Position numbers and translations under genes: made by a program. From Candidatus Moraniibacteriota bacterium (GTDB taxonomy: Bacteria; Patescibacteriota; Minisyncoccia; Moranbacterales; UBA1568): 41,279 nucleotides of DNA. Shown here in pieces: positions 1 to 41,279 of the stretch. Below the pieces are notes generated by a model. The model was not told where the DNA came from. It saw nothing but the letters and a program-made list of their open reading frames with translations, and did no database searches. The stretch covers positions 1 through 41,279 of the forward strand of contig JAAXXG010000001.1 of NCBI GenBank assembly GCA_013334575.1, in the 5' to 3' direction. Positions within the stretch are counted from its first letter, which is position 1. Every line of letters begins with the position of its first letter.

Positions 1-1
1 G

Positions 2-1093
2 AAGTCGTGGAGAATACTCGGAAAATCCATGCGTCCGATTCCGACGGATCACTTCGGCATTGAGGACAAGGAAGAGCTGCTTCGTCGCAGGTATCTTGAT
101 CTGCTTACGAATCCCGAGACGCGTGAGATGTTTCGGAAGAAGAACCTGTTCTGGCAGACGGTACGCACGTTTCTTGCTGGAGAGGGATTCCTCGAGGTGC
201 AGACCCCAGTTTTGGAACATATTCCCGGAGGTGCGGAAGCGGAGCCGTTCGTGACGCATCACAACGCGCTCGATCAGGACTTCTACCTGCGAATCTCGCT
301 CGAGCTCGCGCTGAAGCGTCTGCTCGTCGGCGGCTTCGAGCGCGTCTTCGAGATCGGTCGCGTCTTCCGTAACGAGGGCGTCGACCGCGAGCACCTTCAG
401 GAATTCGATCACATGGAATGCTACGGCGCCTACCTCGACCTTGCGGCCGGGATAGACATGACCGAACGGATGTATCGGGAAATCGTCCGGGTCGTGACCG
501 ATGGCTCCATGAAAACGACGTACGAGGGGATGGAGCTCGACTGGTCGAAGCCGTTCCCGCGCGTCGACTACTTCGAGGCGTTCAAGGCTGAGACCGGCAT
601 CGACCTCTCCGAGGATGTTTCCGTTGAAACGCTCCGTGCCAAGGCGGATGAGCTCGGCATCAAGTACGACGCATCATACGGCAAGGGCCGCATGATCGAC
701 ACGATCTACAAGAAGACCGTCCGTCAGAAACTTATTCAGCCGTGTTTCCTTGTGGGGCATCCGATCGAGGTATCGCCTTTGGCGAAATCGGACCCGACGA
801 ATCCGAGACGGACGCTCCGCATGCAGCCGATAGCGGCCAAGAGCGAACTTGGCAACGGCTTCGCCGAGCTCAACGATCCGGCCGACCAGCGGGTGCGCTT
901 TGAGGAGCAGGTGAGACTCCGCGAGGCGGGTGACGCTGAGGGCATGATGCTCGACGAGGACTTCCTCGAAGCGCTTGAGTACGGCATGCCGCCGGCGTTC
1001 GGTTTCGGCATGAGCGAGCGGCTCTTCGCGGTCCTCATGGACCGTTCCATCCGCGAAACCGTCATCTTCCCGCCGATGCGGAGCCGGGAATAG
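2..1093 (+). CDS. lysS: lysyl-tRNA synthetase, class II (5'-truncated by window edge)
   Basis: This cytoplasmic enzyme charges tRNA-Lys with lysine using ATP. The open frame runs to the window edge. Its first visible residues (KSWRILGKSMRP) match the end of the class II LysRS N-terminal OB domain, so the true start and anticodon-binding domain lie upstream; the ATG at 29 is internal. Visible landmarks are RRRYLDL, the motif 2 region RVFEIGRVFRNEG followed by EFDHMECY, the stretch SPLAK, ELGNGFAELNDP, and motif 3 GFGMSERLF close to the C-terminus. Most LysRS proteins have an aspartate before the motif 3 arginine (DR); here it is ER. The stop is followed by a 231-base gap. Family assignment is firm. 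Confidence 0.95.
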   Translation, partial: KSWRILGKSMRPIPTDHFGIEDKEELLRRRYLDLLTNPETREMFRKKNLFWQTVRTFLAGEGFLEVQTPVLEHIPGGAEAEPFVTHHNALDQDFYLRISLELALKRLLVGGFERVFEIGRVFRNEGVDREHLQEFDHMECYGAYLDLAAGIDMTERMYREIVRVVTDGSMKTTYEGMELDWSKPFPRVDYFEAFKAETGIDLSEDVSVETLRAKADELGIKYDASYGKGRMIDTIYKKTVRQKLIQPCFLVGHPIEVSPLAKSDPTNPRRTLRMQPIAAKSELGNGFAELNDPADQRVRFEEQVRLREAGDAEGMMLDEDFLEALEYGMPPAFGFGMSERLFAVLMDRSIRETVIFPPMRSRE

Positions 1094-1324
1094 GGATGTT
1101 GTCAGCAATAAAAAAACGGAAACGGAAACGAGATCACTCGGTATCAGTACATCCCTGCATGACGCCGTCACGTCAATGCCCTGATATCGGGTTTGCCTTT
1201 CGCTCGCCGCTACTCGGTGATCTTCGTTACCGTTCCGCTATATCATCCGTTTTCGGATGCTGAGGTGATGGTAGCAAAAAGGGCGGCAAAGTCAATAGTG
1301 TGTCCGATTCATTTGTGATCGTGT
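1094..1324. other. intergenic region without a recognisable gene
   Basis: No convincing coding frame is visible between lysS and the Nudix gene. A short palindrome at 1244-1259 (CATCCG-TTTT-CGGATG) could help end the lysS transcript, but there is no T-run after it. AGATCAC near 1131 can pair with GTGATCT near 1217, which is too little to claim an RNA element. Confidence 0.4.
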
Positions 1325-1867
1325 ATGGAATATCTCGATGTCCTTGATGAGGAGGGGGAGCCGACCGGCCAATCGGTGTCCCGCGAGGAAGTTCATGAGA
1401 AAGGCCTGTGGCACAGGAGTGCGCAGGTGCTGCTCATGGATTCCGACGGGCGCGTATTCGTTCATCGTCGCGCGGATTCGAAGAAGTATTATCCGGATCT
1501 GCTGGATGTATACTTCGGCGGACATGTCTTAAGCGGCGAGACGCCGAAGGGCGCGCTTATCCGGGAGGTGAAAGAGGAGATAGGGATAGATCTTTCCGAG
1601 GAGGAGCTGAGCTTTCTCTTCGGAATCCGGAAGGAGGACTCGCAGGGTGGTGGCGCGTTCGTGAACAACGATTTTGCGGAAGTCTATCTCGCGCGGAAGG
1701 ATTTCGCCCGGGAAGACTGCGTATTGCAGGACGAGGAGATATCAGAGGTCATGTTTCTCGAGTACGACGAGCTGGTCCGCTCAGTGAATGAGGCCGGGAG
1801 CGGATTCATTCCGCGAGAGCGGGAATACGACCTCCTGTTCGAATCGCTTAAGCAGCAAACCCTATAG
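1325..1867 (+). CDS. Nudix hydrolase, IPP-isomerase-like (YfcD-type)
   Basis: This is a 180-residue Nudix-fold protein. A complete Nudix box GX5EX7REUXEEXGU runs from G66 to I88 (E72, then REVKEEIGI), so the metal-binding glutamates are present. The N-terminal part (LDVLDEEG, then LWHRSAQV and VHRRADSKKYYPDL) resembles the YfcD/IPP-isomerase-like Nudix subgroup rather than MutT. The substrate cannot be read from sequence; a nucleoside diphosphate derivative or a prenyl-like diphosphate is possible. It lacks the TCCGHP motif of true isomerases, which the neighbour at 3412 has. The next gene starts 3 bases after the stop, so the two are probably co-transcribed and co-translated. Confidence 0.85.
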   Translation: MEYLDVLDEEGEPTGQSVSREEVHEKGLWHRSAQVLLMDSDGRVFVHRRADSKKYYPDLLDVYFGGHVLSGETPKGALIREVKEEIGIDLSEEELSFLFGIRKEDSQGGGAFVNNDFAEVYLARKDFAREDCVLQDEEISEVMFLEYDELVRSVNEAGSGFIPREREYDLLFESLKQQTL

Positions 1868-1870
1868 CGT

Positions 1871-2302
1871 ATGAAAATCGTCATCTGTGGAAGTTCCACC
1901 TTCCGGAAGGAAAAGGTCGCGATCAAGGAAAAGCTCCTGGAAATGGGGCACGATCCGATCATCGATCCAGTAACCGAGAAGCTTGCACGAGGCGAGGATC
2001 CGGAGCTGCTTAATCGCATAGCGACCGAGCACCACGAGGTCAAGAAGGAGCTCGACCTCATACGATGGTACTATAACGCCATCGTCGGAAGCGATGCCAT
2101 CCTCGTCGTGAATCCGGACAAACGCGGAATCGCGAACTATATCGGCGGCAACACGCTTCTCGAGATCGGGTATGCGTATGTTCACGGAAAGACGGTTTTT
2201 CTTCTCAACCAGGTGCCAGAAATCTCGTATAAGGACGAGATTCTCGCCATGTATTCCGAGGTGCTCGACGGTGATCTTGAGAGACTGCGAGGGAAGGCCT
2301 GA
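1871..2302 (+). CDS. nucleoside 2-deoxyribosyltransferase-like protein
   Basis: This is a 143-residue protein with a Rossmann-like pattern. It opens with MKIVICGSSTF, has a middle strand DAILVVNPDKRG, and then GGNTLLEIGYAYVHGK, in which a glutamate follows a small-residue turn. That order (N-terminal strand-glycine loop, D.I.V.N, then G..LEIGYA) is typical of the nucleoside 2-deoxyribosyltransferase superfamily, where the glutamate is the catalytic nucleophile. A role in nucleoside salvage is inferred, not shown. The start lies 3 bases after the Nudix stop, and no separate promoter is visible. Confidence 0.6.
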   Translation: MKIVICGSSTFRKEKVAIKEKLLEMGHDPIIDPVTEKLARGEDPELLNRIATEHHEVKKELDLIRWYYNAIVGSDAILVVNPDKRGIANYIGGNTLLEIGYAYVHGKTVFLLNQVPEISYKDEILAMYSEVLDGDLERLRGKA

Positions 2303-2396
2303 AGTGGCATCGAATGAGTCTCGTCTTTGAGACGGAAAGGATCGTAAAGGATTCAGGTGTCGTTTCGATGGGGGTGTTGAGGCATTGACTTGTTGT

Positions 2397-3059
2397 ATGA
2401 CCAAGAAACAGCTTCTCGAGGCTATCGAGACGGAAGCGAAGAAATACTTCGTTGATGTGTCGGGGTGTCACGACTGGACGCATGTCGAGCGGGTGCGGGC
2501 GCTCGCACGACGAATTGGCAAGGCCGAAGGGGCGGATCTGTTCGTCATGGAGGCTGCTGCCTTATTACACGATATCGCCAAGACCGAGGAAATGCGCGCG
2601 AAGGGCGGATTCTGTCATGCGAAGGAGGGCGCGAAGCGGGCAACGGAGATCCTTACGCGACTCGGGGTCGGGGTCGAAGATATCGGACATATCGCGCACT
2701 GCATCCACGGACATAGGAACCGCAGCAGCGCGAGGCCGGAAACGATCGAGGCCAAGGTTCTGTTCGATGCGGACAAACTTGACGCGCTCGGTGCGGTCGG
2801 TATCGGGCGGTCCTTTCTCTTCGCCGGGATGGCGGGGTCGAGGACGCTCTATACCGGTAACGAAAAGGAGTTAGCCAAGACCGGGAAGGACTATTCATAT
2901 ACGTCCGAGGACTCAGTCTTTCTGGAGTATGAACAGCATCTCCGTCATCACAAGGATAAGATGCTTACCGGGACCGGACGTGCGATCGCGAAGGAGCGGA
3001 CCGCATACATGAAAGACTTCTTTCGTCGGTTCTGGGACGAGGTGAAGGGCAGGGAGTAG
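2397..3059 (+). CDS. HD-domain phosphohydrolase (YedJ-like)
   Basis: A 220-residue soluble metal-dependent phosphohydrolase of the HD superfamily. Metal ligands visible are H29 in HDWTHVERV, the H58-D59 pair in LLHDIAK, and D124/D126 in FDADKLDALGAVGIGR; this last motif is characteristic of the YedJ/YpgQ-type subgroup. H74 and the H101/H104/H106 cluster may contribute to the metal site. The physiological substrate is unknown; small nucleotides or pyrophosphates have been proposed for relatives. I place the start at the ATG at 2397. A TTG twelve bases upstream is in frame but lacks support. A 94-base gap separates it from the preceding gene. Confidence 0.85.
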   Translation: MTKKQLLEAIETEAKKYFVDVSGCHDWTHVERVRALARRIGKAEGADLFVMEAAALLHDIAKTEEMRAKGGFCHAKEGAKRATEILTRLGVGVEDIGHIAHCIHGHRNRSSARPETIEAKVLFDADKLDALGAVGIGRSFLFAGMAGSRTLYTGNEKELAKTGKDYSYTSEDSVFLEYEQHLRHHKDKMLTGTGRAIAKERTAYMKDFFRRFWDEVKGRE

Positions 3060-3082
3060 AAGGGTATCGCGATAGGCCGGCG

Positions 3083-3091
3083 TGCTATAAT
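3083..3091 (+). promoter_or_regulatory. extended -10 promoter element
   Basis: TGC followed by a perfect TATAAT forms an extended -10 element 20 bases before the DUF5652-like gene. The -35 position 17 bases upstream is poor, as is allowed for extended -10 promoters. It probably drives the small membrane protein and idi. Confidence 0.6.
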
Positions 3092-3110
3092 CTTTCCATA
3101 TCATTGAGAT

Positions 3111-3362
3111 ATGCCTATGACTCCGAATTTCACGCCGCAGGTGCTGATGCTTCTCCTGCCGGTCGTCGTCTGGTCTCTCGTCTGGAAAGGTGTCGCCTTA
3201 TGGAAGGCGGCTCGTAACGGGCATACGGCATGGTTCGTCGCGCTGCTCATCCTGAACACCGTCGGCATCCTCGAGATCATCTACATCGTGGTATTTTCGA
3301 AAGGAAATCAGGTAGAGACGCCCCGGCGGGACGTCTCTACGGCTGACGATCAGAAGGGGTGA
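3111..3362 (+). CDS. small DUF5652-like membrane protein
   Basis: An 83-residue inner-membrane protein with two hydrophobic helices: about residues 10-32 (VLMLLLPVVVWSLVWKG) and 40-62 (AWFVALLILNTVGILEIIYIV). They are joined by a short basic loop with WKAARNGH. This pattern, and especially NTVGILEIIY, fits the DUF5652 family common in candidate phyla genomes; its function is unknown. The C-terminal twenty residues are polar. The start at 3111 gives MPMTPNF; the second ATG (3117) is equally possible. An extended -10 promoter lies just upstream. Confidence 0.75.
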   Translation: MPMTPNFTPQVLMLLLPVVVWSLVWKGVALWKAARNGHTAWFVALLILNTVGILEIIYIVVFSKGNQVETPRRDVSTADDQKG

Positions 3363-3411
3363 TCCGCCTGATTCTTGATTCGCGTTTCTTAATTCCTGAT
3401 TCCTTCAGCTT

Positions 3412-3960
3412 ATGTCCGAAGAGCTGGTCGTTCTTGTTGACGAAAACGATGCCGAGATCGGCACGATGCCGAAATCAGAGGTCCACGGGTTGGAGACGCC
3501 GCTGCACCGCGGATTTTCGTGCTTCCTGTTCCGTCGTTCCGACGGGAAGCTGCTCCTGCAACAGCGCAGCCATGTGAAAAAGACCTGGCCTCTGGTCTGG
3601 TCGAACACCTGTTGCGGGCATCCTGGTCCGGGCGAGGAGCGGATCGACGCCGTCGTCCGGCGGCTCGATCGCGAACTCGGTATGAGGGCGGAGGGATTAC
3701 GATTCGCGATGCCGTATCGCTACAGGTTTACGCGGGAAGGCGTGACGGAAAACGAGATCTGCCCGGTTTTCGTGGGGTTCGCCGCAACGGAACCTTCCCC
3801 AGCTCCCGACGAGGTCGAGGCGGCGCGGTGGGTCGATTGGGACGAGTTCCTGACCGAGATCCGCGAGCATCCAGGGACCTATTCGGAGTGGTGCGAGGAA
3901 GAGGTCTTGTTGCTGGAGGAAAAGGGGATCGTACGGGAATTGTTGGCTGGAAACGTATAA
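3412..3960 (+). CDS. idi: isopentenyl-diphosphate delta-isomerase, type I
   Basis: This enzyme interconverts isopentenyl and dimethylallyl diphosphate, supplying prenyl chains for lipid carriers such as undecaprenyl phosphate. The 182-residue length is typical. Conserved features are H25, LHRGFSCFLF with H32, the catalytic cysteine in NTCCGHP (C67/C68), the Nudix-like helix with RLDRELG, and E115 in NEICPVF, the second catalytic residue of the family. The metal-binding histidines appear intact. The product of the pathway is presumably consumed by MraY-dependent peptidoglycan synthesis and by the polysaccharide locus elsewhere in the window. The gene is followed after 4 bases by an SGNH hydrolase of different base composition. 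Confidence 0.93.
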   Translation: MSEELVVLVDENDAEIGTMPKSEVHGLETPLHRGFSCFLFRRSDGKLLLQQRSHVKKTWPLVWSNTCCGHPGPGEERIDAVVRRLDRELGMRAEGLRFAMPYRYRFTREGVTENEICPVFVGFAATEPSPAPDEVEAARWVDWDEFLTEIREHPGTYSEWCEEEVLLLEEKGIVRELLAGNV

Positions 3961-3964
3961 GTGT

Positions 3965-4615
3965 ATGAACACGAATCCGGCAGCTAAACGCATTCTTTGT
4001 TTTGGAGATTCTAACACGTGGGGATATGTCCCAGGTACGGACCATGAGCGTTATCCTTCCGATATTCGCTGGCCGGGAGCTCTTCAATCGATGCTTGGAT
4101 CCCGGGTTGAGATTATCGAGGAAGGACTGAATTCTCGAGGAATTCTGAAAGGAGACAGTAGGCCAGGAAAGGAGGGGAGAAGTTCTTTGGAATATATTAT
4201 CCCTTGTCTTGATTCACATGATCCAATAGATGTCGTCATCGTATTTCTCGGAACAAATGAGCTGAAATTCGAATTCGGATTATCATCAAGGGAAATCGGT
4301 GAAAATTTACGTACATTTCTAACCGCGGTAACCACTCATCAGTCACAAAATGGCGTTTCTAAGCCGGCCGTTATCGTCATCGTCCCTCCGCGTATCGATG
4401 AAGAAACCGATTATTGTCGTGCTCATGACAAATACAAGGGAGCAAGCGAAAAATCAACAGATCTGAGATTGGTCTACAGACAGGTGGTGGACGAAGTGGG
4501 TGTCCGATTTCTGGATGCTCAAGATTCCTTGAAAACTGGAACCGACGGAGTACACCTCTTATCGGAATCGCATCGACTTCTTGCCGAACAATTGGCGAAA
4601 ATGATTTCCGAATAA
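3965..4615 (+). CDS. SGNH/GDSL-type esterase
   Basis: A 216-residue SGNH hydrolase without a signal peptide. Block I is GDSNTWG with the nucleophile S16, block II glycine sits in EGLNSRG, block III is GTNEL with N98, and the catalytic Asp-His pair is D194 and H197 in TDGVHL. GDSNTWG is shared with arylesterase and lysophospholipase-like members; the substrate is unknown. The gene is visibly richer in A and T, especially at third codon positions, than idi or the genes further on, so it may have been acquired recently. It starts 4 bases after idi and is followed 10 bases later by an alpha/beta hydrolase. Confidence 0.85.
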   Translation: MNTNPAAKRILCFGDSNTWGYVPGTDHERYPSDIRWPGALQSMLGSRVEIIEEGLNSRGILKGDSRPGKEGRSSLEYIIPCLDSHDPIDVVIVFLGTNELKFEFGLSSREIGENLRTFLTAVTTHQSQNGVSKPAVIVIVPPRIDEETDYCRAHDKYKGASEKSTDLRLVYRQVVDEVGVRFLDAQDSLKTGTDGVHLLSESHRLLAEQLAKMISE

Positions 4616-4625
4616 GGAACTCCAT

Positions 4626-5183
4626 ATGAAAAAGGTCTTCATCATCCATGGCTTTCAGGGGACGCCGAACGGCGGGTGGCGGCCGTGGCTCATGGAAAAA
4701 CTGGAGAAGCGGCATATCTACGCCTGCTCGCTTCCGATGCCGTCCCCGGAAAGTCCCATTCGCTCCGAGTGGGTCGATGAGGTTGTGCGGGTAACGGAGC
4801 GCTTTGCAGGCGACGATATATATCTTGTCGGGCACTCACTTGGAGCAACAACCATATTGCGATACCTCGAGGATGATCGTTCACGGAATGTCAGAGGGGC
4901 CGTGTTGGTCGCGGGTGCTATCAGTGGAAACGAGAGAAGTGGTGCTATCGATGCTTTTTTTGAATCCGGATATGATTTCGAGAAGATACGATCGAAATGC
5001 GATCGGTTCGTCGTTATACATGGGGATGACGATAAGCGGGTACCGCTTTCGGATGCGGTGACGGTTGCGGGTGAATTGGATGGAAAGTTGATCGTGATAG
5101 AGAACGGGGGACATCTGAATGCGGAGAGCGGGTTTCTTGAACTACCGCAGTGTTTGGAGGCGCTCGAAGGGATGATCGGATGA
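4626..5183 (+). CDS. RBBP9/YdeN-type serine hydrolase
   Basis: A 185-residue alpha/beta-hydrolase of the small RBBP9/YdeN type. The nucleophile elbow is GHSLG (S71), the acid is D135 in HGDDDKRVP, and the base is H163 in ENGGHLN. The N-terminal KKVFIIHGF with GWRPWL is typical of the family. Substrates are not known in bacteria. The second half is more A/T-rich, like the SGNH gene before it; the two may have moved together. An 84-base gap before the sortase holds no recognisable element. Confidence 0.85.
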   Translation: MKKVFIIHGFQGTPNGGWRPWLMEKLEKRHIYACSLPMPSPESPIRSEWVDEVVRVTERFAGDDIYLVGHSLGATTILRYLEDDRSRNVRGAVLVAGAISGNERSGAIDAFFESGYDFEKIRSKCDRFVVIHGDDDKRVPLSDAVTVAGELDGKLIVIENGGHLNAESGFLELPQCLEALEGMIG

Positions 5184-5267
5184 TTGCCGTAGGATTCCCG
5201 CTTCAGGTCGTCTGGAAAGGGAGCGGAATAGCTTCATTCTCCGTATTCGACCAGGATATCGGCAAGA

Positions 5268-6038
5268 ATGGGAGATAGTCTCTCGGGCGCGGTGTCACGG
5301 CATACCCGGTACCATTCGGGAACTTATGAAAGGCTTATGAACGGGCGGAATGATGACGGTTCGAGACGGGATAAGGTGTCGGCATGGCTGCTTCGTATCG
5401 GAACGGCAATCGTGCTTGCGGGAGCCGCGATGCTTCTGTTCATATTCGGACCCGTTCTGCGTGAGGAAGTGCGATATTCGTTCCGCGGCGACGCTGCCAA
5501 GGACGCGCGCGTGACGCTCGATTCCCGCGACGCATCGAAACCGGGCATGCTCGTTCCGGTCGATCCGGGATATTCCATCGTCATTCCGAAGATCGGCGCC
5601 AACGTTCCGGTCGTAGCGGATGTGGACCCGCTGGACCCGTCCGTCTATCGCGCGGCGCTTTCGAAGGGGATCGCGCAGGCGAAGGGGACCGTGGCGCCCG
5701 GGGAGTCCGGGAACACGTTCCTGTTCGCGCATTCCTCGGACGATTTCCTGACCCGCGGGAACTACAATACCGTCTTCTATCTTCTCGATAAACTGTCGGT
5801 CGGGGACCGTTTTACGATCGCCTACCGCGGGAAGCTGTACGGATATCGCGTGTTCGACCGGCGCGAGGTGCCTGCCGACCGGGTCGAATACCTGCACGCG
5901 CTTTCCGAGGAGAATACCGTGACGCTCATGACCTGTTGGCCGCCGGGGACCGACCTTCGCCGCCTGCTCGTCTTCGGGGTGCTGGAACCGGAATCCGGAA
6001 CGGGAAGTGCTCGGCTTGATTCGACCGGAAATCCGTGA
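5268..6038 (+). CDS. class E/F-like sortase
   Basis: A membrane-anchored transpeptidase that would join surface proteins to the cell wall or to each other. It has one N-terminal membrane segment (about residues 39-62) and then an extracellular sortase domain. The catalytic triad is visible as H155 in FLFAHSS, C223 in TLMTCWPP, and an arginine at R231/R232 in TDLRRL. YSIVIPKIGANVPV marks the start of the domain, and the short spacing fits class E/F-like single-domain sortases. The start is uncertain: ATG 5268 and ATG 5337 are in frame, and only the second keeps the cytoplasmic tail short. No obvious LPxTG-type substrate is seen in the window. Confidence 0.88.
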   Translation: MGDSLSGAVSRHTRYHSGTYERLMNGRNDDGSRRDKVSAWLLRIGTAIVLAGAAMLLFIFGPVLREEVRYSFRGDAAKDARVTLDSRDASKPGMLVPVDPGYSIVIPKIGANVPVVADVDPLDPSVYRAALSKGIAQAKGTVAPGESGNTFLFAHSSDDFLTRGNYNTVFYLLDKLSVGDRFTIAYRGKLYGYRVFDRREVPADRVEYLHALSEENTVTLMTCWPPGTDLRRLLVFGVLEPESGTGSARLDSTGNP

Positions 6039-6070
6039 TATAAGGGAATGGCGGTCGGGACGGGATATTC

Positions 6071-6144
6071 GGGCCTGTAGTAAAGTGGTATTACGCAGCA
6101 TTCGCATTGCTGAGTCGGGAGTTCGATTCTCCCCAGGTCCACCA
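6071..6144 (+). tRNA. tRNA-Ala (anticodon CGC), CCA encoded
   Basis: A complete 74-base cloverleaf. The acceptor GGGCCTG pairs with CAGGTCC and includes the G3-U70 wobble that AlaRS recognises, with discriminator A73. The D-arm is GTAA/TTAC, the anticodon arm CAGCA-TTCGCAT-TGCTG, and the T-arm GGGAG-TTCGATT-CTCCC. The anticodon CGC reads GCG codons. The 3' CCA is encoded. A terminator follows 6 bases later. Confidence 0.96.
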
Positions 6145-6150
6145 TGGAAG

Positions 6151-6180
6151 AAAGCCGCCCTTCGGGGCGGCTTTCCGTTT
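6151..6180 (+). terminator. intrinsic terminator of tRNA-Ala
   Basis: A 10-bp stem AAAGCCGCCC/GGGCGGCTTT around a TTCG tetraloop is followed by CCGTTTT. Confidence 0.85.
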
Positions 6181-6253
6181 TGGCGGGATTGACAGCGGGA
6201 TTGTGATTCCGCTCCCGTGTGGTACGCTGTCGGTGAAACCGTAACCGAAGCGT

Positions 6254-7438
6254 ATGGAAAAGACGTCTTTGGCGGAGTACGTCGCGGGTCGTATCCGTTC
6301 CGGCGCGCCGAAAGGGGAGATTCGCGAGGAGCTCCTGGCGGTCGGCTGGTCCGAGGAGGAGGCCGATACGGCCTATCGTGACGGTGTGGTCGCGCTCGGT
6401 GCTCCGGTTCCGTCCGAGGGAAACCGGCCGACGTCCGGAAAGAAGTCCTCGACGGCCGATATCATCCTGAACCTGTTCTCGTTCATCCTGCTGGGCATGT
6501 CGGCTACCGCGGCGGGCGTGGTCTATTTCCAGGTGGTGAACCGGTACTTCCCGGATCCGCTTGCGGGTGCCGGCTTGCCGGACATGCAGGCGCTCGTAAG
6601 CGTCGTGCACTATTCGATCGCGGCACTCCTGATCGCGTTCCCGCTCTATGTCGCGGTCATGAGGATGTGGTTCCGGAAGTTCCGCGAGGACGAGGGGCGG
6701 ACCGAATCGCGTCTCTCGAAATGGCTCACCTACCTCGTACTGCTCGGGACCTCGGTAACCATGGTCGGCGACCTGATTACGCTCGTCTTCACGTTCCTGC
6801 AGGGCGAACTCACGATGCGGTTCTTCCTGAAGGCACTCATAATCCTCGCGGTCACCGGCGGCGTCTTCGGCTTCTACTTCTTCGAACGGCGCAAGATACA
6901 ATACCGGCGCGAGGTGCCGGCGCGCGTGTTCTCCGCGTTCGCGTTCTCGGCCTCCGCGTTCGCGGTCGTCGGCATCGCTCTGGGCCTCCTGGCCGGAGGG
7001 TCTCCGGCCTCGACGAGAAGCCTCTCGTTCGATGTGACCCGCGAGAGCGACCTGCGCGGCCTTTCGGACTGCATCGGGCAGTATGCCGCCAAGTACGGTT
7101 CGCTTCCGGCTTCCCTCGACGAACTCCGGCGGACCGGATCGTTCGCCTACTGCGCCGATTCCGTGACCGATCCCGAGACCGGCGACCCGTACGGCTATCG
7201 GGTCGTGAACGCCTCCCGGAAGCAGGGGGTGGTGACCGTGGGGGAATACGAGCTTTGTGCCGATTTCTCGCTCGCTTCGGCGGCGGAGCGAGGGACGGGA
7301 TACCGGGGCGTGAACGACGTGTGGAGCGCGCATGCCGCCGGTCACGATTGTGATATCGTGACGACCCAGCTCGGCGAACTCGCTCCGACCCCGGCCGAGA
7401 AAGTCACGCAGCCGGGCGTCCCGTTCGGGGTGAAGTAG
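6254..7438 (+). CDS. DUF5671-like multi-pass membrane protein
   Basis: A 394-residue inner-membrane protein of unknown function. The N-terminal 45 residues are helical with GWSEEEAD, resembling the short helical module often placed before membrane domains in candidate phyla proteins. Five hydrophobic helices follow (about residues 70-95, 112-135, 155-180, 188-210, 225-250). The pattern, including HYSIAALLIAFPLYV and the ERRK between helices, fits DUF5671. The last 130 residues are soluble, contain CIGQYAAKYGSLPASLDEL and two further cysteines, and resemble a pilin-like C-terminal tail seen in such proteins. It lies between the tRNA terminator and its own strong terminator, so it is probably a single-gene unit. 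Confidence 0.7.
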   Translation: MEKTSLAEYVAGRIRSGAPKGEIREELLAVGWSEEEADTAYRDGVVALGAPVPSEGNRPTSGKKSSTADIILNLFSFILLGMSATAAGVVYFQVVNRYFPDPLAGAGLPDMQALVSVVHYSIAALLIAFPLYVAVMRMWFRKFREDEGRTESRLSKWLTYLVLLGTSVTMVGDLITLVFTFLQGELTMRFFLKALIILAVTGGVFGFYFFERRKIQYRREVPARVFSAFAFSASAFAVVGIALGLLAGGSPASTRSLSFDVTRESDLRGLSDCIGQYAAKYGSLPASLDELRRTGSFAYCADSVTDPETGDPYGYRVVNASRKQGVVTVGEYELCADFSLASAAERGTGYRGVNDVWSAHAAGHDCDIVTTQLGELAPTPAEKVTQPGVPFGVK

Positions 7439-7465
7439 GGCGTCTTTGTCGATCGGCGAGACGTG

Positions 7466-7495
7466 AAAACCGCTCCTTTGTCGGGAGCGGTTTTT
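7466..7495 (+). terminator. intrinsic terminator of the DUF5671-like gene
   Basis: An 11-bp stem AAAACCGCTCC/GGAGCGGTTTT with a short loop ends in a T-run 30-60 bases after the stop codon at 7438. It sits back to back with the minus-strand terminator at 7499-7536. Confidence 0.85.
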
Positions 7496-7498
7496 GCC

Positions 7499-7536
7499 GG
7501 AAAAAATTTCGAGCCGCATGCGTTAGCATACGGCTC
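7499..7536 (-). terminator. intrinsic terminator of the secreted-protein unit (minus strand)
   Basis: Read on the minus strand, GAGCCGTATGC-TAAC-GCATGCGGCTC forms an 11-bp stem with one G-U pair, followed by GAAATTTTTT. It lies about 20 bases after the stop of the minus-strand gene ending at 7558. Confidence 0.85.
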
Positions 7537-7557
7537 GGCCCTTAGGGGGCTTGTTTC

Positions 7558-8283
7558 TCAGAAGTGCGTCGTAAAGCCTACCGTAGCACCATGTCCGAGA
7601 TCTCCGCCGTGGTACGCAGCTTCGAGTGCGACCGCTTTGGAGACGTTGACAGAAATGCCTCCGGCAAGGTCCTTGCGGATCTTGTCCTCTCCGACGTAGA
7701 AGTCGGCTGCGCCGGTTACGGAGAGGTTTTTCGCAGCTTTCACGAGAACTTTTGCTCCCGGAATCATGCGGACGTCTTCCGTTTTGGCGACTTTACCGTT
7801 CCAGGTGGCAAATTTCATGCCGAACGGAACGATAATTTGCCCGCGAACCGTTACTCTATCAGAGGCATCATGTTCGATCGCCGCATAGACGAAGGGAACA
7901 TGGGTTTCTCTGATTGAGTAAGTTGTGTCGGTGTGACAGCTGGGCTCTGCCGGCTTTGGCTGCTCGGGCTGGGTTGGCTGTTCAGGCTCCGTGGGGCACA
8001 CGACAGGCTCCTCGGGCTGAGTCGGGCATACCGGCTGCTCGGGCTGGGTTGGCTGTTCAGGCTGCTCAGGCTGAGTCGGACAGACCGGCTGCTCAGGCTG
8101 AGTCGGGCAGACCGGCTGCTCAGGCTGAGTCGAACATACTGGCTGCTCGTGTCGGTCATGACCTCGAACCATGTGACGCTCCGACCGGTGGGTCGGTGTC
8201 GCGAGTTCGAAATCGCAGGCGTTCGCAGTGTTGCCGATTGCCATGAGCAACGTGAGGAATAAGAATAAAGCGTAGTTTTTCAT
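7558..8283 (-). CDS. secreted Cys/Pro-repeat protein with a beta-rich C-terminal domain
   Basis: A 241-residue exported protein that I do not recognise. It has a Sec signal peptide (MKNYALFLFLTLLMAIGNTANA, cleavage near residue 22). A short His-rich stretch is followed by a repetitive linker (about residues 46-110) made of a nine-residue unit EQPVCPTQP in several copies. Each full unit brings one cysteine, so interchain disulfides are possible. Residues 120-241 alternate in a beta pattern (VTVRGQIIVPFGM, AVALEAAYHGG) and end in GFTTHF. This resembles a beta-barrel or beta-sandwich domain with a terminal aromatic residue. It follows the gene at 8311 by 27 bases and is probably the second gene of its unit. 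Confidence 0.75.
   Translation of the reverse strand: MKNYALFLFLTLLMAIGNTANACDFELATPTHRSERHMVRGHDRHEQPVCSTQPEQPVCPTQPEQPVCPTQPEQPEQPTQPEQPVCPTQPEEPVVCPTEPEQPTQPEQPKPAEPSCHTDTTYSIRETHVPFVYAAIEHDASDRVTVRGQIIVPFGMKFATWNGKVAKTEDVRMIPGAKVLVKAAKNLSVTGAADFYVGEDKIRKDLAGGISVNVSKAVALEAAYHGGDLGHGATVGFTTHF
7954..8148 (-). repeat. 27-bp coding tandem repeat (Cys-Pro-Thr-Gln linker)
   Basis: Imperfect tandem copies of a 27-bp unit encode EQPVCPTQP and shortened EQPTQP variants within the secreted protein. The units drift in sequence but stay in frame, as expected for a selected protein linker rather than a CRISPR or noncoding satellite. Confidence 0.85.
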
Positions 8284-8310
8284 TGACGGCTAATTTGGAA
8301 GTTTTCGAGA

Positions 8311-9036
8311 TTAGTTGCAGATGGTAATCGTATTGCTTTCCACGGCTTGGCTTCCGATGAAGCCGCCACCGACGTAAACCCGGGTTTTTTCACCAACCTT
8401 GGTACCGATACCGAGGTACCCCCTTTCGAGCTGGTGTTTACCGTTTACGTTATTTCGGTATCCGCCCTCAAAGAGAACGGAAACCTTTTTAACGGGAGGA
8501 ACCTGCGTTGTCGGGGGCTCGGGCCTCGGAGATTCGACGGGAACTGCTGAGAACTCGAGTGGCAGTTCATTTGCACACTTGTCGAATACTCGTAAGGTGC
8601 CGACATACTTATTCTGCCCGGCATCCTGGAGTTTCAACGCGAATGCGTGACCAGCCAGCGGTTCGGTCACCGTGAAGTGTCCGAATACTGTTCCCTTTCC
8701 TGACCCCATATAGGTCATAGTCGTTCCTGCCGGGATGGTGATCGCTACGGCTGATTTCTCCATCAGCTGCTTGGCGATCTGGTTGGAAACGGAGGAACCG
8801 TCCCCGACCAGTCCGGTTTGCGTTGCGATCTGCGCCTCGACTGCTCCTGCGAATGCGGCCTGTTGTTCCGGCGTGGCCTTTTCAAGGGCCACATAGCCTC
8901 CGTCGAATCGCGGTTTGCGGCCGAGCCACTTATAAGTGACCGCGATTTCCTTCGTAACAGCTTGTGCTGTCAGTTGGAATGAACAGGAGAAGAGGAGGAA
9001 TACGGCGACGAATGCGGTGATTCTGTTCTGTTTCAT
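8311..9036 (-). CDS. secreted protein of unknown function
   Basis: An exported protein of about 241 residues with a Sec signal peptide (MKQNRITAFVAVFLLFSCSF, cleavage probably after LTAQA). I prefer the ATG at 9036; another at 9048 would add four residues. The mature part has a helical region rich in Gln/Ala (TPEQQAAFAGAVEAQIA) and a beta region with AITIPAGTTMTYMGSGKG and FGHFTVTEPLAGHAFALKL. A Pro-rich linker (SPRPEPPTTQVPPV) leads to a C-terminal beta segment (VSVLFEGGYRN, TRVYVGGGFIG). The linker plus beta-rich tail mirrors the neighbour at 7558, so the pair may act together at the cell surface. It does not match a family I can name. A strong promoter and a long structured leader precede it. 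Confidence 0.75.
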   Translation of the reverse strand: MKQNRITAFVAVFLLFSCSFQLTAQAVTKEIAVTYKWLGRKPRFDGGYVALEKATPEQQAAFAGAVEAQIATQTGLVGDGSSVSNQIAKQLMEKSAVAITIPAGTTMTYMGSGKGTVFGHFTVTEPLAGHAFALKLQDAGQNKYVGTLRVFDKCANELPLEFSAVPVESPRPEPPTTQVPPVKKVSVLFEGGYRNNVNGKHQLERGYLGIGTKVGEKTRVYVGGGFIGSQAVESNTITICN

Positions 9037-9110
9037 GATTGAATGCATTGAGATTAATGTAAGAGTAAGAACAAAAATATATATGAGATCTATCTATGTA
9101 ATGTAATGTA

Positions 9111-9234
9111 GGATCACGGCGAGCATCCGCCGGTTAAGGGTACGCCGAAGCGTACCAGGCGCGCCGCAGCGCGCGGGAACATATCGACCGCGTTGGCCGC
9201 GCGATGACCTGGAAACAGGTCTACGATATGCTCC
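9111..9234 (-). ncRNA. candidate structured leader RNA upstream of the secreted-protein unit
   Basis: Several perfect hairpins crowd into 120 bases. On the minus strand the 7-bp stem GGTACGC/GCGTACC closes a UUCG loop (9139-9156) and the 6-bp GCGCGC stem closes a UGCG loop (9159-9174), both UNCG tetraloops. Further pairings are a 6-bp GACCTG/CAGGTC hairpin (9206-9221), a 5-bp hairpin at 9117-9132, and a long-range helix pairing 9176-9186 with 9224-9234 around CATATCG/CGATATG. Together they make a multi-branch fold. The UNCG loops favour the minus strand, which is also the transcribed direction. The flanks are A/T-rich. It matches no riboswitch or housekeeping RNA that I know. Confidence 0.5.
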
Positions 9235-9281
9235 GGCCCCGATGACTCGAGGGCTTGAACTTGGCTCTTCTGAGTATTCAT
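9114..9281 (-). CDS. possible 55-residue leader ORF inside the structured region
   Basis: An ATG at 9281 opens a 55-codon frame on the minus strand, ending with TGA at 9114-9116. The product would start MNTQKSQVQALESSG and end PLTGGCSP. Many codons end in G or C as in real genes here, but another frame over the same DNA is also open, and no ribosome binding site is visible. It lies just downstream of the strong promoter and coincides with the hairpin cluster. It could be a leader peptide, a real small protein, or chance. Confidence is low. Confidence 0.25.
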   Translation of the reverse strand: MNTQKSQVQALESSGPEHIVDLFPGHRAANAVDMFPRAAARLVRFGVPLTGGCSP

Positions 9282-9301
9282 TTTTCAACGAACATCATAC
9301 C

Positions 9302-9330
9302 AGTATACATGAAAAAATGACCTTTGTCAA
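9302..9330 (-). promoter_or_regulatory. consensus sigma70-type promoter
   Basis: On the minus strand TTGACA, a 17-base spacer and TATACT form a near-perfect promoter. It points at the two secreted-protein genes and implies a leader of about 250 bases before the first start codon. Confidence 0.85.
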
Positions 9331-9340
9331 TCGTTTTTTG

Positions 9341-9370
9341 TTGGTGATAATGCGATTAATGCTTTATATA
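9341..9370 (+). promoter_or_regulatory. possible plus-strand promoter
   Basis: TTGGTG, an 18-base spacer and TATATA lie back to back with the minus-strand promoter. They could start a short transcript ending at the terminator at 9464-9499. The match is weaker than others in the window. Confidence 0.3.
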
Positions 9371-9376
9371 AGACAA

Positions 9377-9499
9377 AATATGCAAAAATTCGACAGGATT
9401 TTGGAAGGGGTATTCGGGACGATGAGGTTCGAAGTTCCGCTCTGTACGGCCAAAAATGCAGCAAAGCCCGTCGTGTTACGAACGGGCTTCGTTTTTTTT
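9377..9499 (+). ncRNA. candidate small RNA, plus strand
   Basis: The intergenic stretch ends in a strong terminator whose T-run is on the plus strand, yet no plus-strand gene precedes it. A transcript of about 120 bases from the weak promoter at 9341-9370 would fit. A short open frame crosses the terminator and is unlikely to be real. The alternative is that the hairpin mainly ends the minus-strand gene at 9515. Confidence 0.3.
9464..9499 (+). terminator. intrinsic terminator (possibly bidirectional)
   Basis: AAGCCCGT-CGT/ACG-A-ACGGGCTT forms an 11-bp stem with one bulge and a GTT loop, followed by CG and eight T on the plus strand. On the minus strand it lies just after the stop at 9515 but is followed only by TGCTGCATTTTT. 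Confidence 0.75.
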
Positions 9500-9514
9500 G
9501 TTGCTAAAGGCGTT

Positions 9515-10363
9515 TCATGAGGTACGACGCATGACGCCCTCGATGAATTTGAGGGCGGTATCGGTGATGATGCGGCCATCCTTGTCGCAGAGCTCACGAT
9601 TCGCATAAACACTCAATCCGGGGTAATGTCTTCGGAAGTCTCGGATGGAGTCGATCGACCTGACGCCGGCGAGTCCGGCGATGGCCAGGTCCAGCTTCCA
9701 TGCCATGGGATCTCCGATCAGTTCCCTGATCTCGTCCGGGCCGAAGTCGGCGACGAGCCCATTCTTCGGCTTGAGGATGAATGTCGCGACACCGTCCTTG
9801 TAACCGACGAGGTGACGAAGGACCGATGCGACGAAATTATGGCACTGGTCGAACATTTTCGGATCGATCTTGAGAATGAGATGCAGCTTCGGATGCTGTC
9901 GGTGGAAGTCCGACAGTGTGCTCGGTCCGGGCCATGCGGAGAGGTTGAGGATGATCGCGTCGATCGGCCATCCGAGATCTTCGACCGTCTTTGCGAGTTC
10001 CTCGAGACGTTTGCCGAGCAAAGCGGTACTGTTGTCTGGAGTGAAATAGATCGCATGGCGGACATAGGATTCGACCGGCGTATCCGATGTGCCGGCAAAC
10101 AGGCCGCTCAGCTGTTCCGCGAATCGCCAGGCACCGTTCGCGTAGTCGACGGGTATGGCGATCATTACGTCGAGATCGGATAGTTGCCTATCGCGTATGA
10201 AGGAATCGATCGATTGAAGCTGATCCTTTTTCACTCTGCCGATAAGACAGATGACCTGTCTCGATTCGAACGGGTCGCGAGGATCGTCATGGTGAGCGTG
10301 GTCTTTTGGGTCTATCCGGATGGTATGTGCCGGGTCGGGATTTTTCTCCGGTTCTTTTTTCAT
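9515..10363 (-). CDS. unrecognised 282-residue protein, possible TIM-barrel fold
   Basis: A soluble protein that I cannot assign. Residues 1-35 are polar and His/Asp-rich (DPAHTIRIDPKDHAHHDD). The rest alternates strands and helices: QVICLIGRV, DVMIAIPVDYANGAW, HAIYFTP, DAIILNLSAWPG, LHLILKIDP, VATFILKPKNG, LDLAIAGLAGV, LSVYANREL. That resembles an (alpha/beta)8 barrel of the phosphate-binding kind, but no catalytic motif is clear. The start at 10363 (MKKEPEKN) is chosen because an upstream ATG at 10411 overlaps the -10 of its own promoter. Its leader carries the CTTAACAAAACC motif shared with the 28-33 kb island. Confidence 0.6.
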   Translation of the reverse strand: MKKEPEKNPDPAHTIRIDPKDHAHHDDPRDPFESRQVICLIGRVKKDQLQSIDSFIRDRQLSDLDVMIAIPVDYANGAWRFAEQLSGLFAGTSDTPVESYVRHAIYFTPDNSTALLGKRLEELAKTVEDLGWPIDAIILNLSAWPGPSTLSDFHRQHPKLHLILKIDPKMFDQCHNFVASVLRHLVGYKDGVATFILKPKNGLVADFGPDEIRELIGDPMAWKLDLAIAGLAGVRSIDSIRDFRRHYPGLSVYANRELCDKDGRIITDTALKFIEGVMRRTS

Positions 10364-10407
10364 GGCGGTGTCGGTTTTGTTAAGGAGAGAGGGTCGGACT
10401 GCCGCCA

Positions 10408-10436
10408 TCATGGCGTGGGTTGGGCGGTACTGTCAA
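10408..10436 (-). promoter_or_regulatory. promoter of the minus-strand gene at 9515
   Basis: On the minus strand TTGACA is followed after 17-18 bases by CCATGA or CATGAT. The predicted transcript then starts with an A/C-rich leader (CCTTAACAAAACCGACACC) just before the start codon at 10363. Confidence 0.55.
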
Positions 10437-10454
10437 CGGCCGGTTCGGGGAGTC

Positions 10455-10483
10455 TTGCCAGCATCGCCGAAACGCGGTATCCT
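10455..10483 (+). promoter_or_regulatory. promoter of rplI
   Basis: TTGCCA, a 17-base spacer and TATCCT lie 33 bases before the rplI start, divergent from the promoter at 10408-10436. Confidence 0.65.
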
Positions 10484-10516
10484 GGGCGGGAATTCGGTAG
10501 GAAGGTAACGGGAACT

Positions 10517-10960
10517 ATGAAGGTCATACTGAAACAGGACGTGAAGGGGGTCGGAAAGCGGAACGAGGTAAAGGAGGTCTCGTCGGGATACGCGATGAAC
10601 TTCCTTTTCCCGAAGCGGTTCGCGGAGCCGGCGACGGAGGCGGCGGTGGCGCGGCTCGAGAGCGCGTCCGCCCGGAAGGCCGCCGCGGTCGCGGCAAGCG
10701 AGGCGGCGGTAGTCGCGGCGGCGAAGGCACTTGCCGGGGGGCGGTTCGTCATCCGGGTGAAGGCCAAGAACCGGAAGCTGTTCGGATCGATCGGAGCGGC
10801 CGAGATCGCGGCCGAGATCGGGAAGAAGGGCGTCTCCGGGGTGGAGGAGCGGTTCATCGTCCTCCCGAAGCCGATCAAGGAAATCGGGGAATATCCGGTG
10901 TCGGCGGACTTCGGTTCCGCCAAGGCCAAGTTCCTCGTCGCGGTGGAGGCCGAAGGGTAG
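10517..10960 (+). CDS. rplI: 50S ribosomal protein L9
   Basis: Ribosomal protein bL9 binds 23S rRNA near the L1 stalk and reaches toward the neighbouring ribosome. The 147-residue length is normal. The N-terminal domain begins MKVILKQDVKGVGK, followed by VSSGYAMNFLFPKRFA, the family signature. A long Ala-rich connecting helix (about residues 45-75) leads to the C-terminal domain with NRKLFGSIGAAEIA. The open frame extends much further upstream, but conservation and the promoter fix the start at 10517. Some candidate phyla lineages are reported to lack L9, so its presence is informative for placement. Confidence 0.96.
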   Translation: MKVILKQDVKGVGKRNEVKEVSSGYAMNFLFPKRFAEPATEAAVARLESASARKAAAVAASEAAVVAAAKALAGGRFVIRVKAKNRKLFGSIGAAEIAAEIGKKGVSGVEERFIVLPKPIKEIGEYPVSADFGSAKAKFLVAVEAEG

Positions 10961-10984
10961 GGGTTTCATCCCCGCCCTTTTTTT
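10955..10984 (+). terminator. intrinsic terminator of rplI
   Basis: GGG-TA-GGGG pairs with CCCC-G-CCC around TTTCAT and is followed by seven T. The stem includes the rplI stop codon. Confidence 0.8.
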
Positions 10985-11045
10985 ATCGTGGCGACGGCAG
11001 GGTAACCATTTTCTCACACCGTAGGAGGGGCGGGAAAATAACCGT

Positions 11046-12698
11046 ATGGCGAAGCGGAGCGGAAAGCGCGCGAAGGTCATCTTCGTGGTGGGCGGCGTGA
11101 TGAGCGGGGTCGGGAAGGGGGTGGCGGCATCCTCGATCGGTAAGATTCTCCAGGCTCGCGGACTGACCGTGACCGCGATTAAGATAGACCCGTACATCAA
11201 CGTGGATGCGGGGACGATGAATCCGACGGAACACGGAGAGGTATTCGTTCTCGGCGACGGGTACGAGACCGACCAGGACATGGGCAACTACGAGCGGTTC
11301 ATGGGACTCTCGCTCGACCGCGGGAACTATATGACCACGGGGTCGGTGTATAAGAAGGTCATCGACCGCGAGCGGAACCTGGAGTTCGGAGGACGGTGCG
11401 TCGAGGTGGTACCGCACATACCTCTCGAGGTCATCGGCACGATCCGCAGGGCCGCGAAGAAGGCCGACGCGGACGTGGCGATCGTCGAGATCGGCGGGAC
11501 GATCGGGGAGTATCAGAATATCCTTTTCCTCGAGGCGGTACGCATGATGAAGATCGAGCATCCGGAGGACGTCCTGACCGTGATCGTGAGCTATCTCCCG
11601 AATCCTTCGAAGATCGGCGAGATGAAGACGAAACCGACGCAGTACGCGGTACGGACGCTCAACGGCGCGGGCGTGCAGCCGGATATCATCATCGCGCGCG
11701 CGGACCGTCCGCTTGATGACAAGCGTAAGGACAAGGTCGCGACCTTCTGTAACGTCCGCCGGGAGGACGTCATCTCGGCGCCGGATGTGGAGAGTATCTA
11801 CGATGTTCCGCTGAACTTCGAAAAGGACCGACTGAGCGATACGATCATCCGGAAGCTCGGCCTGCGCGGGCGCGGACGGAAGCTCGGCGAGTGGGAACGG
11901 CTCGTTTCGCGTGCGAAGGCGGCGACGAAACCGGTCCGTATCGCGGTCGTGGGAAAGTACTTCAATTCGGGGGAGTATGTCCTCTCGGATGTCTATATCA
12001 GCGTGCTCGAGGCGATTAAGCATGCCGCGTTCGCCGTCGGACGCGTCCCGGAGATCTCCTGGCTCGGGAGCGAGGAATACGAGAAGGATCCGAAGAAGGT
12101 CAAGGAGCTTGCCGCGTACGACGGCGTGCTTATTCCGGGCGGCTTCGGATCGCGGGGGATAGAGGGGAAGATCGCGGCGATCCGGTTTTGTCGGGAAAAC
12201 GGGATCCCGTACTTCGGACTCTGCTACGGCATGCAGCTTCTGGTCATCGAGTACGCAAGAAACGTGCTCGGGCTCCGGGGCGCCAATACCGCGGAGATCG
12301 ATCCGAAGTCGAAGCATCTCGTGATCGACATCATGCCCGAGCAGAAGGAGAAGCTCCGACGCAAGGATTACGGCGGGAGTATGCGGCTCGGTTCCTATCC
12401 GGCGCTCGTCGCGGCGAAGACCGTCGCCGCGGCGGCGTATGGCGCCAAGGAGATATCCGAACGACACCGGCACCGCTATGAAGTGAATCCGGATTACGTG
12501 GAGCGCCTCCGAGAGGGCGGGCTGGTGTTCTCGGCTACCTCGCCGGACGGTGTTCTCATGGAGATCGCCGAGCTTCCGAGAGCCGACCATCCCTTCTTCC
12601 TCGGGACACAGTTCCATCCGGAATTTCAGTCTTCCCTCGGAAAGCCGCATCCGCTCTTTCTCGCGTTCGTCGTCGCGGCGTCGAAGCGGGGGAGGTAG
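11046..12698 (+). CDS. pyrG: CTP synthase
   Basis: This enzyme converts UTP to CTP with ATP and glutamine, the last step of de novo pyrimidine nucleotide synthesis. The 550-residue protein has the full two-domain layout. The synthetase domain starts FVVGGVMSGVGKGVAASSIG and includes KIDPYINVDAGTMNP and the QDMGNYERF region. The C-terminal class I glutamine amidotransferase domain has the triad C393 (GLCYGMQ), H524 and E526 (QFHPEF). IEIGGTIGEYQN is also typical. Nothing appears degraded. It sits between the rplI terminator and its own terminator, so it is probably transcribed alone. Confidence 0.97.
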   Translation: MAKRSGKRAKVIFVVGGVMSGVGKGVAASSIGKILQARGLTVTAIKIDPYINVDAGTMNPTEHGEVFVLGDGYETDQDMGNYERFMGLSLDRGNYMTTGSVYKKVIDRERNLEFGGRCVEVVPHIPLEVIGTIRRAAKKADADVAIVEIGGTIGEYQNILFLEAVRMMKIEHPEDVLTVIVSYLPNPSKIGEMKTKPTQYAVRTLNGAGVQPDIIIARADRPLDDKRKDKVATFCNVRREDVISAPDVESIYDVPLNFEKDRLSDTIIRKLGLRGRGRKLGEWERLVSRAKAATKPVRIAVVGKYFNSGEYVLSDVYISVLEAIKHAAFAVGRVPEISWLGSEEYEKDPKKVKELAAYDGVLIPGGFGSRGIEGKIAAIRFCRENGIPYFGLCYGMQLLVIEYARNVLGLRGANTAEIDPKSKHLVIDIMPEQKEKLRRKDYGGSMRLGSYPALVAAKTVAAAAYGAKEISERHRHRYEVNPDYVERLREGGLVFSATSPDGVLMEIAELPRADHPFFLGTQFHPEFQSSLGKPHPLFLAFVVAASKRGR

Positions 12699-12719
12699 GG
12701 GCGCTCGTTTTGTAAAATG

Positions 12720-12750
12720 GAGGTCCGCGGGTCGCGGGCCTCTTCTTTTT
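12720..12750 (+). terminator. intrinsic terminator of pyrG
   Basis: A 10-bp stem GAGGTCCGCG/CGCGGGCCTC with a GGT loop is followed by TTCTTTTTT, about 20 bases after the pyrG stop. Confidence 0.85.
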
Positions 12751-12855
12751 TCCGGAAGACGGCTTGACGTTCGGGCCCGAATCCTGGAAACTGCCGGAGT
12801 CGGAAGTTCGTAAACAATATTCAAATAGCCGGCGTGTTCGCCGAAGGAGGAAAAT

Positions 12856-13023
12856 ATGGAGCGGAATGTGCCCGATCGGAACTGGAAGGGGCCGTGCGGA
12901 ATCGGTTCCGCATCTGGAGGGGTTTTCCTTATCGCGACGGCGGTCCTGTTCGACGCTGTCTGGGAGCTATTTTTGGGATGGTTCCGTAAGGCGGCATGCG
13001 CGTTGCGAAGGAGGGCGATATGA
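12856..13023 (+). CDS. small single-pass membrane protein (55 residues)
   Basis: A short gene with a strong ribosome binding site: AAGGAGG at 12844-12850, five bases before the ATG. The product begins MERNVPDRNWKGP and has one hydrophobic segment (about residues 16-41, with GVFLIATAVLFDAVWELFLGW), then a basic tail rich in Arg. Its TGA stop overlaps the ATG of the next gene (ATGA), so translation is coupled. I do not recognise the family. A weak promoter-like TTGACG at 12764 may lie upstream. Tiny basic-tailed membrane proteins can be regulators or toxins, but there is no direct evidence for either. Confidence 0.65.
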   Translation: MERNVPDRNWKGPCGIGSASGGVFLIATAVLFDAVWELFLGWFRKAACALRRRAI

Positions 13024-13256
13024 AGAGTGAAGCCGAAGTGATGCCTGGCTTGACACGTTCCCCTGAATTCCCGGTACGTGTCATCGGGAAGCTGACGGGA
13101 GGATTCCTGTTCGCGGTGTATATCCTTGTAGCCTTGGTACTCGGCGCGTTGGTGGTGCCGTTCGAAGGAACGATCGATCTCTTTGCCAAGGTGCCGGAGA
13201 GGATGCGCGAACGGAAACGGAGAAAGCGTCTTCGTTCTGAGTCGACCGGAGTCTGA
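13020..13256 (+). CDS. small membrane protein (78 residues)
   Basis: The start at 13020 is chosen because AAGGAGG (13008-13014) lies exactly five bases upstream, the same arrangement as the preceding gene. The in-frame codon at 12996 lacks such a site. The protein has a polar N-terminus, one long hydrophobic segment (about residues 25-50: GFLFAVYILVALVLGALVVPF), and a strongly basic C-terminus (RMRERKRRKRLRS). Both this and its partner end in Arg-rich cytoplasmic tails, suggesting a two-component membrane assembly. Function is unknown. A terminator follows directly. Confidence 0.7.
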   Translation: MKSEAEVMPGLTRSPEFPVRVIGKLTGGFLFAVYILVALVLGALVVPFEGTIDLFAKVPERMRERKRRKRLRSESTGV

Positions 13257-13262
13257 CTCCGA

Positions 13263-13297
13263 AAAAGCCCCGAGAGGAAACTCCCGGGGCTTTTCTT
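13263..13297. terminator. bidirectional terminator between convergent genes
   Basis: AAAAGCCCCG-A-GAG, GAAA loop, CTC-C-CGGGGCTTTT form a long stem with one mismatch, with A/T tracts on both sides. It can end both the small-membrane-protein unit (plus) and rpmA (minus). Confidence 0.85.
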
Positions 13298-13311
13298 CGC
13301 GTGGTCGATCC

Positions 13312-13608
13312 TTATTCTGCGGACTCGCTCTTTTTCGGGGTGACGTTCACGAACGTTCGCTTCGAGAGCTTTCCGGTGAAGGCGGTCATCATCTTCTTCT
13401 TGAAGGAGACGACTCCGTCCGCGACCGCCATCAGGGTGTCGTCGCCGGTGCGGATCACGTTCGCTCCGGGGTGGAACTTGGTGCCGCGCTGCCGAACGAG
13501 GATGTCGCCCTTTTTCGCCTTCTCGCCGCCGAAGAGCTTGATACCGAGACGCTGAGAGGCGGAATCGCGGCCGAGTTGGGTAGATCCGCCTGCCTTACGA
13601 TGTGCCAT
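13312..13608 (-). CDS. rpmA: 50S ribosomal protein L27
   Basis: Ribosomal protein bL27 reaches toward the peptidyl-transferase centre. The product is 98 residues, starting [16 protein letters not shown], the canonical N-terminus, with no cleavable extension of the kind found in Firmicutes. [26 protein letters not shown] and [10 protein letters not shown] follow as in the family. The open frame continues far upstream, but the conserved start and the promoter only 32 bases away fix the start at 13608. It is separated from rplU, which usually neighbours it; rplU lies 15 kb away at 28990. Confidence 0.96.
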
Positions 13609-13639
13609 ATGCTTCTTTAGGGAATGACCGATGTGTGCT

Positions 13640-13668
13640 ATGATAAGACAAACGGGTAATCGTGTCAA
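13640..13668 (-). promoter_or_regulatory. promoter of rpmA
   Basis: On the minus strand TTGACA, a 17-base spacer and TATCAT give a near-consensus promoter, predicting a leader of roughly 25 bases. Confidence 0.85.
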
Positions 13669-13678
13669 TCCGGTCCTT

Positions 13679-14092
13679 ATGCCGACCTTCCACGGGGCGG
13701 TTTCGCGTATCAGAGAGGTGCTCGTCGGTGAACGGGAGCGGATACTCCTGCTGTTCGGAATCCTGCTGGTCGGCGCGATAGCGTTCGAGGCCGGGTTTCT
13801 GGCGGGCGTGTCGAAGGTGACCGATCCGGTGGTCGTGAGCGTGCCGGACAGCGCGGTTCCGGTGGGTGGCGAGGTGGCCGGCGTTGCGACGGAATCGGCC
13901 GCGACGAAAGACGCGACTTCTTCCGGTGGCGCGGCGCCCGGGTCTTGTGCCTTCGTCGGGAGTCGGAATTCCACCTTGTATCACCTGCCGACCTGCGCGG
14001 TCGCGAAAAGGATCAAGCCGGAGAACGTCGTCTGCTTCTCGTCCGCTGAGGACGCGCAGAAAAAAGGGTATCGGGCCGGTTGCATGAAATGA
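13679..14092 (+). CDS. anchored protein with Ada-like metal-binding C-terminus
   Basis: A 137-residue protein with one N-terminal membrane helix (about residues 23-45, [22 protein letters not shown]). A Thr/Ala-rich linker leads to a compact C-terminal domain of about 45 residues. That domain reads [17 protein letters not shown], then [13 protein letters not shown], and ends GYRAGCMK. The spacing of cysteines and the H-x-x-x-C turn resemble the Ada metal-binding fold found at the end of many surface and DNA-uptake proteins. I prefer ATG 13679, because the upstream ATG at 13631 would lie on top of the rpmA promoter. Likely extracytoplasmic; function unknown. Confidence 0.7.
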
Positions 14093-14119
14093 AAGCTTAA
14101 ACACTGAACGGTAAACGAT

Positions 14120-15343
14120 ATGGTACGGAGACGGAAACGAAGGATCGGGCGCAAGCAGCGGGCGGATTTCAAGGGGGCGCATGTCGTTGACGCGTTGGGG
14201 TTCGTATTCGGACTCGTCGATTCGTTTTTCGCGTATGTCCTGTCCTCGTTCTTCGCGGAAGTCATCGGCTCCGACAATGTCGGTCCGTTCTATCTGGTGA
14301 CCTTCGCGGCCGTATTCGCACTCCTGTGGTCCATGAAGCCGCTCGTGCGCCGCATCGGCGGCGGAGTACGAACGTTCTATCTGCTGACCCTGTGCGCGGT
14401 ATTCGCGTCCGCGCTGCTTTCAGTCCTTCCGGTCGGCTGGATATCCGCCATGCTCGCCATGCTTCTCCTCGTCGCGACGAATCTCGCCTGGGTGGCGCTC
14501 GACGTGGTGCTCGAGGAGTTCTCCGAGGACGGGGTGACCGGTCGGGTCCGCGGACTGCATCTGACCGTCATGAACGCCGGCATCATGCTCGCGCCGTTCT
14601 TCTCGACGCAGGTGCTTCAGACGTTCGGATTCGAAGGCATATTTTTCGGTCTCACTCTCGGCTATTCCCTCCTGCTGGCCGCCTCCATCGTTTTCCTGAA
14701 GAACGGCCGGATACCGGATACCGCCGACATGGAAGCCCGGAGCGCCTGGCGGAAGATGCTCAGGGAACCGAACCTGTTCCATATCTACGGCGTATCGTTC
14801 GCCCTCGAGTTCTTCTACGTCATCATGATCATCTATACGCCCATCCATCTCCGGTCGATCGGATTCTCGTGGGAGGATATCGGCCTTCTGTTTACCGTCA
14901 TGCTGCTGCCGTTCGTATTGCTGCAGTATCCGCTCGGGATCCTCGCCGACCGGCGTTTCGGCGAGAAGGAGTTCCTCGTCATGAGCATCGGGCTCTCGTT
15001 CGCGGTTACCGTGGCAGTGGGACTCTTTTCCTCGCAGTCACTCTTCTTCTGGGGGGTGCTCCTGTTCCTGTCGCGCGTCGGCGCGGCCGGGATCGAGGTC
15101 CTTCGCGATGCCTATTTCTACAAGCAGATCGACGGAAACGACGACGACCTTATCGCGTTTTTCCGGACGGCGCGACCGGCGGCCAATATCGTCGGGGCAC
15201 TGTTGGCGATTCCGCTTCTGTGGTTCTTCCCGTTGCAGGGAGTCTTTTTCCTCGCGTCGGCAGTGCTTCTCGCCGCCTTCTTCTCCGCGTTCGCACTCGA
15301 GGATACGCCTGTCGAGGCGGACTATGCCGCGCGCCGTTCCTGA
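14120..15343 (+). CDS. MFS-type transporter
   Basis: A 407-residue inner-membrane protein with about twelve hydrophobic helices in two halves. The N-terminus is cytoplasmic and very basic (MVRRRKRRIGRKQR). Between helices 2 and 3 is KPLVRRIGGG, and in the second half GILADRRFGEKE, both resembling the conserved loop of the major facilitator superfamily. The substrate cannot be inferred. It follows the Ada-like-domain gene by 27 bases and precedes scpA by 89 bases, so it may be the end of the upstream unit. Confidence 0.8.
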   Translation: MVRRRKRRIGRKQRADFKGAHVVDALGFVFGLVDSFFAYVLSSFFAEVIGSDNVGPFYLVTFAAVFALLWSMKPLVRRIGGGVRTFYLLTLCAVFASALLSVLPVGWISAMLAMLLLVATNLAWVALDVVLEEFSEDGVTGRVRGLHLTVMNAGIMLAPFFSTQVLQTFGFEGIFFGLTLGYSLLLAASIVFLKNGRIPDTADMEARSAWRKMLREPNLFHIYGVSFALEFFYVIMIIYTPIHLRSIGFSWEDIGLLFTVMLLPFVLLQYPLGILADRRFGEKEFLVMSIGLSFAVTVAVGLFSSQSLFFWGVLLFLSRVGAAGIEVLRDAYFYKQIDGNDDDLIAFFRTARPAANIVGALLAIPLLWFFPLQGVFFLASAVLLAAFFSAFALEDTPVEADYAARRS

Positions 15344-15375
15344 AGTCCGCCGGGGTGGAGTCGGCGGGGAAAACA

Positions 15376-15384
15376 TGGTATCCT
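15376..15384 (+). promoter_or_regulatory. extended -10 element before scpA
   Basis: TGG followed by TATCCT lies about 50 bases before scpA. The -35 region is poor. It may start the scpAB-dac-mraY unit. Confidence 0.4.
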
Positions 15385-15432
15385 ATGGCCGAACGGGGCC
15401 GAAAAGCGGTTCCGCCGAGTCCGTAGAAAGCC

Positions 15433-16158
15433 ATGTCCTGTCATTTCCGCCTCTCCCAGTTCGAAGGTCCGCTCGAGCTCCTGCTCTCCCTGATAGAGGG
15501 ACGCAAGCTCGATATCACGCAGGTGAGCCTGGCCGAGGTGGCCGACCAGTACCTCGACCGACTTTCGGCGGAGCGCGACGCCGTCTCGTTGTCCGAGTTG
15601 TCCGAGTTCCTCGTCATCGCCGCCCGGCTCATACTTATCAAGTCCAAGATGCTTCTGCCGGTTCTCGTGTTTACCGAGGAAGAGGAGGAGTCCATGGAGG
15701 ATCTTGAACGCCGCCTGCTCGAATACAAGCGTTTCAAGGACGCGTCCGAGGCGCTTGCGGAAATGGCCGGTTCCGGACGGTGCTCGTATCCGCGGGAGAA
15801 GTTCCTCGGGGCACCCGAGACCTTCTCGCCGCCGCGCGGACTGACCGCGGAGTCGCTCAGGCGTCAGTTCGAGTCCGTACTCGGAGCGATTCCCGAGAAA
15901 GAGCGGATGATCGAGGAGGTGATCGAACAGGTGGTCAGTCTCGAGGAACGCATCGCCACGTTGCAGCATTCGCTTCGGAAGCGGGCGGAACACGGATTCC
16001 GCGAGCTGATCGCGACCGCGCGGGACCGGACCGAGGTCATCGTCTCGTTCCTGGCACTTCTGGAACTCGTGAAGCAGCGGTTCGTGACGGTGGATCAGGG
16101 CGACATCTTCGGGGATATACGCATCACGGTGTCACGTGACGCGAACGAACAACAGTAA
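15433..16158 (+). CDS. scpA: segregation and condensation protein A
   Basis: ScpA is the kleisin subunit of the bacterial SMC condensin; it bridges the SMC heads and binds ScpB. The 241-residue protein starts with the typical FEGPLELLLSLIEGRKLDI, followed by ISLAEVA-like VSLAEVADQYL. The middle is acidic (EEEEESMEDLERRLLEYKRF). The C-terminal winged helix contains VIVSFLALLELVKQRFVTVDQ and ends with FGDIRI. Length is normal. It is followed 9 bases later by scpB. No smc gene is in the window. Confidence 0.95.
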   Translation: MSCHFRLSQFEGPLELLLSLIEGRKLDITQVSLAEVADQYLDRLSAERDAVSLSELSEFLVIAARLILIKSKMLLPVLVFTEEEEESMEDLERRLLEYKRFKDASEALAEMAGSGRCSYPREKFLGAPETFSPPRGLTAESLRRQFESVLGAIPEKERMIEEVIEQVVSLEERIATLQHSLRKRAEHGFRELIATARDRTEVIVSFLALLELVKQRFVTVDQGDIFGDIRITVSRDANEQQ

Positions 16159-16167
16159 CCGACCGGC

Positions 16168-16818
16168 ATGGATCAGACACGGATTTCCGATATCGCGTCG
16201 AAGACCGAATCGCTCCTCTTTCTCAGCGGGGAGCCGCTTGACGTGGCCAGGATCGCCGAGCTGCTGTCGGCCGATGTCGGGGAGGTCGAGGCGGCGCTCA
16301 AGACGGTCGCCGAGCGCTGCGCCGCGCCGGAGTCCGGCATCCGTCTTATCCGAAACGGGGAATCGGCGGAGCTCGTCACGAAGGCGGAAAACGCCGACGT
16401 GGTCGGATCGCTTGTTGCCGCGGACCGCGAAGAGACGCTCGGAAAGGCGACGATGGAGACGCTTGCGGTCGTCGCGTATCGCGGACCGGTCACGCGTGCC
16501 GGAATCGACGCCATTCGCGGCGTGAACTCGTCGTTCGCGCTTCGTAACCTTCTCCTGCGCGGATTGATCGAGCGGCGCCCCAATCCGTTCGATGCGCGCG
16601 AATACGAGTACGTGCCGGCCTTCCGTATGCTGGAGACGCTTGGTATCGGTTCGGTGGAAGAGCTTCCCGAGTACGCATCGCTCCGGTTCGATTCGAGGCT
16701 CGGATCGGCGGAGAAGGACGACGGCGAAGAGACTTCGGCCTCTCCAGCTCCCGAAGCTCCGACGGATGTTCCGGGTGTCGTCGAAGTGCGAAAGTCCGAT
16801 ATCGACGAACGATCGTAG
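16168..16818 (+). CDS. scpB: segregation and condensation protein B
   Basis: ScpB binds the ScpA middle region and helps load condensin on chromosomes. The 216-residue protein has two winged-helix domains. The first has SLLFLSGEPLDVARIAELL, and the second LAVVAYRGPVTRAGIDAIRGVNS, the family signature. It then has LLLRGLIE and the YEYVPAFRMLETLGI segment. The last 50 residues are acidic and Pro/Ser-rich, probably disordered. The next gene starts 2 bases after the stop. Confidence 0.95.
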   Translation: MDQTRISDIASKTESLLFLSGEPLDVARIAELLSADVGEVEAALKTVAERCAAPESGIRLIRNGESAELVTKAENADVVGSLVAADREETLGKATMETLAVVAYRGPVTRAGIDAIRGVNSSFALRNLLLRGLIERRPNPFDAREYEYVPAFRMLETLGIGSVEELPEYASLRFDSRLGSAEKDDGEETSASPAPEAPTDVPGVVEVRKSDIDERS

Positions 16819-16820
16819 CC

Positions 16821-17864
16821 ATGGACCGACGATACGTCCCCATCGCCATTGGGAGTCTTGCGCTGGCCGCCTTCGTTACCGGAGGAGGGGCGTGGTTCGG
16901 ATCCTACCGGGCCGCGTCGGCGGACAAAGAGCGCTTCGCGGGCCAGGTCGCCGGCGAGTCTTCGGATCGGAATCCTTCCGAAACGGCCGCCTCGGTTCCG
17001 GTCGTCGAGGAGCGGAGGGATTCGGCTCCGGAGTTTACTCCGATCAAGCAAGACGGGTACGGCTCGTTCGCGGTGCCGACGGCGCACTCGGCGATTCTTC
17101 TCGATGCCGCGACCGGCAAGACACTGTTCGAGCAGGATGCGGATCATCATCGGGCCATCGCTTCCATTACCAAACTTCTTACGGCCATGATAACGGTCGA
17201 GCGGGTGAAGGACCTCGACGAGTCGGCGACCGTATCGGAGAACGCCGTATATGCCGAAGGGACGCGGGTCGGCTGTCCGCGATCGGGATACTGCATCGGC
17301 GAGCGGCTCCATGTCGGCGAGCGGGTATCGGTCCGGAACCTGCTCAAGGCGGCACTCATGAACAGCGCGAACGACGCCGCGATCGCGCTGGCAGAGCACG
17401 TTGCCGGCAGCCAGCAGGCCTTCGTCGATCTTATGAACAGGCGCTCCTCGGAACTCGGCCTTTCGAATACGCGCTTCTGTACCGTTTCGGGACTCGAACT
17501 CGACGATCCGGCCGCGGAGGAGAACTGTTATTCTTCGGCTCGGGACGTGGCCAAGATCGCCGCCTATGCGCTCCGATACGACGTGATCTGGAAGACCATG
17601 CGTATGGAAGGGACGAAATTCCCCTCTGAGGACGGACTCCGCGAACACGAGATCTTCAATACCGACCAGATCCTCGGTTATCCGAATCTTGTCGGGACGA
17701 AGACCGGATTCACGCCGCGGGCGGGATACTCGCTCATGGCGGTCGCCGGGGATCCGGAGTCCGGGAAACATCGGCTCGTTGCGGTCGTACTCGACGACAG
17801 CGCGCGCTGGCAGAGTGTCCAGTCGATGTTCTCGTGGGGATTCGGCGCGTTCGAGTGGCGATAG
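16821..17864 (+). CDS. D-alanyl-D-alanine carboxypeptidase (PBP5-like)
   Basis: This enzyme trims the terminal D-Ala from peptidoglycan pentapeptides outside the membrane. The 347-residue protein has an N-terminal hydrophobic anchor (about residues 8-26) and a penicillin-binding domain with all three active-site motifs: SITK (in ASITKLLTAM), SAN (in MNSANDAAIAL) and KTG (in GTKTGFTPRAGYS). ILLDAATGKTLFEQDAD is typical of the DacA/PBP5 family. There is no separate C-terminal beta domain of the full PBP5 type, so it is a short version. It lies between scpB and mraY, which fits a cell-wall role. Confidence 0.9.
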   Translation: MDRRYVPIAIGSLALAAFVTGGGAWFGSYRAASADKERFAGQVAGESSDRNPSETAASVPVVEERRDSAPEFTPIKQDGYGSFAVPTAHSAILLDAATGKTLFEQDADHHRAIASITKLLTAMITVERVKDLDESATVSENAVYAEGTRVGCPRSGYCIGERLHVGERVSVRNLLKAALMNSANDAAIALAEHVAGSQQAFVDLMNRRSSELGLSNTRFCTVSGLELDDPAAEENCYSSARDVAKIAAYALRYDVIWKTMRMEGTKFPSEDGLREHEIFNTDQILGYPNLVGTKTGFTPRAGYSLMAVAGDPESGKHRLVAVVLDDSARWQSVQSMFSWGFGAFEWR

Positions 17865-17884
17865 CCTATCAGTAAGCATCACAT

Positions 17885-19006
17885 ATGCAGGAAGCCGTCG
17901 AAGTCGTGCAGGTCGCACGCATACAGGATATTCCCGCCGTCGTGAACACGCTCAAGGTTCTGGGAACGGGGTTTCTCGCGTTCCTTATCGCGTTCGCCAT
18001 CACGCCGCTCTGGACGCATTTCCTCTTCCGGTACCGAATCGGAATCCGGATCAAGGATACGTCGGTACAAGGAGAGAAACTGTCCGTGGTCAGCCGACTG
18101 CATGCCGGCAAGGAAGGGACGCCGACCATGGGCGGCGTCATCGTCTGGGTTTCGGTCATCCTCCTCGCACTCCTGTCGGAGTTCGTGTTTCCGTGGCTGT
18201 CGGAAGTTTCCGGGCGCGCTTCGATCGCGCAGCTCGATTTCTGGCGCCGGTCGCAGACATGGCTCCCGCTGTTCGTGCTCGGCGCGGCCGGCGTGCTCGG
18301 GCTTGTGGACGATTACATGAGCGTCCGTCGTATCGGATCGAACAAGGGCGGCGGCATGCGGTTCGCGCAGCGGTTCTGGTGGCTGATCGCGATCGCGGGA
18401 ACCGGCGCATGGTGGTTCTATGCCAAGCTCGGATGGGATTCGATACACGTTCCGGCGGTAGGCGATTTCACGATAGGCTGGTGGTACGTGCCGCTCTTCA
18501 TCTTCGTGATCCTGTTTTCCGCCATTTCCTCGAACGAGACCGACGGACTCGACGGACTCAACGGCGGCGTACTGCTGATGGCGTTCGGCTCGTTCGCGCT
18601 CATATCGTTCTTCCAGAACCGCATGGATCTGGCGTCTTTCTGTGCGGCGGTCGCCGGCGCGCTCCTCGCGTTCCTCTGGTTCAACGTCTATCCGGCGCGG
18701 TTCTTCATGGGTGATACCGGGGCGATGGCGCTCGGGACGACGCTCGGGGTCGTCGCGATGCTGACCAATTCCGCGATCGTCCTGTTCGTCATCGTCCTTA
18801 TCTACGTGCTCGAATCCGGAAGCGTCGCGATCCAGCTCTGCTCGAAGCGGCTGTTCGGTCGCAAGGTGTTCCTCGCGGCGCCCTTGCATCATCACTTCGA
18901 GGCGAAGGGGTGGCCAGAGCCGAAGGTGGTCATGCGGGCCTGGATACTGACGGGTATCACGGCGACCATCGGCACGGTGATCGGGATCATCGGGATGGGC
19001 CGGTGA
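17885..19006 (+). CDS. mraY: phospho-N-acetylmuramoyl-pentapeptide transferase
   Basis: MraY moves phospho-MurNAc-pentapeptide from UDP onto undecaprenyl phosphate, forming lipid I. The 373-residue membrane protein has about ten helices. Key motifs are GTPTMGGVIVW, LGLVDDYMSV with the Asp pair, SNETDGLDGLNGG with the substrate-binding aspartates, FNVYPARFFMGDTGAMALG, and PLHHHFEAKGWPEPKVV near the C-terminus. All catalytic regions are present. It continues the scpAB-dac string and precedes pgk by 35 bases. The lipid carrier connects it functionally with idi at 3412. Confidence 0.97.
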   Translation: MQEAVEVVQVARIQDIPAVVNTLKVLGTGFLAFLIAFAITPLWTHFLFRYRIGIRIKDTSVQGEKLSVVSRLHAGKEGTPTMGGVIVWVSVILLALLSEFVFPWLSEVSGRASIAQLDFWRRSQTWLPLFVLGAAGVLGLVDDYMSVRRIGSNKGGGMRFAQRFWWLIAIAGTGAWWFYAKLGWDSIHVPAVGDFTIGWWYVPLFIFVILFSAISSNETDGLDGLNGGVLLMAFGSFALISFFQNRMDLASFCAAVAGALLAFLWFNVYPARFFMGDTGAMALGTTLGVVAMLTNSAIVLFVIVLIYVLESGSVAIQLCSKRLFGRKVFLAAPLHHHFEAKGWPEPKVVMRAWILTGITATIGTVIGIIGMGR

Positions 19007-19041
19007 CGCCGGAAGAACGTAAGCGATAAAAGGGATAACGT

Positions 19042-20124
19042 ATGAACGCGATACGAAGCGTGGCAGGGACGGATTTCTCGGGGAAGAAGGTGTTGGTCCG
19101 GGTCGACCTGAATGTGGAGCTCGATAGGAGCGGAGACGCGATGGAACGGTTCAAGCTCGAGGCGTCGCGAGATACGGTCAGGGAGATCCTGTCGCATCCC
19201 GGTGCGCGCGTCGCGCTCATGTCTCATCTCGGTCGGCCGGAAGGGAAGCGTGACGAGGCGTATTCCCTGCGGCCGCTCGTCGATGATATGACCCGGATTC
19301 TCGGGATCGATGTCCGCTTCGTGGATGACTGTGTCGGCGAGCGGGTCTCCGCGGCACTCGATTCCCTTGGCGAAGGGGAAGTGCTGCTTCTGGAAAACGT
19401 GCGTTTCTATCCGGGCGAAGAGGCGAACGACGAGGCGTTCGCGAAGGAGCTGGCCGCGCCGTTCGATTGCTATGTGAACGAGGCGTTCAGTGTCTGTCAT
19501 CGCGACCAGGCATCGGTGACCGCCATCACCCGATTCCTGCCGTCGTACGCGGGACTGAGACTGATAGAGGAACGCGACGAGCTCGACCGTATGCGCAAGG
19601 ATCCGCCGCGCCCGGCGGTCGCCATCATCGGTGGTGCCAAGATCGAGACAAAGCTGCCGCTCATCCGGGAATTCGAGCGGAACTACGACGCGGTGCTCGT
19701 CGGTGGCCGTGTTGCCAACGAGGCGATCGATCAGGGGACGACCTTCTCGGAAAAGGTACTGCTCCCGCGTGATTTCCAGGGGGGCGATGCCAGGCTCGAT
19801 ATCGGCCCGATGACGACGGCCATGTTCATCGAGGTCGTGAAGCGGGCCCGGTCGATCGTATGGAACGGACCGATGGGGAAGTTCGAGGAGAAGCCGTACG
19901 ATGCCGGAACGAATGCCGTCGTGCATGCGATGTCGGAAAGCGGAGCGGATATCGTTGTCGGAGGCGGCGAATCGCTGACCATCCTCGAACGCGGCGATCT
20001 CATCCACAAGATCGGGTTCGTCTGCACGGGTGGCGGAGCCATGCTGGAGTACATGAGCGGCAAGGAACTCCCCGGGCTTTCGGCGCTTGTCGATGGTGAC
20101 GGGTTCGGACAGACGGCCGGATAG
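19042..20124 (+). CDS. pgk: phosphoglycerate kinase
   Basis: PGK transfers phosphate from 1,3-bisphosphoglycerate to ADP in lower glycolysis. The 360-residue protein is shorter than the usual 390-415. The N-terminal domain keeps VLVRVDLNVEL, SHLGRPEGKRDEAYSLRPL and the substrate-binding arginine region ENVRFYPGEE. The C-terminal nucleotide domain has GGAKIETKLPLI, NGPMGKFE, and GGGES where most enzymes have GGGD[ST]. STGGGA appears as CTGGGAMLEYMSGKELPG. It is probably active, with family-level drift. It sits directly before eno, its pathway neighbour. Confidence 0.95.
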   Translation: MNAIRSVAGTDFSGKKVLVRVDLNVELDRSGDAMERFKLEASRDTVREILSHPGARVALMSHLGRPEGKRDEAYSLRPLVDDMTRILGIDVRFVDDCVGERVSAALDSLGEGEVLLLENVRFYPGEEANDEAFAKELAAPFDCYVNEAFSVCHRDQASVTAITRFLPSYAGLRLIEERDELDRMRKDPPRPAVAIIGGAKIETKLPLIREFERNYDAVLVGGRVANEAIDQGTTFSEKVLLPRDFQGGDARLDIGPMTTAMFIEVVKRARSIVWNGPMGKFEEKPYDAGTNAVVHAMSESGADIVVGGGESLTILERGDLIHKIGFVCTGGGAMLEYMSGKELPGLSALVDGDGFGQTAG

Positions 20125-20128
20125 GGTA

Positions 20129-20134
20129 TATACT
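20129..20134 (+). promoter_or_regulatory. possible -10 element before eno
   Basis: TATACT lies 30 bases before the eno start in the short pgk-eno gap, with TTCGGA 19 bases upstream as a weak -35. It could give eno extra transcription independent of pgk. Confidence 0.35.
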
Positions 20135-20164
20135 GGTAAGCGTAAGTCGGTTAACCGAACGGGT

Positions 20165-21454
20165 ATGTCGAAGATAGCACGGGTGGAAGGACGCGAGATC
20201 CTGGACTCACGGGGGAATCCTACGGTCGAGGTGACGGTCGTACTGGAAGACGGGTCGGTCGGAACGGCGGGGGTTCCGTCGGGAGCGTCGACCGGGACCT
20301 ACGAGGCGGTGGAGCTTCGTGACGGGGACAAGGCGCGGTATCGCGGACTCGGTGTCCTTAAGGCGGTCGATAACGTGAACGGCGAGCTTCGCGAGGCGGT
20401 CGTCGGCATGGAGGCGTCCGAACAGGAAGCGCTCGATCGTCGGATGATCGAACTCGACGGTACGGAGAACAAGGGCCGTCTGGGTGCGAATGCGATTCTG
20501 GGGATCTCGCTCGCCGCCGCCCGGGCCGCGGCGAAAAGCGCCGACACCCCCTTGTATGCGTATATCCGCACGATGGCCGGTCTCCCGAGCGGGGTGGAAG
20601 GGTTTCCGGTTCCGATGTTCAACGTCATCAACGGTGGAAAACATGCGGACTCCGGTCTTTCCGCGCAGGAATTCAAGCTCGTACCGGCCGGTATCGAGAC
20701 CTACCCCGATCAGCTCCGGGCCGGAAGCGAGATCTTCCATGCGCTCAAGGGCATACTCGAGAAGGCGGATCTTTCGACGGGTGTCGGTGACGAAGGCGGA
20801 TTCGCGCCGCATATGGAGAGTCATGCCGCCGCGCTCGAGACGCTGCATCAGGCGATCTCGGCGGCCGGATACGAGCCGGGTAAGCAGGTGTATATCGGAC
20901 TCGACGTCGCATCGAGCTCCTTTTACGAGGAGGCCGAACAGCGCTACTCGCTGAAGCCGGAAGGTGTCGAGCTTTCACGCGAGAGCATCGTGAACCTGTA
21001 TCGCGATTGGATCGACAAGTACGGGGTCGTCTCGATCGAGGACGGCCTGACGGAAGAAGATTGGGAGGGATGGACGCAGATGACCGCGAAGCTCGGCAAG
21101 GAGCATGCCGCCTGGGGGAAGGAAGTGATGCTTATCGGGGACGACCTGCTGGTCACGAACCCGAAGCGGCTCGCCCGCGCGATCGAGGAAAAGTCGTGCA
21201 ATGCGGTCCTTATCAAGGTGAACCAGATCGGTACCTTGACCGAGACGCTCGAATGCATGCGGATGGCTCGCGAGAACGGTTTCGCTTCGGTCGTGTCTCA
21301 CCGCTCCGGCGAGACGACCGACGACTTCATCGCCGATCTCGCGGTCGGAGCCTCGGCCGGTTTCATCAAGACCGGTTCACTCTCCCGCGGCGAGCGCCTC
21401 GCGAAGTATAACCGCCTGCTGGCGATCTGGGACGAGGTGCGGTCGGGTAAGTAA
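20165..21454 (+). CDS. eno: enolase
   Basis: Enolase dehydrates 2-phosphoglycerate to phosphoenolpyruvate. The 429-residue protein is full length, starting MSKIARVEGREILDSRGNPTVEV. It has PSGASTGTYEAVELRD, the GANAILGISLA segment, the Mg-binding and catalytic region in GDDLLVTNP and LIKVNQIGTLTE, SHRSGETTDDFIADLAVG, and a final SRGERLAKYNRLL. An upstream in-frame start at 20087 would overlap pgk; the conserved N-terminus fixes the start at 20165. Pgk and Eno together give the ATP- and PEP-forming part of glycolysis. Confidence 0.97.
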   Translation: MSKIARVEGREILDSRGNPTVEVTVVLEDGSVGTAGVPSGASTGTYEAVELRDGDKARYRGLGVLKAVDNVNGELREAVVGMEASEQEALDRRMIELDGTENKGRLGANAILGISLAAARAAAKSADTPLYAYIRTMAGLPSGVEGFPVPMFNVINGGKHADSGLSAQEFKLVPAGIETYPDQLRAGSEIFHALKGILEKADLSTGVGDEGGFAPHMESHAAALETLHQAISAAGYEPGKQVYIGLDVASSSFYEEAEQRYSLKPEGVELSRESIVNLYRDWIDKYGVVSIEDGLTEEDWEGWTQMTAKLGKEHAAWGKEVMLIGDDLLVTNPKRLARAIEEKSCNAVLIKVNQIGTLTETLECMRMARENGFASVVSHRSGETTDDFIADLAVGASAGFIKTGSLSRGERLAKYNRLLAIWDEVRSGK

Positions 21455-21468
21455 CGGGGAACGAACCT

Positions 21469-22497
21469 ATGCCGATCTTCCGAAGACGACCGCGGGTCAT
21501 CTGCATCGGATCCGCCTCGAAGGACCTTTTCTTTCCGACGGACGAGGGCGAGATTCTCGAGACGCCGGAGGACCTTACCGCACAACGGAAGGTCGCCTTC
21601 GAGCTCGGCGGCAAGTATCGGGTGGACGACCGGTACGAATCGGTCGGCGGGGTCGCGGCGAACGTCGCGTGGGGGCTCTCCCGTCTGAATATCGCGGCCG
21701 CTCCGTATTCACGCATCGGCGGCGACGAAGTCGGACGGTGGATCCTTTCGGAATTCCGACGTGCCGGCGTAAGGACGGACCTTCTGGAGGTCGACCGGTC
21801 GGTAGGGACCGACGTGTCCGCGATCATCGTGCTGACCCAGAACGGCGAGCGGACCATCTTCCATAACCGCGACGCCAACGAAGGGCTCGTAATCGAGCCG
21901 AAACGGTTGCGTGGCGCGGAGTGGATCTTCGTGAGCGCGCTGAACGGGGATTGGGAGGACAAGCTCCGGGTTGCCGCGCGTTCCGCCACGGAAAACCGTT
22001 CGAAGCTGGCGCTCAATCCGGGGCAGCACAACCTCCGAGGAAATCCGGCACTCGTTCTCGAGACGGTTTCGAAGGCGGACATGCTGCTGCTCAATAAGGA
22101 CGAGGCGCTCGAGCTCGTGATGAAGTCGGGAAAGGATGTGTCCGCCGACGAATTGAACGACGAACGGTTCCTGCTCTCGGCACTGCTCTCCGCCGGCGCG
22201 AAGACGATCGGCATGACGGACGGCGACCGCGGAGCCTGGGCAGCCGATGCGACGGGATTCTGGCACTGTCCTATCGGTCGCGTCGAACGGGTCGTCGACA
22301 CGACCGGTGCCGGCGATTCGTTCGCATCCGCCTTCTTCGCCGCGATCGCGTTCCATGGGCTCGCCGTATCCGACGCGCTCCGTTGGGGTATCGCGGAGAG
22401 CGGCAGTGTCGTCGGTTCGTACGGCGCGACGGCGGGACTCCTGGACACGGAAGAGATTCGTCGTCGGGCGGAGGAACTCCGATCCGAGCGGCTGTAG
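21469..22497 (+). CDS. PfkB-family carbohydrate kinase
   Basis: A 342-residue soluble sugar or nucleoside kinase of the ribokinase/PfkB fold. VICIGSASKDLFFP opens the domain. SVGGVAANVAWGLSRLN is the first PfkB signature (substrate side), and DTTGAGDSFASAF is the second, with the catalytic aspartate and anion hole. LLLNKDEALELV and MTDGDRGAWA are also typical. The exact sugar cannot be read; fructose-6-phosphate, ribose or a nucleoside are possible. The first 50 residues carry an insertion around ETPEDLTAQRKVAFELGGKY. Position after eno favours a role in sugar metabolism. Confidence 0.9.
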   Translation: MPIFRRRPRVICIGSASKDLFFPTDEGEILETPEDLTAQRKVAFELGGKYRVDDRYESVGGVAANVAWGLSRLNIAAAPYSRIGGDEVGRWILSEFRRAGVRTDLLEVDRSVGTDVSAIIVLTQNGERTIFHNRDANEGLVIEPKRLRGAEWIFVSALNGDWEDKLRVAARSATENRSKLALNPGQHNLRGNPALVLETVSKADMLLLNKDEALELVMKSGKDVSADELNDERFLLSALLSAGAKTIGMTDGDRGAWAADATGFWHCPIGRVERVVDTTGAGDSFASAFFAAIAFHGLAVSDALRWGIAESGSVVGSYGATAGLLDTEEIRRRAEELRSERL

Positions 22498-22504
22498 CGG
22501 GGTG

Positions 22505-22513
22505 TGGTATACT
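22505..22513 (+). promoter_or_regulatory. extended -10 promoter before the ftsA-like gene
   Basis: TGG plus TATACT lies 28 bases upstream of the start at 22541. The -35 position is poor. Confidence 0.55.
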
Positions 22514-22540
22514 TCGGTTGAACACAAACGGCGGTCTTCT

Positions 22541-23800
22541 ATGGGAATCTTTTCTGCGAAGGGGAAAAAGGACGTGTTCCTGTCGCTCGATATCGGGACG
22601 GAGGTCGTGAAGGCCTTGGTCTGTCGTATCGACCGCGATGCGGGAAGAGCCGAGGTCATCGGTGTCGGAAGGACCGCGCAGAAGGCGGGAAACATGCAGA
22701 GCGGCGCCGTTTCCGATATATCCGGAGTCATCGAATCGTCGCGGGAGGCGATCGCGCTCGCCAAGAAGAACGCCGGCCTGCGGGATGTGCGCAAGAGCAT
22801 CATCGGGATCGCCGGCGAGCTCGTGAAGGGGACCACGACCACCGTCCATTACGACCGCGTGAACCGGAACATCCGAATCGGCATGCCCGAATTACGGATG
22901 ATCATCGAGAAAGTCCAGGAAAAGGCCTTCGAACGAATACGACGGCAGCTGGCCTGGGAGACGGGGCAGAGCGATATCGAGGTAAAGCTGATCAACGCGG
23001 CTCTGGTCGATGTCCGGATCGACGGCTATCGGAAAACGAACCCGCTCAATTTCCAAGGCGGCGACGTATCGATGAGCGTTTTCAACGCGTACGCGCCGAT
23101 GGTGCATCTCGGGGCGTTGGAGACGATCGCGGGCGAGCTGGGACTCGACCTCCTGTCCGTCGCGGCGGAACCGTATGCCGTGGCGCGCGCGGTCGAGGTC
23201 GAGGACATGATGGACTTCAGCGCCATTTTCATAGATGTCGGCGGCGGGACCACCGATATCGCCGTGGTGCGCAATGGCGGACTCGAAGGTACGAAGATGT
23301 TCGCGCTCGGCGGCAGAGCCTTCACGAAACGGCTCGCGCAGGTGTACGGCATCCCGTTCGATGTCGCGGAGCGGCTGAAGATCGATTTTTCTCTCGGGAA
23401 GCTCGACCCGCAGCGCACCGCCGAGATATCGCAGGTCTTCGAGGAAGATTGTCGCGTCTGGCTCGGTGGCGTGGAACTTTCGCTCTCGGAATTCGCGGAG
23501 ACGGATCTGCTTCCTCATCGCATCTTCCTGTGCGGCGGCGGATCGGGATTGCCGGGAATCCGGTCGGCGCTGCTTTCCGACCGGTGGTCGAACGACCTTC
23601 CGTTCGGAAGCGGTATCGAGGTCGGATTTCTGCAGCCGAAGGACATCGTGCGAGTCGTCGATACCACGGAGCAGCTCGGTAACCCGCAGGATGTGCCGCC
23701 GTTGTCGCTCGCGAACCTGGTTCTTCTGGAAGAGCTGGAAGGGGAGCGCATGCTGGCCGACCTTCTGCGCAAGAGCATGGAATCGATCGATCGGAAATAA
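22541..23800 (+). CDS. FtsA-like actin-fold cell division protein
   Basis: A 419-residue actin-fold ATPase most like FtsA, which tethers FtsZ to the membrane. LSLDIGTEVVKALVCRI is the phosphate-1 region. VIGVGRTAQKAGNMQSGAVSDI is the FtsA-specific stretch leading into a subdomain-1C-like region (about residues 80-160). IFIDVGGGTTDIAVV is phosphate 2, and FLCGGGSGLPGIRSAL the adenosine motif. The last 20 residues form an amphipathic helix that could bind membrane. PilM of type IV pili has a similar fold, but the FtsA-type segments argue for division. The open frame extends upstream; the ATG at 22541 after an extended -10 is the likely start. Confidence 0.8.
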   Translation: MGIFSAKGKKDVFLSLDIGTEVVKALVCRIDRDAGRAEVIGVGRTAQKAGNMQSGAVSDISGVIESSREAIALAKKNAGLRDVRKSIIGIAGELVKGTTTTVHYDRVNRNIRIGMPELRMIIEKVQEKAFERIRRQLAWETGQSDIEVKLINAALVDVRIDGYRKTNPLNFQGGDVSMSVFNAYAPMVHLGALETIAGELGLDLLSVAAEPYAVARAVEVEDMMDFSAIFIDVGGGTTDIAVVRNGGLEGTKMFALGGRAFTKRLAQVYGIPFDVAERLKIDFSLGKLDPQRTAEISQVFEEDCRVWLGGVELSLSEFAETDLLPHRIFLCGGGSGLPGIRSALLSDRWSNDLPFGSGIEVGFLQPKDIVRVVDTTEQLGNPQDVPPLSLANLVLLEELEGERMLADLLRKSMESIDRK

Positions 23801-23811
23801 ACGGGAGACGT

Positions 23812-25638
23812 ATGCCTCAGATTTTCTATACGACTCAGGACGAGGAAATCCTCTCGCTTGTCGGGCGTCTCCGTTCGTCGGAACTCCTGGAGAACGTTTT
23901 CGTGATACCCAAACGGGCTCTTGTCCTGCAGAGTATCGTCAATCTCAGGATGCTCGCACGGGAAGCGGAGAAATCCGGGAAACACGTCGCGATCGTCACG
24001 CAGGACGAGAACGGACGCCGCCTTGCCGAGAAAGCCGGACTCGAGACCCGTCCGTATTCGGAAGAGGCGGCCCGCGAGCCGGAACCGGTCGTATATGCGG
24101 AAGAGGCGGAGGAGGACCATCCGCGCGTCTCCGTTCCGGCAGGTTCGGTGGGAACGCCGGATTTTTACGGGAGTCAGCGTCCGGAGATGTCCACTTCTCC
24201 TTCTTCCGATACTTCCGCCTCGCTGCGGCTCCGGGTCCGTGATACGTCGCCGAAATTCAAGACGGCGCTTAACTCGATGGAGACGCCGCCCGATTCGACT
24301 CCGGTGCCGCAGGTTCCTCCGGTCCGACCGTCGATCCCGTCCGGACCGTCCGATGCCGGCAGGCTTACCCGCGTCTTTTCCTCGTCGCCGTCTCGGGAAC
24401 AGTCGGCACCCCCGTCTCCGCGTTCCGCGACGAAACGCGTACCGCAGGCGAAATCGCGTAAAGCGCGCTCCTCCGTGACCGTCGATACGAAGGGGCGGGC
24501 CCTGTTCGTCGCGTTCGTCGCGCTTTCCGTCGTCTTCCTGGTGGGAACGGGGGCGTTCATCCTTCTTCCGAAGGCGGTGGTTTCCGTGACTCCGCAGTCG
24601 CAGTCACAGGACATAGAAATGGATTTCGAGGCCAGGACCGACCCTGCGGCCGTCGGCGACCGCATCGTTTCGGCGCGTGTCGTCGAGCGGGATGAAACGG
24701 TAAGCGTGACCGTCGAGACGACCGGATCGTCTGCCGGCGCAGGCTCGAAGGCGTCGGGGCATATCGTCATCACGAACGAGTACGGCTCCGATCCGCAGCA
24801 GCTTGTCGCCACGACCAGGTTCCAGACGTCGGACGGGAAGGTGTTCCGCCTGACGAAGGGCGTGACCGTTCCGGGAGTTTCCGGTTCAGGGAAGCCGGGG
24901 GTCGCGGAAGCGGAGGTCGTGGCCGATGCGTCGGGCGATTCGTACAACGTGGGGCCGACCGATTTCACGATCCCCGGATTCGCAGGCGGACCGAAAGCGG
25001 GAAAAATCTACGCGAAGTCCTCGGCGCCGATGAGCGGCGGGTCCTCTGCCGGATCTGGCGGATCGGCTGCCGTCGCGGCGGCCGATATGGAGCGGGCGCG
25101 ATCGGAGGCGGAAGCGAAGTTCCTCGACTCGATGAAGGACTCGCTTTCCAGGGATCTCGCGACCGACGAGCGGTTCGTTCCGGATTCCATCGATATCGCC
25201 CAGGTCGGGACGCCGTCCGTCCCCTCGGTCGGATCGGTGGCGGCGTCCTTCGAATACAAGGCCTCGTTCCATGGCCGGGTATTCGTATTTTCCGAAGCAT
25301 CGCTCCGCGAGAAGACGGCCGCGCTCCTTCGTAAGAATTTCTCGGTTCCGGAGTCGTTCTCGACGAAGGACGTGACCTTCCGATATGAGGCGGGGACTTC
25401 GGATTTCCAAAACGGTTCGATCCGCTTCAAGGCCGGCGTGAGCGCGCTCTTCGTTGCGGCGGTCGACGTGAGCGGTCTCCGGACGGACCTGCTCGGCAAG
25501 GACGCCGACGAAATAAAGCCGCTGCTCGAACAACATCCGGAAGTGAAGAATATCGAGATAGAACTGCGACCGAAGGGATTGTCCTTCGCGGTTCCCCGCG
25601 ATCCGAAGCGGGTTACCGTAACGGTCGCATCCCCGTAA
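23812..25638 (+). CDS. membrane-anchored baseplate-J-like protein
   Basis: A 608-residue protein in three parts. Residues 1-85 form a compact alpha/beta domain (VFVIPKRALVLQSIVNLRML, HVAIVTQDENGRRLAEKAG). Residues 86-225 are disordered, rich in Pro/Ser/Arg. One membrane helix (about 227-255, LFVAFVALSVVFLVGTGAFILLP) leads to a long exterior part with beta segments (VVSVTPQSQSQDIEMDF, GHIVITNEYGSDPQQLVATTRF, and VPGVSGSGKPGVAEAEVVAD). This exterior resembles the baseplate-J-like proteins reported in candidate phyla genomes. Its function there is unknown. It starts 11 bases after the FtsA-like gene, so the two are probably made together. No phage genes are nearby, so a prophage remnant is unlikely. 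Confidence 0.65.
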   Translation: MPQIFYTTQDEEILSLVGRLRSSELLENVFVIPKRALVLQSIVNLRMLAREAEKSGKHVAIVTQDENGRRLAEKAGLETRPYSEEAAREPEPVVYAEEAEEDHPRVSVPAGSVGTPDFYGSQRPEMSTSPSSDTSASLRLRVRDTSPKFKTALNSMETPPDSTPVPQVPPVRPSIPSGPSDAGRLTRVFSSSPSREQSAPPSPRSATKRVPQAKSRKARSSVTVDTKGRALFVAFVALSVVFLVGTGAFILLPKAVVSVTPQSQSQDIEMDFEARTDPAAVGDRIVSARVVERDETVSVTVETTGSSAGAGSKASGHIVITNEYGSDPQQLVATTRFQTSDGKVFRLTKGVTVPGVSGSGKPGVAEAEVVADASGDSYNVGPTDFTIPGFAGGPKAGKIYAKSSAPMSGGSSAGSGGSAAVAAADMERARSEAEAKFLDSMKDSLSRDLATDERFVPDSIDIAQVGTPSVPSVGSVAASFEYKASFHGRVFVFSEASLREKTAALLRKNFSVPESFSTKDVTFRYEAGTSDFQNGSIRFKAGVSALFVAAVDVSGLRTDLLGKDADEIKPLLEQHPEVKNIEIELRPKGLSFAVPRDPKRVTVTVASP

Positions 25639-25655
25639 TCAGAAGACTTCCCGCT

Positions 25656-25940
25656 ATGTCCTCGCTTTCGAACGCCCGCGGAGGGGATGCCCGTCGCGAA
25701 CGGATGGCGGAATACCGTCGGCTTCAGTCCCAATCGGTCATTCTTGAACAGGATCTCCGGAAGAAGCGTCGCCGTCATGATGAGCTGGTCGACGATATCC
25801 GTCGCCTGAAGAAGGAGATGGTCCGGCTCGATACCGAACTCCGGGAGCGCCAGAGCGAGGAGGCCCGTGCCGCCAAGGATCTGGGAGTCTTGGAAATCGA
25901 AGCCTCTAGGACGAGGAAGCGGATGAACCTGCTTGCCTGA
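25656..25940 (+). CDS. small coiled-coil protein
   Basis: A 94-residue, highly charged protein with no membrane helix. From about residue 20 to 90 it forms an uninterrupted heptad pattern (LEQDLRKKRRRHDELVDDI, VRLDTELRERQ, LGVLEIEASRTRKRM), so it should form a coiled coil. It follows the baseplate-J-like gene by 17 bases and probably belongs to the same unit. A partner for the FtsA-like or anchored protein is a reasonable guess, but nothing shows it. Confidence 0.65.
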   Translation: MSSLSNARGGDARRERMAEYRRLQSQSVILEQDLRKKRRRHDELVDDIRRLKKEMVRLDTELRERQSEEARAAKDLGVLEIEASRTRKRMNLLA

Positions 25941-25955
25941 ACCGGGCGGTTTCCG

Positions 25956-25985
25956 CTATCCTTCGGGATAGTCAGGTCTTTTTCG
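25956..25985 (+). terminator. hairpin after the coiled-coil gene, weak terminator
   Basis: CTATCC-TTCG-GGATAG is a 6-bp stem with a UUCG loop, followed after seven bases by CTTTTTCG. It could partly end transcription before alaS. Confidence 0.45.
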
Positions 25986-26012
25986 TTTGGACGATTCCTT
26001 ATCCCGAACCAT

Positions 26013-27872
26013 ATGCCGCTTACCGCCGACTCGCTTCGGAAGAAATACCTCGACTTCTTCGCCTCGAAAGGGCATACCGTTATTCCGTCCGCCTCGCTCG
26101 TGCCGGCGGAGACGGACGCCTCGACGCTGTTTACGACCGCGGGCATGCATCCGTTGGTCCCGTATCTTCTGGGTGAGAAGCATCCCGGAGGTTCGCGCGT
26201 CACGGACGTGCAGAAGTGTGTCCGCACGGGCGATATCGACGACGTAGGCGATAACCGTCACCTCACCTTCTTCGAGATGATGGGAAACTGGAGTTTCGGC
26301 GACTACTTCAAGCGCGAGGCGATCGAGTGGAGCTTCGAGTTCCTGACGGACCCGAAATGGCTCGGCCTGGACAAGAACCGTCTCTACGTGACGGTATTCA
26401 AGGGTGAGGACGGGATTCCGCGCGACGAGGAATCGATCGCGGTCTGGCAGGAGGTCTTCGCGAAGGCGGGAATCTCGAGCGGTGTCGCGGGCGACGACGA
26501 GCGTGCCGGCGAGGGGATACGGATCTTCCCGCTCGGCGTGGACGACAACTTCTGGATCGCGGGCGCGACCGGACCCTGCGGTGGCGATACCGAGATGTTC
26601 TACGACATGCGCCCTGAGGAGGGGCCGCTTACGGGCAGGTTCGGCGACCTCGTGGATTCGTTCCGGATCATGGAGGTCTGGAACGACGTCTTCATGGAGT
26701 TCAACAAGACGGCGGACGGCGTTTACGAAAAGCTGGCCAAGCCCAACGTTGATACCGGTATGGGCGTCGAACGGACACTCGCGGTGCTTTCCGGAAAAAC
26801 GACCGTCTTCGAGACCGACCTCTTCGCCGATATGTTCGCGAAGATCGAGGAATTGTCCGGAATGAAGTATGGCGACCTGTCTGACGAACAATATATCGCC
26901 GAAGGGAAAAAATGCTGGGTGGACGTGCGCCGTCAGTTCCGGATAGTGGCCGATCACATCAAGGCGGGCACCTTCATGATGGCCGACGGCGTGGTGCCGC
27001 TGAATACCGGTGCCGGCTATGTCTTGCGCCGACTGATCCGCCGCGCGGTCCGATACGGCAAGCTGCTCGGTATAGAGCATGATTTCGCGGTACGACTCGC
27101 TTCGATCGTCATATCGCAGTTCGGTGATTTCTATCCCGAGTTGGCCGCGAGAAAGGCGTTGATTTTGGAGGAATTCGCGAAAGAGGAGGCGAAGTTCCGC
27201 GAGACATTGGAGCGCGGGATGAAGGAGTTCGAAAAGATGATCGGCTCGGGCATCAGCGGGAGCGAGGCATTCGACCTCTACCAGAGTTTCGGTTTCCCGT
27301 TCGAGCTGACACGCGAACTCGCGAAGGAGCGCGGCATAGACATCGACGAGCGGGGATTTCAGGAGGAACTCCGAAAGCACCAGGATCTTTCCCGGACCGC
27401 TTCCGCCGGCATGTTCAAGGGCGGGCTTCAGGAACAGGATGAGAATTCCGCAAAGCTTCACACCGCGACGCACCTCCTCCAGGCTGCGCTCCGTCAGGTG
27501 CTCGGTCCGCACGTCTCCCAGAAGGGGTCCAACATTACGCCGGAACGCCTCCGATTCGATTTCACTCACCACGAGAAGATGAGTCCGGAACAGATCGCCA
27601 AGGTGCAGGATCTCGTAAATGAGGCGATCCGAGCCGATGTGCCGGTCGTCTGTGAGGAACTGCCCGTGGACGAGGCCAAGGAGCGCGGCGCACTCGGTGT
27701 GTTCGATAGCAAGTATGGCGATACCGTAAAGGTCTATACCGCGGGGGAATATTCGAGTGAGATCTGCGGCGGTCCGCACGCGACCCGCACCGGCGAGCTG
27801 GGCCGGTTCCGTATCAAGAAGGAGGAGGCTTCCTCGGCCGGCGTGCGACGCATAAAGGCGGTGCTGGAGTAG
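26013..27872 (+). CDS. alaS: alanyl-tRNA synthetase, short form
   Basis: AlaRS charges tRNA-Ala and edits misformed Ser- and Gly-tRNA-Ala. The 619-residue protein begins LTADSLRKKYLDFFASKGH. Class II motif regions lie in CVRTGDIDDVGDNRHLTFFEMMGNWSFGDYF (shown here only by landmarks CVRTGDI and FFEMMGNWSFGDY) and GMGVERTLAVLSG. The editing domain has its zinc ligands HTATH and CGGPH. The protein ends just after that domain (GELGRFRIKKEEASSAGVRRI), without the C-Ala domain of about 200 residues that most bacterial enzymes carry for dimerisation and tRNA binding. Short forms occur in candidate phyla. The tRNA-Ala in this window has the G3-U70 pair it needs. Confidence 0.95.
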   Translation: MPLTADSLRKKYLDFFASKGHTVIPSASLVPAETDASTLFTTAGMHPLVPYLLGEKHPGGSRVTDVQKCVRTGDIDDVGDNRHLTFFEMMGNWSFGDYFKREAIEWSFEFLTDPKWLGLDKNRLYVTVFKGEDGIPRDEESIAVWQEVFAKAGISSGVAGDDERAGEGIRIFPLGVDDNFWIAGATGPCGGDTEMFYDMRPEEGPLTGRFGDLVDSFRIMEVWNDVFMEFNKTADGVYEKLAKPNVDTGMGVERTLAVLSGKTTVFETDLFADMFAKIEELSGMKYGDLSDEQYIAEGKKCWVDVRRQFRIVADHIKAGTFMMADGVVPLNTGAGYVLRRLIRRAVRYGKLLGIEHDFAVRLASIVISQFGDFYPELAARKALILEEFAKEEAKFRETLERGMKEFEKMIGSGISGSEAFDLYQSFGFPFELTRELAKERGIDIDERGFQEELRKHQDLSRTASAGMFKGGLQEQDENSAKLHTATHLLQAALRQVLGPHVSQKGSNITPERLRFDFTHHEKMSPEQIAKVQDLVNEAIRADVPVVCEELPVDEAKERGALGVFDSKYGDTVKVYTAGEYSSEICGGPHATRTGELGRFRIKKEEASSAGVRRIKAVLE

Positions 27873-27892
27873 TAGCAGACGACAAGATGTCC

Positions 27893-27918
27893 AAAAGGCG
27901 CCTGATAGGCGCCTTTTT
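27893..27918 (+). terminator. intrinsic terminator of alaS
   Basis: A perfect 10-bp stem AAAAGGCGCC/GGCGCCTTTT with a TGATA loop runs straight into a T-run. Confidence 0.9.
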
Positions 27919-27935
27919 CGGTCTCACATGGAATA

Positions 27936-27964
27936 TTGACAGAAGTTTAATAACGTGCTAAAAT
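27936..27964 (+). promoter_or_regulatory. promoter of the secreted-protein gene at 28033
   Basis: TTGACA, a 17-base spacer and TAAAAT are followed directly by the leader motif CTTCACAAACTAACC. Confidence 0.85.
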
Positions 27965-28032
27965 CTTCACAAACTAACCGCTCCGTCCCGGAGCATATTT
28001 CTGTTGTTTAACTAACTTCAAGGAGGTTTGCC

Positions 28033-28827
28033 ATGAAACAGTGGCTTCCCGTAGTGTTCGTCGCTCTGCTCTTCCCGGCATCATCGCTTCATGCGGAGTC
28101 ACGGCTGACTCCCGTTTCGATAGGTGTTTCGTCATCGCATTGTATGGAGTCCCAGCTGACTTTCGTTCCGATGAACGTTTCACCCTCGAGAGCTTCGTTG
28201 TTCCGTCCGAGGAAGGATATGGTAGCCGTCCTGTTAAGGAACGAAGACGCGCTTAAGATGATGCGTGATTTTGCAAACAGACCAGACGCGTCGCCAGAAC
28301 GGTATCGTCTCGATGAGGAGGCGCTCGCATCGATCCTGTTCAGTTTGCGAGGTTCGTCGGCTAATCTTTCCGAAGGCGACCGCGAGATTTTGAAACGGCA
28401 TTCGAAGGTCGCGCTGCGGCACCTTGCCGAAGATCCGGTGGGTCATGAGGAGGCGTTCGCGGATGAGTCCTTCATCGGCCGACTTCCGAATGCGGTCTAT
28501 ATGGAGGTCGTAAAGGCGAGCGCCCAACTCGGCGTAGACGTCGGCGACGCTGATGTTTCCCAGGCAGAACGATTGATGCGACGACAGTATGATGCCGTCA
28601 TCTCGGATGTTGTCTGGAAACTTCGCAGCGGAACGTTGAACAAGGAGGAGCGGAAAAGGTATGCCGATGCATTCGTGTTGTTGGCAGACTTCTCCCGCTA
28701 TCCTCTGAAGATGCATGGCATCGATGAGGATGAATATAAGCGTCTCAGCAGCGATTCGTCGCTGCCGTCGTTCATCCGGTCTTATCCGCTTGAGCCGTTG
28801 GGATTCCTGAAGGCATTTGGCAAATGA
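28033..28827 (+). CDS. secreted helical protein of unknown function
   Basis: A 264-residue exported protein with a clear Sec signal peptide (MKQWLPVVFVALLFPASSLHA, cleavage near residue 21). AGGAGG at 28021-28026 lies six bases before the ATG and fixes the start. The mature part has a Ser/Val-rich lead (residues 22-60) and then mostly helices (RNEDALKMMRDFANR, DEEALASILFSLRG, VSQAERLMRRQYDAVISDVVW, NKEERKRYADAFVLLADF). One cysteine is visible. I do not recognise the family. It is the first gene of a run of single-gene units and carries the shared A/C-rich leader. Confidence 0.75.
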   Translation: MKQWLPVVFVALLFPASSLHAESRLTPVSIGVSSSHCMESQLTFVPMNVSPSRASLFRPRKDMVAVLLRNEDALKMMRDFANRPDASPERYRLDEEALASILFSLRGSSANLSEGDREILKRHSKVALRHLAEDPVGHEEAFADESFIGRLPNAVYMEVVKASAQLGVDVGDADVSQAERLMRRQYDAVISDVVWKLRSGTLNKEERKRYADAFVLLADFSRYPLKMHGIDEDEYKRLSSDSSLPSFIRSYPLEPLGFLKAFGK

Positions 28828-28836
28828 TACATGGAG

Positions 28837-28875
28837 ACGGCGGGAGTGCTGAAAAGCTTCCCGCCGTTTGTCGTT
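28837..28875 (+). terminator. intrinsic terminator of the 28033 gene
   Basis: ACGGCGGGA pairs with TCCCGCCGT, with an inner GCT-GAAA-AGC hairpin, followed by a broken T-run TTGTCGTTT. Confidence 0.7.
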
Positions 28876-28928
28876 TCAGGGGGGTATCGGCATGGATTCG
28901 TCTGTCGGGACCGTTTTCGGGAAGACAA

Positions 28929-28957
28929 TTGACAGAACGGGTCGGAACCGGTATCAT
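28929..28957 (+). promoter_or_regulatory. promoter of rplU
   Basis: TTGACA, a 17-base spacer and TATCAT lie 32 bases before rplU. The leader lacks the A/C-rich motif of the neighbouring island genes. Confidence 0.85.
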
Positions 28958-28989
28958 GGAAACATTGTAAAACCTTACCTGAAAGGGCT

Positions 28990-29298
28990 ATGTTGGCTAT
29001 TATCCGCACCGGAGGCAAGCAGTACCTGGTGACCGAGGGGGAAAAACTGAAGATCGAGTCGGTCGAAGGGGAGGCCGGCGCGACCGTGACGTTCGAGGCG
29101 CTCTATGTCGGGGACGGCGCCGAGGCGACCGTCGGGACCCCGGTCCTTACGGGAGCGAAGGTCGAGGCGAAGATCCTCTCGCAGGACCGCCACGACAAGG
29201 TCTTCGGTATCAAGTACAAGCCGAAGAAGCGCTACAAGGTGAAGTTCGGCCATCGCCAGGCCTTCACCGAGGTCGAGATCGTCAAGATTTCCAAGTAG
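28990..29298 (+). CDS. rplU: 50S ribosomal protein L21
   Basis: Ribosomal protein bL21 binds 23S rRNA with L20. The 102-residue protein opens MLAIIRTGGKQYLVTEGEKLKIE and ends HRQAFTEVEIVKI, with KYKPKKRYKVKFGHRQ as the RNA-binding segment. All are family signatures. In most bacteria rplU is followed by rpmA; here the two are 15 kb apart, and rplU is a single-gene unit with its own promoter and terminator between lineage-specific genes. Confidence 0.97.
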   Translation: MLAIIRTGGKQYLVTEGEKLKIESVEGEAGATVTFEALYVGDGAEATVGTPVLTGAKVEAKILSQDRHDKVFGIKYKPKKRYKVKFGHRQAFTEVEIVKISK

Positions 29299-29314
29299 TC
29301 CGGATCGGCGAAAG

Positions 29315-29341
29315 AAATCCTCCGCGAGGGGGATTTTTTTT
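29315..29341 (+). terminator. intrinsic terminator of rplU
   Basis: AAATCCTCC pairs with GG-G-GGATTT around a GCGA tetraloop, followed by a long T-run. Confidence 0.85.
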
Positions 29342-29480
29342 ATCGCCGGATTTGACCGAAACGTCGGCATACGCGGGATAACGGGGAAGTTACCCGTATA
29401 TTGCGAGAGGGTATGATGTGAAATGCGAGGAATATCCTCGGCTGTCCGCATATTATGCCGGCTTTTCCGTGCGTGTTCGG

Positions 29481-29508
29481 TTGACAGCTGACGGAAATAC
29501 GATATCGT
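29481..29508 (+). promoter_or_regulatory. promoter of the split gene at 29546
   Basis: TTGACA, a 16-base spacer and TATCGT. The leader that follows contains CTTTCAAAACTCAACC. The 140 bases before the promoter hold nothing I can name. Confidence 0.75.
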
Positions 29509-29545
29509 AAAGACAAATCTTTCAAAACTCAACCACACAACGACC

Positions 29546-30341
29546 ATGGGAGTAAATACGTTTTTCCGTCTTATCGGGTTTTCGCTCCTGCCGACGGAGC
29601 GGCTTGTCCGTCTTGTGGACGGCATATCGCTTGAGCAACAGGCGCGGCGTCGCCTATGCCGGGCGTGGGCGGAGCTGGACCTGCTCGAGTCCCTTTTTCC
29701 GGACGATGCGGATGCCAGTCTGCCGATGGCGTCGTTGCGTGCACAGCTGCGAACCGGCGAGCTGATGCTCGACATGTCGAGAGTCGATGATGGACCGTGG
29801 ATCGAAATGTGCCTGAAGGTCTTCGATCGTGTCGTTCGTACGATACGAAGCCTTACGGAGGTGAACGCATCCGGCGCGCTCGGAAGGGCGGCGGCGTCCG
29901 ATCTTCGGCGGGCGATGGTCGGACATCACGAAGATCTGTTCGATTCGCTCGCGTGGGGGGGATCCGCGGATCTTGCGCGTCGCCTTTCATTCGGCTGCTT
30001 CCGATGACGCGGAGCGCTATGCCCGCGACTTGCGGAGAGTGATGGGTGCCGTACTGGTTTCGCGTCACATGACGAAACGTGGCTGGAGCGATATCGCCAG
30101 GAGGGTCGATGCGTTGCGTCTGGCGCTCTTCATCAGGGTTCTCGTTCTCGGGTTCGTCGACAGGATGCGACACGGAGACCTCCCGCGACTCGAAGGCTTT
30201 CGGAAATTCGTGGCATCCGTGCGTGACGGTCTTCGTGGGCCGGTCGGACGGGTCTACGAGAATCAAACCCTGTTTCTTTACGAATGTCGGCGGTTCGCGC
30301 AGTCGCTTTCCGTCACGCACGGTTCCCGGAGCGTGGCATAG
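29546..30341 (+). pseudogene. helical protein gene split by a frameshift in a G7 run
   Basis: Two overlapping frames (29546-30007, 153 residues; and one open to 30341, 122 residues from the ATG at 29973) appear to be one gene. Seven G lie at 29955-29961. Removing one G joins the frames smoothly (DSLAWGDPRILRVAFHSAAS) into a 264-residue protein, the size of its neighbours. The product is soluble and helical (LEQQARRRLCRAWAELDLL, WSDIARRVDALRLALFIRVL), with no signal peptide, and its family is unknown. The shift may be an assembly error, a true mutation, or slippage that switches the gene on and off. As read, the first frame ends in GCFR with a stop at 30005-30007. Confidence 0.65.
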
Positions 30342-30350
30342 GCCGAAACG

Positions 30351-30392
30351 AATCCCCCCTCGGGCAAAGTCTTGAGGGGGTTTCGCTTTTTT
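30351..30392 (+). terminator. intrinsic terminator of the split gene
   Basis: CCCCCTC pairs with GAGGGGG across a 12-base loop, flanked by AA and TT, with TTTCGCTTTTTT after it. It lies 10 bases after the second frame's stop, supporting 30341 as the real gene end. Confidence 0.8.
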
Positions 30393-30406
30393 CCGGCGAT
30401 GCCAGG

Positions 30407-30435
30407 TTGACGTCCGGGCTTGGCACGGGTATCAT
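30407..30435 (+). promoter_or_regulatory. promoter of the gene at 30473
   Basis: TTGACG, a 17-base spacer and TATCAT, followed by the leader CTTTTACAACAACCAA. Confidence 0.85.
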
Positions 30436-30472
30436 TCCGTGAATCTTTTACAACAACCAAACGCATATCGCC

Positions 30473-31354
30473 ATGCAGACACCCTATTCCCTTATCCGTC
30501 TCATGCGTCTGTCCGCATATTTCCGGAAGAACGTCACGTTCGTCCGGCAACTGCGCCAGGCAGTCGTATTTTTTCGTATCCTGCGGTCGTTCGTTTCGAC
30601 CAGTGCCGGATTCGAACTGTACGAGGCCACCATCGGTCCCTCGGAAGACGAGGAATCGGATATCGAGGACACCAGGGAGCGCCTTGCGGCTGTCGCGGAC
30701 TTTATGAGGCGGTCGTTCGTCATCGACGGTCGGCAGGCGACGAGCGACACCCTGTTGCGGATGGCCGAGTCGGTTTCCGATCTTCCCGCACTCGTTCGGA
30801 ATCTCATCCGCGAGTCGTTCGAACGCGCCGAGCGGGAGGCGCCGGGTCCGTCGTTCTGGTACGCGTCCGTGTATGCCCTCCAGGGAGAGGTGATGAGGGA
30901 ACTTCGCGGACGCGGGCTCGCGGGCCGTTTCCACACCGCGTTCGAGGCGTTCCTTTCCGGAGGTACGACGCTCGATCTCCGTGAGCGCGTACGGGCTGGG
31001 TCTGACCTGCTGTTGCGGGCGTCGGTCGAGATGGCTGAAGACGACATCTTCGATCGGACGATGTACAAACTGGCGGATGACGCCGTGCTTTTCTCGAACG
31101 TTCTCGCGCTGAGGCTCAATGCCGCATCCCTGACCAGGTCTTTTCACGATTCCGGGGTTCAGTTCGCGGCCCGTCGGGTCGAGGAAGCGCGTGAGCGGAT
31201 CCAGGCGGTGTATCTCGAGCTCGAGTCGGAGCGCTATCAGGCCGCCTTCGAGCCGCTGCTTTCGGCCTTCGAGTTCCTTGATGACGGTTTCATGGGTCTG
31301 ATGGGGCGCTACGACCGACGCTACGGCACGGATGCGTCGCCGACTTCCCCCTGA
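30473..31354 (+). CDS. helical protein of unknown function (island family)
   Basis: A 293-residue soluble protein predicted almost entirely helical, with no signal peptide or membrane segment. Typical stretches are RLMRLSAYFRKNVTFVRQLRQ, LLLRASVEMAEDDIFDRTMY and RVEEARERIQAVYLELESE. It is rich in Arg, Glu and Leu, with a low-complexity Ser/Pro end. Overall layout (short hydrophobic start, alternating long amphipathic helices, about 280 residues) resembles the genes at 29546 and 32101, though identity by eye is too low to prove homology. No ribosome binding site is visible; the A/C-rich leader takes its place. Confidence 0.65.
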   Translation: MQTPYSLIRLMRLSAYFRKNVTFVRQLRQAVVFFRILRSFVSTSAGFELYEATIGPSEDEESDIEDTRERLAAVADFMRRSFVIDGRQATSDTLLRMAESVSDLPALVRNLIRESFERAEREAPGPSFWYASVYALQGEVMRELRGRGLAGRFHTAFEAFLSGGTTLDLRERVRAGSDLLLRASVEMAEDDIFDRTMYKLADDAVLFSNVLALRLNAASLTRSFHDSGVQFAARRVEEARERIQAVYLELESERYQAAFEPLLSAFEFLDDGFMGLMGRYDRRYGTDASPTSP

Positions 31355-31382
31355 TGCGAGGCATCGGGGGGCTGTCATTTTC
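31347..31382 (+). terminator. intrinsic terminator overlapping a stop codon
   Basis: CCCCCTGATGC-GAG-GCATCGGGGGG forms an 11-bp stem that includes the TGA stop of the preceding gene, followed by CTGTCATTTT. Confidence 0.75.
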
Positions 31383-31399
31383 GTCCGAAGCGCCGCCTG

Positions 31400-31428
31400 T
31401 TGACATGGGATCGGGAGGCGCGTAGGAT
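31400..31428 (+). promoter_or_regulatory. promoter of the membrane protein gene at 31499
   Basis: TTGACA, a 17-base spacer and TAGGAT, followed by a 70-base leader with CCCTTACCAAACCAAC. Confidence 0.75.
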
Positions 31429-31498
31429 GAAGCGTCGCCAAAGCGACACTCCCTTACCAAACCAACATTATCAACCGCAACCTTTCGGAGGAGAATCC

Positions 31499-31954
31499 AT
31501 GTTAAACCTGTCATTGAAGTCCGGTGACTTCGTAACCGCAGTTGATGCTTTTGTCAGGCAGCATTTTTTTCGGTTCACATCTGTACTTATCCTGACCCTA
31601 CGGCTGATCCTTGTTCTTGCAGACGACACGGGATGGGGTATCGCCTGGCTTCGGGCGTGGCACGTCGCCTCGATGACTCTGCTTGTGCTCGCCGTCGCCG
31701 CGTTCGTTGCGCACGATATGATGCGAAGCAGTTGGCCATCCGACTTCAGGGGGTACAAGAAGGCATGGCTGAAAGTGTACGCACTCTCGGGGCTCGTCTT
31801 CGCGGGATGGCTTGCCGAAGGAGTCGGATATGAAGTGGCGTGGCTATTCCAGTTAATCGCCATGACCGGCATCCTTTTTTCGCCGCTCCTCGTCGGACCC
31901 ATGCTGTTCGCCCGGATCGGGGATCCGCGGCAGGGGATGATCGTAGGCCGGTGA
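31499..31954 (+). CDS. four-helix membrane protein of unknown function
   Basis: A 151-residue inner-membrane protein with four hydrophobic helices (about residues 20-38, 45-68, 87-105, 110-135). Landmarks are TSVLILTLRLILVLADD, SMTLLVLAVAAFVAHDMM and ALSGLVFAGWLAEG. The start at 31499 is supported by GGAGGA ending seven bases upstream; the frame remains open to 31400, but that would put the promoter inside the gene. I do not recognise the family. It is the only membrane protein in the island and, unlike its neighbours, has both a Shine-Dalgarno site and the A/C-rich leader. Confidence 0.7.
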   Translation: MLNLSLKSGDFVTAVDAFVRQHFFRFTSVLILTLRLILVLADDTGWGIAWLRAWHVASMTLLVLAVAAFVAHDMMRSSWPSDFRGYKKAWLKVYALSGLVFAGWLAEGVGYEVAWLFQLIAMTGILFSPLLVGPMLFARIGDPRQGMIVGR

Positions 31955-31974
31955 CGTAACGACGTCGTCTAAAC

Positions 31975-32016
31975 GAAGGACCGTCCGCAATCGCGGGTCG
32001 GTCCTTCATTCGTTCT
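31975..32016 (+). terminator. hairpin terminator of the 31499 gene
   Basis: GAAGGACCG pairs with CGGTCCTTC, with an inner CCGC-AATC-GCGG hairpin. The T-run after it is broken (ATTCGTTCTCTT). Confidence 0.7.
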
Positions 32017-32032
32017 CTTGCCGTCCGAGTCG

Positions 32033-32061
32033 TTGACTGTCCGGCGGTATCGTCGTATCGT
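32033..32061 (+). promoter_or_regulatory. promoter of the gene at 32101
   Basis: TTGACT, a 17-base spacer and TATCGT, followed by the leader CCTTTACAAACAACCAA. Confidence 0.85.
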
Positions 32062-32100
32062 ACGGGGGATTCCTTTACAAACAACCAAGAACCTTTACCC

Positions 32101-32937
32101 ATGAACAGATTCATTATCGCCATGCTTGGCGGTTATTGGCCGTATTTCGTCTCGTCGGTCAGGCTTGCCCGAGAAGCCTCCGCGGCGTTGATGTTCCTCA
32201 GGTCTCAGTTGAACGCGGTCCGTGTCGAGGCATATGTGTGCTTGTACGACGGGACGTACGGGAAACTCCGGAAGATGGATGAGCAGCCGGATCATTTCGA
32301 CGGGATACGGGAATCGCTCGACACTCTTCGTCAAAGGTTGAACGACTACGCCGTCCGGGAGATAATCGATATCGGCGAGATCGAACGGTATTATCATGAA
32401 TCCGCCGACCTTCTTAAGGCTGCCTTCATGACGTCGAATCGGTTTTCCGTTCCGGAGCGGCTCGTGGTCGCGAATGACCGCGAATCACGCTTGTTCCTCA
32501 ATCGTCACCTGTTCCTCCTACATGAGATCGTGAGAGCGTCCGTTCCCGTATCGGATTATGCGGGGACGTTTCTCGAACGGCTGGGAGTACCGCAGGGGAA
32601 TCTCCACGGATGGTTCCGGCAGGCGCGCGATTTGATCGTCGTCGGAAAGATCCAGATGATCCTGCGTGATCGGTTCGGGGAATATATCGGGATCGTCGCC
32701 ATGGTCCTCGAGGTTCTCGAAGAGGGGCTTATTGCCCGTTCCATGTCCGCGTCGTCCCGTAGAAGGACGAGACTGGCTGACCAGGTCTTGAATCGGGTAC
32801 GCTCCGTGAGGTCACGACTGTCCCGTCTCGAAGGTGAACAGCAGTGCGGCAGGGTGACAGAGCGGACATTCGTGGACATGCTGGGAGTCTTGGCATCGTA
32901 CCAGCGCGGGTTCGAATCGCTTGCGAGATACTCGTGA
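32101..32937 (+). CDS. helical protein of unknown function (island family)
   Basis: A 278-residue soluble, mainly helical protein without signal peptide. The N-terminus is mildly hydrophobic (MNRFIIAMLGGYWPYFVSSVR) and is followed by amphipathic helices (EASAALMFLRSQLNAVRVEAY, EIERYYHESADLLKAAFM, QVLNRVRSVRSRLSRLEGE). WPYF near the start and the regular spacing of Arg/Glu are the main landmarks. The same plan is seen at 30473 and 29546. No ribosome binding site; the leader motif ends about 13 bases before the ATG. Function is unknown. Confidence 0.65.
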   Translation: MNRFIIAMLGGYWPYFVSSVRLAREASAALMFLRSQLNAVRVEAYVCLYDGTYGKLRKMDEQPDHFDGIRESLDTLRQRLNDYAVREIIDIGEIERYYHESADLLKAAFMTSNRFSVPERLVVANDRESRLFLNRHLFLLHEIVRASVPVSDYAGTFLERLGVPQGNLHGWFRQARDLIVVGKIQMILRDRFGEYIGIVAMVLEVLEEGLIARSMSASSRRRTRLADQVLNRVRSVRSRLSRLEGEQQCGRVTERTFVDMLGVLASYQRGFESLARYS

Positions 32938-32951
32938 TGCCGGGTATGGAA

Positions 32952-32990
32952 AAAAGGACCGCCTGAACGCTCAGCGGTCCTTTTCATTTA
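32952..32990 (+). terminator. intrinsic terminator of the 32101 gene
   Basis: AAAAGGACCGC pairs with GCGGTCCTTTT around an 11-base loop, 15 bases after the stop. Confidence 0.85.
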
Positions 32991-33009
32991 ACCTTCCGAT
33001 GGAAGCGGA

Positions 33010-33038
33010 TTGACGGAAAAGCGCGGATGAGCGATACA
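33010..33038 (+). promoter_or_regulatory. possible promoter of the gene at 33099
   Basis: TTGACG, a 17-base spacer and GATACA. The -10 is weak, and the A/C-rich leader motif is absent. Confidence 0.45.
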
Positions 33039-33098
33039 GGTATCAGGACATTACCTTGCGAATAAACCTTGTGAATACGCCTCGGGAGGGGCGGCAGT

Positions 33099-33626
33099 AT
33101 GACTATCCCAACGAAAGAATCCGCGGGCGACCCGGGAAGTGATGGACTTTCCCTCATCGCAAACGCTCTCGGGAGCGTCGTCTCGGAAACTCCGATGCGG
33201 CGCGAGAAAATCGGCCTTTCCGAATTGCTGGGGCGCGTGCGGTTCGGGAACCTTGTCGATATGCGGCACGAGAAGGACTGTGCCATCATCGGAGCCGACG
33301 ATCTCGATCGGATCGTGAGGGAGCATGCCGGATGGCATCGTTTCGGAAGATATGACGAAACGTTCCAGGTCGCGATCCTGTACTACGGGTTCCGACTCCA
33401 CGACGGGAGGGTAATCATCTTCAGGGCCGTCCGATTCGATCCGGAGTCGTGTGAATTCGAGATCGACTTCAGGGAAGTGTTTCCTGGTGATGAAACGCCG
33501 TGGTCTCGCGAGGCCATTCTCAACCTTCGGGAGCTGGAGTGTGCGATGTGGTCGGACGATGCGTCTCGCGTTGCAGCGGATGCGCTCTCCCGATATGCCG
33601 GTCTGCTTCGGTTTGCAGCGGCATGA
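33099..33626 (+). CDS. unrecognised 175-residue soluble protein
   Basis: The protein has no signal peptide or membrane segment. The first 60 residues are helical and polar. Then come alternating strands (DCAIIGADDLDRIV, FQVAILYYGFRLHDGRVIIFRAVRF, CEFEIDFREVFPG), and a helical end (AILNLRELECAMW). The mixed fold differs from its helical neighbours. GGGAGGGG lies 13 bases before the ATG, a loose ribosome binding site. It is the last gene before the polysaccharide locus. I cannot name the family. Confidence 0.6.
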   Translation: MTIPTKESAGDPGSDGLSLIANALGSVVSETPMRREKIGLSELLGRVRFGNLVDMRHEKDCAIIGADDLDRIVREHAGWHRFGRYDETFQVAILYYGFRLHDGRVIIFRAVRFDPESCEFEIDFREVFPGDETPWSREAILNLRELECAMWSDDASRVAADALSRYAGLLRFAAA

Positions 33627-33815
33627 CGGTTCCGTCGAAAAAAGGGGCTTCCGAATACGGGGTCCCTTTCGCTTATATTTTGTTTCCCGTCGCGAGCGTG
33701 AAGTCGTTCGCACTGCCGGCAATCCGGTGATTATTCCGGAGCGTCATTCCTTTTCGGTTCAATGTTCATGGAATCAGCAGGGCGCTATGCCATGCTCTCG
33801 CATAATTTAAAGAAC
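33627..33815 (+). other. intergenic region with a weak terminator
   Basis: AAAGGG (33640-33645) can pair with CCCTTT (33663-33668), followed by CGCTTATATTTTG, a weak terminator for the 33099 gene. Nothing else recognisable is present before the promoter at 33816. Confidence 0.4.
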
Positions 33816-33844
33816 TTGACGCTGAAAATCGGATATGTTTAGAT
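33816..33844 (+). promoter_or_regulatory. promoter of the polysaccharide locus
   Basis: TTGACG, a 17-base spacer and TTAGAT lie 80 bases before the 1584-residue gene. No other promoter of similar quality is evident through the following genes, which are tightly packed, so it may drive all of them. Confidence 0.65.
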
Positions 33845-33923
33845 AGCGAGTCAAACAGAAAAGACGATATTCGGCCGCGGCAGCTCCCCGTGCGGAGGAC
33901 ATGGGGAGACTTGGTTTTACGCT

Positions 33924-36900
33924 ATGCAAGGGGTTTCCATCGTCATTCCGACACTCAACGAGGCGGAAAACATTCCCGGGCTGCTCCGGCGGGTTACACT
34001 CGCATTCGAGGACGCCCCGTTTCGGCACGAGCTTATTTTCATCGATGACCGGTCAACGGACGGAACGGCCGACATCGTCCGCGAAGCCGCGAAGGAAGAT
34101 CCGACGATCCGATGCTATGAGAAGGTGGGTAGGCGGGGCAAGGCACAGTCGCTTCTTGAGGGTTTCGCACATGCGAGTTATGACCGGATCGCCTATATCG
34201 ATGCCGACCTGCAGTACCCGCCGGAGGCGATCCCAAAGATGGTCGCGATGCTCGATCAGGGTTTCGATATCGTGGTTGCGGACCGGGTGCAGCATGACGA
34301 AGGACTCGCGCGGACGATCGCAAGCCGAGGCTTTCAGCTCGTGTTCTCGCGATTCCTTCACGGTCTTTCCTGTGACGTGCAGAGCGGTCTCAAGGTATTC
34401 AAGGCTCGTATAGCCAAGGAGGTCCGTATCGCCGACCCGTCTCCGTGGACGTTCGACCTTGAATTCCTGCTCTCCGCCCGGAATTACGGGTACGTGATCG
34501 GCAGCGTCCCGATACGGTTCGACGAGCGGAAAGCGGGAAAATCGAAAATCAGGTTCTTCCGTGCCGTGTTCGAGATCGGATGGAACGCGGTGAAGATGCG
34601 GTTCTCTTCCCGTCCTCCGTTGCTCATCCATCCCGAAAATTTTGATACGAAGATGGTCGGGGCCGGGGTCGCGCATGGGGCGAAGCGTTTCGTGACCCAT
34701 ACGACGTTGCATCATACCCTCTCCGCGCTCGAGACGTTCGCACCTTGGCAGTGGTCGGTCGTCGCTCTCCTATCCCTCGCGATGCTCGGAGGCCTCCTGG
34801 TCGCGCCTCTTGCTACGGGAGTTTCCGTGCTCGCTCTCCTGTCCGTCCTGTACTTCGGGGATACCCTGTTCCAGCTCTTTCTCGTCCTGCGAAGTCTCAA
34901 GACTCCGCCGGAACTCTCGTTTTCCGATGCGGAGCTTTTGTCGATTCCGGAAGAGGAATTGCCGACGTATTCCGTCCTCTGCCCGCTCTATCGGGAGGCG
35001 AACATGCTTCCGACCTTCGTCGAGGCGATGGATGCGCTCGATTGGCCGAAGGACCGGCTCGATATCATGCTGCTCCTGGAAGAGAACGACCGCGAGACGA
35101 TCGAGGCCGCGCAGGCGATGCATCTTCCGGAATCCTTCCGGATCGTGGTCGTACCGCATTCGTTCCCGAAGACCAAGCCCAAGGCGTGCAACTACGGGCT
35201 TTCCTTGGCGAAGGGGGAGTACGTCGTCATCTACGACGCCGAGGATATTCCTGATCCGAAGCAGCTCAGGAAGGCATATCTCGGCTTCCAGACGGCCGGC
35301 GACTCGGTGCGGTGTCTTCAGGCGAAGCTCAACTACTTCAACCCGCATCAGAATCTTCTGACGCGCTTCTTCACGGCGGAATATTCGCTCTGGTTCGACG
35401 TGGTTCTCCCGGGACTGCAGTCGATCGATACCACGATCCCGCTCGGCGGGACGAGCAATCACTTCCGTACCCGGGATCTTCTTGCCCTGGAAGGATGGGA
35501 CCCCTTCAACGTGACCGAGGACTGCGATCTCGGAGTGCGCATCTTCAAACGCGGGTTCCAGACGGCGATCATCGATTCCGTGACGCTCGAGGAAGCGAAC
35601 AGCCGGGTCGGAAACTGGCTCCGTCAGCGATCGCGTTGGATCAAGGGATACATGCAGACCTATCTTGTCCACATGCGCGACCCGATAGGCTTCTTCCGCG
35701 AGAACGGATGGCACGCGCTCATCTTCCAGATGGTGGTCGGCGGCAAGATAGCGTTCATGTTCATCAACCCGATCCTGTGGATAGCGACCATATCGTACTT
35801 CGTGTTCTATGCGTATGTCGGAGAGGCGATCCACGCCCTCTTTCCGTCGGCCATATTCTATCTCGCCGCGACCTCGCTCGTACTTGGGAACTTCCTCTAC
35901 CTCTACTACTACATGATCGGCGCGGCAAAACGCGGGCATTATCAGGTAGTCAAGTACGTGTTCCTCGTGCCGCTGTACTGGGTGCTGCTGTCGGTGGCCG
36001 CGTTCATCGCGCTGTACCAGCTGCTCGTGAAGCCGCATTATTGGGAGAAGACGACGCACGGGCTGCACAAGCCGGCGAAGAAGGCGTCTCTCGATTCCGC
36101 CGTGGCACGGAAGATAACGGAAAAGGAATCGGAGGAACCGGATGCCGATTCCCAGTCGGTCCCCGTCGCGGGGAAACGCGCTATCCCATACCTGGGGTTC
36201 TTTCGGAACTTTGCCTTTGGGTCGGATATGAGGCGCAAAGGAGCTTCCGAAAGAAAGTCCGTATCGATGCCGATCGAGTGGCTTGTTTCCAAGGAAGGGC
36301 TTTTCATCTATGCACTTGCAGCGGCGAGCGCGCTAAATCTCGTTTTCAACGTCTATCTCGGTCGGGTGCTTTCCTATGAGGATTTCGGCATCGTGGCGTT
36401 GGTCAATACCGTCTGGTACTTCACTACTATTTTGATTGGTGCGTTTTCGACTTCAATCAATCATCGGGTAGCGTATTTCATCGGACGGGGAGAGCGTTCG
36501 GCTCCGGCCTTCTTCGGGATGATGCGGATGTATGCCGTCCGCGTAGCCCTGCTGGTAGTCGTGTCCTGGCTTATGCTTGTTCCAGTCCTATCCACATTCT
36601 TCCATGTCGATTCGACCATCGTTCTCGCGCTGTTCGCTCCTACGTTTCTTTTCGGCGTCCTCGCGTCCGGAAACGCGGGATATCTGCAGGGATCGTTCCG
36701 GTTTTCCGCTGCCGCGGCTGTAATCGTCGTCGAAGCGCTCTCGAAACTTGTGATCGCTTTCGTGCTATCCGCAATCGGTTTTCCCTCCTTCGCCTTTGCT
36801 GCGATTCCGGCCTCTATCGCCGTCTCGGCCTTTGTCGGTTACCTGTTCGTCCGACGGGACGCGCCCGCGTTCATGACGACGAGCCGTGAGGATCGGGACG

Positions 36901-38678
36901 CTTCCTATCGGTTTCCGACCTCGTTCTTTCTGGTGACGGCGCTTACGAATCTTTCGTCCACGTTGTTTTTAAGTATCGATATGCTGCTTGTCAAGCACTA
37001 TCTTGACCCCGTTTCAGCCGGCGAGTACGCGATCTTGTCGCTCGCCGGAAAAATGATCTTCTTCTTCGGATCGCTCGCGAGTTCGTTTCTGCTGACATAT
37101 GTGAGTCGGAATGAGGGGCGATCGACCAGCTCGCGTCGCATTCTTGCGGCCACCTATGCCGTGACAGCGGCCCTCGTAGCAGGCGGTGTCATCGTCTTCG
37201 GGGTATTGGGCGGATGGACGGTTCCATATGTCATCGGAGAAAAGGCTGTCGCAGTGATCCCGTATCTGCTGCCATATACCCTTGCCATGGGAATCTTTAC
37301 CCTGGTGAACGTCATCGTGACATACGGCCTCGCACGACGTCGGTATGCGTATCCGGCCATTTCGATTCTCGTCTCTTTCGTCATGGCGTGCAGTATCATC
37401 CTCCGTCACGATTCGCTCGGCGATATCGTCGCGATCATCCTTGCTGCGGCGGTCGCGGGTCTGGCGCTGAGTCATGTCACGTTCTGGTTCGAACCGCAGC
37501 ATCCGCTTATCGTTCGGGCATTGCGCGACCTTGCCGGAGTGTTCCTGGAGAAACTGCCGGTGTCGCGGCGCACGCGCGTCGTCGGTAGCATCCTTATCCT
37601 CAACTGGCGCGATATGCGGCACGACTTTGCCGGCGGCGCCGAAGTCTATATCGAGGAACTTGCCAGACAGTGGGCGGCTCAGGGGAATCGGGTGACACTT
37701 TTCTGCGGAAACGACGGAAAGTCACCACGAAGCGAAATCGTAAACGGAGTGGAGATAATCCGAAGAGGCGGGTTTTATCTCGTCTATTTCTGGGCGTTCG
37801 TCTATTACCTGTTCCGATTTCGCGGGCGATACGATATTGTCGTCGACTGTCATAACGGTATTCCGTTCTTCGCTCCGCTGTATGTCCGCCATCCGCGGGT
37901 CATCTGCCTCATGCACCACGTGCATCAGGAAGTATTCCGACATTCGTTGCCGGCGCCGCTGGCTGCATTCGCGAGCTTTCTGGAAAAGGGTCTCATGCCG
38001 CCGGTCTATCGGAACGTAAGATTCATCACGGTATCCGAATCGAGCAAATCGGAGATGGCGGCGCTCGGACTCGGCGAAAGAGGTGGGATTCATGTTATCC
38101 ACCCCGGTATTCATGTCGGCGATTTCGCGCCCGGCAAGAAGGCGGAACATCCCATGGTCCTTTATCTCGGAAGGCTTAAGGCGTACAAGTCGGTCGATGT
38201 CCTGCTTCGGGCGTTCCAGACCGTGTGCGAGCGGCATCCGGACGCGGAACTCGTAATCGCCGGCGACGGCGAGGAGCGGCGATATCTGGAGCGGCTCGCG
38301 GCAGATCTGCGGATCGGTGACCGTGTCCGGTTCCTTGGCCGCGTATCCGAAGAATCGAAGCGAGAACTTCTCTGTAAGGCGTGGGTCGCGGTCAACCCGT
38401 CCTTCATGGAAGGATGGGGCATCGTCGTGATCGAGGCGAACGCCTGCGGGACGCCGGTCATTGCTTCGGATATTCCCGGACTTCGCGATTCCGTCCGGGA
38501 CGCCGCGACGGGCTATCTTGTGAAATACGGCGATTCAGCTGCTTTTGCCGAGAAGATTTCAGAAGTAATCCGAAATGTGAGACTTCGGGAGAATTTAGGA
38601 AAGAATGCGAGAGAATGGGCCGAGGGATTCGATTGGAGGAAGAGCGGAGAAGCATTTGTCTCTTTGATTACCAAATGA
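33924..38678 (+). CDS. four-module fusion: GT2 + membrane GT2 + flippase + GT4
   Basis: One uninterrupted 1584-residue frame holds four modules. Residues 1-225 are a dolichol-phosphate-mannose-synthase-like GT2 (VSIVIPTLNEAENI, DDRSTDGT at 41-48, DADLQ at 93-97). Two membrane helices (275-325) lead to a processive-type GT2 (345-590) with DAED at 438, ED at 532-533 and QRSRW at 568-572, followed by four helices (600-702). A polar linker (706-785) precedes a Wzx/MATE-like flippase of about a dozen helices (788-1190). Residues 1217-1584 are a GT4 with GGAEVYIEELA and an E1496-X7-E1504 pair. The topology keeps every enzyme module in the cytoplasm. An ATG at 36267 could start the flippase separately, but no ATG lies near the GT4 boundary. 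Likely role: synthesis and export of a surface glycan. Confidence 0.85.
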   Translation: MQGVSIVIPTLNEAENIPGLLRRVTLAFEDAPFRHELIFIDDRSTDGTADIVREAAKEDPTIRCYEKVGRRGKAQSLLEGFAHASYDRIAYIDADLQYPPEAIPKMVAMLDQGFDIVVADRVQHDEGLARTIASRGFQLVFSRFLHGLSCDVQSGLKVFKARIAKEVRIADPSPWTFDLEFLLSARNYGYVIGSVPIRFDERKAGKSKIRFFRAVFEIGWNAVKMRFSSRPPLLIHPENFDTKMVGAGVAHGAKRFVTHTTLHHTLSALETFAPWQWSVVALLSLAMLGGLLVAPLATGVSVLALLSVLYFGDTLFQLFLVLRSLKTPPELSFSDAELLSIPEEELPTYSVLCPLYREANMLPTFVEAMDALDWPKDRLDIMLLLEENDRETIEAAQAMHLPESFRIVVVPHSFPKTKPKACNYGLSLAKGEYVVIYDAEDIPDPKQLRKAYLGFQTAGDSVRCLQAKLNYFNPHQNLLTRFFTAEYSLWFDVVLPGLQSIDTTIPLGGTSNHFRTRDLLALEGWDPFNVTEDCDLGVRIFKRGFQTAIIDSVTLEEANSRVGNWLRQRSRWIKGYMQTYLVHMRDPIGFFRENGWHALIFQMVVGGKIAFMFINPILWIATISYFVFYAYVGEAIHALFPSAIFYLAATSLVLGNFLYLYYYMIGAAKRGHYQVVKYVFLVPLYWVLLSVAAFIALYQLLVKPHYWEKTTHGLHKPAKKASLDSAVARKITEKESEEPDADSQSVPVAGKRAIPYLGFFRNFAFGSDMRRKGASERKSVSMPIEWLVSKEGLFIYALAAASALNLVFNVYLGRVLSYEDFGIVALVNTVWYFTTILIGAFSTSINHRVAYFIGRGERSAPAFFGMMRMYAVRVALLVVVSWLMLVPVLSTFFHVDSTIVLALFAPTFLFGVLASGNAGYLQGSFRFSAAAAVIVVEALSKLVIAFVLSAIGFPSFAFAAIPASIAVSAFVGYLFVRRDAPAFMTTSREDRDASYRFPTSFFLVTALTNLSSTLFLSIDMLLVKHYLDPVSAGEYAILSLAGKMIFFFGSLASSFLLTYVSRNEGRSTSSRRILAATYAVTAALVAGGVIVFGVLGGWTVPYVIGEKAVAVIPYLLPYTLAMGIFTLVNVIVTYGLARRRYAYPAISILVSFVMACSIILRHDSLGDIVAIILAAAVAGLALSHVTFWFEPQHPLIVRALRDLAGVFLEKLPVSRRTRVVGSILILNWRDMRHDFAGGAEVYIEELARQWAAQGNRVTLFCGNDGKSPRSEIVNGVEIIRRGGFYLVYFWAFVYYLFRFRGRYDIVVDCHNGIPFFAPLYVRHPRVICLMHHVHQEVFRHSLPAPLAAFASFLEKGLMPPVYRNVRFITVSESSKSEMAALGLGERGGIHVIHPGIHVGDFAPGKKAEHPMVLYLGRLKAYKSVDVLLRAFQTVCERHPDAELVIAGDGEERRYLERLAADLRIGDRVRFLGRVSEESKRELLCKAWVAVNPSFMEGWGIVVIEANACGTPVIASDIPGLRDSVRDAATGYLVKYGDSAAFAEKISEVIRNVRLRENLGKNAREWAEGFDWRKSGEAFVSLITK

Positions 38679-38691
38679 ACGATCAGGATAT

Positions 38692-39639
38692 ATGTCCGCA
38701 AATGTCGAAAGTGAAGCCGTAAAAGATATCATGGGCGTTACGATCGCCATTCCGGCTCATAACGAAGAGGACGGAATTGCCGCGATCCTTTCCGCAGCGC
38801 TCACTCAGGATAGACGAGGTTATGTCCTAGAGCGAATCGTCGTGATTCTCGACGGATGTACCGATCGGACGGAGGAGATAGTCAAGAGGATCTCAAGAGA
38901 GAATCCCATTGTTGAGCTTGCTTGCGACGGAAGGCGACTCGGAAAGTCGGCGCGCATGAACGAGATGTTTCGGCTGAACCGAAGTGACGCGCTTGTCGTC
39001 ATTGATGCCGATCTCGCATTTGCTCCAGACCTTGTCGCGGAACTTGTCGCGCCCTTTTCTGATGATCAGGTCGGAGTCGTAGCCGCAAACAATCGTCCGG
39101 CGCTTCCCCCTCGGACAGTGCTCGAACGACTCCTTATAGCACGGGACGCTTGGTGGTACGATGTGCGTCATGATTTCAACGGCGGAGACAATCCGGATAA
39201 CAGCCCCGGACAATGCTATGCCTTCAGTCGGAAATTCGCGGAAACCCTTGTTTTCCCCGATGGCTTGATGCACGATCACGAATTCATCTATCTCATGTCG
39301 ATGGAGTTCGGCATGAAGTTCATTTTCGCGGAGCGTGCAAAGGTCATCTATCGCGAGGTCACGAACTGGAAGGAGCTGGTTGTTCGGGCGCGGCGGCATG
39401 CGCACGTGGATGCCGTGGATATGGCGCGGTTTCATTTTGATAAGAAAGATATTCCGGTCATCCCCACGGGAAGGAAGTTGGTCGGGATCGTCCGCATGTT
39501 CTTTCGTGAACCGATTCCTGTCGCGTTCGGCGTGATGCTTCTTATCGCGGCAATTAAGATCGCAGTCATGATGGGTGACGATAACCCGATACATAGTCAA
39601 GGTCTTTGGGAGCGATCGGAATCCACAAAGCACGCATAG
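38692..39639 (+). CDS. GT2-family glycosyltransferase
   Basis: A 315-residue glycosyltransferase that would add a sugar to a lipid- or glycan-linked acceptor at the inner membrane. GVTIAIPAHNEEDGI and VVILDGCTDRTEEI form the nucleotide-binding half. VVIDADLAFAPD carries the DxD-type metal site (DAD). One C-terminal hydrophobic helix (about 275-295, PVAFGVMLLIAAIKIAVMM) anchors it. It begins 14 bases after the fusion gene and is slightly more A/T-rich. The sugar and acceptor are unknown. Confidence 0.88.
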   Translation: MSANVESEAVKDIMGVTIAIPAHNEEDGIAAILSAALTQDRRGYVLERIVVILDGCTDRTEEIVKRISRENPIVELACDGRRLGKSARMNEMFRLNRSDALVVIDADLAFAPDLVAELVAPFSDDQVGVVAANNRPALPPRTVLERLLIARDAWWYDVRHDFNGGDNPDNSPGQCYAFSRKFAETLVFPDGLMHDHEFIYLMSMEFGMKFIFAERAKVIYREVTNWKELVVRARRHAHVDAVDMARFHFDKKDIPVIPTGRKLVGIVRMFFREPIPVAFGVMLLIAAIKIAVMMGDDNPIHSQGLWERSESTKHA

Positions 39640-39665
39640 TTTACGAATCCGCTATTTCTCCGAAG

Positions 39666-40796
39666 ATGCAAAGGTTGAATGTGAATTCCAAAGAAAATAT
39701 TCGCGACACTTATGATGTCGGCATTTCGGAGTGCCTGACGCCAATGCTCCGTTCCGAATGGATACGACTCTGGGAGAATTCAGACGAAGGGCATTTTTTC
39801 AATTCTCCCGAGTGTTTCGAGTCATTTCTGGAAGCTTTACATATCGAAACGTATCGTATTGTCACTTGTCGCCAAAACGACGCACTTTGCGCAGTACTCC
39901 CTCTCGTTCGAAGTAGGATGTTCGGAACGAGTGTTTGGACTGCGGCAGGAAAGGAAGGGAACTATGTCGATAAGCCCCCCTTCCTTCTTATGTCGGAAGA
40001 CCCTGGACTATTCGGGGCGCTTCTTGATGCCGCGAGCAGTCTCGGAAACATCTGCCTGCCGGAAGTGCACGAGCGGAAGAAAGAACTGTTCTCCGGTCTT
40101 GAGTCATCGCAGCTCCTGTTTGAGCCGGTTTCCGTGAACCGATTTGCAGAATTATCTCCGGAGCTCGAAATTTTACGCTTCTCTTCCTCTAGTCAGAAGA
40201 GGAAGATGCGTTCCGGTGTGCGGTCCGGCATGCAGGCATGGAAACATGAGTTCGTTATTTTTACGGATGATTTTGCTGCTGCCCTGCGAACGGTGATGGA
40301 TGTCGAGGCGAGAAGCAGTAAGGCGAAAAGGCACATGGCATTCTTCGGAAAGGAAATAAACCGGAAAATTTTCGATGCTTTTTTGAAGCATGCGCCTGAC
40401 TTCCTGAATTTCGCGGTCTTGTATTCCGATGGCCATCCTATAGCGACCAGTGCGGGATTCGTGTATAAGGGGATATTTACGGGATACCATTCTTCATTTG
40501 ACGAAGCCTACCGTCGTCAGTTTCCAGGCAAGCTACTCGTATTTTACTTGCTTGAACGTCTTAAGTCGGACGGCTATCATGCGGTTGATTTCTTGCGTGG
40601 AGATTCCGATGTGAAGCGCCTGTTCGCAGACGAAATATCGATGCAGTATGACGTGATGATATCACGGAATTGTCTCTATCTGAGCTGGTGGAAGATCTCA
40701 TTCACGGTTCGACGTCAGATAAAGCTGGCTATTGCCGTGGCGCGGTCAGTTGAAAGATCCATACTCCGTAGATTTGAGAAAAATGAAAAGCGATAA
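39666..40796 (+). CDS. BioF2/FemAB-like GNAT acyltransferase
   Basis: A protein of about 377 residues with the double-GNAT layout of the BioF2-like (Acetyltransf_6) family found in many exopolysaccharide loci. Landmarks are WIRLWENSDEGHFFNSPECFESFL in the N-terminal half (shown by WIRLWEN), SSSSQKRKMRSGVRSG, a central FAVLYSDGHPIATSAGFVYKG and the C-terminal GYHAVDFLRGDSDVKRLF. It may acetylate or aminoacylate the glycan. An upstream TTG at 39606 is in frame and would overlap the GT2 gene; I prefer ATG 39666. Its base composition is more A/T-rich than the fusion gene. The next gene overlaps its end by 14 bases. Confidence 0.8.
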   Translation: MQRLNVNSKENIRDTYDVGISECLTPMLRSEWIRLWENSDEGHFFNSPECFESFLEALHIETYRIVTCRQNDALCAVLPLVRSRMFGTSVWTAAGKEGNYVDKPPFLLMSEDPGLFGALLDAASSLGNICLPEVHERKKELFSGLESSQLLFEPVSVNRFAELSPELEILRFSSSSQKRKMRSGVRSGMQAWKHEFVIFTDDFAAALRTVMDVEARSSKAKRHMAFFGKEINRKIFDAFLKHAPDFLNFAVLYSDGHPIATSAGFVYKGIFTGYHSSFDEAYRRQFPGKLLVFYLLERLKSDGYHAVDFLRGDSDVKRLFADEISMQYDVMISRNCLYLSWWKISFTVRRQIKLAIAVARSVERSILRRFEKNEKR

Positions 40797-41279
40797 GAGA
40801 CGGATCATCTTCTCCAATTATGATGACGTCGCGAATCCGGCCTATGGAGGCGGGGGAGCGCGTGCCATTCACGAGGTCGCGAAGCGGCTCGCGAAGGAGT
40901 CGGACGTCACCGTGATCACGGGAACCTATCCGGGTGCCGTCGATACGGTCATCGACGGGGTCCGCTACGAGCGGATCGGGACATATGCGTTCGGACCGAA
41001 GCTCGGGCAGCTCATTTACTCACTCCTGTTGCCGTTCGTTGCCTGGCGGAAGTCCTTCGATGTCTGGTATGAGAGCCTGACACCGCCGTTTTCCTGTTCG
41101 TTCCTGCCGATCTTTGCCAGGGGGCCGGTCGTCGCGCTCGTCCATATGCTTTCCGGTGAGGACATGTGGCGGAAGTATCGACTCCCGTTTCATCTTGCCG
41201 AACGGGTCGGACTCCGGCTGTATCGCCGATTCGTCGTGCTTTCCGACGCGGTAGCTTCGCAGGTACGCCGATCGAATCC
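40783..41279 (+). CDS. GT4-family glycosyltransferase (3'-truncated by window edge)
   Basis: An open frame from the ATG at 40783 runs off the window. The visible 165 residues begin MKSDKRRIIFSNYDDVANPA and continue with GGGGARAIHEVAKRLAKE, the glycine-rich start of a GT4 Rossmann domain. VTVITGTYPGA, SFDVWYESLTPP and FVVLSDAVASQV follow, as in GT4 N-terminal domains. The catalytic C-terminal half (EX7E) lies outside the window. The start overlaps the acyltransferase stop, indicating translational coupling. Confidence 0.85.
   Translation, partial: MKSDKRRIIFSNYDDVANPAYGGGGARAIHEVAKRLAKESDVTVITGTYPGAVDTVIDGVRYERIGTYAFGPKLGQLIYSLLLPFVAWRKSFDVWYESLTPPFSCSFLPIFARGPVVALVHMLSGEDMWRKYRLPFHLAERVGLRLYRRFVVLSDAVASQVRRSN

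What the first reader, a model, noticed from the sequence alone, without database searches (positions are those of the whole stretch)
9111..9234. Hairpin-rich leader RNA before the secreted-protein pair
Five helices including two UNCG tetraloop hairpins and a long-range helix fit in about 120 bases, in a G/C-rich patch surrounded by A/T-rich DNA. It lies between a consensus promoter (9302-9330) and the first gene start (9036), inside a 250-base leader. It matches no riboswitch class that I know. It may sense a signal, stabilise the mRNA, or be a separate small RNA.
Basis: partly seen in the sequence, partly recalled or inferred. Interest (0 to 1): 0.62.

Follow-up and report, generated by a model that had tools for sequence, protein, structure and literature searches.

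The report
Single-copy structured mRNA leader
A stretch of DNA before two secreted-looking bacterial proteins very probably makes a tightly folded RNA leader, but no relative of it was found anywhere searched, so its role (most likely shielding the message) is an inference.

Summary
On the minus strand, 9234-9111 folds into an 11-bp long-range helix enclosing two hairpins, followed by C(UGCG)G, C(UUCG)G and a weaker third hairpin (-63.6 kcal/mol; 0 of 500 dinucleotide shuffles as stable). It lies between an 11-of-12 promoter (9330-9302) and the first gene, in a transcription unit that ends at a terminator (7537-7510). In 441 kb of this genome, clusters of three perfect tetraloop hairpins occur in intergenic DNA only here and in the RNase P RNA gene, and in none of 25 shuffles. 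Two of the five non-coding cUNCGg hairpins found lie here, both on the predicted transcript strand. No Rfam family matches. No copy was found elsewhere in the genome, in 91 relatives (DNA) or in 378 phylum-wide genomes (single-sequence covariance model). Both downstream proteins are orphans too, so covariation could not be tested. A dispersed mobile palindrome is refuted; a riboswitch has no visible expression platform. Best reading: a lineage-specific structured 5' leader that shields the mRNA (RNase J and Y present, RNase E/G not found) and keeps an A/U-rich, Shine-Dalgarno-less start region open. The structure is well supported; the function is inferred.

The parts
9302..9330 (-). sigma-70-type promoter TTGACA-17-TATACT; start of transcription inferred near 9295
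   Evidence: 11 of 12 consensus matches; start point inferred, not measured
9236..9254 (-). extra short hairpin GCCC..GGGC just before the reported segment
   Evidence: in the MFE fold of 9111-9255 and of the long leader
9176..9234 (-). three-way junction: 11-bp outer helix (9234-9224/9186-9176) closing hairpins 9221-9206 and 9201-9189
   Evidence: MFE and centroid; pair probabilities 0.77-0.84 outer, 0.98-1.0 first hairpin, 0.46-0.47 second
9159..9174 (-). hairpin with C(UGCG)G tetraloop, 6 bp
   Evidence: probability 0.99-1.0
9139..9156 (-). hairpin with C(UUCG)G tetraloop, 7 bp
   Evidence: probability 0.99-1.0
9117..9132 (-). last hairpin, register uncertain; no U-run follows, so not a terminator
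   Evidence: 0.11-0.20 for this register
9049..9116 (-). A/U-rich (75%) stretch before the start codon, mostly unpaired, without Shine-Dalgarno sequence; inferred ribosome landing zone
   Evidence: sequence; mean unpaired 0.62; lack of SD across the genome sample
8311..9048 (-). first gene, 245 aa, signal-peptide-like start (alternative start at 9036), orphan
7558..8283 (-). second gene, 241 aa, signal-peptide-like start, Pro-rich repeats, orphan outside the repeats
7510..7537 (-). intrinsic terminator closing the transcription unit
   Evidence: 12-bp stem plus T run
9114..9281 (-). 55-codon open frame overlapping the whole element; considered, not favoured as coding

Best explanation
The element is a structured RNA domain in the 5' leader (about 247 nt, start inferred) of a two-gene mRNA for secreted-looking proteins. 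A chain of independently folding G/C-rich hairpins, two capped by very stable UNCG loops, forms as the RNA is made. It acts as a barrier to 5'-to-3' decay by RNase J and to internal entry by RNase Y. Because it folds on itself, it keeps the following A/U-rich, Shine-Dalgarno-less stretch single-stranded for ribosome entry. The result would be a long-lived, well-translated message for surface or secreted proteins. Shown by computation: fold, strand preference, promoter-like and terminator-like signals, single copy, absence of detectable homologues, RNase J and Y present with no RNase E/G found, near-absence of Shine-Dalgarno sequences. Inferred: transcription, stabilisation, insulation.
For: Fold beyond shuffles on the minus strand and better than on the plus strand. 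Intergenic clusters of three perfect tetraloop hairpins occur only here and in the RNase P RNA gene in the 441-kb sample, and in 0 of 25 shuffles (RNase P RNA identified). C(UNCG)G loops in 5 of 89 non-coding and 0 of 156 coding perfect tetraloop hairpins, 2 of the 5 here, both in the UNCG sense on the minus strand. Promoter 11 of 12 and terminators bracketing the unit. Among the 15 promoter-preceded leaders of 80 nt or more in the sample, this one has the lowest z, -5.34 by mononucleotide shuffles. No terminator inside the leader; start region and A/U tail mostly unpaired. RNase J family protein above cut-off, RNase Y domain found, RNase E/G not found. SD-like strings before 2 of 217 first ATGs against 7 and 10 in the two controls.
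Against: No transcript data. No homologue, hence no covariation and no sign of selection. The hairpins start about 40 nt from the inferred 5' end, whereas the classical stabilisers of E. coli ompA and B. subtilis aprE put a stem at the very 5' end (recalled). Equally stable intergenic stretches exist: 7th of 326 by energy, outside the best 25 by z. Orphan downstream genes give no functional hint, and their structure models are unusable (mean pLDDT 41.8 and 43.8).
Confidence: 0.42

Rival explanations
1. Unrecognised sensing element: the three-way junction is an aptamer and the leader is a riboswitch or protein-binding switch for the secreted pair.
For: A compact junction in a 5' leader with no Rfam match.
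Against: No intrinsic terminator inside the leader, hairpins end about 70 nt before the start codon, start region mostly unpaired. No conserved sequence in 91 relatives or 378 phylum-wide genomes, whereas aptamers are usually the conserved part of a leader (general knowledge).
Confidence: 0.1
2. A separate small RNA, made from the same promoter by processing or early termination, acting in trans.
For: Dense stable fold comparable only to RNase P RNA in hairpin clustering.
Against: No terminator behind the last hairpin; single orphan copy; reads straight into the 245-aa gene.
Confidence: 0.12
3. A small coding gene or leader peptide: the 55-codon frame 9281-9114 is translated and the palindromes are a by-product of G/C-rich codons.
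For: Open frame from just after the inferred start of transcription to the end of the last hairpin; GC1/GC2/GC3 0.68/0.52/0.66.
Against: Codon score +7.3 bits, below two frames that contain stops (+15.2, +15.5); GC2 above all 18 window genes scored (0.31-0.49). No Pfam or PHROG match. In 128 genomes of the order only three short weak matches besides itself, E 0.013-0.064; best of five plasmid matches E 0.09. Perfect C(UNCG)G hairpins occur in 0 of 156 coding tetraloop hairpins. A second minus frame is open as well.
Confidence: 0.1
4. A DNA-level palindromic or mobile element that happens to sit behind a promoter.
For: Perfect inverted repeats; G/C-rich patch in A/T-rich surroundings.
Against: Single copy in the genome; none in phage or plasmid collections beyond 24-60-nt chance-level pieces; no convincing flanking direct repeat; UNCG loops and the better fold favour the minus-strand RNA.
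Confidence: 0.07
5. Real transcript structure but no selected function: a neutral, recently formed G/C-rich leader in a fast-changing locus.
For: No homologue of the leader or of the two genes (outside Pro-rich repeats) even in five same-genus genomes; comparable stabilities elsewhere.
Against: Hairpin clustering and two UNCG caps are hard to get by chance.
Confidence: 0.19

Closest known systems
Stabilising 5' leader of E. coli ompA mRNA (and B. subtilis aprE leader)
   Same: Hairpin-rich leader followed by a single-stranded ribosome-entry region, before an abundant envelope or secreted protein. For ompA, PMC7509114 (passages seen) reports a very stable transcript in fast-growing cells and lists the Arnold 1998 paper on protective elements in the 5' leader.
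   Different: ompA and aprE carry the stem at or very near the 5' end and use a Shine-Dalgarno sequence (partly recalled). Here about 40 nt precede the first hairpin, there is no Shine-Dalgarno sequence, and no sequence relation is known.
Riboswitches and other Rfam cis-regulatory leaders
   Same: Junction-containing RNA between promoter and gene.
   Different: No Rfam match at gathering score, and only chance-level ones at E up to 10; no visible expression platform; not conserved.
Dispersed palindromic elements (REP/NEMIS-type)
   Same: G/C-rich palindromes in intergenic DNA.
   Different: Single copy.

Membership tests
Known Rfam RNA family | Score at or above a family's gathering threshold | tested here: not met
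   Only a tRNA at 6071-6141 in the window; in the region at E up to 10 four matches far below threshold
Riboswitch | Conserved aptamer in several genomes | tested here: not met
   Nothing beyond its own copy in 54 and 379 genomes by covariance model; by DNA in 92 genomes only three foreign matches of 22-40 nt judged chance
Riboswitch | Expression platform (terminator or start-site sequestration) | tested here: not met
   No intrinsic terminator in the leader; start region mean unpaired 0.58. Other platforms (Rho, RNase) not testable here
Riboswitch | Ligand binding | not testable with these tools
   Needs in-line probing or similar
Stabilising 5' leader (ompA/aprE type) | Structured region within the 5' leader of an mRNA | tested here: met
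   Fold and promoter position; transcription itself inferred
Stabilising 5' leader (ompA/aprE type) | Stem at the extreme 5' end | tested here: inconclusive
   Start near 9295 only inferred; only weak 5' pairing predicted (5' part mean unpaired 0.47)
Stabilising 5' leader (ompA/aprE type) | Longer mRNA half-life with the leader than without | not testable with these tools
   Needs experiment
Dispersed palindromic repeat (REP/NEMIS) | Many copies in the genome | tested here: not met
   One copy; the next DNA matches span 14-38 nt
Structured RNA by covariation | Compensatory changes among homologues | not tested
   No homologue found to align

The most novel reading that the evidence does not exclude
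A species-restricted, newly evolved structured RNA (three-way junction plus a UNCG-capped hairpin chain) that controls a pair of orphan secreted proteins in a small-genome bacterium that hardly uses Shine-Dalgarno initiation, for example as a decay barrier combined with a ribosome landing platform suited to SD-less translation.
Probability: 0.2. Interest if true: 0.5.

Novelty: new member of a known kind. Interest (0 to 1): 0.3.

Why it matters
If the leader is shown to stabilise its mRNA, it would be an example of how a small-genome bacterium with RNase J and Y, no detectable RNase E/G and almost no Shine-Dalgarno use makes long-lived, translatable messages for secreted proteins. It is also a caution: a strong single-sequence fold without any homologue cannot be promoted to a new RNA class.

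Tried and rejected
Rfam at gathering and permissive thresholds: nothing. DNA homologues in the genome: next best is a 38-nt match just upstream of the RNase J open frame plus 14-22-nt pieces; three other genomes gave 22-40-nt matches, one inside a 455-aa coding frame, two in the A/T tail. Single-sequence covariance model R1: only itself in 54 and in 379 genomes. In 51 sources (the window and 50 of the 85 loci then held) own copy 158 bits, next 19.2 bits. Exact UUCG-hairpin core as a seed in viral and genome contigs: 10 and 13 unrelated records, none confirmed by R1. Synteny: pyrG-rplI conserved in four of the five other same-genus genomes; the upstream 298-aa gene has a 26-27% homologue near them only in G003, and the secreted pair and leader were not found in any (the single G003 match of the 241-aa protein is in the Pro-rich part). 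Homologues of the 245-aa protein in genome and viral contigs: none. The 241-aa matches in other genomes (6 of 127) cover only the Pro-rich part. Structure models of both proteins too poor to use, so no fold search was made. The first z scan used T instead of U and so missed tetraloop bonuses; it was replaced. A possible 6-bp exchange between the outer helix 5' strand and the last hairpin loop was seen by eye; it is about what chance gives and was dropped. tmRNA, SRP RNA and 6S RNA were not searched for separately. Literature: search listings and abstract starts only, apart from passages of PMC7509114; searches listed no report of this element, which is no proof of absence from print.

Full report
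WHAT WAS CHECKED. The segment was read on the minus strand and folded. The reported 124 bases give -63.6 kcal/mol with MFE and centroid identical, z -3.85, 0 of 200 dinucleotide shuffles as stable. A repeat with 500 shuffles gives z -4.29, 0 of 500, against z -3.17, 1 of 500 for the plus strand. The helices are an 11-bp outer helix enclosing two hairpins, then hairpins with C(UGCG)G and C(UUCG)G loops, then a last hairpin. In a 347-nt context starting at the inferred first base, pair probabilities are 0.77-0.84 for the outer helix, 0.98-1.0 for the first inner hairpin and 0.99-1.0 for both UNCG hairpins, but 0.46-0.47 for the 4-bp inner helix and 0.11-0.20 for the last hairpin in its reported register. 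A further short hairpin lies at 9254-9236.

IS IT MORE THAN CHANCE. I took 400 kb of the same genome plus the window (441,279 bases, of 1,127,011) as background and called genes crudely by codon score (its limits: it dropped the 241-aa frame and took the wrong strand for the 298-aa frame). Best 124-nt windows of 163 intergenic intervals on both strands: the element reaches -65.1 kcal/mol, z -5.19; it is 7th of 326 by energy and not among the best 25 by z. Several of those ahead look like terminators or long palindromes (my reading). A more specific test: clusters of three or more perfect hairpins (stem at least 6, loop 4) within 150 nt of intergenic DNA occur at two loci, this one and one in L046, and at none in each of 25 shuffled versions of all intervals. 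The L046 locus is the RNase P RNA gene. A looser version of the scan that used another definition of non-coding also gave a cluster next to a tRNA in L040. With loops of 3-6 and a 110-nt limit the count was two loci (this one and L040 5280-5364), with one locus in 4 of 25 shuffles; a cluster of four was found nowhere. C(UNCG)G loops occur in 5 of 89 non-coding and 0 of 156 coding perfect tetraloop hairpins; two of the five are in this element, both in the UNCG sense on the minus strand. The fold is therefore real in the sense that composition does not explain it, and the favoured strand is the one predicted from the promoter.

TRANSCRIPTION UNIT. The promoter TTGACA-17-TATACT at 9330-9302 has 11 of 12 matches. 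An intrinsic terminator of the upstream 298-aa gene lies at 9491-9462, and one behind the second gene at 7537-7510. The two genes are 27 bases apart. Nothing terminator-like lies within the leader on the minus strand. Of 39 promoter-gene pairs found in the sample, 15 have leaders of 80 nt or more; this one, 247 nt, has the lowest z of the 15 (-5.34, mononucleotide shuffles), although two other leaders have more energy per base.

NO RELATIVES. Rfam gives nothing. DNA search finds only its own copy in the genome; the next matches are short. Among 92 relatives including its own genome, four have a match at E up to 0.01; the three foreign ones are 22-40 nt and lie in a coding frame or in the A/T tail. 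A covariance model from this one sequence finds only itself in 54 relatives and in 379 genomes drawn from the phylum; such a model is only modestly more sensitive than sequence search, and both runs used the stricter filters. Phage and plasmid records give only pieces at E 0.08 or worse. The 245-aa protein has no relative in 27 other genomes of the family, nor in genome or viral contigs. The 241-aa protein has matches in 6 of 127 other genomes, all within the Pro-rich part. The neighbourhood changes quickly: pyrG and rplI are conserved in four of five other same-genus genomes, and only G003 keeps a 26% homologue of the 298-aa gene nearby.

ALTERNATIVES. A 55-codon frame (9281-9114) spans the element. 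Its codon score (+7.3 bits) is lower than that of two frames interrupted by stops (+15.2 and +15.5), its second-position GC (0.52) exceeds all 18 window genes scored (0.31-0.49), and no convincing protein relative was found. At this base composition an open frame of that length is expected in roughly one of four or five tries (my estimate). A mobile palindrome is excluded by copy number. A riboswitch lacks a visible expression platform and conservation.

MECHANISM. The genome has an RNase J family protein above the curated cut-off and an RNase Y domain; no RNase E/G match was found while the control rang in 6 of 14 known genomes. Shine-Dalgarno-like strings precede 2 of 217 first ATGs, fewer than in two controls (7 and 10), while the anti-Shine-Dalgarno sequence is intact in the 16S rRNA gene. 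In such a cell a leader made of self-contained hairpins followed by an A/U-rich open stretch is well suited to slow decay and to leave the start region free; the tail and start region are predicted mostly unpaired (0.62 and 0.58). This resembles the ompA leader in plan (PMC7509114 passages, and recall), but the stem is not at the 5' end and no half-life is known. The structure and its place are supported; stabilisation and insulation are inferred.

VERDICT. A strongly folded, single-copy leader RNA found in one species only, of a known general kind, with inferred function. Interest is modest unless transcript data or strain variation show selection on the pairs.

Noticed in passing
own genome sample (window and L039-L058): Almost no Shine-Dalgarno sequences (2 of 217 first ATGs, below controls), a strong T at position -1 (61%) and A at -11 and -6, although the 16S 3' end keeps an intact anti-Shine-Dalgarno. 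The start rule of this lineage looks unusual.
   Followed up: partly
L040:890-1105: A hairpin-rich stretch of about 180 bp is flanked by two copies of a segment of at least 33 bases that covers the 3' end of a tRNA gene (1087-1159, minus strand) and its trailer, like an attachment-site duplication.
   Followed up: no
L052:9195-9318: Long palindrome with TCATTCCCGCGAAGGCGGGAATC arms, z -8.53, of the dispersed-repeat type by its look.
   Followed up: no
G000:C19:30418-31402: The 16S rRNA model matches in two adjoining pieces covering model positions 547-1520; the first third is missing, probably because the contig (31,424 bases) ends there.
   Followed up: no
window 7558-8283: The 241-aa secreted-looking protein carries PEQPVCPTQ-type repeats between its signal-like start and a C-terminal part without relatives.
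   Followed up: partly
L025:8203-9531: In the same-genus genome G003 a signal-peptidase-like gene sits beside a TasA-like secreted protein (my reading of the open frames) a few kb from the homologue of the 298-aa gene.
   Followed up: no

Follow-up and report, generated by a model that had tools for sequence, protein, structure and literature searches.

A conserved single-frame fusion of two GT2 glycosyltransferases, a Wzx-type flippase and a GT4 glycosyltransferase in Patescibacteria

The window, i.e. the whole stretch of DNA analysed here, comprises 41,279 nucleotides from a Candidatus Moraniibacteriota bacterium (assembly GCA_013334575.1, contig JAAXXG010000001.1), a tiny-genome member of the Patescibacteria. 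An uninterrupted + strand frame of 1584 aa extends from the ATG at 33924 to the stop codon ending at 38678, and three further genes follow before the end of the window. The features of the locus are listed below, residues being those of the 1584-aa protein.

33924..38678, + strand: four-module fusion ORF, 1584 aa, with ATG 33924 as presumed start; a homologue with 58% identity is found in genome G007 (locus L009)
33924..34628, + strand: GT2a, predicted polyprenyl-phosphate glycosyltransferase of DPM1/ArnC/GtrB type, residues 1-235 (Pfam Glycos_transf_2, PDB, Foldseek, motifs)
34743..34901, + strand: two predicted membrane helices, 274-293 and 295-326, preceding the GT2b catalytic domain (AF2 model, hydropathy)
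34956..36062, + strand: GT2b, residues 345-713 (Pfam, AF2, Foldseek, conservation, distant NfrB match)
36063..36290, + strand: linker, residues 714-789 (pLDDT below 50 over most of its length in both half models)
36291..37487, + strand: flippase of Wzx type (MOP superfamily), residues 790-1188, with 12 predicted helices, 6+6 (Pfam, hhalign, AF2, topology)
37587..38675, + strand: GT4, retaining, GT-B fold, residues 1222-1584 (Pfam, Foldseek, conservation)
38692..39639, + strand: GT2 glycosyltransferase, 315 aa (Pfam)
39606..40796, + strand: FemAB/GNAT-like Acetyltransf_6 protein, 396 aa (Pfam)
40732..41279, + strand: GT4, 386 aa, leaving the window (40732-41892 on the contig)

A Pfam scan of the whole protein recovered Glycos_transf_2 (residues 5-135), Glyco_tranf_2_3 (347-575) and Glyco_transf_4/Glycos_transf_1 (1237-1565). 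Concerning GT2a, the nearest solved structures in a PDB sequence search were ArnC (1.1e-25), dolichol-phosphate mannose synthase (DPMS, 4e-19) and GtrB (4e-10), and by this kinship the module is a predicted polyprenyl-phosphate glycosyltransferase. Its fold (Foldseek, ArnC 9asc, TMt 0.61) and its retained catalytic residues D41/D42, D93 and D95 fit this assignment.

As for GT2b, it spans residues 274-713 when its leading helices are included and resembles the membrane GT2 enzymes of the hyaluronan/cellulose-synthase type. D438, E532-D533 and Q568-R569-x-R571-W572 are invariant in 35/35 sequences, membrane helices follow at 596-702, and W707-x-K-T-x-H-G713, retained in 34 of these sequences, sits at what we take to be the position of the gating loop in BcsA. 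The model superposes on Cv hyaluronan synthase (7sp7, TMq 0.39) and BcsA (5ej1, TMq 0.42) over about 450 columns, gating-loop-like motif included; in contrast to these enzymes, GT2b lacks a PilZ domain and, it seems, any membrane helix beyond the gating loop. Judging by motifs and fold, it would be processive. A distant match (22% identity, 1e-6) links it to NfrB of E. coli, a c-di-GMP-controlled exopolysaccharide synthase with an MshEN domain (PMC8669469). GT2b shares with NfrB a GT2 domain with DxD-, TED- and QxxRW-type motifs as well as membrane helices, whereas the fusion is joined to GT2a, flippase and GT4 and shows no MshEN domain in the Pfam scan, a domain carried, as in NfrB, by GT2b relatives from Cohnella and Rhodovarius. 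Membership of the NfrB family was rejected, the relation being one of homology only, without MshEN. Other GT2b associations were seen elsewhere: three Chloroflexota proteins of 1000-1230 aa (L074, L104, L105) join a GT2b synthase to a PMT_2-like region, and a Saccharibacteria neighbour of GT2b encodes a GT2 fused with a GH5-type cellulase domain (L072:3947-7279).

The identity of the flippase needed separate proof, since the whole-protein Pfam scan gave no match over residues 788-1190 at 1e-3. Scanned alone, the module matched Polysacc_synt_3 with 23.6 bits (gathering score 23); among 33 homologous modules, Polysacc_synt was matched by 10 and MatE by four, and the full-length homologue L060 reached 41.7 bits for Polysacc_synt (cut-off 28.2). 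In hhalign comparisons, the profile built from the 33 modules aligned with a Wzx of the same genome (1.3e-5) and with E. coli WzxC (3.2e-5 over 329 columns). The module is thus classed as Wzx-type by sequence, and its transport function is predicted. MurJ was rejected as its family, the profile giving no match. A PDB sequence search with this profile returned only an orexin receptor and one small membrane protein, discarded as low-complexity membrane noise. A Foldseek search with the second half of the fusion speaks neither for nor against a flippase fold, because its best 50 matches are all GT-B enzymes.

In the GT4 module, R1417, K1422, E1496 and E1504 (EX7E) are invariant (31/31), and its Foldseek matches are MshA, PimA and BshA (TMt about 0.75-0.8). 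The AF2 models of residues 1-760 and 741-1584 have mean pLDDT values of 87.7 and 85.8, respectively. Helices and inner K/R-rich loops fit 12 flippase segments in two sets of six, N-in/C-in, which would place all three enzyme modules on the cytoplasmic side, as proposed in the earlier note. This orientation requires the very hydrophobic helix 673-702 of GT2b, which may be placed either across the membrane or at its interface, to sit at the interface like IF3 of BcsA; if it spans the membrane, the simple topology of the chain fails. Catalytic residues are kept in all enzyme modules and none appears dead. The four parts are all assigned to already known families, their identities as first read from the letters being borne out by domain search, profile alignments and fold matches, and the borders then drawn between them being correct to within a few residues.

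The possibility that an assembly error or a frameshift merged separate genes is extremely improbable. It draws on the fact that metagenome assemblies can be chimaeric, nothing specific pointing to the fusion itself, and on apparent frame breaks within the modules of a few relatives (L052, L057, L058). However, a homologue from a genome of the same family (G007) is 58% identical across residues 4-1583 in a single frame of 1565 aa, which excludes chance, and L028, a record labelled Candidatus Moraniibacteriota, equals this L009 copy in architecture and coordinates. Scans of genome contigs and of 380 Patescibacteria genomes yielded about 19 other distinct Patescibacteria proteins with all four modules in the same order and in one frame, from independent assemblies of other species. 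On this basis, the artefact was rejected. The copies L031 and L037 end at contig ends. Named records carrying the four modules include Moraniibacteriota, Falkowbacteria, Kaiserbacteria, Levyibacteriota, Daviesbacteria, Microgenomates and Parcubacteria. The fusion is therefore confirmed as real and conserved in Patescibacteria, as the earlier note had supposed when it proposed looking for the same order in related genomes. A pattern-limited scan of genome contigs found no four-part form outside this phylum. No described four-part version, no synthase-flippase fusion and no Patescibacteria example was found in the literature searched, most subscription papers lying outside its reach, in agreement with the note as regards the four-part form.

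Within the phylum, the distribution is patchy: a strong relative of any part was found in 19 of the 380 genomes, and none of five other genomes of the source genus holds a full-length copy. Partial fusions keep the module order in most cases. GT2b-WZX-GT4 without a fused GT2a occurs at L034, L039, L042, L109 and L110; L048 has GT2a-GT2b and WZX-GT4 as two frames, L114 has GT2a-GT2b beside GT4, and L064 and L067 have GT2b and WZX as separate genes. At L068, GT2b stands next to a distant WZX and, in last position, a GT2a-type gene, each as a gene of its own; this locus and L011 come from one genome, as seen from their identical GT2b. The flippase is absent at L053 and L073, where GT2b-GT4 and GT-C-like genes are retained. 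The modules of L052, L057, L058 and probably L040 contain breaks that resemble frameshifts.

A quick GT2b tree groups most four-module proteins into a clade of 28 rows (SH-aLRT 98), and a second clade (98) holds mostly three-module and partial forms. Pairwise identities of the modules correlate among 15-16 complete proteins (Mantel r 0.36-0.77), with at most six of 2000 permutations reaching the observed value. The fusion has therefore been inherited as a unit, its modules diverging together. A single origin followed by losses is the simplest reading, and the fusion may have arisen by the joining of adjoining operon genes.

The flippase family was matched in 85 of the 380 Patescibacteria genomes, about a dozen of these genomes having it fused and about 70 unfused. 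A GT2a-type gene lies near the unfused flippase in 46 of 47 loci inspected; it is the immediate neighbour in 38 of them, and each time (38/38) downstream. Around other Wzx genes, a small control set of 11 loci, a GT2a-type gene was never adjacent and only twice close. The flippase family is thus strongly linked, genomically, to DPM-like GT2 enzymes. Turning to the source genome, its two other Wzx genes (C2 141.8 kb and C6 53.3 kb) each have a Wzy within about 5 kb. The cluster of the fusion has neither a Wzy, none lying within about 30 kb and the nearest (Wzy_C) being about 32 kb off, nor an initiating phosphoglycosyl transferase, the sole Bac_transf enzyme found in the genome being about 154 kb away. 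Several neighbours of unfused flippases are themselves composite: a GDP-mannose-4,6-dehydratase-like gene has an intein inside (Intein_splicing and LAGLIDADG_3; L150:5619-7988), and one GT2a partner is fused to a GDP-mannose-dehydratase-like epimerase (L153:7197-8924). The GT2a partners at L158, L168, L177 and L182 are longer (about 575-612 aa).

Downstream of the fusion, the contig continues beyond the window and the 386-aa GT4 with genes for a PIG-L protein, a 534-aa PMT-like protein, a conserved 551-aa membrane protein and a 427-aa CarboxypepD_reg protein. Of 27 loci with the fusion, several of them cut off, 15 have a member of the 534-aa family nearby and 13 one of the 551-aa family; neither family turned up at 60 loci that surround unfused flippases, be they of the same or of other families. 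PMT is matched below cut-off by the 534-aa protein and PMT_2 by three of its 12 homologues, a single weak PMT match occurs among seven members of the 551-aa family, and neither protein has a PDB match; both are weakly assigned as putative GT-C enzymes. The 551-aa protein (G000:C2:44275-45930; L140:5676-7331), whose relatives share at most 72% identity, itself matches nothing in Pfam or PDB. For the 427-aa protein, a glycoside hydrolase suspected by eye was rejected for want of database support. Other fusions were seen in similar operons: a GT4-PIG-L fusion (L141:8286-10238), a GT2-GT4 fusion (L029:4921-7572) and a frame of 1073 aa merging both downstream membrane proteins (L053:11597-14815).

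Flippases of Wzx/MATE type have been proposed to carry lipid-monophosphate sugars. In the GacI/GacK/GacL precedent of Streptococcus pyogenes, GacK is the proposed Wzx-type flippase (PMC8035078); a MATE flippase found with a GT-C in Citrobacter is a further proposed case (PMC11127046), and AglR has the flippase role in AglD/AglR/AglS of Haloferax volcanii (PMC3871713). As in the fusion, the Gac and Agl systems combine a polyprenyl-phosphate GT2 with a flippase, of Wzx type in Gac as here, and the operon of the fusion also has GT-C-like proteins, weak as that assignment is. The fusion departs from them by holding this GT2 and the flippase in the same polypeptide, to which a processive-type GT2 and a GT4 also belong. 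Compared with Wzx/Wzy systems, the flippase has the 12 helices and the Pfam and profile matches (WzxC, own-genome Wzx) of a Wzx, but is covalently joined to enzymes and lacks a neighbouring Wzy or phosphoglycosyl transferase.

The reading tentatively preferred here, with a probability of roughly 0.45, is that a synthase has been joined to the half of a three-component glycosylation system that makes and flips the sugar donor. The polypeptide would then be a membrane-bound glycan factory, in which GT2b, hyaluronan/cellulose-synthase-like and NfrB-related, may build a glycan and extrude it through its own membrane domain. GT2a would charge polyprenyl phosphate with a sugar, the fused Wzx-type flippase would turn this polyprenyl-phosphate sugar outward, and the GT-C-like proteins of the operon might use it to decorate the glycan outside. 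GT4 would act in the cytoplasm, adding one more sugar to an acceptor that may be lipid-linked or a primer. It is unlikely, in turn, that GT2a, GT2b and GT4 build one lipid-linked oligosaccharide exported by the fused flippase, with hand-over in one chain. Such a Wzx-dependent line agrees with three catalytically intact GT modules predicted to be cytoplasmic, with a Wzx-type flippase, Wzx proteins classically flipping lipid-linked repeat units, and with the Bac_transf enzyme of the genome. Yet the locus lacks the Wzy that stands beside both other Wzx genes as well as a phosphoglycosyl transferase, the GT2b fold is that of self-exporting synthases, and the constant partner of the unfused flippase is a DPM-like GT2. 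The three-component reading is favoured over a linear path from synthesis to export because of this GT2a-flippase pairing, the lack of a nearby Wzy and the putative GT-C genes of the operon. Against it stand the loci without a flippase (L053, L073), the several members without a fused GT2a and the weakness of the GT-C assignment. The idea that domain order mirrors pathway order, from synthesis to translocation, finds no support in this form: GT2b need not use the flippase, since the polymer synthases it resembles pass their product out via a membrane domain of their own, unfused flippases pair with a GT2a-type gene, and some relatives do without flippase or fused GT2a.

Rather unlikely, too, is a fusion serving mainly the co-expression and co-localisation of enzymes in a fusion-prone operon, acting in separate steps or on separate glycans without channelling. 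The many fusion states (L064, L067, L114, L048) and the fused operon neighbours (L141, L029, L053) are in its favour, but the full order in about 20 diverged proteins and the correlated distances of their modules suggest selection for the joined form. Quite doubtful is a single-chain assembly line that would charge and flip the carrier, build up and extrude the backbone and attach a branch sugar, one module handing over to another; if true, it would combine a synthase that exports its own product with a flippase of Wzx type, otherwise alternative export routes.

On the preferred three-component reading, the fusion would be a natural and conserved case in which a polysaccharide synthase is linked to an enzyme making a lipid-sugar and to the flippase that goes with it. 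Because the fusion couples a donor enzyme to a flippase, it becomes testable which lipid-sugar a flippase of the Wzx type transports. Having flippase and enzymes in a single chain would be valuable for structural work, too, given how difficult it is to isolate Wzx flippases in complex with their enzymes. The fusion also opens a way to study the surface glycans of Patescibacteria, which have received little attention. Elsewhere in the window, a 608-aa open frame at 23812-25638 has no Pfam match, and a sortase gene at 5268-6038 suggests covalent surface display in the source organism.
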